Assembly (NCBI GenBank): GCA_021802485.1
Contig: JAJZXF010000014.1
Span: forward strand, 1 to 40,578
Source: Actinomycetes bacterium
GTDB taxonomy: Bacteria; Actinomycetota; Acidimicrobiia; Acidimicrobiales; JAJZXF01
Length of the DNA stretch: 40,578 nucleotides
Reading direction: 5' to 3'
The translations under genes were made by a program, and so were the position numbers. Below, in pieces: positions 1 through 40,578 of this stretch (positions are counted from its first letter, which is position 1; each line of letters begins with the position of its first letter). The notes beneath the pieces were generated by a model. That model worked only from the letters and a program-made list of their open reading frames with translations. It was not told the origin of the DNA and made no database searches.

Positions 1-326
1 CTCAGCTTGGTCGAACGCGCCCCAGAACACGAACACGGAAGTCACAAGGTGCCAGAGGCCGGAGAATCCCGATGTGCACTCTTGGTCAGCGGATCTCGGC
101 GGCTTACTCGCCGATCTAGGTCTGAGCTGCCGAGCAGCACGGTGGCGGGGGGTCGGTAGCCACCCCGAACGACGGTTCCCGGAAGCTCCGTTCGGCGCCC
201 GAACGTCGGGTTCAACATGAGCGGCGTCCTGGCTGATGGACCGCGCCGAGAAGTGCCGTTATGCGTTGCGGTCCCGACGGACCGGCGCGTCATTCTGTGC
301 GGCCGTCCTGTGCACGCACAGCCATC
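1..326. other. No recognisable gene
   Basis: This GC-rich stretch at the left edge holds only short overlapping reading frames without recognisable protein motifs on either strand. It ends at the promoter of the toxin-antitoxin pair. A gene reaching in from outside the window cannot be excluded. Confidence 0.5.
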
Positions 327-355
327 TGTACAAGTTAGAGTGTCCGTTGTACAAT
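327..355 (+). promoter_or_regulatory. Promoter/operator of the Phd-RelE toxin-antitoxin pair
   Basis: TGTACA at 327-332 (4 of 6 matches to a -35 box) and TACAAT at 350-355 (-10 box) are separated by 17 bp. Both lie in palindromic TGTACA sites at 327-332 and 348-353, exactly 21 bp apart, about two helical turns. The -10 box ends 6 nt before the ATG at 362 and no Shine-Dalgarno is present, so the mRNA is probably leaderless. Type II antitoxins commonly autorepress through such paired palindromes; that this site does so is inferred. Confidence 0.55.
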
Positions 356-361
356 CTGTTC

Positions 362-610
362 ATGACCAGGATGCCAGTCAGTGAGGCCCGGGAGAAGCTG
401 GCCGATGCGGTGGAAACCTCTCGCACCGAGCCGGTCTTCTTGGAGCGCTACGGCCAACCCGCGGCGGTGCTGGTCAGCCCCGAGCGTTACGAGGAACTAA
501 TGGAGGCCCTGGAGGACGCGGAGGACGTGGTGGCCTTTGATGCAGCGATGGCCGAGGAGGGCGCCAACATCCCCTGGGAGCAAGTCAAGGCCGACCTCGG
601 CTGGGCGTGA
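362..610 (+). CDS. Type II antitoxin, Phd/YefM family
   Basis: An 82-residue acidic protein. Its N-terminal half (MPVSEAREKLADAVE, then a strand containing PVFLERYGQPAAVLVS, then PERYEELMEALED) is the typical Phd/YefM DNA-binding fold, in which two strands and helices build the dimer that binds the operator. The acidic C-terminus (AEEGANIPWEQVKADLGW) is the usual toxin-wrapping tail. The start at 362 is chosen because the Phd fold begins there and a -10 box lies 6 nt upstream; an in-frame ATG at 236 would add an unrelated arginine-rich leader. It overlaps the toxin gene downstream by 4 nt (GTGA), so the two are co-translated. Expected role: neutralise the toxin and repress the pair. Confidence 0.85.
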   Translation: MTRMPVSEAREKLADAVETSRTEPVFLERYGQPAAVLVSPERYEELMEALEDAEDVVAFDAAMAEEGANIPWEQVKADLGWA

Positions 611-867
611 GCCTCTACCGAATCGAACTGCGCCCATCGGCCGCCCGGGCTCTACGCAAGCTCGATCCCGACGTCCGTCGCCGCATCCAGGGGGCCATCG
701 CACTCTTGGCACAGGACCCGAGGCCGCCGGCTTCACGTGCGATGCACGGCAGACCGGGGTACAGGGTCCGAGTCGGGAACTACCGCATCATCTACACGGT
801 CGCCGACGACGTTCTCCTGGTCGTAGTTGTTGCTCTCGGCCACCGGAGGGATGTGTACGACCGGTAG
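607..867 (+). CDS. Type II toxin, RelE/ParE family
   Basis: An 86-residue basic protein starting with GTG inside the antitoxin stop codon. It has the RelE/ParE pattern: an N-terminal strand (YRIELRPSAARALRKL), a helical hairpin around DPDVRRRIQGAIALL, then the strand pair containing GRPGYRVRVGNYRIIYTV and a C-terminal GHRRDVYDR. The late basic Arg/His/Tyr residues are those RelE toxins use to cleave mRNA on the ribosome. The length is normal for the family and no frame disruption is visible, so the pair may be functional. ParE-type gyrase poisoning is the alternative, but the RVGNYRIIYTV and HRRDVY signatures fit RelE better. Confidence 0.87.
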   Translation: MSLYRIELRPSAARALRKLDPDVRRRIQGAIALLAQDPRPPASRAMHGRPGYRVRVGNYRIIYTVADDVLLVVVVALGHRRDVYDR

Positions 868-997
868 GCTGTCGCTGAGGTGGTCGGTAGCTCGACGGTC
901 CGGTAGCACTAGAAGCGGATCGTGCGTGCTACCGGTGGCAGCCAATCGCCGGGCTCTGCGTGACTGGACCGGTGGCCCGGGTGGTGAGCCGCGCCCA

Positions 998-1023
998 GAC
1001 CGGACTTACTGAGATGGTAGGCA
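998..1023 (+). repeat. IS1634-family terminal inverted repeat, left
   Basis: It matches the reverse complement of 3124-3149 at 23 of 26 positions; the first 13 bases (GACCGGACTTACT) and last 6 (TAGGCA) are identical. It lies 91 bp beyond the transposase stop codon. Confidence 0.8.
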
Positions 1024-1113
1024 TGCAGAGGGGGTAGATAGTGGCATTGAACAGGGACAATGGCCGCGACGGACCTGAGGGGTCGTGTTACTACGCGAGC
1101 CTGTGACCTGCGA

Positions 1114-2994
1114 CTACCCAGCAGGGATTGGGAGCTCGTAGTCGAGGATCTGGGCCGGCTCGCGCACCTTGAGAGCAGCGAGGATCTTCCGTTGGCCATT
1201 CGTCGTTACCGAGCGCTTCGCGATGCGGCCCTCATTGGTCCCGAGGGTGACGAGGTGCATGCGCTCGAGCTCGTTTCTGACGTTTCGCCAGGTGTCGCCG
1301 GTTGCGTTCTTGACGACTCGGATGAGGAGCAGCCCGAGCCAGCAGAGCTGGATATGGGAGTGGATGCGGTCCTAGCGCGGTGGTGGAACACCGGTCGGAG
1401 CCGAGGGGCCCCTTTCATGTCTCTCCACCCGTGTTCAACCCGGTAGAGCTGTTTGTAGGCCTTGGCGAGATCGGTCGGGGTGAGGGTGTCGTCGCAAGTT
1501 CGGATGAGCCACTTGCCGTCGAAGTGGGCATCTTTGGCGATAGCGGCCTTGTCGACGCGAAGCCTGTGGTCCTTGGTCCGTTGGCAGAAGCGGGCGAGGC
1601 CAGGGATAGCACACAGCTCGCCGACAAGCTCGTCATTGCGCTCCTTGGACCACTTGTCGCTTGCCGCGATGCGCTTTGTAAGGTAGGCGACAAGGTTGGA
1701 TCGCACGATCTCGTCTCGGGCTTTGGCCTCAGGGTTGACGCAGACGACGAAGCGCTGTGTTCTCGCGCCATCGCCTACACGGACCTCCTTCACCGACAGG
1801 TTCCCCTCGACGAGGTGGTAGCGGCCGGGTGTTGCGAGCGCCTTCTTTGCGTCCGCGCTCGCGGAGCGGAGCTTCTCGCAGACGATGTAGTGCTCACCGC
1901 CTCGCTGCAGATAGGCCCGGTTCGTCTCGGAGTTGAAACCGGAGTCGCTTCCCCACAGGACCCGCTTGAGCATCCAGCCCCCGAGGTCGTCCTTCACGCG
2001 TCGGATGATGAGCTGGTCCGAGGTGGTCCCCGGAAACGTCCAGCAGCGGATCGGAAGCCCTTCGGCGGTGACGGCCATAGCGATCACGACCTGGGGCAGG
2101 TCTTCTCCGAACTACTCAGCTCCACCAAACCTGCAACAGCGATGCTGAGTGATGGTCAATAGCAAAAGCGCAGCAAGGAAAGCGCAACTCGACTTTGTAA
2201 CCGGTCGCTGTACGCGGTTCACTAGTTCGGTTAACAGGTCTTGGCGGTGATCCTTTGAGTGTTTGGAGAACTGGCGTGAGGCAAGCTCGTCGGGGACCGC
2301 TGGCTCCTTGGCATCTCCTGCATCTGCCTTCTCGGCCTGTGTAGCGCTAGCAAGCTCGATCTCTTCGTCAGCAACATCGACTTCTTAGTAGGTAGTGCAG
2401 GTGTCGACGAAGATCACGTCGCAAGACAAGTTGAGCAGGTTCGCTGTGCGAACAGAAGATGCCATTTGCGATATCCGCCAGCGCCCCGAGGAGAAAGTCC
2501 ATCGCCGCGTAGGCCGCCGGTGAGTCGAAAGCCTGACACGAGGGGATTGCGACGCGCTCTTGCACCCACGACACACGCGAGCTTCGACGCTGGCTCGAGA
2601 CAGCCCTGAGAAACCAGCGCGAACAGGACCCGCTCGATCACCTCACTCGCCCGAGAGACGCCGTCCGTCCGCCGCGTCCACGAGGGCTTTTTCGGGTCCC
2701 AAGACGGCGCCAGAGCTCGTCGAGCACGTACGCGCCGCCGAAGCGCCGGGAGTCGACGCTCTCGACATCGGAACCCTCGGTAGTAGCCATAGCCTCGCCG
2801 TGCTCGAGGAAGCGGCTGATCGACGACACCAGACGCGCGAGCGATTCGCGATCAGCCTTGTCTGCCCTGCCGAAGTTGTGGATCACCTTCGCGACCGGCG
2901 AGCCGCTCACCGGGTGGCGCTCGTTGTGGGCAAGCTCGAGGTTGCTGACGAGCGAGCCATCCTTGTTAGTGCGGCGCGTCTTTCGCAAGTACAC
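1114..2994 (-). pseudogene. IS1634-family transposase (DDE, IS4-like), multiply disrupted
   Basis: Read from a GTG at 2994 down to TAG at 1114. The N-terminus (YLRKTRRTNKDGS, then FGRADKADRESLARL and LDELWRRLG) shifts frame near 2640; segments with LEPASKLAC, then RVAIPSC, then NLLNLSCDVIFVDTCTTY lie in successive frames down to about 2385. There TAA replaces a codon usually for Phe after the first catalytic Asp (VDT). The frame then continues through ADEEIELASA and KDHRQDL into an inserted MITE at 2097-2242, resumes with PQVVIAMAVTAEGLP, includes the second Asp (WGSDSGFNSE) and the Glu (YRVEHGWRDMKG), and shifts again at about 1375, where two extra bases follow RPVFHHR. The last 85 residues (DRIHSHIQLCWLGLLL onward) are intact in the new frame. 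At least four frameshifts make it nonfunctional. Confidence 0.85.
2097..2242. mobile_element. MITE-like 130-bp insertion with 8-bp target duplication
   Basis: CAGGTCTT occurs at 2097-2104 and again at 2235-2242, and the 130 bp between them (2105-2234) have no counterpart in the transposase. Removing the insert and one copy of the duplication restores an uninterrupted KDHRQDL-PQVVIAMAV junction. Near the ends lie inverted repeats CCGAACTA (2107-2114) and TAGTTCGG (2223-2230); inside, ACTCAGC (2114-2120) pairs with GCTGAGT (2144-2150). There is no coding capacity. The size, target duplication and inverted repeats fit a MITE mobilised in trans. Confidence 0.75.
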
Positions 2995-3123
2995 GCCTAC
3001 AAGTAAAGACCATATTGCCCAGCACAGGTCAACTACTCGTGTGCCTACGCCATTCGGAGTATTTGGCCATGCCTCAGCACTCCAAACAGGGCAGATGTGC
3101 TGGTGGTGGAGATCGCCTTCAGG

Positions 3124-3149
3124 TGCCTACAAGCTGAGTAAGTCCGGTC
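3124..3149 (-). repeat. IS1634-family terminal inverted repeat, right
   Basis: Partner of 998-1023. It lies about 130 bp upstream of the transposase GTG, leaving room for a promoter. Confidence 0.8.
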
Positions 3150-3525
3150 CGTGAGCAAGGCTACTTCGGCCGCTCCGAACGCGCGCGCAGAGGTTCGGCC
3201 CCAGCATCCGAACACGACGGCACGCATAACGACGCCCCAGACGGCCGCATCGCCCTATCCCGAGGAGCGCGAAACCGGGGATCTGTACCTAGGGACCGCG
3301 CCTCATCCGTGACCCGAGCGTGACCCACGGGGCGCCCGTCCCGGTGCGACCGGCGGTCCGTCGTGAGCCATGGCACCGCGCGCCGCTGGGTAGCCAACCG
3401 ACTGACCAGGACAAACGCCGGCATACACCGAGCCTTGGCGGGACGAGAACTCGGTTCGAAGCAGCATGAGTGCTGCGCTCACAGAACGGAGCCGGGCCGC
3501 AGAAGTGGCCTTCTGGCAGGGCTTT
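3150..3525. other. Spacer between the IS and the att site, no gene seen
   Basis: A GC-rich stretch with only short overlapping frames and no recognisable protein, RNA or repeat. It is the chromosomal (or older island) sequence outside the tRNA-Ile element. Confidence 0.5.
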
Positions 3526-3573
3526 TGTGGGGCTAGCTGGAATCGAACCAGCGACCTCAGCATTATCAGTGCT
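3526..3573 (-). repeat. Distal attachment site with displaced 3' half of tRNA-Ile
   Basis: On the minus strand this is a tRNA-Ile 3' half: anticodon loop and stem, variable loop, a T-arm (GCTGG TTCGATT CCAGC) and acceptor strand TAGCCCC, followed by ACA rather than ACCA. The 23 bases at 3551-3573 are identical to 9095-9117 in the intact tRNA-Ile gene. The T-stem differs by paired, compensatory changes from the intact gene (GCAAG/CTTGC), so this is a real tRNA end of slightly different origin and not a random match. It is best read as the original 3' end, pushed away when the element integrated. Confidence 0.8.
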
Positions 3574-3686
3574 CCTGGCCCCCCCTGTCGGAGCAGCCAC
3601 GCCAACCGAATATAGCCGCTCACCTGCGGCGTTGCTGAGCGCCGCCACGCCAGAGATGGCGTCAGTTGGCGTCATTCTGGGGGCTC

Positions 3687-3706
3687 ATGGGGGCGCAGTG
3701 GGGGCG
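3687..3706 (+). repeat. 20-bp direct repeat, putative integrase arm site (left)
   Basis: Identical to 8991-9010 in the same orientation, 113 bp inside the left att core. It contains GGGGGCGCAGTGGGGGCG, itself two related GTGGGGGCG/ATGGGGGCG units. In the excised circle the two copies would flank the att core, the arrangement expected of arm-type sites bound by the N-terminal domain of a tyrosine integrase; that role is inferred. Confidence 0.6.
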
Positions 3707-3809
3707 CAGGCCCTGCGCCTTCGTTCAGCGGCGCCCCGTGTTCTGCACCCCCCGCCGCCCAGCCACATACGCCTCGCCAACTATGCGTCAGGAGTGCTAC
3801 TCTGTCTCT

Positions 3810-4189
3810 ATGCCCGTGGTCGTCGAACACCCGCACTTCCGGCCCTGGCTGGCCTCGCTACCCGGAGCGTCGCTGCCAAGGTGGTCGACGGGATCGAGTA
3901 CCTGCGAGAGCACGGCCGAGGGGCGGTGCTGCCTGACGTTCGCCACCGCAGACAGACCAGTCGCCATTTCCCCGACATGAGCGAGGTCCGGGCTGACCAG
4001 CTCGTCGGCGGTCGCCGCTTCGTGATGAGGGTGCTGGTGTGCTTCGTTGACGAGGATCAGACGCTGCTCGTCTGCATCGGCGGCAACAAAGACCGCTACC
4101 CGGAACGGGTGGACCGGGACTGGTACGACGACTACGTGCCGGCGGCTGATCGGGTGGTCGACAGCTACAAGAAAGGAGCGTTGCGATGA
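3810..4189 (+). pseudogene. RelE/HigB-type toxin with a frameshift near its N-terminus
   Basis: The ATG at 3810 opens MPVVVEHPHFRPWLASLP, and the remainder (AAKVVDGIEYLREHG, then TSRHFPDMSEVRAD, RRFVMRVLVCFVDEDQTLL, IGGNKDRYPERV, DWYDDYVPAADRVVDSY) lies in another frame. The switch falls near 3863, where one missing base in CTACCCGGAGCGTC would restore a continuous LPxSVAAKVVDG. The second part is a typical actinobacterial HigB/RelE-like toxin ending in the WYDDYVPAADRVVD signature. TACTCT at 3798-3803 is a -10-like box 6 nt before the ATG. It overlaps the antitoxin gene by 4 nt (ATGA). It is either a real inactivating deletion or a sequencing error. Confidence 0.7.
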
Positions 4190-4569
4190 ACGAACCAACC
4201 CGGGACGAAGCGGAGCTGGCCGCCTGGAGCGCGGAGGTAGCACCTGACGAGTGGGTGCGCGACCACGGGTGGTCGCACCCGGACCCGGAGTTCGGGGAGG
4301 CGCTGGCTGCAGCTCGCCGCCAGACCGAGGCCGCCCATGCCATCGTGACGAGCCTGGCAGAGCTTCGCCGGGCCGTGGGCCTGAACCAGACCGAGCTGGG
4401 CGCACGGTGGGGGCACACCCAGTCGTTCGTCTCACGGGTCGAGCGGGATGTTGCGGGTGTGGAGATGGCGACGCTGGTGGGCTACGTCAAAGCACTCGGT
4501 GGCCGCCTGACCGTCACCGTCGAGGCAGGCGATCGGGTCTTCTACGAAGACCTCGTCGTCGGCTTTTGA
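4186..4569 (+). CDS. HigA-like antitoxin with Xre helix-turn-helix
   Basis: A 127-residue protein with an N-terminal acidic helical part (residues 1-40) and a helix-turn-helix at about 60-105: LAELRRAVGLNQTELGARWG, then QSFVSRVERD and EMATLVGYVKALGG, the Xre/Cro pattern. The C-terminal strand GRLTVTVEAGDRVFYE is usual in HigA-type antitoxins. Toxin-first order with a 4-nt ATGA overlap is the HigBA arrangement. It should bind the toxin and repress the pair; with the toxin broken, it may persist as an orphan repressor. Confidence 0.85.
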   Translation: MNEPTRDEAELAAWSAEVAPDEWVRDHGWSHPDPEFGEALAAARRQTEAAHAIVTSLAELRRAVGLNQTELGARWGHTQSFVSRVERDVAGVEMATLVGYVKALGGRLTVTVEAGDRVFYEDLVVGF

Positions 4570-4760
4570 GCCCGCCAAGGACGACCGGTCGTCGTGATCA
4601 AGCTGCATGCCGCAGCGCTGGCCCCATTCCGAAGCGGCCAGCTCTGCGTTCCACCCCGGGCATGAGCGATCCGCGAGACGGGCGACTACGAACAGGACCT
4701 CGAAGCAGCAGAGACCATCTTTCCCGACACATCTCCGACACCAATACGACGACGGCACCG
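4570..4760. other. Spacer after higA
   Basis: No gene is recognised here. An in-frame ATG at 4662 could extend the next gene upstream by 33 codons, but that extension is Arg/Ser-rich and looks non-coding. Confidence 0.4.
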
Positions 4761-5426
4761 GTGATCTCCGAACAGTCCTTCTACGTTCCCAAGGCAAGCG
4801 GCTTGCAGCAGGGTGACATCCTGCTGACTGGCATCGCTCGCATCACCGGCGACAATGGCTACAGCCCGGCTCAGTGGGAGCCCTTGGACACCCACGACAT
4901 CCAGGTCGATGGCGTCAAGCCAGACGGCAGCGCCGCCCGGTTCTTTGCTGGCTTTGGCCTGGCGATGGTCACGTCCCACGATTGCCAGCTGGAGAAGGAA
5001 TGGAACCGGCGCCGGTCAGAGCTGGTCGCCCAAGGCAAGCCAGAGGAGGAGGCCGCAGCGGAAGCTGTCGCTGATCCGACGCTGGACCGGACGCTCGTCG
5101 CGAGCCCGCTCGTTGACCCCGACGACGTTCCCGTCGATCGCGGGAACCTGCTCGCGGGGCACGTGGTGGGATACGTGCCAGTCCCCGCCTCATCCGATGG
5201 GCTTGTCCCGGAGTGCGTGGTCGATCTCAGTTACCGGTGCACCCTGGATCGCTTCAACGTGGTGCGCGTTGCGTCGATAACAGGCCTCGCACGTAGCCAG
5301 CTCCGCTACGCCCTGGTGCGTCTCGACGCTCTCCGCACTCCCAACCTGGGCTTCACGGTGGAAGATGTCATCGGTCATGCGATCCAGCACGTCGAAGTAC
5401 CGAAGAGTTGTATCGCCGACCCCTAG
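4761..5426 (+). CDS. Unknown protein, C-terminus replaced by IS3 sequence
   Basis: About 221 residues from GTG 4761 (an ATG at 4662 is the alternative; neither has a clear ribosome-binding site). Visible features: FYVPKASGLQQGDILLTGIARI, a central FGLAMVTSHDCQLEKEWNRRR followed by a charged helix rich in Glu and Ala, DRTLVASPLVDPDDVP, and a late NVVRVASITGLARSQLRYALVRLDALR. The SHDCQLEKE segment resembles one I recall from unnamed actinobacterial island proteins, but I cannot assign a function. The last 9-10 codons come from an IS3 fragment on the opposite strand, which supplies the stop, so the protein is truncated by an unknown amount. No membrane segment is visible. Confidence 0.55.
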   Translation: MISEQSFYVPKASGLQQGDILLTGIARITGDNGYSPAQWEPLDTHDIQVDGVKPDGSAARFFAGFGLAMVTSHDCQLEKEWNRRRSELVAQGKPEEEAAAEAVADPTLDRTLVASPLVDPDDVPVDRGNLLAGHVVGYVPVPASSDGLVPECVVDLSYRCTLDRFNVVRVASITGLARSQLRYALVRLDALRTPNLGFTVEDVIGHAIQHVEVPKSCIADP

Positions 5427-5577
5427 CTCTCGTGCAACCTCAGCTGAAGGCCTGCCAGACGATCTCAACAGCGCTACTGCATCTGCCTTGAACTCGGGCG
5501 AAAAACGCCTTGGTGAACTCTGCTTTCCCATTGGAACATCCTCCTTCATCTATACCTGTCATGGAGTGTCCGGTCCA
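5399..5577 (-). mobile_element. IS3-family fragment (one end only)
   Basis: The terminal repeat reading TGGACCGGACACTCC lies at 5577-5563 on the minus strand, followed by the start of OrfA. The other end is missing: the sequence stops abruptly at about 5399 against the truncated cargo gene. It is a 180-bp relic, probably of a deletion between IS copies or of an aborted transposition. Confidence 0.7.
5405..5531 (-). pseudogene. IS3-family OrfA, N-terminal fragment
   Basis: It encodes MGKQSSPRRFSPEFKADAVA and then GRPSAEVARELGVGDTTLR, the N-terminal helix-turn-helix of IS3-family OrfA proteins, with GGAGG 7 nt upstream of the ATG. After DTTLR the frame runs into unrelated sequence (the back strand of the cargo gene), where an intact OrfA would continue with a tryptophan-containing helix. 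Only about 42 of roughly 100 residues remain. Confidence 0.75.
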
Positions 5578-5809
5578 AGGGGGGAAGTTCAGACGGTGAC
5601 CTGAGACGCCCAGAACGCCGACTCGGCGCTCGTCGCGCTCGTTCGGTCGAGCGTTGTTCTGTACTTGCCAGCGTTCTCGTCGACGGAAGTTGGTGCGCGC
5701 GAGTTCGCCTCGCGGTGCGACCTCAGCGGATCGTTTGATCAGGCGTGGCGCCGCCCGACGACTCGCGGAACCCGGGTTGGTCCGCCCGAAAGCTGCCAGA
5801 ATATGCGCC
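5578..5809. other. Spacer upstream of the unknown helical protein
   Basis: No gene is recognised. A frame continuous with the downstream gene reaches back to 5654 but is arginine-rich and unlike the protein that follows, so I treat it as non-coding leader. Confidence 0.4.
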
Positions 5810-6718
5810 ATGACATCTCTCGACGCTCAGCAATCCTTTGCAGCCCGCGTTGGCGAAATCTTGCAGGAAGTCATCAAGTTCGCGCGCGAATTGAGCGACG
5901 CGACCGAGGCTGATCCGGTGGTGGGGTCTCAGGCGGATGACGAGCTGAACTTCAACCAGGAAGGAGGCCCGAAGGGTCCGTGGGGCCGATCGCCTGTCGA
6001 ACTCGCGTACACTACCGCCGCCTTGCTGTATGCCGCGGCCGGTCAGTATCTACGGTCACTTAGGCAACTACTTAACGATGACACCGCTCTTTTCGGATTC
6101 CAGGTCATTACGCGGGCGCTCCTAGAGGCAGCGGCCCGCTCCTGGTGGATTCTTGACCCGGCATGCTCGGTTCGTGAACGAGTCGAGCGAGCCTACGATG
6201 AGCAGTACTACAGCTTCGATGAGCTGCGGAAGCTCGCGGCCGCCATGAGGGGCGACTTCGCCAACCAGGTCAGCAGTGATGTGCGTCTTCGTGCTGACGC
6301 TGCCGAACTGGGCCTTCATGAACGAACCGAGAAGAACGCGCCTTTTGCGCGGCCAACTGGCGTAGGGTCGCCCCGGCTCAATGCCACCCAGGTGGTTGCG
6401 GCGCTCAGTTCCCACGTAGAGATAGCCGATGGCGAAAGGTGGTATCGCACCTTCTCCGGCATCGCCCACTCAGCGCTCTACGCGCAGATCGGATATTGGG
6501 AGCCGGTCCGCGGTCCAGGGGTTGCGCGGGAGCACTTAGAGCCGGCGCTGCCGATGACCGCGATCGCGCATGCCGCGGTTCTGTCCATTGCTGCCTACCT
6601 CGGCGCCATCGAACGACACGCGTTGCTCTATGGCCGGGATTGGAAGCAGCTGCAGAGCATGCGCCAAAGCGCAACGACCCGGATCATTGCCCTCCACGAC
6701 ATCCATGTCGTCCGTTAG
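5810..6718 (+). CDS. Unknown all-helical protein (island cargo)
   Basis: A 302-residue protein predicted largely alpha-helical: FAARVGEILQEVIKFARELS near the start, a long helix VELAYTTAALLYAAAGQYLR, then FGFQVITRALLEAAARSWWI, an acidic YDEQYYSFDELRKLAAAMRG, and a C-terminal part with WYRTFSGIAHSALYAQIGYW and AVLSIAAYLGAIERHALLYG. There is no signal peptide or clear membrane span. The RALLEAAARSWWILDP and SxxAHS features recall uncharacterised helical proteins found in mobile islands, but I cannot name a family with certainty. The ATG at 5810 is chosen because the arginine-rich extension to 5654 looks non-coding. It is followed 86 bp later by the C39-like gene on the same strand; the two may be co-expressed. 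Confidence 0.7.
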   Translation: MTSLDAQQSFAARVGEILQEVIKFARELSDATEADPVVGSQADDELNFNQEGGPKGPWGRSPVELAYTTAALLYAAAGQYLRSLRQLLNDDTALFGFQVITRALLEAAARSWWILDPACSVRERVERAYDEQYYSFDELRKLAAAMRGDFANQVSSDVRLRADAAELGLHERTEKNAPFARPTGVGSPRLNATQVVAALSSHVEIADGERWYRTFSGIAHSALYAQIGYWEPVRGPGVAREHLEPALPMTAIAHAAVLSIAAYLGAIERHALLYGRDWKQLQSMRQSATTRIIALHDIHVVR

Positions 6719-6804
6719 TCGGCGCATTTCCGGCGTTCGGGGCCATGTCTTGGCGGTAGCTCGGATCTATCGCGCCGGACCACGTTCTGCTAGGCAGGGG
6801 CTCA

Positions 6805-7254
6805 ATGATTCTTAGACGGGTACCCCAACGCCAACTCGATGACTGCGCCATTTGCTCCATTGCGTCGGTCTTGGGGTATTCGTACGAGCGCGTTCAGGCA
6901 GATCGACGCCAGCGATATGGCCACGTTGACGACCGCACGGCTTGGTGGGAGTGGTACCTAGAGGACGAGGGTCACAGCTCCGAATACCTGCCGACTACAC
7001 AGCTTGATGTCATCTCACGCAAAGGTGGCACCGTCGTCGGACTATTCGTGATGCACCATCACGCCCTCAGGGCGTCACACATTATCGCCATTGATGAATT
7101 GGGCTTTGTGGACCCATCCGATGGCTTTCCCGACCACGTTCTCTTTGACGTCTATCCCACAATCAAGACGGCGCAAGGATTTATATTCGACCAAGACTTC
7201 CTTGCTGTCGCCTTGTCTACAGCTGAGGACCTAAACCGGGAAGACCATCCCTGA
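6805..7254 (+). CDS. Small papain-like (C39-type) cysteine protease-fold protein
   Basis: A 149-residue protein opening with VPQRQLDDCAICSIASVLGY. Gln8 followed six residues later by Cys14 and a helix is the active-site layout of C39/papain-like folds; His92 (RASHIIAID) and Asp103 (FVDPSDG) are well placed to complete a Cys-His-Asp triad. There is no signal peptide or transporter domain, so it is not a bacteriocin exporter. It could be a stand-alone protease, a transglutaminase-like enzyme or an inactive fold. AGGGG lies 4 nt before the ATG. Its place beside an unknown helical protein in an island suggests accessory or defence-like roles, but no function is shown. Confidence 0.65.
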   Translation: MILRRVPQRQLDDCAICSIASVLGYSYERVQADRRQRYGHVDDRTAWWEWYLEDEGHSSEYLPTTQLDVISRKGGTVVGLFVMHHHALRASHIIAIDELGFVDPSDGFPDHVLFDVYPTIKTAQGFIFDQDFLAVALSTAEDLNREDHP

Positions 7255-7508
7255 ATAGCCGATAGGTATCTCCCAGCCGCGGGTATACGGGTTATCGGCC
7301 GAGCAGCGAGGTGATTCCCCTTGACGACACGTGCAAACAGAAGATGACGCCCGAACGACGGCGCTCCTGGACTCAACAGTCGCCCAACCGACGGCTCGGG
7401 TGCTCGCCGGGTAGGTGTGGCAAGTGCCAGGTGGCAGGCAAACGTTGCCGCTCCGGGCACTGGTGGTCCGCTGCGGGAGCCCAGCCCGCATACCGGCGAC
7501 CCGACCAG

Positions 7509-8668
7509 CTACGCCCCCGCCGCCCGGCGGGTCGGCCGCAGCTTCTCCACCTGTCCGCCACCCAGCAGGGCGGCGATGGCGTTCTGCGTGTCGGTGTGGT
7601 CGTCGCGCCAGAGGTGACCGTAAACACGCTCCATGAACGCCGCGTCGGTGTGCCCGGCCCACCTCGCGACCGTGAGGCGGTCAACTCCGGCAGCGATCCA
7701 AAGTGCTACTGCGGTGTGACGGAGGGAATGAGGGGTCGCTTGTGGATCGGCAATCCTGGCCCGTTCGACGGCTGGCCGCCATATCCGGGACCGCCAGTTG
7801 TCAGGGGTCATCGCTCCCCCGTCCCGACCGGTGAACAGCCAATCATTCGGTCCCAAGCCGCGCTCGTCGATCATGGCCGCCAGGCGGTCCCGCAGGGCGG
7901 GGTGGAGGGTCGGCACCGTCCGCTGCCCGGCGAAGGTCTTGGTCGGGTGGATTTGGCGTCGAACGTCGCTGCCGGACACCGCCAGTGGGACACTCACCGC
8001 GGTCGAGCGTACGACGACCTCGCCAGCGGCGAGCCGTAGGTCCATCACCTGCAGGGCCGCAAGCTCACCGATCCGAAGCCCGGTCGTCGTGCCGAAAGGC
8101 ACCACGATTGCCCATCGAGGGTCGATTGCCTCCTCCAACCGCACCAGCTCACCAACGGTGAGGAATCTCCGCTCTACCCGGCCGGGCCGGGTGGCTTGAC
8201 TCCGACGGCAGGGCTGGCAGCGATCAAGCCCTCGCTCACCGCGTCGGTGAGTAACTTCTTCAACGTCACCAGGCACCGGGTCACCGTCGCGGGTGCAAGC
8301 TCGCTCGACATGCTCACCGTCCACGCCGCCACGTCACTACGACGAAGGTCAGCGAGACGCACCGCCCCAAACCGGGGCTCGATCTGGCAGGTCCAAATGG
8401 ACTGCTCCCTCGCCCTGGTGCTGGACGACACCTGGCGCGTGGCCGACCACCGATCCCACCATTCGGCCACGGTGATCTTGCCGCCACTTGGGTCGCCGGT
8501 ACCGCCATAGCGGCGCTCTCGGAGGCGTTCTTGGCGGTAAGCCTCGGCTTCGGAAGCGGTATCGAAATTGGCCGTGTGTCGCTTGCCGGACGAGTCGTAC
8601 CACCGCGCTTCCCACGTCGCTGTCCCGCTCCGCCACTCGCGCCGGCGCACACCAGGCTGGCGGCTCAT
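7509..8668 (-). pseudogene. int: Tyrosine integrase, split by one frameshift
   Basis: The first part starts at 8668 (overlapping xis by 4 nt, ATGA) and carries an arm-binding domain (WEARWYDSSGKRHTANFDT) and a SAM-like core-binding domain (WWDRWSATRQVSSSTRAREQ, VTRCLVTLKKLLTDAV), ending at TAG near 8174. The catalytic domain continues in another frame from about 8190: ERRFLTVGELVRL, TGLRIGELAAL (Arg), PTKTFAGQRTVP (Lys), PHSLRHTAVAL (His-x-x-Arg), ARWAGHTD (His) and MERVYGHLW (nucleophile Tyr). All catalytic residues are present, so only the single indel within CCCGGCCCGGCCGGG disrupts a protein of about 385 residues. It lies beside the att site it should act on. Mutation, sequencing error and programmed frameshifting are all possible. 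Confidence 0.8.
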
Positions 8669-8916
8669 GCGGCCCGGTCCCGATTGCGCGGACGACCCCG
8701 CCGCACGGACGGGTCCACAGGGGTGGCATCGACCACCTGTGATTCAAGCCAGGCGGCCACGTCCTCGGGGCGGAAGCGAAGTTCCTTACCCACCCGGAGG
8801 AAACGGATGCGGTGCTCGTGGGTGAGACGGTAGACGAGGTGCTTCGACGTACCGAGGTATGCGACAAGCCGGTCGATGTCCCACAGCTCCGGCAACTCAT
8901 GCGAATCGTCCCTCAT
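8665..8916 (-). CDS. xis: Excisionase / MerR-type helix-turn-helix protein
   Basis: An 83-residue basic protein containing LWDIDRLVAYLGTSKHLVYR and then RIRFLRVGKELRFRPEDVAA, the winged helix-turn-helix typical of actinobacterial excisionases (HTH_17/AlpA-like). The start at 8916 (MRDDSHELPELWDI) is preferred over 8988 because the fold begins there. Directly upstream of int with a 4-nt overlap, it should control the direction of recombination by bending the att DNA. The basic tail RRGRPRNRDR may aid DNA binding. Confidence 0.8.
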   Translation of the reverse strand: MRDDSHELPELWDIDRLVAYLGTSKHLVYRLTHEHRIRFLRVGKELRFRPEDVAAWLESQVVDATPVDPSVRRGRPRNRDRAA

Positions 8917-8990
8917 GCTCAATGGAGACAGATCGACCAATCCTGCCAGCGACGGCCAAGCGCCTCGTCGGGACGGATTCGCCCCCACTG

Positions 8991-9010
8991 ATGGGGGCGC
9001 AGTGGGGGCG
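8991..9010 (+). repeat. 20-bp direct repeat, putative integrase arm site (right)
   Basis: Identical to 3687-3706 and 84 bp inside the right att core, between xis and tRNA-Ile. A CGCCCCCACTG just before it also makes a small inverted repeat with the GTGGGGGCG unit. Confidence 0.6.
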
Positions 9011-9068
9011 AAAGACGTGTCGCCTTTGCCATCATCTCGGTCTACATAGGGTCTGACCAGGGACTCTG

Positions 9069-9145
9069 TGGTGGGGCTAGCAAGAATCGAACTTGCGACC
9101 TCAGCATTATCAGTGCTGCGCTCTAACCGGCTGAGCTATAGCCCC
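9069..9145 (-). tRNA. tRNA-Ile (anticodon GAT)
   Basis: A complete 77-nt cloverleaf on the minus strand: acceptor GGGGCTA/TAGCCCC (7 bp), TA, D-arm GCTCAGCCGGTTAGAGC, anticodon stem CAGCA/TGCTG with loop CTGATAA (anticodon GAT), T-arm GCAAG-TTCGATT-CTTGC, discriminator A and an encoded CCA. tRNA-Ile downstream of gyrA on the same strand is a classic actinobacterial arrangement. Its 3' half was supplied by the integrated element, since the older 3' half lies at 3526-3573. Confidence 0.95.
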
Positions 9146-9187
9146 CATACGCACACTCCAAGGTTATAGCCCACCGAAGGTTCATCA

Positions 9188-9237
9188 CCCAACTTTGCAC
9201 GCTGCAGACGGACCCTGCGTCTGGCTGCAAAGCTGGG
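9188..9237 (-). other. Long stem-loop between gyrA and tRNA-Ile
   Basis: Read on the minus strand, CCCAGCTTTGCA pairs with TGCAAAGTTGGG over 12 positions (one G-U pair), and an inner CAGACG pairs with CGTCTG. The only non-Watson-Crick pair is allowed in minus-strand RNA but would be a mismatch on the plus strand, suggesting an RNA element in the gyrA-tRNA transcript. No T-run follows, so it is not a standard intrinsic terminator; a processing or stabilising hairpin is as likely. Confidence 0.5.
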
Positions 9238-9302
9238 ATGTGGCCTTACACGGAAACTCATAACCATTGACACGAAGACATTATCCACCATGGTGGGCCT
9301 TA

Positions 9303-11774
9303 TTATTCCGCCCCAGTTGGGACGGTAGTAACAGCGACCAAGTGCTGACCCGGGTCAAGGCTCATAAGCCGGACCCCGGTTGCATCACGCCCCTGGGCTG
9401 CGATCTGGCGAACCGCTGTGCGAATCGCAACACCTCCCGACGACACTGCAAGCACCTCGTCATCAAGAGATACGAGGAAGGCCGCCGCAACAACTCCCCT
9501 TCGCTGATTCAGTCGGATTCCCCGCACCCCAATGCCACCACGACCTTGCCTTCCAAAGTGTCGCGTCGCTGTTCGCTTCGAAAAACCCTGATCCGTAATC
9601 ACCAACGCATCTCTTTCCTCGGCAAGGACATCACATGACACAACAACATCATCGCCACGAAGCTTCATACCACGAACCCCCATCGCACCTCTTCCCATTG
9701 GCCTCACGTCAGCCTCGGAAAACCGAATAATCATTCCATCCCGACTAAAGAGAATGACATCCCCGTTCCCTCCGGTACGAATGACGCGAACAAGTTCATC
9801 GCCAGCGCTCAAACTAATCGCAATGAATCCATCCCGGCGCGACTTATCATACTCCGTCATCGCAGTCTTCTTTACTTGACCCGAGCGAGTACAAAAGAAT
9901 AAATAGTCACTTTCATTGAATTCCCGAGTATCCACCATTGCATTAATATGCTCATCAGACGCAAGTGGAATCAGATTAACAACTGCAGTACCTCGTGCAG
10001 TGCGCTCCTTGAGAGGAATCTCGTGACCCCGGAGCCGATACACACGGCCACGATTGGAAAACAGGAGCACGTGAGAATGCGCACTCGTATGCACGAGGGA
10101 ATGGACCAAGTCTTCCTCACGCAACTTCGCTCCACTCACCCCCCTACCACCGCGGCCCTGTGTGCGAAATGCACTAGCCAGAACTGCTTTAATATATCCC
10201 GCCCTGGTGAGCGTGATGACCAACTCTTCATCCGCAACCAAGTCCTCAGTTGAGAGCTCACCCACATCATTGACAATCCGAGTGCGGCGCTCGTCGTGGT
10301 GACTATCCCGTACGGCCTGGAGCTCCTTGGCGATCACCGACCTCAACCGCGTCTCGTCAGACAAGATCAACTCGAGCTCAGCTATGGTTGACCGAAGCTG
10401 ATTGAGCTCCTCATTAACCTCCGCCTCACCGATCCGAGTTAGCCGACCAAGCGTAGTATCAAGTATGAAGTTCGCCTGTACTTCAGTGAAAGAAAACGGG
10501 GCGGCCATAAGGGCCTCGCGCGCTGTCCCTCGGTCTTGCGCCTCACGAATGGTCGCGATCACAAGATCAAGAAGTTCTACAGCCCTTAGCAACCCCTCCA
10601 ATACATGAGCACGATCCCGCGCCTTTCCAAGGCGATAACGCGAACGCCTGGTAACCACATCGACCTGATGGGCCAAGTAATGCCGAAGCATGTCACGTAG
10701 GCTCAGTGTCCGCGGCACACCATCTACAAGAGCAAGCATATTGACACCAATGCTGACCTGCATCGGGGTATGCTTGAACAGCTTATTTAACACCAATTGT
10801 GGGTTGGCATCACGCTTTAGGTCAATCACCAACCGCGCCTTGCGTCCTGCAGACGCATTCTGAAGCCGCGAAATTCCATCCAGGACTCCTGCGCGCACCA
10901 GGTCAGCAATCTTACTCTCAACGACCTCAACGGCAGTTTGATACGGAAACTCAGTAACAACTATATGCGCCGAGCCAGTACGGGTTGTCTCAATCTCAGC
11001 GACCGCTCGCATCTTGATAGACCCACGACCTGTCTCGTATATGTCCCTAATCCCAGATCGACCAAGGATAAACGCCCCAGTCGGAAAATCAGGACCCTTT
11101 ACGAATGCATGAAGCTCTTCATTCGTTGCGTCAGGATTCGCCAATAAGTAGGTCGTCGCATCAACGACCTCACCCAGGTTGTGTGGTGGAATATTTGTCG
11201 CCATGCCAACGGCGATCCCCTGGGAGCCATTAACCAGCAAATTTGGGAACCTCGCCGGAAGGACAGTCGGCTCCTCCTCCGTACCGTCATAGTTTGCGAC
11301 ATAGTCAACGGTGTCTTCGTCAAGCCCGTCCAGCAATACCAACGCGAGGGGAGCTAGCCGGCACTCTGTGTAGCGCATCGCAGCCGGGCCCTCATCCGGT
11401 CCAGTGGAACCAAAGTTACCGTGTCCATCGATAAGGGGTAGACGTAGGCTGAAGTCCTGCACCATTCTTGCCAGTGCGTCATAGATTGCACTTTCACCGT
11501 GGGGGTGGTATCGACCCATGACGTCACCAACAACGCGGGCGCACTTCATATAGGCACGATCCGGCCTGAGCCCTTGCCCAAACATCCCGAACAGAATTCT
11601 ACGGTGTACTGGCTTCAGCCCATCGCGAACATCTGGCAGTGCTCTTGCGACAATGACAGACATTGCATACTCGAGGAACGACCGCTCCATCTCCTCCTGA
11701 ATCTCGATTGGCTCAGACAACAAGCCATCATCAGTAAGAATTACACCCTGCTCCGAGGAGTGCCGCTCAGCCAT
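9303..11774 (-). CDS. gyrA: DNA gyrase subunit A
   Basis: An 823-residue GyrA, of normal length. It has the breakage-reunion domain with [11 protein letters not shown], the quinolone-resistance region [16 protein letters not shown] (Ser and Asp at the positions of E. coli Ser83 and Asp87, i.e. the sensitive state), the catalytic Tyr in [10 protein letters not shown], and the [20 protein letters not shown] motif. The C-terminal beta-pinwheel carries the GyrA box as QGRGGRG, needed to wrap DNA and introduce negative supercoils. GGGGAG lies 3 nt before the ATG. It follows gyrB after 95 bp on the same strand and is probably co-transcribed with it. The enzyme relieves positive supercoils ahead of forks leaving the nearby origin. 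Confidence 0.98.
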
Positions 11775-11869
11775 GGACTCCCCGCCCGAGAATCGTGGTG
11801 CGCGGCGTAGCTACATTGGGGATTTGCTGCAACCTGACCAAGCATGACGTTAGCATTAGGCGGACTCTC

Positions 11870-13837
<1,968 letters not shown>

Positions 13838-13974
13838 CTAGCATAAGCTGGTACTGGCTGCCCTGCCGTACGTTCTGTGGCTCCTTCTTTGGTTATATTC
13901 AGGCGCTCGCTATGTTAAGCCTTGAGTTGGGCTCTGCGCTGGGTTGTTCCTAAGTCTCGGAACAGGTCGTGACG

Positions 13975-14298
13975 TTACGAGTTCACTGTGATCTCTAATC
14001 GCCTCACCTTGCTCGCCCGACTATGGCCTTCATCCAAAGCGGAATTTATTACAGATATGAGTAACCCCTCATTTAGCCTCAGGGTTGCCGCAAGCGCATT
14101 GCTTGGTGTGGTCACTGATAGCGTGCCGCGATAAGAGTACGTGATCCGAAGTCCGTCGACTGCGTTCTCCGGCAAGACGCGCTTGCATGCCTGCCGCGCT
14201 CGTTGTTCGACGAAGTTTGGACTAACGCGCGAGTTGTGGATGACTACGTCAAGTGAGTCTGAGATGTGCCGTGGCGGCCCATGGGGAGAGTTCTGCAT
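13975..14298 (-). CDS. DUF721/DciA-like protein
   Basis: A 107-residue protein between dnaN and gyrB, where actinobacteria carry a DUF721 gene. The C-terminal half, with RGTLSVTTPSNALAATLRLN, ISVINSALDEG and a final VRRLEITV, fits the short alpha-beta DUF721 fold (surface KH-like) seen in DciA, the helicase loader/operator of many bacteria that lack DnaC. It is shorter and more diverged than typical members, so the assignment depends partly on position. TAGGAT at 14310-14305 ends 6 nt before the ATG with no Shine-Dalgarno, suggesting a leaderless message. It may help load DnaB at the nearby origin. Confidence 0.65.
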   Translation of the reverse strand: MQNSPHGPPRHISDSLDVVIHNSRVSPNFVEQRARQACKRVLPENAVDGLRITYSYRGTLSVTTPSNALAATLRLNEGLLISVINSALDEGHSRASKVRRLEITVNS

Positions 14299-14800
14299 GT
14301 ACTTATCCTAAACCGATTGACATCCCGCTTTGAGGGCTCGAATCACACCAGATGGCCTTGATCATAACTGAAGGCCGCCGAACGCGTCCCGCTCCTACGG
14401 CCGATCACCTTGCCTGCTCAGATCGTGTATTGGTGGTAACCTTTGTGGAGGCTCTCGAATCAGCAAGAACGCTGTTCCCATTTTGGATCTGTTCACTGAT
14501 CACACACTGACTGTAGGTGCCTCGGTGATCCAACTCCGTTGACCCTCGGGCAGAGGTCTTATCTGGAAATCTCCAGGGTGTCCCGTAAACCCCGGTCCCC
14601 AGCCCATAGACAACCTCATCTATAGGCCAGTTTCCCGCCCAACACCGTACGTAATACCTGCCATTCGCAATCATATATATAATGTGTTTCGGGACACTTT
14701 CCGCCCCAAGCGGGGTGAATCCTCCCACACGAGAACCGGCGATATAACGAAAGCCGACTTTGAACTAGAGATGCGACGGGTGAGAAATGCCGAGAATTCT
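14299..14800. other. Spacer where recF is expected; only a doubtful ORF
   Basis: In most actinobacteria recF (about 1.1 kb) sits here, between dnaN and the DUF721 gene. The 500 bp contain only one minus-strand frame of about 107 codons (14728-14405; contains YYVRCWAGNWPIDEVVYGLG), which has no Walker motif, no ABC signature and no resemblance to RecF that I can see. Whether it is a small orphan gene, a decayed remnant or noise is unclear. The TAGGAT promoter of the DUF721 gene lies at its gyrB end. Confidence 0.4.
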
Positions 14801-15931
14801 TTAGATGATCCGAATAGGCATCAATAAATATTGGTAACTGTTTTCTTTTGTAGCCTGAAGAAGACTTGGTTTTCCAGCATCCGCGGTCTTTATCACAATG
14901 GTATCTTCATTGATAGCGTCAATGCCATCGCTCAAGTACGACCCATTGAATGCAATTTCAAATGGTTCCCCGCTGTATGTGACCGAAACCTCTTCAACCG
15001 CCGAGCCAATATCGTCACTAGTTACTCGTACATTTATTAGATCGTCACTCACCTCCAGTCGTATCGGAGTCTTATTATCCTGGACAAGTAGCTTCATCCT
15101 TCGTAATGCCTGCTGCATCGGCTCTGCCTCAAATGAAAGTTCGTGGGCATAGCTACTTGGAATCAACTTCCCGTAATCAGGAAATCGTCCTTCAACAAGG
15201 CGCGCGAGAATTGCAGTATTCATGTAAGAAAAATACGCTGTAGAACCAAGCGCGCTTAGTCGCAGCATCTCATCGGGGACATGACTAGATGGTGGGCTCG
15301 CGAGGATTCGTTTGACCTCTGCAAGGGCACGGGCTGGAATAACTATCGGCTCAGCCAGGACATTATCTGGATCGTCATACTTAACCGTACCAATTGCAAG
15401 CCTGTACGAGTCTGTGCCTACAACAGTCATACCACCGACAGTTGGTGACATTAGAATTCCCGTAAGAACTGGGCGGCTATCGTCAGTTGATGCGGCTCGA
15501 ACTACTTGGTTGATCGTCGTCGACAACTCTGATACCGGAATCTCCACGAAGCGGTCATTCTGAAGGCCAACGTCAGTCTTCGGAAACAGATCTGCCTCCA
15601 TGCAACGGATACTGAATGAGCTGTTCCCCGAGACAACCTCGAGTTCTGTTCCGGCAACCTGGCGAAGGACAACTGCACCAGGCTCAAGGGATCGAACAAT
15701 TTCAACAGCAAGGCGACCAGGAACCAATACCTCACCTGGATCGGTAGCAACAACGTCTGTGCTCGCGATGATTGTCAAATCGCGGTCGGTGCATGTTGCC
15801 ACAAGCTGTGTCTCTGTAACGAGAATGTGCATTCCACCAAGAACTGCACTCGTTAGTAGACGCGTACCAAGAGCGCGGGACGCTGTTGTCAAGGTCGATA
15901 GCAGAGTGTCTCGCTCGATTGTAAGTTCCAT
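14801..15931 (-). CDS. dnaN: DNA polymerase III sliding clamp (beta subunit)
   Basis: A 376-residue beta clamp of normal length with three clamp folds: MELTIERDTLLSTLTTASRAL opening domain I, VSELSTTINQVVRAASTDDSRPVLTG in domain II (RPVLTG is highly conserved), VEGRFPDYGKLIP at the domain II-III junction, and the C-terminal YQYLLMPIRI that lines the partner-binding pocket. It encircles DNA and tethers polymerase, ligase and repair enzymes. AGGGAG lies 8 nt before the ATG. It is downstream of dnaA across the putative oriC, and its promoter may lie within that spacer. Confidence 0.98.
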   Translation of the reverse strand: MELTIERDTLLSTLTTASRALGTRLLTSAVLGGMHILVTETQLVATCTDRDLTIIASTDVVATDPGEVLVPGRLAVEIVRSLEPGAVVLRQVAGTELEVVSGNSSFSIRCMEADLFPKTDVGLQNDRFVEIPVSELSTTINQVVRAASTDDSRPVLTGILMSPTVGGMTVVGTDSYRLAIGTVKYDDPDNVLAEPIVIPARALAEVKRILASPPSSHVPDEMLRLSALGSTAYFSYMNTAILARLVEGRFPDYGKLIPSSYAHELSFEAEPMQQALRRMKLLVQDNKTPIRLEVSDDLINVRVTSDDIGSAVEEVSVTYSGEPFEIAFNGSYLSDGIDAINEDTIVIKTADAGKPSLLQATKENSYQYLLMPIRII

Positions 15932-16328
15932 GGTCGGTACTCCCTATTTGTTTTTAAGTTTAAAGAACTTTTTGTAGCCACTGGGCTGTGGATTGTGAAT
16001 TACCCCAACGCGAGGTGGATGCAACTGGTTGCGGTCGCTAGGGACCGCATGCTGACAATGTAATGTAATCCCATGGTGGAAGGGATGTTCGCGCAGGCTG
16101 TGGGCCATTGGTGTTCACGAGGTGCCTGAAAACTGGGACTGGGTGAGGTGTGGAGGACGCGGAGCGTTGTTCACAGTTCGGGAAGGCACTTGAAGGTCTT
16201 TGTGGATTAGTGGCGCGGTTGCCATAAGTTTTCCACTGGTCCATTGACAGAGTTTTCCATTAGATAGGGGTGTGGTGTAGGAAAGTAGATCGCACATGAG
16301 TAGTTTCGAACATCTGATTCATTGTGGG
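15932..16328. other. oriC: Putative oriC in the dnaA-dnaN spacer
   Basis: In actinobacteria the origin usually lies between dnaA and dnaN. This 397-bp spacer holds DnaA-box-like sites: TTGTTCACA at 16167-16175, TGTGGATTA (reverse of TAATCCACA) at 16201-16209, TGTGGATTG and TGTGAATTA-type sites near 15988-16000, and weaker TTTTCCACT at 16229-16237. An AT-rich run (about 15944-15975, with TTTTTAAGTTTAAAG) next to dnaN is a candidate unwinding element. The gene orientation diverges around this area. The boxes are mostly one mismatch from consensus, so the exact extent is uncertain. Confidence 0.65.
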
Positions 16329-17750
16329 TTAGTCCGCACCACGGATTGATTGTATGAGATGGGTGACCTGGTTATAAATTGGTCTACGTTCTTTCATAAG
16401 TTCGGAGATCTTCTCCACCGCGTACATTACTGTCGCGTGGTCGCGGCCGCCGAATTCCCGCGCGATGGCGGGATATGAATAGTCCGTTAACTCACGGAAG
16501 ACATACATGCTGATATGTCTTGCAGTGACCAAGGGACGGCGACGGCTACTTCCGCGCAGGTCGTCAACTGTGAAGCCAAATTGCTTGGCCGTATGGTCAA
16601 GAATGAGTTCTGGCGTAATACTTCTACGACTCGGCGAAAGAATTATATCGTTGAGTAGTTCCTGTGCTTGTTCGAGTGTTAATGACTGGTTGTTGAGGGT
16701 TGCGAACGCGGAGACACGTGTTACTGCACCTTCAAGCTCGCGGATGTTATCAGTAACATTTTGGGCAATAAACTGGAGTATGTCTGGGTTGAGCTGAAGA
16801 TTGTCTCTGGCGGCTTTCGCATGAAGGATTGCGAGTCGTGTCTCGAGTTCAGGAGCTTGTACCTCAGTGATGAGACCGGACATAAACCGAGTTCGGAGGC
16901 GATACTCGAGAGTGGATAGAAAGCGCGGTGAGCGATCAGATGTAATGACGATTTGCTTGGAAGCTGCGTAAAGGGAGTTGAAGGTATGGAAAAATTCTTC
17001 CTGAAGCTTCTCGGTATTTTCCAAGAATTGTATATCGTCGATCAGGAGGACGTCACATTCTCTGTAACGACGTTTGAACTGTGGCATATTGGTTGTTCGA
17101 ATGGCATCAATGAACTCGTTCATGAATGTTTCGGTGGATATGTACTTTACCCGTAGCGTTGTTGATGTCTGGTGGGTATAATTTCCGATTGCATGAAGTA
17201 AGTGTGTTTTTCCTAGCCCAGCGCCGCCGTAGATGAAGAGTGGGTTATAGGGACCGGAAGGTTTTTCGGCCACAGACAGCGCGGCTGCATGGGAAAATCG
17301 GTTGGATGCCCCAATTATGAAGGTATCAAATGTGTATCTCGGGTTAAGGGGAGTGTCGGATGGCTGATGGAGTGTCTCGCGAGTTTGTGTTTGGAGTGAC
17401 ACTGGTGAGGCTGGAACGAGGGTGTCTTGTTGGGGCAGTGCGCGCTGAGTGGGTGCGGTCGGCGTCAACGCTGGATTGGGGGGTTGACCGTCTGCAGTCT
17501 GCTCGGCGGTGATCTTGAACAGGACCTCGGTTGGTTCACTTGTGATGTTGCACAAGTGGGACGTGATGAGTGAAAGGTACTTGGCTTGTATGCGATCACG
17601 GACGATTGCATTAGGGACAGCGATTGTTAGCCGAGAGTCATTTAACGCTACTGGCTGGAGGCACGAGAACCAGGTGTTCCATGTTGCGTTGGACACCTCC
17701 GGTCGAAGTGAATCGAGCAGGTGAGGCCAGATACGTTCGAGGTCGTTCAT
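16329..17750 (-). CDS. dnaA: Chromosomal replication initiator DnaA
   Basis: A 473-residue DnaA. Domain I (residues 1-80; IWPHLLDSLRPEVSNATWNTWF) mediates self-assembly; domain II (about 80-135) is a short Pro/Gln/Thr-rich linker, much shorter than in Streptomyces; domain III has Walker A GGAGLGKT at 175-182, Walker B LLIDD at 235-239 and sensor II SxxxRELEGAVTRV; domain IV ends with the DnaA-box-binding signature GGRDHATVMYAVEKI. It binds DnaA boxes as an ATP-bound filament and opens the origin. The start is an ATG with only a weak GGTG upstream. Boxes in its own promoter (17801-17832) suggest autoregulation. Confidence 0.98.
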   Translation of the reverse strand: MNDLERIWPHLLDSLRPEVSNATWNTWFSCLQPVALNDSRLTIAVPNAIVRDRIQAKYLSLITSHLCNITSEPTEVLFKITAEQTADGQPPNPALTPTAPTQRALPQQDTLVPASPVSLQTQTRETLHQPSDTPLNPRYTFDTFIIGASNRFSHAAALSVAEKPSGPYNPLFIYGGAGLGKTHLLHAIGNYTHQTSTTLRVKYISTETFMNEFIDAIRTTNMPQFKRRYRECDVLLIDDIQFLENTEKLQEEFFHTFNSLYAASKQIVITSDRSPRFLSTLEYRLRTRFMSGLITEVQAPELETRLAILHAKAARDNLQLNPDILQFIAQNVTDNIRELEGAVTRVSAFATLNNQSLTLEQAQELLNDIILSPSRRSITPELILDHTAKQFGFTVDDLRGSSRRRPLVTARHISMYVFRELTDYSYPAIAREFGGRDHATVMYAVEKISELMKERRPIYNQVTHLIQSIRGAD

Positions 17751-17800
17751 TGCGTCACCATGTTGGTGGTCTTAGGTTCTTCTGAGGGGAGAGTACGCAG

Positions 17801-17832
17801 GTTATACACAGCTGTGAATTATTGGTGGACAA
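17801..17832 (-). promoter_or_regulatory. DnaA-box cluster overlapping a putative dnaA promoter
   Basis: TTATACACA at 17802-17810 matches the consensus TTATNCACA exactly. TGTGAATTA at 17813-17821 (reverse of TAATTCACA, one mismatch) faces it across the palindrome CACAGCTGTG, and TTGTCCACC lies on the minus strand at 17832-17824. On the minus strand TATAAC (17806-17801) resembles a -10 box and TTGTCC (17832-17827) a -35 box, though the 20-bp spacing is long. DnaA bound here would cover the promoter, the usual autoregulation; the cluster may also form part of a bipartite origin. Confidence 0.6.
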
Positions 17833-18313
17833 TGCCGGGAACTGAGAAAACACGCAGCGTAGGGGCAGTGTAGGTTCTTGACAGAAGGTAGCTAGGGCGT
17901 GACTGCGGGTGACGCGGAACAGCTCTTGAACTGAGGTGGGGTTCTAACTGTGGCTCAACCGGGCTGCTGAAGTTCGCGAGCTGGTGGATGAGAGAAATAC
18001 GTATGCTGGCGACGGTGTCGCGGATCATTTCTTGGACGCTACACCACAGGCATCGCAAGCGCTCAAGGTGTGCGGCTACCTGCTAAGTCTGCCGTGAAAC
18101 CCCCGGCGGTTGGGCTTGTGCTCTTGTGGCTTGGTTGGATGGTTCATTGCGTATCGCACATCACGCGACCACGACCGGCGGATCTGGCCCGTGGATGAGA
18201 TCGCGAGCTCCGCTTTCCTGGTCGGACCCCACGTGAACTACCCCGCCCCTACGGACTGAGATTGCGGGCCGTCTGCCGTGATGTCCAGGCATGATGTAAG
18301 TCATGGAACCCCC
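17833..18313. other. Spacer between the dnaA promoter and the TnpB remnant
   Basis: No convincing gene. A TTGACA hexamer at 17878-17883 has no good -10 partner. Short frames on both strands lack recognisable motifs. The right part (from about 18280) probably belongs to the flank of the decayed IS605-type element. Confidence 0.45.
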
Positions 18314-18796
18314 TCAACGGCGCTGGTGCCCGTCTCTTTGTTCCCGCTTCCACGCCCAGCACCTTCCGCTCCGGGCTCCGCACCGGCTAAAGCCGGCGCC
18401 AGGTTCGTACCCTTGTCGGCCTGTGAACCGAGTTCCAGCAGCGAAAGCAAGTTTGATCCCTCTCTTTAGGATCTCGTCTGTTGCGTTCTGGCCAGCGTGG
18501 GCCTCGTACCCGCAGTTGGTACATACAAACATCGACTCGCTCACACGGCTTTCCTTGTCGAGGTGAGCGCACTTGTGACAGGTGATAGACGTACTGAGAG
18601 CTGCTACGACCAAGTGCATGTGCCTGTAGCGGACTTGCTCCTCACCCGTGCGGTTCTCGATCTGGTACCAGCTCTTGTCCAAGATCGCCCGGTCAAGCCC
18701 AGCCTTCCGCCTGACGTTCTTTCCAGGGGCCTCTACGGTTCCCGTGGCTGGTGCTGTCATCGACTTGATGTGTGTGAGTTCCTCGAACACGCTCAA
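18314..18796 (-). pseudogene. TnpB (IS200/IS605 OrfB) C-terminal remnant
   Basis: It contains the RuvC-II glutamate motif SVFEELTHI, then TVEAPGKNVRRKAGLDRAIL, a zinc finger (ITCHKCAHLDKES ... FVCTNCGYEAHAG, C-x2-C twice) and the RuvC-III region AHAGQNATDEIL. An active TnpB has Asp where Gly stands in HAGQNA, so the third catalytic residue is lost. The N-terminal two-thirds (about 250 residues) are missing; the frame is closed by TAG just upstream. CCGGCTAAAGCCGG at 18383-18396, near the 3' end, resembles the right-end hairpin of IS605-type elements. TnpB is an RNA-guided nuclease ancestral to Cas12; this copy is dead. Confidence 0.75.
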
Positions 18797-18838
18797 GGTG
18801 ATGGTCCCTCGCTAGAGTCGCGCTGGCCTAGTCTGTGA

Positions 18839-19214
18839 AGTCCTTGCAATGACGTCTTGTGTGGGCATGAAGTGCCGGGAACTCCGTGCGGTAGTTCCGC
18901 ATGTGGGGATCTGTGTGGTTATGTGGCCGGCCGAAAGGCCGATCCCAACCGTGACCACGGGGACTGCGATCGTTGTGGAGAATGGAACCCTTCTAATCAG
19001 GGCGTCTGACGAGGAGCGCGTTCATTGTGTAGGCTTGATCTGGAAATCGAGATCCATGCGCGCGGGTGTTCGGTAAAGTGAGGAGCAACAACAGACAATG
19101 CCGTCTGGGCACTTGACATCCGCGCAGTAAAGATTACCCCGCGATTGGGCCCGTCAGGGTTGATCGCTACATGGGGTTTGGATCCAGACGAGGATACCAC
19201 TCAATAGGAGAAGG
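18839..19214. other. Spacer upstream of rpmH
   Basis: This stretch should contain the promoter of the rpmH operon, but no clear -35/-10 pair or perfect DnaA box stands out. No gene is recognised. AGGAG at 19207-19211 just upstream of rpmH is its ribosome-binding site. Confidence 0.45.
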
Positions 19215-19349
19215 ATGAAAAGGACATACCAGCCGAGCAAGCGAAGGAGATCGCGCAGGCATGGTTTTCGGCATCGCATGGCGACACGAGCGGGGCGCAT
19301 GCTCGTTTCAGCTCGCCGTCGCAAGGGACGCAAACGCTTGTCGGTGTGA
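19215..19349 (+). CDS. rpmH: 50S ribosomal protein L34
   Basis: A 44-residue, extremely basic protein [20 protein letters not shown] followed by [24 protein letters not shown], the universal L34 sequence. It was found by reading the sequence because it is short. AGGAG precedes the ATG by 3-4 nt. It overlaps rnpA by 4 nt (GTGA), the classical rpmH-rnpA pair next to the origin. L34 is a component of the large ribosomal subunit bound to domain III of 23S rRNA. Confidence 0.97.
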
Positions 19350-19723
19350 TGGCGCCAGTTCGACGGCTGCGAGGCCACAAGGCATTTCATGAAATCAGGC
19401 AAAGCCGCAATCGCTTACGGCGGGGGCCACTAACGGTTCGCTTTCTAGTCGATGCAGTCGACGCCGGGGATGCGAAAGACGCACACCCCGCGCCGGCCCG
19501 CGTCGGATACGCAATTGGGAAGCACGTTGGTCCCGCGACTGTAAGAAATCATCTGCGTCGCCAGCTCAGGTCAGCAATGTCAGGGTTGGCCACACAACTT
19601 CCCAAGGGCGACTACCTCATTGGAGCTGGGCCAGCTGCAGCTGGCATGAAGTACAGCGAGTTGGAAAAGCTGTTGAGCAGTGTTGTCGGCGGTCTTAGCG
19701 GTCGCGATCGGCGTACCGGGTGA
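19346..19723 (+). CDS. rnpA: Ribonuclease P protein component
   Basis: A 125-residue basic protein starting with GTG in the rpmH stop codon (an ATG follows immediately as an alternative). The N-terminus [20 protein letters not shown] binds the pre-tRNA leader, and the signature [20 protein letters not shown] is the conserved RNR-type RNA-binding motif, here with NHLRRQLR in place of NRxKRxxR. With the M1-type RNA it removes 5' leaders from pre-tRNAs. An alanine- and aspartate-rich loop ([16 protein letters not shown]) is inserted before the central strand. It overlaps yidD by 4 nt. Confidence 0.95.
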
Positions 19724-19986
19724 AGGCAATTCGTGACGGCGCGCGATGGCTCGCTCTGAGCGCGATCCATCTCTACCAGGCTCTTCGCGTCGGTAGACCG
19801 TCGCCGTGCAGATACCAGCCAACCTGTTCTGCATACGCATACGAGGCGATCGTGTTGCATGGAGTGGGTCGTGGAACTGCGATGGCGTTTCGCAGGATTA
19901 TCCGCTGCCACCCATGGGGTGGAAGTGGATATGACCCCGTTCAGTCACGAGCGCAAGGGGGAATGATTCAGGACGGTCATCGTTGA
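19720..19986 (+). CDS. yidD: Membrane protein insertion efficiency factor YidD
   Basis: An 88-residue protein with the family signature: an amphipathic N-terminal helix ([15 protein letters not shown]), then [18 protein letters not shown] with its conserved cysteines, and [26 protein letters not shown] start inside the rnpA stop codon and TGA inside the yidC start: this is one tightly coupled operon. YidD is thought to sit at the inner face of the membrane and assist YidC/Sec insertion; its exact action is not settled. Confidence 0.96.
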
Positions 19987-21326
19987 GTACGATTGACAAG
20001 TTTCTAGGGCCAATCTTCCAGCTCTTGGGAGCAATGCTTGCATTCTTCTACGGGCTAGTGCCTAATTATGCAATTGCGATCGTTCTCCTGACTATTGCAG
20101 TCATGGCCGTGATGTCTCCACTGGTTGTCAAGAGCACACGATCGATGGTGCAGCTTCAGCGTCTGGCCCCTGAGCTCAAGAAGCTTCAGCAGAAGTACAA
20201 GGGTGACCGGCAGAGGTTGAGTGAAGAGATGATGGCCTTTTACAAGGAACATCACGTAAGCCCAACTGGCGGCTGTCTCCCAATGTTTCTCCAGTTGCCC
20301 GTGTTCTTCGTTCTGTATGGCGTCCTTGGTGGGATGGCACACACGACCGGTGGTAAGCACCCAAAGTTGGCTCCACTGTACATTCCGCATAAGAGCCTGC
20401 TGTACCACCATCTTCTCCAGGGGCATGGAAAACTAATCTCATTTGGAGTTGACTTTGGCAATAAAGCCCTAGGATCTCACTCCTCGGTTCTGGCTGCGAT
20501 CCCATTTTGGACCATCGTGGCCCTTGCTATCGGTCTACAGTATTTTCAGATGCGCCAGTTGAGTGGCCGTAATCCCCAGATGGCGGAGATGAATCCGCAG
20601 ATGCAGGCGATGCAAAAATACCTGCCGTTGGTTTTCGGTTTGATCTACCTCAATATAAGTGCTGGAGTAAACGTCTACTTTATTACCTCTAGCTTGTGGA
20701 GGATCGGTCTCCAGGGAGCATTGTTTCGATTCGACCCAGTGTTGCAAACCGAGGCGGCTGGGTCCGTGGTATCAGCGCAAGAGGGTGCTGCAGCAAAGAG
20801 TTGGAACGCGATCGAGAAGTTGCGCGCGCTCGGGTCTTCTGGAAGGCGGTTTCTTGATGCGCCCCCGGCGAACGCGGGGGATGCGCCAGCTGCCGGCTCA
20901 GCTGGAAAGGTTCCCGATGACAGCGGTAGCGATGCTATCTCCCCCTCCGATCCGCAAGGGGCCAAGAAATCCCAGGGGGCCAGGCAAGATGCCGCTCGTA
21001 GGCAGCGCACGGCTTCGGGGGCTCAGAACCGATCACCAAAGACAAACCCCAACTCTTCCCGGGTCTCTCGGGGCGCAACGGCCGGCAAGGCTGGGTCGGG
21101 GCGGCCTAGTGGTGCTGCGGGTGCTGGGGAGGGTAAGGAAGATAACAAGAGCGCTGCAGCGCGTGGCCGTTCTGGGGGTCAATCCCCGTCCACTAAGAGT
21201 CCCGGCGTTGGTTCTGCCAGGGATAAGGCGGTTTCGGAACCTCCGTCATCCGGGAATGGCGGGGCCGCCGGTCAAAAGGGTCGGCCCCAGCGGAAACCCG
21301 GAGGTGCAAAGGATGGCAAGGCTTGA
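19983..21326 (+). CDS. yidC: Membrane protein insertase YidC/Oxa1
   Basis: A 447-residue Gram-positive type YidC starting with TTG at 19983 in the yidD stop. Membrane spans: [20 protein letters not shown] region, the [20 protein letters not shown] cytoplasmic coiled hairpin after the first spans, [36 protein letters not shown], and the last span near [20 protein letters not shown]. From about residue 270 a 175-residue basic, disordered Ser/Gly/Ala/Lys/Arg tail follows ([15 protein letters not shown] at the end), longer than usual and a likely ribosome contact. It inserts membrane proteins alone or with SecYEG. No periplasmic beta-domain, as expected. Confidence 0.96.
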
Positions 21327-21809
21327 TCCGGCTATTTTGGGCGCAAACTCGGCCCTTCAGGGCCGGGAAAGCCCGTCGTAACGTTCACATCTTGTAGACT
21401 CACGCGCCCGAATAGTGTGGATGTGCTAGGATTATGCGCATGCTCGACTTAGAGGGAGCCGCAGCCCACTTCTTCGCGGCGTTCGCACCTCACCTCCAAG
21501 AAGCCGGAGGGATGGCGAGGTCGAGTAGTACCAAGCACCGAGGCCGGGGTCGCTGCTCGCAGCGATCAGCGGCGCGCATCACGGCCCGCCAAAAACGGCG
21601 CAGTCGTGGTGCGACAGAGGTGTTCGGCGGCATTCCGGTACCGGACCAGGCCATCACAGCTACATCGGTGGCGGCGTGAACAACATGCCCCGGGAACCAG
21701 GCGCTCCCTACGGGCTACCAGCAGTATCGGCAGGAGACAGGGCGTCGACACGGAAGCCTGGCCCCTTGGGGCCGGGAGGCTTCAAAGTAAGAACTGACTG
21801 GATAGTACT
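21327..21809. other. yidC-jag spacer with two related hairpins and a small ORF
   Basis: Two similar palindromes, GGCCCTTCAGGGCCGGGA (21351-21368) and GGCCCCTTGGGGCCGGGA (21760-21777), lie near the two ends of this spacer. The second sits in a longer stem, GAAGCCT pairing with AGGCTTC (21753-21783). Neither has a following T-run. Between them a frame at 21440-21679 (79 codons, basic, no known motif) has a TAGGAT box 7 nt before its ATG. The paired hairpins resemble ends of IS605-type or REP-like elements; the small ORF is unassigned and may not be real. Confidence 0.4.
21440..21679 (+). CDS. Hypothetical small basic protein
   Basis: Seventy-nine codons: MLDLEGAAAHFFAAFAPHLQ followed by a strongly basic part (KHRGRGRCSQRSAARITARQ KRRSRG, given here in two pieces) and a neutral tail. 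The only support is the TAGGAT-N7-ATG spacing, shared with several other genes in this window, and its place between two related hairpins. I recognise no family. It could equally be a chance frame within a decayed mobile element. Confidence 0.2.
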   Translation: MLDLEGAAAHFFAAFAPHLQEAGGMARSSSTKHRGRGRCSQRSAARITARQKRRSRGATEVFGGIPVPDQAITATSVAA

Positions 21810-22742
21810 GTGGAGTGGGTAGAGGTAACGGCGCCAACTTCATTGGAGGCGCGTAGGATTGCTTGCGAGAAGCTGGGCGTAGCAGAAGACGACGTGGAAT
21901 TTGTTGTCTTAAGCGAACCGCGGAATGGGCTCTTTGGTAGGGTTCGCGGTGAGGCTCGGATACGTGCTCGCGTCAAGCCGCTAGAGCCCAAACCGCGGCA
22001 GTCATTCGCGAGGGGTGGTTCACGTAGACGTAATGATAAGGCTCGCAGGTCGTCGGGACCGGTGCCGACGCCATCAGCTGGCAAGGCCGCTGTGCCTAGT
22101 GCGGATGAGGGCCCGAACCACGCAGAGTCGGGCATGCTCGCCGGCGTTCCAGATGGCAAAGACCATGAAACACCACTGGGTCGGGGACGAGCCAGAAGAC
22201 CCAGAAGCGACGTCGAAGCCGCTCAGGGAAGAACAAGTAAACAGAAGGGAGCGAGTGTGGTTAACGGTGAGATCGTAGAGTCGGAGATCGTCGCAATTGC
22301 TGAGGAGTTCTTGTTGGGTGTCGCAGAGCGGTTTGGACTACAGGCAACGCTCGCAGCTGAGAGGAAGGACTCAGAGACGATCTCTGTCTCTCTTCTTGGA
22401 GATGGTCTTGGCCTGCTTATTGGCGCCCGCGGAGCAACACTCGCGGCACTCCAGGACCTCCTGCGTCTCGCGATCATCCAGAGAACTGGTCATGTGCCTA
22501 ACGAAAGAGTCATTGTCGATGTGGCTGGGTACAGGGCAAGGCGTGCGGAAGCACTGGCAAAGTTTGCTCGGGACGTGGGCAAGGCAGCCCTTGAGCAGCA
22601 GTGTGAACAGGTACTCGAGCCAATGTCACCTGCTGACCGGAAGGTTGTGCATGACGCCATCACCTCGATGCCTGGTCTCAGTACGCGTTCTGACGGGTTG
22701 GATCCCTCGAGGTGGGTGGTGGTTTTTCCATCAGAGGGGTGA
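21810..22742 (+). CDS. jag: Jag/KhpB-like RNA-binding protein (Jag_N, KH, R3H)
   Basis: A 310-residue protein. The N-terminal Jag_N domain (1-55; VTAPTSLEARRIACEKLGVA, then EPRNGLFGRVRGEARI) is followed by a linker of about 100 residues, disordered and basic, then a KH domain with GLGLLIGARGATLAALQDLL (the GxxG loop is IGARG) and a C-terminal R3H domain (YRARRAEALAKFARDVGKAA, MSPADRKVVHDAITSM, TRSDGLDPSRWVVVFP). Start GTG 21810. It is the usual neighbour of yidC. KhpB/Jag proteins bind RNA and influence cell elongation and division in Gram-positives; partner KhpA is not in this window. Confidence 0.93.
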   Translation: MEWVEVTAPTSLEARRIACEKLGVAEDDVEFVVLSEPRNGLFGRVRGEARIRARVKPLEPKPRQSFARGGSRRRNDKARRSSGPVPTPSAGKAAVPSADEGPNHAESGMLAGVPDGKDHETPLGRGRARRPRSDVEAAQGRTSKQKGASVVNGEIVESEIVAIAEEFLLGVAERFGLQATLAAERKDSETISVSLLGDGLGLLIGARGATLAALQDLLRLAIIQRTGHVPNERVIVDVAGYRARRAEALAKFARDVGKAALEQQCEQVLEPMSPADRKVVHDAITSMPGLSTRSDGLDPSRWVVVFPSEG

Positions 22743-22763
22743 TCTCCATGACAAGGAGAGGCC

Positions 22764-22983
22764 GATGTGGGTTAGCCGCGGCCAGCTACGGCGTGGTGCC
22801 GTCCGTTCAGTGCGCATGCTTCAGAGTGATCAAGGAACCAAGGGAAGGCTTCTATTCGGGTCTGGAAGAGCCGCTCACCAGCTCTCGGCATGGGATAGCT
22901 CACTCATTGCCAAGATTGCAGCAGGGTGCGCTACGAAGCGTGTGACAAGCCATCGTGTTCGACCTACGACAAGAACTCTTTGA
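22764..22983 (+). CDS. Possible small basic ORF between jag and rsmG
   Basis: A frame of about 72 codons starting MWVSRGQLRRGAVRSVRMLQ with a good Shine-Dalgarno (AAGGAG, 7 nt upstream of the ATG) and overlapping the rsmG start by about 28 nt in another frame. It is basic and shows no recognisable family. The ribosome-binding site is the only real support; a second frame at 22748-22945 competes for the same DNA. Confidence 0.22.
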
Positions 22984-23611
22984 TGTGCTCTCAAGAGCGC
23001 AGGAGTTTGGGTTCTTAGGCCCAGCACCTGTTGAAGGGCACATTGAGCACTCGCTCGAGTTCGTTCGGGCCTGTGAGGCGAATGGGCGACGCGACTGTGT
23101 GATGGATTTGGGAAGTGGGGGGGGCGTACCAGGCTTGGTGCTTGGAGTGGCTTGGCAGGAGTCCACGATCGTACTCTTAGAGGCCAATGCCAGAAGGGCA
23201 GCCTTTCTGAGAAGATCCGTGGACATCCTCAAGCTGACTGAACGCGTAGCTGTGCTTGCTGAGCGGGCCGAGACGGCGGCCCGAGATGTGAGGCATCGCG
23301 GACAGTATGACTTGCTTGTCGCACGGGGCTTTGGAGGACCGGCTGTAGTCGCGGAGTGTGGGGCACCTTTCTTGCGTACTGGGGGAACACTTATCGTCTC
23401 CGAGCCCCCCCCGACATCTCGGGCGGGCGAGATTGGCGGGCGTGGTGAACAGGGCTCCAGATGGCCGGTTGATGGGCTTTCGGTTCTTGGGCTCACACCT
23501 GCTCGTGCTCACTCCGGGAGGTTTGGGTTCCAGCTGCTTGAAATGGTTTCGCAGTGTCCTGATCGCTATCCGCGGAGGGTGGGTGTGCCAGCGAAGCGGC
23601 CGTTGTTCTAA
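22955..23611 (+). CDS. rsmG: 16S rRNA (guanine-N7) methyltransferase RsmG
   Basis: A 218-residue class I methyltransferase. The SAM-binding motif I is CVMDLGSGGGVPGLVLGV (residues about 48-65), motif II IVLLEANARRAAFLRRSV, and YDLLVARGFGGPAVV corresponds to the conserved DxVxSRA region. The start GTG 22955 is forced by an in-frame TGA 12 nt upstream; no clear ribosome-binding site is seen. The N-terminal segment before the SAM fold is short compared with the enterobacterial enzyme. RsmG methylates G527 of 16S rRNA, and its loss gives low-level streptomycin resistance. It lies beside parAB as in most bacteria, but decayed mobile DNA now separates them. Confidence 0.88.
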   Translation: MFDLRQELFDVLSRAQEFGFLGPAPVEGHIEHSLEFVRACEANGRRDCVMDLGSGGGVPGLVLGVAWQESTIVLLEANARRAAFLRRSVDILKLTERVAVLAERAETAARDVRHRGQYDLLVARGFGGPAVVAECGAPFLRTGGTLIVSEPPPTSRAGEIGGRGEQGSRWPVDGLSVLGLTPARAHSGRFGFQLLEMVSQCPDRYPRRVGVPAKRPLF

Positions 23612-23624
23612 TTGTACGTGTCGT

Positions 23625-24344
23625 AGCGTCGCGAGACCAACTGGGTCTCAAACCTCATGGTCGCGTGCATGCCTTGCAACAAGGCCAAAGACAGCCAGTC
23701 TGCCGGGGTCTTTCTCGCTAGACCGAAGTTCCCCCCGGCCTCACCAAGAGCGGTTCATCTGCCCAGGTCACGGAGGCTCAGTGGCCGGAATTACATGTCT
23801 ACGCGTAGTCATGTGAGATACGCGTTTCCCCACGTAGACGTGTTGCGGGCGTATCACTGGGGGGAACTTCGGGCTAGAGATCCGAAGCAGCTGGCGAAGA
23901 TACTCGCACAGGCGAAGGCCCCGCTCAAGAACGCTGCTGCTGTGAACGCGACTCGCTGGGCACTATCGCGTGCCTGAAGAACACAGGTGTGGCGGTCTCT
24001 AGTGGATCGGGCGGGTGCACCAAGCGGAATCGCAGCCGATTCGCTGTGTCTAAGCCCCACGCACTCGACGCACTGTGTATTGGCAGCACCAGCAGTGTTG
24101 CTTAGTGCCCGAGGGAGCGTTTGCAGCGAAGGCCGTGGAACGAGGTTCCTACGCTCGTACGAGACCAGATGCCTACGGATTCCCGCGCCTCTACCTACCA
24201 CTCACAAAGGTCCATCATGGCTTTGCTACTGGAGACCTTGTGCCAGAAGTCGTACCTGTTGGCAACCTGGCATTGGCCTACGTCGGACGGGTAGCGGTGT
24301 GCTCGAGTGGGAGTTTCAACATCAAGTCCGACACCCATTGCTGA
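23625..24344 (+). pseudogene. IscB-type RuvC-HNH nuclease, decayed C-terminal part
   Basis: Three frames in succession match the C-terminal half of IscB. First, ETNWVSNLMVACMPCNKAKD (second half of the HNH domain) leading to VFLARDPKQLAKILAQAKAP and LKNAAAVNATRWALSRA, interrupted by a MITE; second, from about 24003, SSGSGGCTKRNRSRFAVSKP and HALDALCIG (the RuvC-III His/Asp motif); third, ERGSYARTRPDAYGFPRLYL, then TGDLVPEVVP and VGRVAVCSSGSFNIK. The PLMP domain, RuvC-I, bridge helix and first half of HNH are missing. IscB is the RNA-guided ancestor of Cas9 (OMEGA system). This copy cannot be functional; no trace of an omega RNA is identifiable. Confidence 0.8.
23717..23878. mobile_element. 150-bp MITE with 14-bp perfect inverted repeats
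   Basis: GCTAGA occurs at 23717-23722 and 23873-23878. Between them lie 150 bp (23723-23872) beginning CCGAAGTTCCCCCC and ending GGGGGGAACTTCGG, perfect 14-bp terminal inverted repeats. Deleting the insert and one GCTAGA joins VFLA-R-DPKQLAKIL in frame, exactly as expected for an IscB protein. Internal GTCTACG and CGTAGAC form a further inverted repeat. It has no coding capacity. It is a nonautonomous element that landed in iscB; the IS whose transposase mobilised it is not in this window. Confidence 0.88.
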
Positions 24345-24815
24345 TGATGCTCGGCAGCCAAGGGTTGGTTTGTTCGAGTGGGCAACAGAAACCCATCGAC
24401 TGGCTCTTGTTTGGCCCGGGGTCTCAGCGCTTGTAGTTCTAGCGATGACCACATGGTCGGGCTGGTGCTCTGCGCGACGGGACCTGCTGCACCTCGGAGC
24501 TTTGTTCAGGAACGAGTCGGATGGCCTTGATCCCTTCAAGAAGTCCGTGACGCTTTGCATCATCAAGGGATGGAGCAGACAAGCCTAAGTTGTTGCTGCA
24601 CGAGTGTTGTTGCTGATCGGGCATTTCCGCGGTTGCCTTTTAGGGCGGTCCGTTGTCTTCAACTGGCCCTGGAATCCGAAGTCATCGCTCGACCCGGCGG
24701 GTGTGTCGCGAGACCAATTCGACCTTCTAACACGGGAGACCCTGAACGGTTGGACTATCGAAAGGGAAATCGCGGAGTTGGGTCTTGTAGTACGCGGGAG
24801 GGGAGATGGGTGTAA
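24345..24815. other. Spacer between the iscB relic and parS
   Basis: No gene is recognised. Frames crossing this stretch are short or run through parS. The left part may still be degenerate IscB-element DNA; the right part presumably carries the parAB promoter, for which no clear hexamers are seen. Confidence 0.45.
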
Positions 24816-24830
24816 TGTTTCACGTGAAAC
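24816..24830 (+). promoter_or_regulatory. parS: parS centromere site
   Basis: TGTTTCACGTGAAAC followed by C matches the bacterial parS consensus at 15 of 16 positions and contains the complete 14-bp palindrome GTTTCACGTGAAAC. It lies 160 bp upstream of the likely parA start, as in many bacteria. ParB loads here as a CTP-dependent sliding clamp. No second copy was noticed in the window. Confidence 0.93.
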
Positions 24831-24989
24831 CTCTCGGAAACCCTTGACTTGGGTCCTAGCGGTGTTGGAGTATGGGACGAGCCTAGGAGGTGCCATGCAT
24901 TACTTAACCCTGGAGTCAAGAGGTCGAGGTCCAACCATTGGCAGAAGAGCGCCCCGCTCGTTTTCAAGCTCGTGGGTTGGGAAGCTCGT

Positions 24990-25991
24990 ATGACAAACGT
25001 AGATGGAACTGCGCCCTGGATAGATGTCGCCATGATGCAGACGGGCGAGCTGCCGACGATTGGCGAATCCTCCGAGCCAGAGCCGGTCCAGGGAAAAGCT
25101 CCGACACCACGGGGTTCAAGGCGAGGGTTGGCGGCTTCTTTGCCGGGCACTGAGGTGGCTGATCCCCCGGCGCAGACCAGAAGTGGAAGTGCCAGTGACA
25201 ACAGACAGACGGCTCGACCGAAGGGAAAAGCCCGGGTGATGGCAGTGGCCAACCAAAAGGGGGGTGTTGGCAAGACAACTACGGCTATCAACCTTGGGGC
25301 TTGCCTGGCCGACGAAGGTCACAGGGTGTTGATCGTGGATATGGATCCGCAGGGTAATGCGACGACTGGTCTTGGTCTCAACGTGCGGAATTTGGATGTG
25401 TCCGTTTATGACGTCATCATGCGCGATCTTCCAATGGACGATTGTTACGAGCCCACGCGCTTTCGCAACTTATTCGTGGCGCCAGCAGCTATTAGCCTTG
25501 CAGGAGCAGAGGTTGAACTTGTGCCTCTCATGAGCAGGGAGTTCCGCTTGCGCCGGGCTCTTGAACCCATCACTGACGAGTTTGACTTCATACTGATTGA
25601 TTGTCCTCCATCGTTGGGGCTCCTTACGGTGAATGCGCTTGCGGCGGCCGATGAGGTCTTGCTTCCGGTCCAGTGTGAGTACTACGCGTTGGAGGGGGTG
25701 GGTCAGCTCTTGCGAAATGTGGACCTGGTGGCGAATAGCCTCAACCCTACCCTTGGTGTTTCGACTGTAATCCTGACGATGTACGATGCTCGAACGAACC
25801 TTGCAGAGCAGGTTGCGCAGGAGGTAAGGGCCTACTTCAAGGGCAGGGTTTGCCGCTCGGTGGTACCTAGGACCGTGCGGCTCTCGGAGGCGCCGTCTCA
25901 CGGAGAACCAATTATCAGCTATGACCCGCTTTCGCGCGGGGCAATCGCCTACAGGGAACTGGCAGAGGAGGTAAGTCATGGCTCGGCGTAG
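24990..25991 (+). CDS. parA: Chromosome-partitioning ATPase ParA
   Basis: 333 residues from ATG 24990. An 80-residue low-complexity N-terminal tail (MTNVDGTAPW onward, rich in Pro, Ser, Thr) precedes the ParA/MinD ATPase: deviant Walker A KGGVGKTTT at about 90-98, switch I DMDPQGNATTGLG, Walker B FILIDCPPSLGLLTVNAL and the late EAPSHGEPI motif typical of ParA/Soj. It binds nonspecific DNA as an ATP dimer and pulls ParB-parS complexes. An in-frame ATG at 24849 upstream would pass beyond parS-proximal sequence and looks non-coding; an ATG at 25239 would give the bare ATPase. parB overlaps its end by 14 nt. Confidence 0.94.
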   Translation: MTNVDGTAPWIDVAMMQTGELPTIGESSEPEPVQGKAPTPRGSRRGLAASLPGTEVADPPAQTRSGSASDNRQTARPKGKARVMAVANQKGGVGKTTTAINLGACLADEGHRVLIVDMDPQGNATTGLGLNVRNLDVSVYDVIMRDLPMDDCYEPTRFRNLFVAPAAISLAGAEVELVPLMSREFRLRRALEPITDEFDFILIDCPPSLGLLTVNALAAADEVLLPVQCEYYALEGVGQLLRNVDLVANSLNPTLGVSTVILTMYDARTNLAEQVAQEVRAYFKGRVCRSVVPRTVRLSEAPSHGEPIISYDPLSRGAIAYRELAEEVSHGSA

Positions 25992-26931
25992 CGGCCTTGG
26001 CAAGGGTCTTGGTGCTCTGATACCAGCGGAAGTGGCGCTTGGTGGTGCGTCAATTGTGAGGGAGGTACTCGTTGACAGTGTGAGGCCGAACCCATTCCAG
26101 CCGCGCACCCATTTCGACGAGGAGTCGCTCGTCTCGCTTGTCGCATCGATTGAGGAGTTGGGTGTGCTACAGCCGATTCTCGTCCGCGAGCTTGGCGATG
26201 ACATCTACGAGTTGATTGCTGGAGAACGACGTTGGCGGGCGGCTAGGCGAGCTGGGTTGCAAAGAATACCAGTAATCGTCAAGAACGCTGACGACTCCAA
26301 CAGCCTCCGCCAGGCTTTGGTGGAGAATCTTCAGCGAGAGAACTTGTCGCCGCTCGAGGAGGCGGCTGCCTATCAGCAGTTGATTGAGGACTTCTCACTC
26401 ACGCATGATGAGATCGCAACGCAGGTTGGCAAGAGTCGGGCGAGTGTGACCAACACGCTGAGGCTGCTTCAGTTGCCTGCCAGTGTACAAAGGGCGGTCG
26501 CTCAAGGCTTGCTCACCGCAGGTCATGCGCGGGCCTTGCTCGGTACGCCCGATAGGTCCTTTCAGGAGGCGCTTGCCAAGCGAGCAGGCATTGATGGGCT
26601 GCCAGTCAGGGCCGTTGAGGAGGAGGTCCGGGCACATAATGAGTTGCTTGGAGGTCCGCGGCTTGACGAGGATGATGCGTCCGGCGACCGTCGTGAAGCA
26701 GGTGGGGAGCCAACACAGCGGACGACGTCACGGCTCAGGCCGGCGGGCTTTGCTGAGCTCGAGAACCTGCTGTCGGAGATGTTGAACACCAGGGTCAAGA
26801 TAGAGATCAGGGCCCGAAAGGGCAGAATTGCGATCGAGTTCGCGACCTTGGAGGATCTTGAGCGAATCTACAAGGTGCTGGTTGGCCAGCAAGCCGAGTC
26901 CACCTTGGGATCAGAGAGCGGCTTGGTTTAG
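25978..26931 (+). CDS. parB: Chromosome-partitioning protein ParB
   Basis: A 317-residue ParB. Its N-terminus GLGKGLGALIP is the ParA-interacting segment; the CTP-binding domain shows VRPNPFQPRTHFDEESLVSL, IAGERRWRAARRAGL (the GERRxRA motif) and ALVENLQREN; the helix-turn-helix is SLTHDEIATQVGKSRASVTN; and the C-terminal dimerisation domain follows an acidic linker and includes LENLLSEMLNTRVKIEIR. It recognises parS at 24816. Translationally coupled to parA. Downstream 280 bp hold DnaA-box-like sites. Confidence 0.97.
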   Translation: MARRSGLGKGLGALIPAEVALGGASIVREVLVDSVRPNPFQPRTHFDEESLVSLVASIEELGVLQPILVRELGDDIYELIAGERRWRAARRAGLQRIPVIVKNADDSNSLRQALVENLQRENLSPLEEAAAYQQLIEDFSLTHDEIATQVGKSRASVTNTLRLLQLPASVQRAVAQGLLTAGHARALLGTPDRSFQEALAKRAGIDGLPVRAVEEEVRAHNELLGGPRLDEDDASGDRREAGGEPTQRTTSRLRPAGFAELENLLSEMLNTRVKIEIRARKGRIAIEFATLEDLERIYKVLVGQQAESTLGSESGLV

Positions 26932-27209
26932 TTGCACCAGGGTAAGTTCCAGTATGAGCGCTATATTTGAGGTTCGTTGGTCGGTGTAACTACACGGCAG
27001 TAAAATAAACCACAACCTGTGGATTACTCTGTGGAAATCATAGTGAAACGGTGAAGCCCCGCTTAGCCTCTATGGAGAGTTTACGCTTGCGCAACGAGTT
27101 TGAGCAGGCGGAAGCCCCGGCGCTTGCTATGAGTAGCTGGAAAGGCATATTGCGCTACGCTGTGCGTTCGAGTTGTGGGCCACGTGACACTTGCGCAGTG
27201 GTTGAGGGT
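26932..27209. other. Spacer after parB with DnaA-box-like sites
   Basis: TGTGGATTA (27018-27026; reverse of TAATCCACA, one mismatch from consensus) and TGTGGAAAT (27030-27038) lie in tandem; CCACAACCTGTGG at 27010-27022 is an inverted repeat. These could be DnaA titration or origin-accessory sites, or a weak bidirectional terminator between converging parB and cwlM. No gene is supported. Confidence 0.4.
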
Positions 27210-28139
27210 CTAATCACAAGGAGTGATTACCCAGGCTTGAATAGCGCGGGTAAGCGATGCTGAGAGTTCCGCACTGCGCTCGACAACCACTTCAGCGGGC
27301 CCAATCTCGCAAAGAACCGCTGGCATGCGAGTCTCGCGTAACACCGGGAGGGACATACCGTGGATGCCGGTGTCGCGAGCGCCGACTGCCTCGGCAACGT
27401 TTTGCTGCACGAGCTGAGCGAGCCTCTTGCCGCCTGGCGACTCGTAGCTATAGCCGGAGTAGAACGCACTTGTGCATCGATCATGGTTGGGGTCGAGCCG
27501 TAGTCCGAGGTAGGCGTGAGCGTTCGCAGCGTTCGCAGTTGCCGCGGAGCGGGAGTTACTCGGGTCTTGGAGCGCTAGAACGCGCCCGCCTGCCTGCGTC
27601 AGGCGCCGACTTGTCGCGGCGATCACTGCGCCCAAGCCACCCTCTTCTGCAATCGCGATCAACTTTCCAGAGAGTGTCGGGGATTCGCTTCGAAGACGCT
27701 CGCGATCACGCACAAGCGCGACAAGCTCTGGCTCTTGCTGGCGGGGTTGCATCCGGAGTAGTTCGGCAATAGTTGTCGGTCCCAATATCTTGTCGGGCAC
27801 GATGCCAGCGTTGCGCTGGAAGTCACCAAGCGCAATCGCCGTATGGTCTCCGAATATCCCATCAACGCGACCAGCGTCGAAGCCAAGTGTATTGAGGCGC
27901 CGCTGGAGGTCAGCAACATCGTCGCCCCGAAACATTGGGGCCTTGCGATATAGATAGCGGTCTCCAAGATGATATCCGGCCTCGACGATCGCGGACCAGG
28001 TTTGGAATCCGCACAGTCCATCGACGCGCAGTCCCCTCGCAAGTTGGAACTCGCGAATGGCCTGCGTGGTGCCGATGCCGAGCGAGCCATTCGGATCACC
28101 TCCGGTTGAGTAACCCAGCCGTTGCAATCGATCTTGCAA
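27210..28139 (-). CDS. cwlM: CwlM-like protein: two peptidoglycan-binding domains plus amidase_3 fold lacking zinc ligands
   Basis: About 309 residues. Two PG_binding_1 domains (LQDRLQRLGYSTGG ... GLRVDGLCGFQTWSAIV and DVADLQRRLNTLGFDAGRVD ... ILGPTTIAELL) are followed by an amidase_3 fold recognisable by NAANAHAYLGLRLD, SGYSYESPGGKRLAQLVQ, GIHGMSLPVLRETRMPAVLC and EIG. The zinc motifs are gone: the usual DPGHGG is replaced by AIAEEGG and the SIH motif by GLRLD. It sits next to trxA-trxB, as Mycobacterium CwlM does, where CwlM is a cytoplasmic regulator of MurA and not a hydrolase. There is no signal peptide. The start is unclear: TTG 28139 is chosen, with no ATG/GTG nearby; translation may be coupled to trxA. 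Confidence 0.75.
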   Translation of the reverse strand: MQDRLQRLGYSTGGDPNGSLGIGTTQAIREFQLARGLRVDGLCGFQTWSAIVEAGYHLGDRYLYRKAPMFRGDDVADLQRRLNTLGFDAGRVDGIFGDHTAIALGDFQRNAGIVPDKILGPTTIAELLRMQPRQQEPELVALVRDRERLRSESPTLSGKLIAIAEEGGLGAVIAATSRRLTQAGGRVLALQDPSNSRSAATANAANAHAYLGLRLDPNHDRCTSAFYSGYSYESPGGKRLAQLVQQNVAEAVGARDTGIHGMSLPVLRETRMPAVLCEIGPAEVVVERSAELSASLTRAIQAWVITPCD

Positions 28140-28186
28140 GTCCGCGATTGCGGTGGTCGGATCCTTGTGATCGGTGAGAAGAACGT

Positions 28187-28525
28187 CTATAGGAAAGACT
28201 CGATTGCCTGAAGGATCCGCACCTTGTTCTTGAACCCCACAAGGCGGGTGCAGACCTCGCCATCCTTGAACAAAATCAGGGTTGGGATCGTCATGACCCC
28301 AAACCTCGCTGCCGTCTTGTGGTCCGTGTCGACGTTCAACTTTACTACTCGGAGTTTTCCTTCCCATTCGCTGGCTAACTCCTCGAGAATGGGAGAGAGC
28401 GCTTTGCATGGGCCGCACCATTGTGCCCAGAAGTCAACCAGAACTGGTTCACCTGGAACAGATGTGACAACCATCTCATCAAAGTCATTGTCGCGCACTT
28501 CGGGCAGGCTGTTGCTCATCTTCAT
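28187..28525 (-). CDS. trxA: Thioredoxin
   Basis: A 112-residue thioredoxin with the active site DFWAQWCGPCKALSPILEEL, the cis-proline loop MTIPTLILFKDGE and C-terminal LVGFKNKVRILQAI. It overlaps trxB by 4 nt (ATGA), so electrons from NADPH pass through TrxB to a co-produced TrxA. The N-terminus is slightly longer than in E. coli. A second thioredoxin gene lies at 36677. Confidence 0.96.
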   Translation of the reverse strand: MKMSNSLPEVRDNDFDEMVVTSVPGEPVLVDFWAQWCGPCKALSPILEELASEWEGKLRVVKLNVDTDHKTAARFGVMTIPTLILFKDGEVCTRLVGFKNKVRILQAIESFL

Positions 28526-29514
28526 CCTTGACGAGATGCTACCGATTGTGCAGCCTCGTGCTTTGCCAGCTCAAGCCATCGCTCGGTGTCGATCGCAGCG
28601 GAGCAACCTGACCCGGCTGCCGTGATTGCTTGGCGATAAGTGGGATCTTGCACATCGCCACAGGCGAATACCCCCTGAACGCTGGTGCGTGTGGTCTTAT
28701 CCATGGTTTGTATATATCCGAGGTCGTCGATGTCTAGCTGGCCCTTGAACAGGGCGGTATTCGGTTGATGACCGATCGCAACGAAGAGGCCAGTGATGTC
28801 GAGTCGGGAAATCTCACCGCTGAGCACATTGCGCACCTGAAGTCCATCGACGGAGTCGCTCCCCAAGACATCGAGGACCGTGGTGTTCCAGAGAAAATCG
28901 ATCTTTGGGTTCGAAAAGGCCCGATCTTGCATTATCTTCGATGCGCGAAGCGCATCGCGCCTATGTACGATAGTTACTCGATCAGCAAATTTTGTGAGGA
29001 AAAGTGCCTCCTCGAGGGCTGAATCACCACCGCCAACGACAGCTATCGCCTGATTTCGGAAAAAGAAACCATCACATGTTGCACATGTGGATACACCATG
29101 GCCCAGAAGCCGCATTTCATTCTCGATGCCGAGCATGAGTGCCTGTGAGCCCGTGGCTATGATCAATGATTCCGTGAAGTACGAAGAATCTTCTTCACTG
29201 GGACCTTCGACCGAGATTGCGAATGGGCGGGTGCCAAGGTCGACGCCGCTAGCTCTTGTGGTGAGGATCTCTGCCCCGAAGCGCAGGGCTTGACTTTTCA
29301 GGTTTTCCATCAGCTCGGGACCGGTGATGCCGTCTACAAAGCCGGGATAGTTCTCAACTTCGGTGGTGAGCATCAGCTGTCCGCCTGGCTGGTCGCTCGT
29401 TGAGGATGGCTCTCCGGCCAGTACCAGAGGACTGAGATTTGCTCTGGCGGTGTAGATTGCGGCCGTCAGGCCAGCAGGGCCTGAGCCAAGTATTGTCACG
29501 TTGCGGGTTTCCAT
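28522..29514 (-). CDS. trxB: Thioredoxin reductase
   Basis: A 330-residue FAD/NADPH enzyme. FAD motif GSGPAGLTAAIYTARA at the N-terminus, redox centre CATCDGFFF (C-A-T-C), NADPH motif VVGGGDSALEEALFLTKFA, and the C-terminal FAD-binding VFACGDVQDPTYRQAITAAG. The length and order are normal for the low-molecular-weight type. CGGAG lies 7 nt before the ATG. First gene of the trxB-trxA(-cwlM) group on the minus strand. Confidence 0.97.
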   Translation of the reverse strand: METRNVTILGSGPAGLTAAIYTARANLSPLVLAGEPSSTSDQPGGQLMLTTEVENYPGFVDGITGPELMENLKSQALRFGAEILTTRASGVDLGTRPFAISVEGPSEEDSSYFTESLIIATGSQALMLGIENEMRLLGHGVSTCATCDGFFFRNQAIAVVGGGDSALEEALFLTKFADRVTIVHRRDALRASKIMQDRAFSNPKIDFLWNTTVLDVLGSDSVDGLQVRNVLSGEISRLDITGLFVAIGHQPNTALFKGQLDIDDLGYIQTMDKTTRTSVQGVFACGDVQDPTYRQAITAAGSGCSAAIDTERWLELAKHEAAQSVASRQG

Positions 29515-29547
29515 TATTGCTCCGATTAGTAATCTCTTGGGTTGTAT

Positions 29548-29982
29548 TCAGTCGAGCCTGTCGTCTGAATACAATCTGGACCGTGTCTTGAGCGATGACG
29601 CCTTGGAGTGGGAAAGTACGCCGCCCACAATGAACAAGCCGCCGATCAGTGCGTAACTGGCCCAAACCGCGTCAGGGAAAAGATAGGCATCGAGTAGGCG
29701 GACCAGACCTATAGCAAGAAGCGCTAGCACAAGCAGTATCATTGCGGACGCCACGATGAAGAGCGCTATCGCCCGGCTTGCCAGCTCAAGTGGCCCGAGG
29801 GACCGGCGCTGTATGTTTGCCGTGAAACTCTCGATCATCTCGGCAATTCGTCCTGGTAGCGCGGCAGCCCGCTTGCTTGGCGCGTTAGGTGATATCGCGT
29901 CTGTGCTGCTGCTGGGCTCCTCGCGAACCTTGGCTCCTTGTGCTGGGAGCGGCGCTTCTTGAGCGGACTCGGGTGTGGTCAC
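29548..29982 (-). CDS. Small two-span membrane protein of unknown function
   Basis: 144 residues: a Pro/Ser/Ala-rich soluble N-terminus (1-45), an amphipathic helix (RIAEMIESFTANIQRRSL), a first membrane span AIALFIVASAMILLVLALLA, a short loop (DAYLFPDAV), a second span ASYALIGGLFIVGGVLSHSK and a charged tail. GTG start with TAGTCT ending 7 nt upstream and no Shine-Dalgarno (leaderless-like). Similar small membrane proteins occur near the origin in other actinobacteria; I cannot name a family. It occupies, with DegV, the place where mycobacteria have sigM and its anti-sigma gene. Confidence 0.7.
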   Translation of the reverse strand: MTTPESAQEAPLPAQGAKVREEPSSSTDAISPNAPSKRAAALPGRIAEMIESFTANIQRRSLGPLELASRAIALFIVASAMILLVLALLAIGLVRLLDAYLFPDAVWASYALIGGLFIVGGVLSHSKASSLKTRSRLYSDDRLD

Positions 29983-30045
29983 ACAACCAAGACTAGCGTT
30001 TCAGCACTGATCTCACTACCAACCTCCGCAGAGACCGCTGGAGTC

Positions 30046-30897
30046 CTAGGACTCTGCGTATACGATACCAACGGCTCCAGGTCCAACGTGGGTGCCAATC
30101 ACCGGACCTATGCCGTTGACGATGATCTGGGCTTTGGGCTGAAGCTTTCTCAACGGGGCGATGAGTTCCTCGAGGTCTGGGGCTTGAGCGTGCATGACCG
30201 CAAGGCGAGTGATGTTTCCGCAGCGAGCAACCTTGTCCACCAGGTACTGGAGGGATCGCGCACGAGTGCGTTGTTTCGATACGAGCTCTACCAAGCCATT
30301 CTTCGTCGTCAACACCGGCTTGATCGACAGCAAAGAACCTACGAGCGCCTTGGCGCTGCCGATACGCCCGCCTCTCTTCAGGTACTCCATGGTGTCGAGG
30401 ACCGCGAAGAGCCGTATTCGTTTGGACAAAGCAGTGATCGCTGAGATGATCTTGTCTGCGTTGAGACTCGACGCAGCAAGCTCAGCTGCATGAAGCACCT
30501 GAAGCCCCGTGCCCATGGTTGCGGTACGGGAGTCTACGACGTGAACCGGAATCGTGGACGCGACACTTGCGGCTGCAGTCCGAGCAGACTGGAAAGTGCT
30601 TGAGAGTTCAGCGGACAAGGTGATGCAGACCACAGCGTCGTTGCCTTCCTCTGCTGCTTTGATGAAGGCCTCGCTGAATTGCCCAGGCGAGGGAGCTGAG
30701 GTTTCGGGAAGAGACGATTGGCGAGCGCAACGTTCCCAGAATTCCTGAGATGACAGCCCCCCACGGTCAAAGAACTGCTCGTCTCCGAACCGTACGGTAA
30801 GCGGGACAACGGATACGCCAGCGGACTGTACCAGCTCTTCTGGCAGGTCACACGCGCTGTCAGCTACAATCTTTACTGCCATAGTTATCTTGATCAC
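30046..30897 (-). CDS. DegV family protein (fatty-acid-binding, FakB-like)
   Basis: About 283 residues with the DegV/EDD pattern: VKIVADSACDLPEELVQSAG at the start, VVPLTVRFGDEQFFD, the fatty-acid-pocket loops TSAPSPGQFSEAF and ITLSAELSSTFQSARTAA, VDSRTATMGTGLQVLHAAEL, then the second domain LDTMEYLKRGGRIG and LLSIKPVLTTKNG. FakB proteins present a fatty acid to the kinase FakA; no FakA is visible here. GTG 30897 overlaps the murJ stop (GTGA); ATG 30882 is an alternative start. Confidence 0.92.
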   Translation of the reverse strand: MIKITMAVKIVADSACDLPEELVQSAGVSVVPLTVRFGDEQFFDRGGLSSQEFWERCARQSSLPETSAPSPGQFSEAFIKAAEEGNDAVVCITLSAELSSTFQSARTAAASVASTIPVHVVDSRTATMGTGLQVLHAAELAASSLNADKIISAITALSKRIRLFAVLDTMEYLKRGGRIGSAKALVGSLLSIKPVLTTKNGLVELVSKQRTRARSLQYLVDKVARCGNITRLAVMHAQAPDLEELIAPLRKLQPKAQIIVNGIGPVIGTHVGPGAVGIVYAES

Positions 30898-32564
30898 TTT
30901 CGTTTCCAGAAGCTCTTTGGGAACTCCTGCCCAGCTGCGAACCGTCTACGTTTCTGCTCCGACCGTTCGCGTCGTCGCTGACCAACGGTTACCATCCATC
31001 CTCCCACAGAAGCGCTTGCAATGTATGCTCCAATTCCAGCTAGCACTGAAGTGAGCAGTTCTAACGCCAGTTCCGCAACTGTACGGCCGCTGAATAGGCT
31101 GTTTGTCATCGCGACTACAGCGGCCATGATGAAGCTGCTGGCAAAGACGCGAGTTGCACTCCGGGCGACGCCGTGACCACCGATTCCACCCGTACTGCGG
31201 TGCATGTGAACGACTGCGACGATCGCTGCTGCGGTATAGGCAATACCAAGCGCAAGCCCAAGGCCCTCCACCCCCATCGTTCGGACCAGCACAAAGGCTA
31301 GTACCAGGTTGGCCCCGTTTTCGACCAGGTATAACCAGAAGGCTGAACGCATGTCCTGCATTGCCTGGAATGCCCGAATGAGGAAGAGGTAGACGGCGAA
31401 CCCGGGAAGGCCCAGGGCGAGCATTGCCAGCGTCGATGCAGTTCTGCCTGCTCCGCTAGAGCCGACACCGTGAGCGAGGATTAGGGCGACCAGCGGGCGG
31501 GCGAGCAGGAGGTATCCAACTGCAGCGGGGACCATCGTGGCTATGGTTGCTTTGAGTCCCTTCGCTAGATTCTGGTGGAATGTGCGTCGCTCGCCGAGGC
31601 TCCAACTCCTCGCGAGTTCCGGGGTGAACGCGCTCATTATGGAGATAGCCGCAATGCCGAACGGCAGCTGGAAGAAGGTGTAGGCATAGCTGTACGAGGT
31701 GACCGCGCCACCGTGCTGGCCAACTGCAAGAGTTAGCACTACGAATAAGGTTGCCTGGTTTGCGACGACGAGAGCGAAGGTCCAGCCGGACAGTTTTACG
31801 ATTGATCTCACTGCCTCGTGGGAGGGCTGCCAGAGCCATCTGATCCCAAGGTGTGCTCGCCGGAGGCTTGGCACGAGGGCGAGTGCCTGTAGCCCAACTC
31901 CGAGGGTTGTCCCGAGGCCGAGCATGATTTCGAAACCCATGTTGTGTGACACGCCCTGAAGGGAAGGTCGGGGAAATGCCGCTGCCAGGGAGAGTAGAAC
32001 GAATATTGTTGTAAGATTATTGACGATCGGCACGAACATTGGGGCGCCGAAACGATTTTTCGAATTAAGCAGTGCGGTCGCGATGCTGATAAGGCCGTAA
32101 AAGCAAAGCTGGGGAGCGAAGAGCCGCAGGAGCAACGTAGCGACGGCCCGCTCTTGTGGGAGCGATCGGCTGTGATCGGTGATTGTGTAGAGGTGTACCA
32201 CCCCCGGGGCGAGCAGGGCGAGGAGTCCGCTGGCGACAACGACGATGACGATTGAAAGTGTGGTCACTGCGGAGACGGCTTCGCGTGCTGTTTTCGGGTC
32301 GCGGGTAGCGAAACGCTCCACGAACACCGGGATGAACGTGGCGGACAGCACTCCGCCAATTACGAGGTCATGAACGATGTTTGGTGTCGTATTGGCCAGG
32401 TTGTACGCATCCGCGACGCGGTTGAAGCCAAGCGCGTAAGCGAGTGCGAATAACCGCGCGACTCCCGTCAACCGGGATATCGCGGTCCCAACCGCCATGA
32501 TAGCGGCTCCATGGCCTATGCGCTTGCCCGAGGTGTACTGGTCCTCGTCGCTGGAGCGGTTCAT
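30894..32564 (-). CDS. murJ: Lipid II flippase MurJ
   Basis: A 556-residue MVF-family integral membrane protein with about 14 spans. Diagnostic segments: AISRLTGVARLFALAYALG with the conserved Arg pair, VADAYNLANTTPNIVHDLVI, GGVLSATFIPVFVERFA, LLNSKNRFGAPMFVPIVNNL and FQLPFGIAAISIMSAFTPEL. It flips undecaprenyl-linked peptidoglycan precursor across the membrane. It lacks the cytoplasmic pseudokinase tail of the mycobacterial protein and ends in a basic RRRERSEQKRRRFAAGQ stretch. GGGAG lies 8 nt before the ATG. Followed with a 4-nt overlap by the DegV gene. Confidence 0.95.
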   Translation of the reverse strand: MNRSSDEDQYTSGKRIGHGAAIMAVGTAISRLTGVARLFALAYALGFNRVADAYNLANTTPNIVHDLVIGGVLSATFIPVFVERFATRDPKTAREAVSAVTTLSIVIVVVASGLLALLAPGVVHLYTITDHSRSLPQERAVATLLLRLFAPQLCFYGLISIATALLNSKNRFGAPMFVPIVNNLTTIFVLLSLAAAFPRPSLQGVSHNMGFEIMLGLGTTLGVGLQALALVPSLRRAHLGIRWLWQPSHEAVRSIVKLSGWTFALVVANQATLFVVLTLAVGQHGGAVTSYSYAYTFFQLPFGIAAISIMSAFTPELARSWSLGERRTFHQNLAKGLKATIATMVPAAVGYLLLARPLVALILAHGVGSSGAGRTASTLAMLALGLPGFAVYLFLIRAFQAMQDMRSAFWLYLVENGANLVLAFVLVRTMGVEGLGLALGIAYTAAAIVAVVHMHRSTGGIGGHGVARSATRVFASSFIMAAVVAMTNSLFSGRTVAELALELLTSVLAGIGAYIASASVGGWMVTVGQRRRERSEQKRRRFAAGQEFPKSFWKRK

Positions 32565-32634
32565 TCCCGCGTACTCCCGCCGGGATGTTTGGCTCTCGCG
32601 TTCTTGATTCTGCGAATAGCAGCGGTCTTCAGGC

Positions 32635-34950
32635 TCACGAGCCCCCCGGCGCTGCGAGCATCGTGGTGTTCCGAGAGCGTCCGCGGCGCCGGTTTCCCAT
32701 CCAGCCAGAACGTACCCACCACACGAGGAGGAGCGCGACCGCAGCGGCTGAGAGCGCTATTGCAACGCTCGAGAACGCGGTAGATCTGACGGTGAGCCGA
32801 CCCTTGAGCAGGGTCAGGTGACCACCGGGTGACGTCAGCTCAACGCTCACCGGGAAGTCACCGGCGCTTCTTGACCTGACGTCAAAGTATATGACGGTGT
32901 CATGATGGGAGATCACAACGGGTTGAGAAGGTCCTCGAAGAACGATCAACTTGTCCGTCTTCAAGCTCAGCCGGCCTGCTATCGCATACGGGAGGTTGGA
33001 TGTGATGGTAATCGGAATGCGGCCGTTTCTGGATGTCAGCGTAATCTGAGCTGGCGTCAGGTCGATCTGGTGGAGCTGGCCATCGATGCTTTTTTTCAGG
33101 TACCCGAGATAGCGTTGGCGCGCGGATGTCGATGTGCTGCTGCCCTCTGACATGAGCAGTAGGTTCTTGAGTCGGTCGGTTACGGTCATTGCCGTGCTGG
33201 AACCCCTCGGGATAGCTGATTCGAACGCCGCAAGAGTCGCGGCACCTTTTCTCAGCATGCTTGAAGCAGCAGGTGAAAGCGTGCTCGATGACGTGCGTGT
33301 GGACGTGGAGAACTCCCGAAGTGCCGGGGAACCTCCTGCTCCTATCGGCACGGTTGAGAAAAGGGTTCCAAGGGTTATCGGCGCAAGGAAAGCGCAGCCG
33401 GCGAGTCCGGCAAGGAATGTGTGAAGGAAGCTTGCGCTTGGTGACCAGGTGGCCGCTGGATCGATCACAACGGCCCGGAAGGAGCGGAAATTGGGTTCTT
33501 CGAAATAGATCTGAGCAAGTTCAGCGAGTACTTGATGAGCCTCAAGGGTTCGGTTGGTGCTCTGGGAGAACAATGAGGTGAGCTCATGGTCGAAGACAGC
33601 GCCTATGTCCGCTGATGTAGCGGGCAGGGCGAGCCTGAAAGGCTGGGTGGTGCTGAGCCGGTTGCTAGTAGCTGAAAGGCTCCTGGCGGGGAGCACGAAC
33701 TGCGTAATTCCTAGTGTTCGTAGAGCCTCAACGGCGCGCGCATTCAGGTTCGAGCGGCTGGCCCATATCGTGCTGGCGGGTGGTGAGCGAAGTCGCAGTG
33801 CGCTTTCCAGCACGCTGCTGCCTCGACTCAGCTGCGCTATGAGCTGGTTGGCGAGTCCGGAATCCACGATGGAAGCTACGTCAAGTGGGGCATAGGACGG
33901 GTCAACAATTGGATGGAGCGCACCCTTGGCTGCCAGCGAGTGCAGTTCTGTGAGGACAACGTGTGCCCTTGGGTCGCTGCTGTGATGAAGAGCCTCGGCA
34001 AGTGGTGGAGCAATCGCGAGATCAAACGGCAAGTATGCATACTGCATGAGCTGGCCGACGAGCATGGAAACGTTCTGGAGCGCCTGGTCGCCGATACTGG
34101 GTTGTCCTGTTGCAGCAATCTTCACTGGAGCATCGACGGGTATTACCATCGACAAGCGCAACGGTAACGAGGTCTTGCCCATCCGATCGTAGATCAAGTA
34201 TGTGGTGAAAGAGCCGAGTACTTGTGAGCGAAGGGTGTCCATCAAATCTACGCGGACAGGGTAAACGCCACTGCAGGTTCCACTCCCGCAGAGCAGGTTA
34301 ATTGTTCCATCTGAGCTTGGGCTAGCGCTAAGTGGCGTGCTTGGAGCCTGCCCTGTCGTGACTCCGAGGTTGACTTCGACGCCGCTCGCGATCGGGGTGA
34401 GTTTGGACAGCGAGAGTGGTGCAAGTTGGTAGAGCTCTGTACCTGAAGAGCCGTTGCGTAGAGAGTTGCTGAGTTCACTGCGGCTGGTGAGCCGGTTGTA
34501 TACCCTTATCAAGAGCACAAGTTGCGACCTAGCCTGTGAAGTGCGAATACCCAGGTTCAGTACGAACCGACCCCCCGCACCGACCCACGACGTTTGCTGT
34601 GTCAGGTAGATCGTTTGGTTCGAGGCTGGCTGGAGGCTGGTGGAGCCTGTGTCGATCGCGGTCGAGACTACGGGCGTCGCTCGGGTGTCCGGAGAACGTC
34701 TCGTTCTTGGAAACGCTGGTTGGTGCGATGTTCGAGTGCCGGAACGATTCTTGACGCTTTCTCGAACCATGAGAACGCTTTGACGTGCTGGCCCGCGGCC
34801 AGGGAGTATCGCTCCGGGTAGCGCTACAACAGCTGCGAGGAGCGATCCTCCTATGAGCGCGAGAGCGAGCGTCCAACTCGCGAAGGCCTGCATCAGCTGC
34901 ATGAAGCCGAGTGACCGCTGCATTGGGTTGGGTTCTCGCGTCGTTCTCAC
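32635..34950 (-). CDS. Large secreted/membrane-anchored protein, DUF6049-like
   Basis: 771 residues from GTG 34950 (ATG 34923 possible). A hydrophobic N-terminal segment (LALALIGGSLLAAVVALPGA) acts as signal or anchor, and a C-terminal span (VAIALSAAAVALLLVWWVRS) is followed by the basic stop-transfer tail NRRRGRSRN. The long exterior part has beta-rich Ig-like sections at both ends and a central region around LVGQLMQYAYLPFDLAIAPP and SQLLHxL-free alpha/beta sequence typical of DUF6049 proteins, found next to murJ and the CCA enzyme gene in actinobacteria (Rv3909 in M. tuberculosis). The function is unknown, and a role in envelope assembly is inferred from the neighbours. Confidence 0.72.
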   Translation of the reverse strand: MRTTREPNPMQRSLGFMQLMQAFASWTLALALIGGSLLAAVVALPGAILPGRGPARQSVLMVRESVKNRSGTRTSHQPAFPRTRRSPDTRATPVVSTAIDTGSTSLQPASNQTIYLTQQTSWVGAGGRFVLNLGIRTSQARSQLVLLIRVYNRLTSRSELSNSLRNGSSGTELYQLAPLSLSKLTPIASGVEVNLGVTTGQAPSTPLSASPSSDGTINLLCGSGTCSGVYPVRVDLMDTLRSQVLGSFTTYLIYDRMGKTSLPLRLSMVIPVDAPVKIAATGQPSIGDQALQNVSMLVGQLMQYAYLPFDLAIAPPLAEALHHSSDPRAHVVLTELHSLAAKGALHPIVDPSYAPLDVASIVDSGLANQLIAQLSRGSSVLESALRLRSPPASTIWASRSNLNARAVEALRTLGITQFVLPARSLSATSNRLSTTQPFRLALPATSADIGAVFDHELTSLFSQSTNRTLEAHQVLAELAQIYFEEPNFRSFRAVVIDPAATWSPSASFLHTFLAGLAGCAFLAPITLGTLFSTVPIGAGGSPALREFSTSTRTSSSTLSPAASSMLRKGAATLAAFESAIPRGSSTAMTVTDRLKNLLLMSEGSSTSTSARQRYLGYLKKSIDGQLHQIDLTPAQITLTSRNGRIPITITSNLPYAIAGRLSLKTDKLIVLRGPSQPVVISHHDTVIYFDVRSRSAGDFPVSVELTSPGGHLTLLKGRLTVRSTAFSSVAIALSAAAVALLLVWWVRSGWMGNRRRGRSRNTTMLAAPGGS

Positions 34951-35170
34951 GCAGCTACATCCATTGGCGTCGGGATTTGTTGAAAGTCAGCGACGCGAGG
35001 AGAGCGAGCACGTGAGTGTTCTCGATGAATGGCTTCACGGACCTCGATCCTACCTGGGGCATCGTGAGCAGGGCTGGAACTGGCCCGTGTTCGCATCCAG
35101 CAGTTGCCTGGGCAACCCAATGATGTAGAGCATGTCCTTGGAGCCTGCTCGATGGCGGTAATGTCATTGC
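34951..35170. promoter_or_regulatory. Divergent spacer with a putative leaderless promoter for the CCA gene
   Basis: TAATGT at 35159-35164 ends 6 nt before the GTG at 35171; no Shine-Dalgarno is present, so the message may be leaderless. A TTGGAG at 35138-35143 is a poor -35 with 15-bp spacing. The promoter for the opposite gene (34950) should also lie here but is not distinct. Confidence 0.4.
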
Positions 35171-36628
35171 GTGATGCACGAGCACCTCGGAGCGCTAGCT
35201 GGCCTGACTCGCGAGCTTTCTGACCAGTTTCAAAAGGCTGGGAGCTCTTTGTATCTTGTGGGTGGAGGCGTCCGGGACTCGATTGTGCGGCGCAACCAGG
35301 TGCTTGACGGGGACCTTGACTTCACTACAGACGCGGTGCCAGACGAGATAGAGCGCATCGTTGCCGGCTGGGCTGATGAGGTGTGGCTCCAGGGCAAGAG
35401 GTTCGGCACGGTGGGTTGCGCGCGTGCCGGCAGGAAGTATGAGATCACTACCCACCGCAAGGAGGTCTACTCGCCCGATTCGAGAAAGCCGGCAGTAGCT
35501 TTCGGCGATTCAGTTGAGGAGGATCTAGCTCGGCGAGACTTTACGGTGAACGCGATGGCTCTTCGCCTGCCCGACTTTCTGCTGATCGATCCGTTCGGAG
35601 GGACCGACGACCTGGCTGCGGGACGGTTGAGGACGCCGCTGGAGCCAGAGGTTGCGTTTGGTGAAGATCCCTTGAGAATGATGCGAGCCGCCCGGTTCAT
35701 AGCGGGATACGGGCTTGAACCGGACCCGTCTTTGACGAAGGCGGTCGAGAGCGGCCACTCAAGGCTCTCGATAGTTTCTGCGGAGAGACTTCGCGACGAA
35801 CTGGACAAACTCCTGTTGGTGGAGGATCCAACCAAGGGGCTGTGGTTTCTTGTCGACACCGGTCTCGCGGGTGAGATCTTGCCCGAGATCCCGGCGTTAG
35901 CGCTGGAGCAAGACCCGCTGCATCGCCACAAGGATGTCCTAGCGCACACCATAGCCGTCGTCAGTAATGCTCAGCCGGACCGGATTCTGAGATTGGCCGC
36001 GCTGTTTCACGACATTGGCAAGCCAAGAACGCGGGCCTTCACCCCCACAGGTGTCAGCTTTCATCATCATGATTTAGTTGGCGCACGGATGGCGCGCGGT
36101 CGCATGAGGGCACTCAAGTATTCGAATGACGACATTGAGGATGTGTCGCGCTTGGTGGAGCTGCACCTGAGATTTCACACTTACCGCATGGGGTGGACTG
36201 ATAGAGCTGTGCGACGCTACGTTCGTGACGCTGGCCCCCTGCTCGAGCGCTTGAACGAGCTAACCCGGTGTGACTGCACAACACGGAATCCAGCTCGTGC
36301 CCGAGCGCTAGGCCTTCGTATGGATGAGCTGGAGCAACGGATCGCTGAGCTCGCGGAACGCGAGGAGCTTGATTCTATTCGTGCTGATCTGGATGGGAAC
36401 CAGGTGATGGAGCGCCTCAACATTCCACCGGGGTCACTGGTCGGAGAGGCACTTGCGTTCCTAATGGAGTTGCGCCTCGATGAGGGGCCCCTTGGAGCGC
36501 AAGAGGCCGGTAGGCGTCTTGATGAGTGGTGGGCATCGAGAGGTGCTTCCTCGCCCAGCGCAGCAGCCGGCAGCGGGGGATCACGCAGGCGCGTGGAATA
36601 TAGCGAAGACGACTCGCGTTCGCTATGA
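35171..36628 (+). CDS. pcnA: CCA-adding enzyme / tRNA nucleotidyltransferase (poly(A) polymerase family)
   Basis: 485 residues. Class II nucleotidyltransferase head with SLYLVGGGVRDSIVRR, metal site DLDFTTDA, and RRDFTVNAMAL and EDPLRMMRAARFIAGYGL for template-free nucleotide selection. An HD domain follows (HRHKDVLAHTIAVV, LAALFHDIGKPRTR, FHHHDLVGARMARGRM), as in the CCA/HD enzymes that also trim or phosphohydrolyse tRNA ends, and a disordered Ser/Gly/Arg tail. GTG 35171 or ATG 35174 can start it. CCA addition is needed for tRNAs without an encoded CCA, though the tRNA-Ile here encodes it. Same position relative to murJ as in mycobacteria. Confidence 0.93.
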   Translation: MMHEHLGALAGLTRELSDQFQKAGSSLYLVGGGVRDSIVRRNQVLDGDLDFTTDAVPDEIERIVAGWADEVWLQGKRFGTVGCARAGRKYEITTHRKEVYSPDSRKPAVAFGDSVEEDLARRDFTVNAMALRLPDFLLIDPFGGTDDLAAGRLRTPLEPEVAFGEDPLRMMRAARFIAGYGLEPDPSLTKAVESGHSRLSIVSAERLRDELDKLLLVEDPTKGLWFLVDTGLAGEILPEIPALALEQDPLHRHKDVLAHTIAVVSNAQPDRILRLAALFHDIGKPRTRAFTPTGVSFHHHDLVGARMARGRMRALKYSNDDIEDVSRLVELHLRFHTYRMGWTDRAVRRYVRDAGPLLERLNELTRCDCTTRNPARARALGLRMDELEQRIAELAEREELDSIRADLDGNQVMERLNIPPGSLVGEALAFLMELRLDEGPLGAQEAGRRLDEWWASRGASSPSAAAGSGGSRRRVEYSEDDSRSL

Positions 36629-36676
36629 CTGTACGCAAAGCGCGGTTCGCGCACTTCGATATGGAGGTAGTGCAAG

Positions 36677-37024
36677 ATGGCAACCATTGTCCAGGCAAAT
36701 GATTCGCAGACATTCAACTCAGAGGTGCTCGAGTCCGAATTGCCAGTACTCGTAGACTTCTGGGCAGCGTGGTGTGGACCATGCAGGATGGTTGCCCCAG
36801 AGGTGGAGAAGATTGCCGAGGCTCATCCCGGTGAGCTGAAGGTTGTAAAGGTTGACGTAGATGCCAACCAGGAGGTTGCAGCAAACTACAGGATCTTCAG
36901 CATCCCGACCCTGGGTCTGTTTCGTGGAGGTCAGCTGGTGGCCCAAAGTGTTGGTGCGAAACCCCAGAGGGCAATCGAATCAGACCTTGGTCTTGCGGGC
37001 GTGCTCGAGGAGACTCGCGGTTGA
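36677..37024 (+). CDS. trxA: Thioredoxin
   Basis: A 115-residue thioredoxin with active site DFWAAWCGPCRMVAPEVEKI and cis-proline loop FSIPTLGLFRGGQ. GGAGG lies 7 nt before the ATG. It overlaps the next gene by 4 nt, so the two are co-translated. Second thioredoxin of the window; unlike the one beside trxB it is paired with a DUF302 protein, which may be a specific partner. Confidence 0.95.
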   Translation: MATIVQANDSQTFNSEVLESELPVLVDFWAAWCGPCRMVAPEVEKIAEAHPGELKVVKVDVDANQEVAANYRIFSIPTLGLFRGGQLVAQSVGAKPQRAIESDLGLAGVLEETRG

Positions 37025-37455
37025 ACGCGCTCCAGACCGAACTCGCCTGTTCGATCACAGAGGCAGAAGAGGTCGTTCGCCAAGAGCTTGCGGGCGTTGG
37101 CTTTGGGGTCCTCACCGAGATAGATGTTGCGGCAGTCCTTCACGAGAAGCTGGGGGTGAGCCGGCCAGCTATGAAGATCCTTGGCGCCTGCAATCCTCAG
37201 TTGGCGCATAGGGCCTTGGAGGTTGACCAGTCGGTCGGCCTGCTGCTTCCATGCAACATCGTGCTTGAAGCGGCACCGGGAGGGACGCGGGTCTCTGCCG
37301 CTGATCCGCTCGACCTCATGCCCGGACCGGCTCTTGGTCAGGTTGCCTTGGATGCTCGCGGCCGGCTGGAATCTGTGATGGCTGGAATTGCTGCAGAGAT
37401 CGAAAGACGTGGCGCATCTAGTGAAGTCCAAACTGGCCTTACCGAACAGGTGTGA
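37021..37455 (+). CDS. DUF302 domain protein
   Basis: A 144-residue protein starting with TTG in the thioredoxin stop. The DUF302 signature is visible as VRQELAGVGFGVLTEIDVAA, KILGACNPQLAHRALEVDQS, and then VGLLLPCNIVLEA and VSAADPLDLM. The conserved Cys residues in GACNP and LPCN fit a protein working with thioredoxin. The family's biochemical function is not established; several members occur near redox genes. Confidence 0.88.
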   Translation: MNALQTELACSITEAEEVVRQELAGVGFGVLTEIDVAAVLHEKLGVSRPAMKILGACNPQLAHRALEVDQSVGLLLPCNIVLEAAPGGTRVSAADPLDLMPGPALGQVALDARGRLESVMAGIAAEIERRGASSEVQTGLTEQV

Positions 37456-37494
37456 TCTGCTCTTGCACTTGTGTTGATCCTCCAGCGGTGTCGG

Positions 37495-38646
37495 TCAAGG
37501 AACGTAGGCACCGAGGAATGCGAGGAGTCCGTAGGCAACCATCCCGGCAACGCTCAGAGCGAGGATTGAGCGCTCAACTCGCCTGCTCGCAGTCAGGCTT
37601 CCCGCTGCGAGTATCAAGGGAAAGGCGGTGAGAGCGTAACGTTCGAACGAGTCTAGGTTCGTCTGGCTGATGGCTGTAGCTACGATCACCGCGGCTAGCA
37701 CCCCATACGGAGCTGGCCAGCGCCGTATGGCAATTGCCGTGAGCCCAACAGCGAGGATCACCCACGGCACGTGGAGGCCTGTGCCGATGTGTCGGTTCTG
37801 AAACAGGAAGGAAGCGTCGTGTGCAAGTGTTGCGAGCGGGTTAGCGAAGCTGCCGCGGTGCTTCGGACGGATCTGGATTGTGAAGGGGAGCAGGGGTTTT
37901 CCGTAGCTGGCCCAGACCCAGGCCATGTACGTCGCAGTACCCGCAAGTGGAGACACAATAGCGGGCACCGCTAAGAGTCGTCGACGAGGGCTCTCGGCTC
38001 TCCAGCGCCGCGCGACCTCGATGGCTATTGGCGCAGCGAGAAGTATCCCTAAGGGTCTGCAGAGCCCGGCGAGGTAACCGAGCGGAAGCACCCATGCCCA
38101 GTGCCTGGACCGCACAGCGAGCATGATCCCAATCGCGAGGGTGATGAAGACGGCTTCCGAGTAGCCCATCACCAATACGAATGCCGGTGGAGCGAGGGAT
38201 AGGAGCCAGGTGCTCCTGATTGCGAGTTTCTCATCCCCGGTCTCTCGCCGTGCCAATTCGTATAGCAGCGCAGTGGCCGCAAGCGCGAAGGCGTTCGTGA
38301 CGATCAGGAGTCCCGTTCCAGCGGTGAGACCAGTTATGGCTGCAGATGCCCTGGCAAGGAGGGGGACTAGAGGGAAGAAACGAAGAGCCGATCTTGGCAG
38401 CACAGCATAACCGTGCGTGGCTATGGACTGGTACCAGCCAGCGTCCCAACCGAGGAGTCCCTCGTGAACTCGCACTGCTACCTCAGTAGAGGCTGGATGA
38501 AGGTTATGCACAAGAAAGTGCGCGAGGAGGAGGGTTGATATGACAATGACCCTCGCGGTCAACCACGCTGGAAGCGCGGCAATAACCGCCTGCCGGGCAC
38601 GGACCGCGACGCCTCCGCGGATCAAACCTGTCACACGCTTGTTCAC
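37495..38646 (-). CDS. PIG-V-like membrane mannosyltransferase
   Basis: 383 residues with about 8-9 membrane spans. The first loop has LLGWDAGWYQSIATHGY followed by RFFPLVPLLARA, the W-D-xx-W/Y...GY...FFPLxP pattern of the PIG-V/GT76 family, which uses polyprenyl-phosphate-mannose. Later hydrophobic segments include TGTGLLIVTNAFALAATALL and VPWVILAVGLTAIAIRRW. The start is GTG 38646. It is in the same direction as, and 34 bp after, the second glycosyltransferase gene; together they may build a surface glycolipid or glycoprotein. Confidence 0.82.
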   Translation of the reverse strand: MNKRVTGLIRGGVAVRARQAVIAALPAWLTARVIVISTLLLAHFLVHNLHPASTEVAVRVHEGLLGWDAGWYQSIATHGYAVLPRSALRFFPLVPLLARASAAITGLTAGTGLLIVTNAFALAATALLYELARRETGDEKLAIRSTWLLSLAPPAFVLVMGYSEAVFITLAIGIMLAVRSRHWAWVLPLGYLAGLCRPLGILLAAPIAIEVARRWRAESPRRRLLAVPAIVSPLAGTATYMAWVWASYGKPLLPFTIQIRPKHRGSFANPLATLAHDASFLFQNRHIGTGLHVPWVILAVGLTAIAIRRWPAPYGVLAAVIVATAISQTNLDSFERYALTAFPLILAAGSLTASRRVERSILALSVAGMVAYGLLAFLGAYVP

Positions 38647-38680
38647 AAGTTCTGGTCAGTCGCGTAGTGGATCCCGGCGG

Positions 38681-40312
38681 TCACCGCCGAGGCCCGAACC
38701 GTTGCAGCTCGTAGAATTCGAAGAAACGTTGCGGATTGTAGTGAACGATCTGGGTGGGCGCGACTCCCATGTCTGCTTCCAGGTAGCCTGCAATTTGCTG
38801 GCACTTGGTCCCAAAGGTTCGGTAGCCAGGTGCCCAGGCGAGCCAGATTGCATGCATGGTTCCAGCGCGGGCCAGAACGGCTTTCGCGAATGCTGCCGGG
38901 CTCGCTGCCCGGTTTACCTGCGCATAATTGACCCAGTCGACAAAGCGCGGGCCGGTCTCACGCGGGAAGGTGATCTGGGTAAAGCCAGTTCGAGGCAGGA
39001 GCCGGCTCACCGCCGGCCCCAGCTGGTCTGGGCAGTAGGCAATGACATCTCCCGCGTGCCCGTGCGCCTTGATCGCGGCCGCGACCTGACCTGCTTGGGT
39101 TCGGTTTGTATAAATGTTGGGAAGGCTCCCCGCGATTCCAAGGAGAGCTGCTGCAGCAACGACGCTCCAACGCACCTGCTTGGATGCGAAGGTGGATGTT
39201 CCCATGGCGACTAGCACGAGGAACGGGATGAAGACCACAGCGGTGTAACGGCTTGCGAAGGTGCTGGAAGAGATGAGGCCACCGAGTATTGCTACGCCGA
39301 GCGTGCAAAAAACGACAATGGCTAGCGCCCTAGGTCGCTTGCGCGTCCTGAGATCTAGTTCGATCTTCTTCGCGTTGATTGCTGCTCCGAACAAACCGAG
39401 TCCAGCGAGAGCGAAGAAGATCAGCGCCAGCGCCCGCCCAGGGTTGTTTGCGCCGCCAGCGAACTTGGAGATCGCGTGAACAATCGCGTCGAAGGAGGCT
39501 GGCGTAGCCCAAGGGGTTCCCGTGTGATGGAGCTGGAACCAGAAGATCGGGAGCCAGGGGATGAAGGTGATACACCCTGCGACTCCTGCAAGAAGTGCCC
39601 AGCGATACGGTGTGGGGTTCTCTCCTTTCCATGCTTTCCATGCAAGACCCGCTCCGACCACAGCGATCAAGTACAACGACCAGTAGTGCGAGTAGAGCAA
39701 CAGGGAGGTGATCACCGCGACTGCGATGAGGTTTAGAGGCCGGGGCTTTCGCAGCGCTGAGACAAGCGCAAGTGCGCCTGTTACGGCAAGCAGGGCTACG
39801 AGAGCGTACATTCGTGCCTCGGTGTCGTAGTACACCGCGAATGGTGAAGTTGCCAGCAAGATCGTTGCGACCCATGCAACCGAGCGGTCAGCAAGCCTCT
39901 TTCCCAACATCCAGGTCAGGGGAAGGCTCGCGACGCCCATGATGCCAGAAAGTGATCTCACTGCTATGTCTCCAGAGCCGAAGGCGAGCATCCAGAAGTG
40001 CAAGAGAACGTAGTAAAGAGGCGGCGCACCGTCGCGGCGCAAAGCGGCTGGAATGCGGCTGATTGGCAGATGGGAAATGTTGACGGTAAGCGCTTCGTCC
40101 AGCCAGAGGTCTGATCTTGTCCAGAATCTGAGGCAGAGCGAGAAAGCCAGGAGCAATCCCACCGATAGGGCCAACAGCCACGGGAAGCGGTCTTTGGGCG
40201 TAGCGCTTGCGGGTCTTGTTTCAGGCGAGGCGGGCTCAGATGGCTCGCGCTGAGCCTTGAATGCCATGACCCGTGTCATGAGGCGCGTCGTATCATGATG
40301 CTCAGCATGCAA
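38681..40312 (-). CDS. GT39/ArnT-like membrane glycosyltransferase
   Basis: 543 residues with about 11-12 spans. The first exterior loop carries RFWTRSDLWLDEALTVNISH, where the DE pair corresponds to the catalytic acidic residues of GT-C enzymes, followed by RRDGAPPLYYVLLHFWMLAF and RSLSGIMGVASLPLTWMLG, typical of PMT/ArnT-like proteins that use polyprenyl-phosphate sugars. The C-terminal third is a soluble exterior domain (VIAYCPDQLGPAVSRLLP). TTG 40312 is the longest start; ATG 40279 (MTRVMAFKAQ) is a shorter choice. Confidence 0.85.
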   Translation of the reverse strand: MHAEHHDTTRLMTRVMAFKAQREPSEPASPETRPASATPKDRFPWLLALSVGLLLAFSLCLRFWTRSDLWLDEALTVNISHLPISRIPAALRRDGAPPLYYVLLHFWMLAFGSGDIAVRSLSGIMGVASLPLTWMLGKRLADRSVAWVATILLATSPFAVYYDTEARMYALVALLAVTGALALVSALRKPRPLNLIAVAVITSLLLYSHYWSLYLIAVVGAGLAWKAWKGENPTPYRWALLAGVAGCITFIPWLPIFWFQLHHTGTPWATPASFDAIVHAISKFAGGANNPGRALALIFFALAGLGLFGAAINAKKIELDLRTRKRPRALAIVVFCTLGVAILGGLISSSTFASRYTAVVFIPFLVLVAMGTSTFASKQVRWSVVAAAALLGIAGSLPNIYTNRTQAGQVAAAIKAHGHAGDVIAYCPDQLGPAVSRLLPRTGFTQITFPRETGPRFVDWVNYAQVNRAASPAAFAKAVLARAGTMHAIWLAWAPGYRTFGTKCQQIAGYLEADMGVAPTQIVHYNPQRFFEFYELQRFGPRR

Positions 40313-40330
40313 CCTCGAAAAGAGGCCATA

Positions 40331-40578
40331 TCACGTTCTTGTCCCGAGAAAAGGCAAGTGAAACCTGGCGAACCTTTGCCTTGGCAAGTCGGTCTTGGCT
40401 GAGCCGGTCTGGTTGATCCGGGCAAGCGTATTGGGAACCGAGCCGTAGAACGCAGCGTCACCGAACGCGAATATGCCGCCGTCGGAGGCGACCTCCCAGT
40501 AGCCGCCTCCATTTGGAGTAGCAGCGATGCCGACAATTGGCTTGTTCAGCGGCTTTGCACCCATCGAGCCGTAGAACT
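40331..40578 (-). CDS. GYW/GDAxFYGS-repeat protein, C-terminal end (partial)
   Basis: It enters from the right edge of the window. The visible 82 codons include [40 protein letters not shown] and FYGSVPN, i.e. one full repeat of about 45 residues and the start of the next, forming a beta-propeller-like domain common in secreted proteins of Acidimicrobiia. After FYGSVPN the sequence ([20 protein letters not shown] and an Arg-rich end) no longer follows the repeat and ends at a stop, so the gene may be frameshifted or simply ends here. Likely surface or secreted; the exact role is unknown. Confidence 0.75.

Follow-up and report, generated by a model that had tools for sequence, protein, structure and literature searches.

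Several families of DDE-type insertion sequences (IS256, ISL3, IS1595, IS66, IS6, and ISAs1) generate 8-bp target duplications, and in IS1111-type elements the inverted repeats are subterminal and not terminal. Target duplications of 5 to 6 bp are characteristic of the IS1634 family, with variation in two members. These two, IS1549 and IS1634, are reported to produce target duplications of 8 to 514 bp, and the tips of the family follow the consensus C-----YT (PMC2266710). Here we describe a 130-bp insert in a transposase gene on contig JAJZXF010000014.1 of an Actinomycetes bacterium of the order Acidimicrobiales (assembly GCA_021802485.1), of which a stretch of 40,578 bp, referred to as the window, was analyzed. 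The insert resembles bacterial MITEs in that it is short, non-coding, and A+T-richer than its surroundings, has inverted repeats near its ends and a target site duplication, and lies in a mobile-element gene. It differs from them in that it is single-copy, its inverted repeats are only 8 bp long, subterminal, and asymmetric, and no parent IS was found. The length of its duplication is the same as that generated by the six DDE families listed above.

The host element

The interrupted gene was identified as an IS1634-family transposase gene, in agreement with the earlier note, on the basis of tblastn matches annotated as IS1634 transposases and of the presence of terminal inverted repeats (TIRs) of the family type. 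The features of the host element are as follows.

1000 to 3147, minus strand: host element, a decayed IS1634-family IS with its transposase on the minus strand, bounded by terminal repeats (inverted repeat 991-1023/3124-3156, TIR matches, transposase homology)
1000 to 1022, plus strand: left TIR of the host IS, CCGGACTTACTGAGATGGTAGGC (TIR match; same end in the decayed copy G000:C125:30523)
3125 to 3147, minus strand: right TIR of the host IS, CCGGACTTACTCAGCTTGTAGGC (inverted repeat, TIR match)
1206 to 2087, minus strand: longest stretch of the host transposase that is still open, on the 3' side of the insertion (DDE_Tnp_1, under the Pfam cut-off)

The insert introduces a minus-strand stop in every frame, and the host transposase is a pseudogene at other points too, with the part 5' of the insertion also broken. 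The insertion may have come before or after these other lesions. Another decayed copy of the host element is present in the same genome as a 287-bp end fragment that is 96% identical to it (G000:C125:30523, L115). Homologous IS1634 elements from the order terminate in sequences like CCGGACTTCCGCAGTTGGTAGGCAG and, where the duplications could be read, have 5-bp ones (CATGA in L124 and CTGAC in L126). In the closest relative (L117), whose transposase is 77% identical, IS1634-type terminal repeats CCGGAGTTCCGTAGTACGTAGGCA and CCGGACTTGCTGAGCTCGTAGGCA are found 69 bp apart and in the same orientation, around 3114 to 3183, and this pairing suggests nested or tandem IS1634 ends there.

A type II toxin-antitoxin pair, consisting of genes for a Phd/YefM antitoxin and a ParE toxin (236 to 867), adjoins the host IS. 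Two minus-strand tRNA-Ile(gat) genes were predicted by ARAGORN, at 3527 to 3573 and 9069 to 9145; the first has 47 bp (43 identical) in common with the 3' part of the second, after which the two diverge. The pair is arranged as in a tRNA-targeted integrated island and would, judged from its layout, delimit one of about 5.5 kb, with the host IS located just outside this stretch. At 3788 to 4569, a small open reading frame with no Pfam match is followed by an HTH_3 regulator gene, an arrangement like that of HigBA-type toxin-antitoxin systems.

Evidence for insertion and target duplication

The boundaries of the insert were established by direct reading and a repeat search, which gave the following features.

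2097 to 2104, plus strand: left copy of the 8-bp target site duplication, CAGGTCTT (direct reading, repeat search)
2105 to 2234, no strand assigned: MITE-like insert, 130 bp (absent from IS1634 relatives, single copy)
2107 to 2114, plus strand: left subterminal inverted repeat, CCGAACTA, 2 bp from the end (repeat search)
2223 to 2230, minus strand: right subterminal inverted repeat, CCGAACTA on this strand, 4 bp from the end (repeat search)
2235 to 2242, plus strand: right copy of the 8-bp target site duplication, CAGGTCTT (direct reading, repeat search)

The two copies of CAGGTCTT that enclose the insert form an exact direct repeat, just as had been described from the letters, and this repeat can be extended on neither side. 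On the minus strand, the host protein runs up to the insert as KHSKDHR and resumes beyond it as DLPQVVIAMAV, and it had been claimed that removal of the insert and one copy of the repeat would rejoin the transposase. This was borne out by relatives without the insert, which read an unbroken KDHRxDLPQVV exactly at the point of interruption. The empty site is KDHRPDLPQVVLGMAV in L043 (an order-level relative, 62% identical), KDHRDDLPQVVIGMAV in L110 (a Rhodococcus opacus plasmid), and KDHRDDLPQIVIGMAV in L112 (a Dietzia plasmid); in all three the 130 bp are absent. Since these homologues provide the empty site, the insertion is real and the 8-bp repeat is duplicated target DNA. These results demonstrate that the 130 bp were truly inserted, by a staggered insertion that duplicated 8 bp of the target.

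The subterminal inverted repeat that had also been noted, CCGAACTA and TAGTTCGG, is perfect (8/8). The tips themselves are not inverted, the exact repeat beginning only after a left tip of 2 bp (CT) and a right tip of 4 bp (TTAA); the 20-bp ends are CTCCGAACTACTCAGCTCCA and TTAACCGAACTAGTGAACCG. An exact inverted repeat of at least 8 bp within 5 nt of both ends was obtained in 0.03% of shuffles and in 0.075% of 130-bp stretches of a genome background made up of 20 stretches taken from the same genome. When the window was scanned freely for inverted repeats enclosed by 8-bp direct repeats, another case turned up (inverted repeat of 8, at 21916/21991), so the repeat pattern alone is unconvincing and the argument is carried by the empty site. 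The G+C content of the insert is 51.5%, versus 62.9% in the flanking host IS. The insert has no capacity to encode a transposase, given its length of 130 bp and the stops in all three minus-strand frames through it. No Rfam family, promoter pattern, or terminator pattern was detected within it, and its RNA fold did not go beyond chance (z of 0.10 and -1.36).

Taken together, these features are probably best explained by a solitary MITE-like element without a transposase of its own, or by what a deletion has left of a DDE-type IS. In either case, a transposase acting in trans and making 8-bp staggered cuts would have placed the 130 bp in the decayed IS1634-family gene. A DDE transposase of this kind would cleave the two target strands 8 bp apart, the short element would be joined to the staggered target ends, and filling of the gaps by host repair would leave CAGGTCTT duplicated. 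We infer both the DDE transposase as the agent and the non-autonomous status of the insert, the latter from the duplication and the short inverted repeat. The earlier MITE reading is plausible, though no more than half proven, as the insert is single in its genome and absent from the other genomes sampled. Weighing against the preferred explanation, the inverted repeats measure only 8 bp and lie 2 bp inside one end but 4 bp inside the other, which is atypical of intact DDE element tips, and the lack of a fold beyond chance also counts against it. The subterminal position of these repeats, as in IS1111-type elements, would also suit the site-specific integration of a small circle by a tyrosine recombinase or an IS110/IS1111-like enzyme, with CAGGTCTT as a core common to circle and target and not a fill-in duplication, but the insert contains no recombinase gene, no further copy sharing this core was found, and nothing in the data requires such an event, which we regard as extremely improbable.

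Search for further copies

The insert is present once in its own genome. A second copy with an 8-bp duplication, for which the earlier note had suggested searching the genome and its relatives, was not found: no match beyond chance was obtained in 99 relatives or in overlapping samples of 395, 396, and 397 genomes from the class, phylum, and order, respectively. Plasmids and phages (blastn) and viral contigs likewise gave no match above chance. The two-end pattern of the insert was absent from 84,980 species genomes in a pattern scan; such scans demand exact words, and a diverged relative could therefore be missed. The left 16-mer had 27 matches in these genomes, all of which were rejected as unrelated, with nothing in common beyond the searched word; two were Methylomicrobium contigs carrying one repeated sequence that lacked the partner end. 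One viral match to the right end was alike only as far as the searched word, and the paired-end patterns in viral contigs were two copies of one unrelated sequence. Near matches to the left end were not enriched in the same genome (28 versus 33 in a reversed control), and one of them (C139:4391), approximately 1.4 kb from an ISL3 remnant, appeared to belong to a chromosomal NTPase-gene region and not to an IS end.

No IS with ends matching those of the insert was found either. Of the families with 8-bp duplications, the comparison took in IS256 and ISL3, whose copies in the same genome do not have matching ends. None of the sequences searched, in the genome or beyond it, gave a second instance of mobility of the insert, which weighs against the preferred explanation. 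Of the features of a MITE, the duplication at an empty site and the lack of transposase capacity are present, the exact inverted repeats lie inside the ends and not at the tips, and membership in a repeated family is not supported. With a single copy and no related ones, the insert is termed MITE-like and not a member of a MITE family.

Its single-copy state, its similarity to nothing searched, and its short and asymmetric inverted repeats would be compatible with filler DNA, in which the 8-nt overhangs of a staggered double-strand break are filled in and end joining ligates a captured fragment into the break, so that a duplication arises without any transposon. Inverted repeats near both ends would be unexpected in such a fragment (P of about 3e-4 to 8e-4), however, and no source for it was found in the genome, where the best partial match to the insert is 27 bp (E of 0.09). 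We consider filler DNA improbable and retain insertion of a transposase-less element as the preferred explanation.

IS1634 as a possible parent

The 8-bp duplication had been taken to point to a parent IS from a family with duplications of that length. This does not strictly follow, because the duplications of IS1549 and IS1634 vary, with 8 bp falling in their range of 8 to 514 bp (PMC2266710), and because the insert is similar at its left end to the TIR of its host. Aligned over 16 positions, CCGAAC-TACTCAGCT at the left end of the insert and CCGGACTTACTCAGCT in the right TIR of the host have 14 matches, 1 mismatch, and 1 gap (P of 0.0009 in shuffles and of 0.003 relative to the window background). 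The first 55 bp of the insert are also collinear with the first 86 bp of the right end of the host IS, with a P of at most 0.001 when gaps were cheap and 0.013 to 0.026 with ordinary gap costs. The insert could on these grounds be a non-autonomous IS1634-family derivative, mobilized by an IS1634-type transposase and inserted into a member of the same family. Conversely, its right end has no significant likeness to the host TIR (P of 0.24), it does not contain the GTAGGCA block, an inner TIR feature common in this IS1634 branch, and its duplication is 8 bp, versus the 5 bp read in relatives. Both of its ends, CTCCGAAC and TTAACCGA, miss the tip consensus, and CCGAACTA, counted from the start of the repeat, has an A where the consensus has a T. 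The comparison of insert ends with the host TIR was, moreover, made post hoc, with several scorings tried. An IS1634 origin seems rather unlikely to us. We regard it as very improbable that the insert is the founder of an undescribed non-autonomous family, whose transposase, possibly of the IS1634 type with its variable target duplication, acts on subterminal repeats of 8 bp that leave tips of unequal length.

Implications

If the insert were tied to IS1634, it would be relevant to the variation in target duplication within that family, for which there is no explanation; the link is weak here. The insert and its host form a nested mobile-element relic that is ordinary in kind. They provide one case, with clear boundaries, in which a small element sits within a dying IS, and recognizing it aids the correct annotation of the host pseudogene.

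Follow-up and report, generated by a model that had tools for sequence, protein, structure and literature searches.

The window analyzed here is the whole stretch of DNA under study, 40,578 nucleotides in length, and corresponds to a complete contig of a source genome of 2.86 Mb in 152 contigs. Within this window, an intact tRNA-Ile gene and a repeat of its 3' half enclose an integrase gene, an HTH_17 gene, gene B, gene A, an insertion-sequence remnant, gene C, and an antitoxin-like gene (Table 1). The gyrA-tRNA-Ile pair recurs in four of five stretches from relatives, the fifth containing tRNA-Met and tRNA-Asn. The G+C content is 57–68% over positions 1–9000, compared with 49–57% over positions 9001–15600. 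An integrase, a tRNA target, and a tRNA-end repeat, which together define an island, are all present, with the integrase broken in frame. The tRNA-Ile/repeat pair, the integrase and HTH_17 genes between them, and the G+C contrast confirm that the integrative setting is real. Genes A and B, which an earlier note on this DNA had placed in an integrative island, thus reside in such an island at the gyrA-linked tRNA-Ile.

Table 1. Features of the island and its surroundings, with positions in the window.
Feature	Position	Strand	Remark
PhdYefM/ParE pair	236-867		Outside tRNA repeat
Repeat of tRNA-Ile 3' half, 43/47 identical	3527..3573	-	Distal element border (inferred attachment site)
HTH antitoxin-like protein (HTH_3)	4186..4569	+	
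Gene C, without Pfam match	4734..5426	+	Start uncertain
Insertion-sequence remnant, 104 bp	5493..5596		
Gene A, 302 aa, all-helical, probably DUF5677-related	5810..6718	+	ATG start 5810
Gene B, 149 aa, orphan	6805..7254	+	ATG start 6805
Tyrosine integrase, split over two overlapping reading frames	7509..8668	-	
HTH_17 protein, small, adjoining integrase	8665..8988	-	Probable excisionase, role inferred
tRNA-Ile(gat), intact, host gene adjoining gyrA	9069..9145	-	Integration site

Since the integrase reads in two frames, it is either broken or mis-assembled. A HigB/RelE-like toxin frame before position 4189, upstream of the antitoxin-like gene, also looks broken by eye, and both cases reflect either decay or assembly errors. 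The earlier note had described the other genes of the island as toxin–antitoxin genes, which holds in part: the antitoxin-like gene lies inside the island, while the PhdYefM/ParE pair is real but situated beyond the tRNA repeat. This pair, together with transposase fragments, occupies high-GC foreign DNA that continues beyond the tRNA repeat as far as the start of the contig (1–3526), as if two elements were arranged in tandem. We also observed a second direct repeat of 39 bp (85% identical; 3684–3721 and 8988–9026) near both element ends, possibly representing integrase arm sites.

Two stretches of the island have counterparts elsewhere in the same genome. The insertion-sequence remnant directly upstream of gene A shares 99% identity with a stretch of contig C58, overlapping an ORF with an HTH_Tnp_1 transposase match. 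The DNA at 4602–5407, corresponding to gene C, recurs at 80% identity on contig C19 (locus L034). There, the relative of gene C is flanked on one side by an HTH regulator-like ORF and on the other by type III restriction mod/res-like genes, all on one strand and named by eye. The likeness suggests that defense-linked cargo is present in this island too, and the position of the near copy of gene C beside a type III restriction-like locus speaks for a defense or mobile context.

Gene A and its relation to DUF5677

Genes A and B are both intact open reading frames on the plus strand, at the positions previously described, with the composition by codon position expected of genes. For gene A, the G+C content at the three codon positions is 0.685, 0.477, and 0.695, the pattern of a real gene. 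Neither gene contains an in-frame stop, whereas 4–12 stops interrupt each of the five remaining frames. The reading frame of gene A remains open upstream to a TTG at position 5654.

Gene A matched no family in Pfam or NCBIfam at an E-value of 1 or better, and its sole PADLOC match was weak (PDC-M15B, E 0.014). Using phmmer, we found that it is linked to the proteins L012 (6.7e-16) and L009 (5.8e-14). Single-sequence searches with A identified five other genomes among 59 relatives, one of which was judged false (PhoH-like), and one other genome of 296 across the phylum. Among 347 genomes of the order, a five-member profile of the A family matched 22 at 1e-4 or better, a count that includes its own genome and in which five genomes had themselves supplied the profile. 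Before counting, we dropped L013 (a weak, PhoH-like match to A, judged by eye), L058 (the same protein as L014), and a second short match in genome G599. Two relatives, L009 and L010, lie on MAG contigs titled Acidimicrobiaceae and Actinomycetes, and a genome-contig scan with the A-family profile returned only two loci, on these same contigs. Searches with gene A gave no match in phages or plasmids and no confirmed match in viral contigs; its relative L012 matches two Streptomyces plasmids, in both cases a "hypothetical protein".

The alignment of 20 family members has a mean column identity of 23%. L010, whose C-terminal frame looks broken, was for that reason excluded from the alignment but retained in the neighbor count, and L064 entered the alignment as a partial reading frame. 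Three residues of A (R102, S216, and H220) are invariant in the 20 members, and four others (E106, W113, R124, and R127) show conservation of 90% or more. The predicted structure of A is a helical bundle (pLDDT 68.9), and fold comparison of this model returned only generic helical bundles. PDB sequence searches with A, B, and the families yielded nothing meaningful. An active or binding site is suggested by the conserved Arg and Glu paired within one helix, another pair of Arg residues, and an invariant Ser-x3-His that closes a later helix.

We identified a link between this family and DUF5677, a domain without an assigned function that is present in several bacteria, including the control genome of E. 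coli. Matches to DUF5677 were obtained for six of the 20 A-family members (best E 1.1e-4). In a profile–profile comparison, the 20-member A family aligned with eight DUF5677 proteins taken from other genomes over 200 columns (probability 93.8, E 1.7e-7), and the negative control, in which the A-family profile was set against an unrelated profile, gave a probability of 0.0. Gene A taken singly fell short of significance against the DUF5677 profile (P 0.078). The pattern R-x3-E...[SN]-x3-H occurs in 20/20 A-family members, 5/8 DUF5677 proteins, and 5/58 other proteins, and R89 and E93 are invariant in the alignment of the eight DUF5677 proteins. On these profile comparisons, gene A very probably encodes a divergent, stand-alone member of a DUF5677-related helical family.

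A search of plasmids with a DUF5677 protein gave no match, and a literature search on DUF5677 found no related paper. At locus L088, the DUF5677 stretch shares one long open frame with a second stretch. This second stretch is presumably DUF6602-like.

Gene B and the C39 comparison

No relatives of gene B were detected in 396 genomes of the phylum, nor in 347 genomes of the order at 0.001 or better. At E-values up to 1, matches appeared in 75 of the 347 order genomes, including its own; the best of the others (0.0027) spans 35 residues and contains an internal stop, and we regard these matches as noise. A scan of genome contigs gave 19 pattern matches, none of which was confirmed, and viral contigs contained no relatives. 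With tblastn, plasmids gave no match at E up to 0.01 and four partial matches at E up to 10, while phages gave seven weak partial matches at E up to 5. Against PHROG, B matched phrog_3754 weakly (E 0.011), a family found in 0/246 genomes and absent from the control genomes. Gene B is best read as a separate orphan passenger.

The earlier note had assigned B a C39-like, papain-type layout, and Gln8, Cys14, His92, and Asp103 are indeed located where it placed them, in the Gln-Cys-His-Asp/Asn order. The strict Gln-Cys-His-Asp pattern was written after B had been seen and is therefore weak evidence. For comparison, we assembled 19 Peptidase C39_2 domains; none was found in 59 near relatives, and a wider draw gave them in 31 of 115 genomes. 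Because Gln, Cys, and His are invariant in these 19 domains, the resemblance of B is understandable. The profile test, which covered C39_2 among the C39 families, gave no significant match (hhalign, P 0.31): scores as high were reached by 71 of 150 shuffles of B and by 26 of 71 unrelated proteins. Searches of B against Pfam, NCBIfam, and PDB sequences returned no protease match, and the PADLOC defense models gave no match for B. The single-sequence model of B has low confidence (pLDDT 55.6), and its fold matches are noise, with no papain-type chain among the matches listed.

The label of C39-like protease is consequently unsupported for B, given a profile score no better than that of shuffles, the lack of a database protease match, and a model too poor to be informative. 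If B is an enzyme, the order of its residues would hint at a small cysteine hydrolase of the papain/C39 type, a guess that we consider doubtful.

Neighborhoods of gene A relatives and rival explanations

To describe the context of the A family, we collected the 101 proteins encoded within three genes of A relatives at 20 other loci. None of the 20 loci carries a B-like gene, and none of their genes matched the C39_2 profile. No neighbor family is common to more than three of the 20 loci. Pooled PADLOC and Pfam scans of the neighbors identified pAgo, GajA/GajB, QatA, AbiEii, and type II MTase and REase, along with mobile-type proteins (Resolvase, relaxase, and transposases). Ten of the 101 proteins, chosen after the pooled list was available, were scanned singly with PADLOC. 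A strong PADLOC neighbor (E 1.6e-50 or better, within three genes) was present at seven of the 20 loci (L009, L010, L059, L063, L064, L068, and L072; L071 was weak). These neighbors comprise type II MTase, XhoI-like type II RM, pAgo, GajA/GajB, AbiEii, QatA, and SoFic.

As a control, we used 20 loci from the same order, processed with the same gene caller and encoding 98 proteins (34,018 residues, compared with 25,739 for the A loci); these loci mark chance matches to B and do not amount to a strictly random sample. The control gave DISARM-like matches as well as matches to type I or IIG restriction, which we placed in two loci (L131 and L135) by eye, from the sequences and the pooled HMM lists. 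Defense neighbors taken separately, at 7/20 A loci versus 2/20 control loci, do not differ significantly (Fisher, one-sided p 0.064). When mobile-element neighbors are added, the counts become 12/20 versus 3/20 (one-sided p 0.004), a comparison that is post hoc and partly based on labels given by eye. The mobile labels of L012, L014, L065, L066, and L069, and of control locus L125, were likewise assigned by eye from sequences and pooled HMM lists. If the XerC-like control locus L140 is treated as mobile, the counts are 12 versus 4 (one-sided p 0.011). The proposal that A and B are cargo in a defense-prone setting is thus borne out insofar as the A family often lies near defense or mobile genes, but its defense component taken separately is not significant. 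We treat this context as a lead and not as proof.

These neighborhoods bear on whether A and B form a functional two-gene system, either toxin–antitoxin-like or defensive, in which B, as a C39-like protease, would process or activate A. The two genes lie on the same strand, 86 bp apart, and the gap between them has no terminator-like site on the plus strand, so they may be co-transcribed. Both are intact, while the integrase and the toxin-like frame nearby look broken, and the Q-C-H-D order of B and its S-H-I-I...V-D-P stretch look C39_2-like by eye. However, B was found in no other genome searched, its score against C39_2 does not exceed that of shuffles, and no B-like gene accompanies the 20 other A relatives. 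Neither of the two outcomes that the earlier note had named in advance as checks, co-occurrence of A and B in other genomes and a predicted protease fold for B, was seen in the data searched, the model of B being too poor to judge its fold. The two-gene unit that the note envisaged is very unlikely. That B, lying between A and the integrase, is not a protein of defined function but a spurious ORF or one of recent origin would agree with its lack of relatives in every collection searched and with its low-confidence single-sequence model. This explanation is quite unlikely, as the G+C content of B by codon position (0.644/0.389/0.617) is typical of a gene and a purine-rich stretch directly precedes its ATG.

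Alternatively, A could be a helical protein of ordinary physiology, such as a regulator or a small-molecule enzyme, that has been scattered by horizontal transfer, with its nearness to defense genes reflecting the gathering of accessory genes in islands. DUF5677 has no assigned function, the defense enrichment is not significant, and 13 of the 20 other A loci have no strong defense neighbor, a count for which 10 of the 101 neighbors were scanned singly. Nevertheless, several properties of the A family are unusual for physiology genes, including its patchy distribution (22/347 genomes), the solitary position of its members without widely shared neighbors, and the frequency of a mobile or defense context (12 versus 3 of 20). 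We regard an ordinary physiological role as a serious possibility, though one short of an even chance.

Proposed role and comparison with known systems

We tentatively favor the reading that A and B are two independent passengers in the tRNA-Ile island and that A is a stand-alone genome-conflict accessory, not part of a two-component system. As such, A would be an accessory protein carried by integrative elements and would act alone, as an effector of the abortive-infection type, with infection or stress as its trigger. Its helical bundle would carry an active site formed by Arg, Glu, Ser, and His at the conserved positions. This site could act on RNA or another nucleic-acid target, as HEPN effectors do; such an RNA-acting step, drawn by analogy, is unlikely. 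Some anti-phage or anti-element role for A, whatever its form, is conceivable, although we would not call it probable. We further considered whether the DUF5677-related family might comprise unrecognized single-gene anti-phage (abortive-infection) effectors, with an Arg/Glu and Ser/His active site, that travel in integrative elements and defense islands beside Gabija, Argonaute, Qat, AbiE, and restriction systems. This broader proposal is rather unlikely. Should the DUF5677-related family turn out to act as a stand-alone defense effector, the domain would acquire a function, along with an active site open to testing; otherwise, the locus is an ordinary island with unassigned passengers, and it illustrates how weakly a protease call is founded on the order of residues alone.

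Compared with known systems, B shares with Peptidase C39_2 (PF13529) the order of Gln, Cys, His, and Asp and a V-D-P stretch after the His, and G-H-x-x-V...V-x-D-P of C39_2 and S-H-I-I...V-D-P of B are alike by eye. Unlike members of that family, B has no HMM match, and its hhalign score equals that of shuffled copies. The A family resembles DUF5677 (Pfam PF18928) in having R-x3-E followed by S-x3-H. In contrast to DUF5677 proteins, A reaches no Pfam model, just 6/20 of its family touch DUF5677, and the family has two additional conserved features, the Trp W113 and an R-x2-R stretch.

Among named defense proteins, PADLOC assigned none to the 20 A-family members, with weak matches for two of them (A itself and one to JAB, E 0.055). 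The HEPN motif is described in PMC3710099 as R-x4-6-H, with the His at the end of helix 3, and the same paper describes one HEPN family that retains the His without the motif Arg. The A family differs from the HEPN superfamily in having no conserved R-x4-6-H (H220 is invariant, whereas R213 varies) and no sequence match. The HEPN toxin 7ae6 aligned with the A model (pLDDT 68.9) over 131 residues (Z 6.5, rmsd 4.1), a result tied with those of unrelated helical proteins. Like HEPN proteins, A is predicted to be all-helical, with an invariant His at a helix end and conserved basic and acidic residues, and the HEPN fold may offer the closest functional analogy for A.
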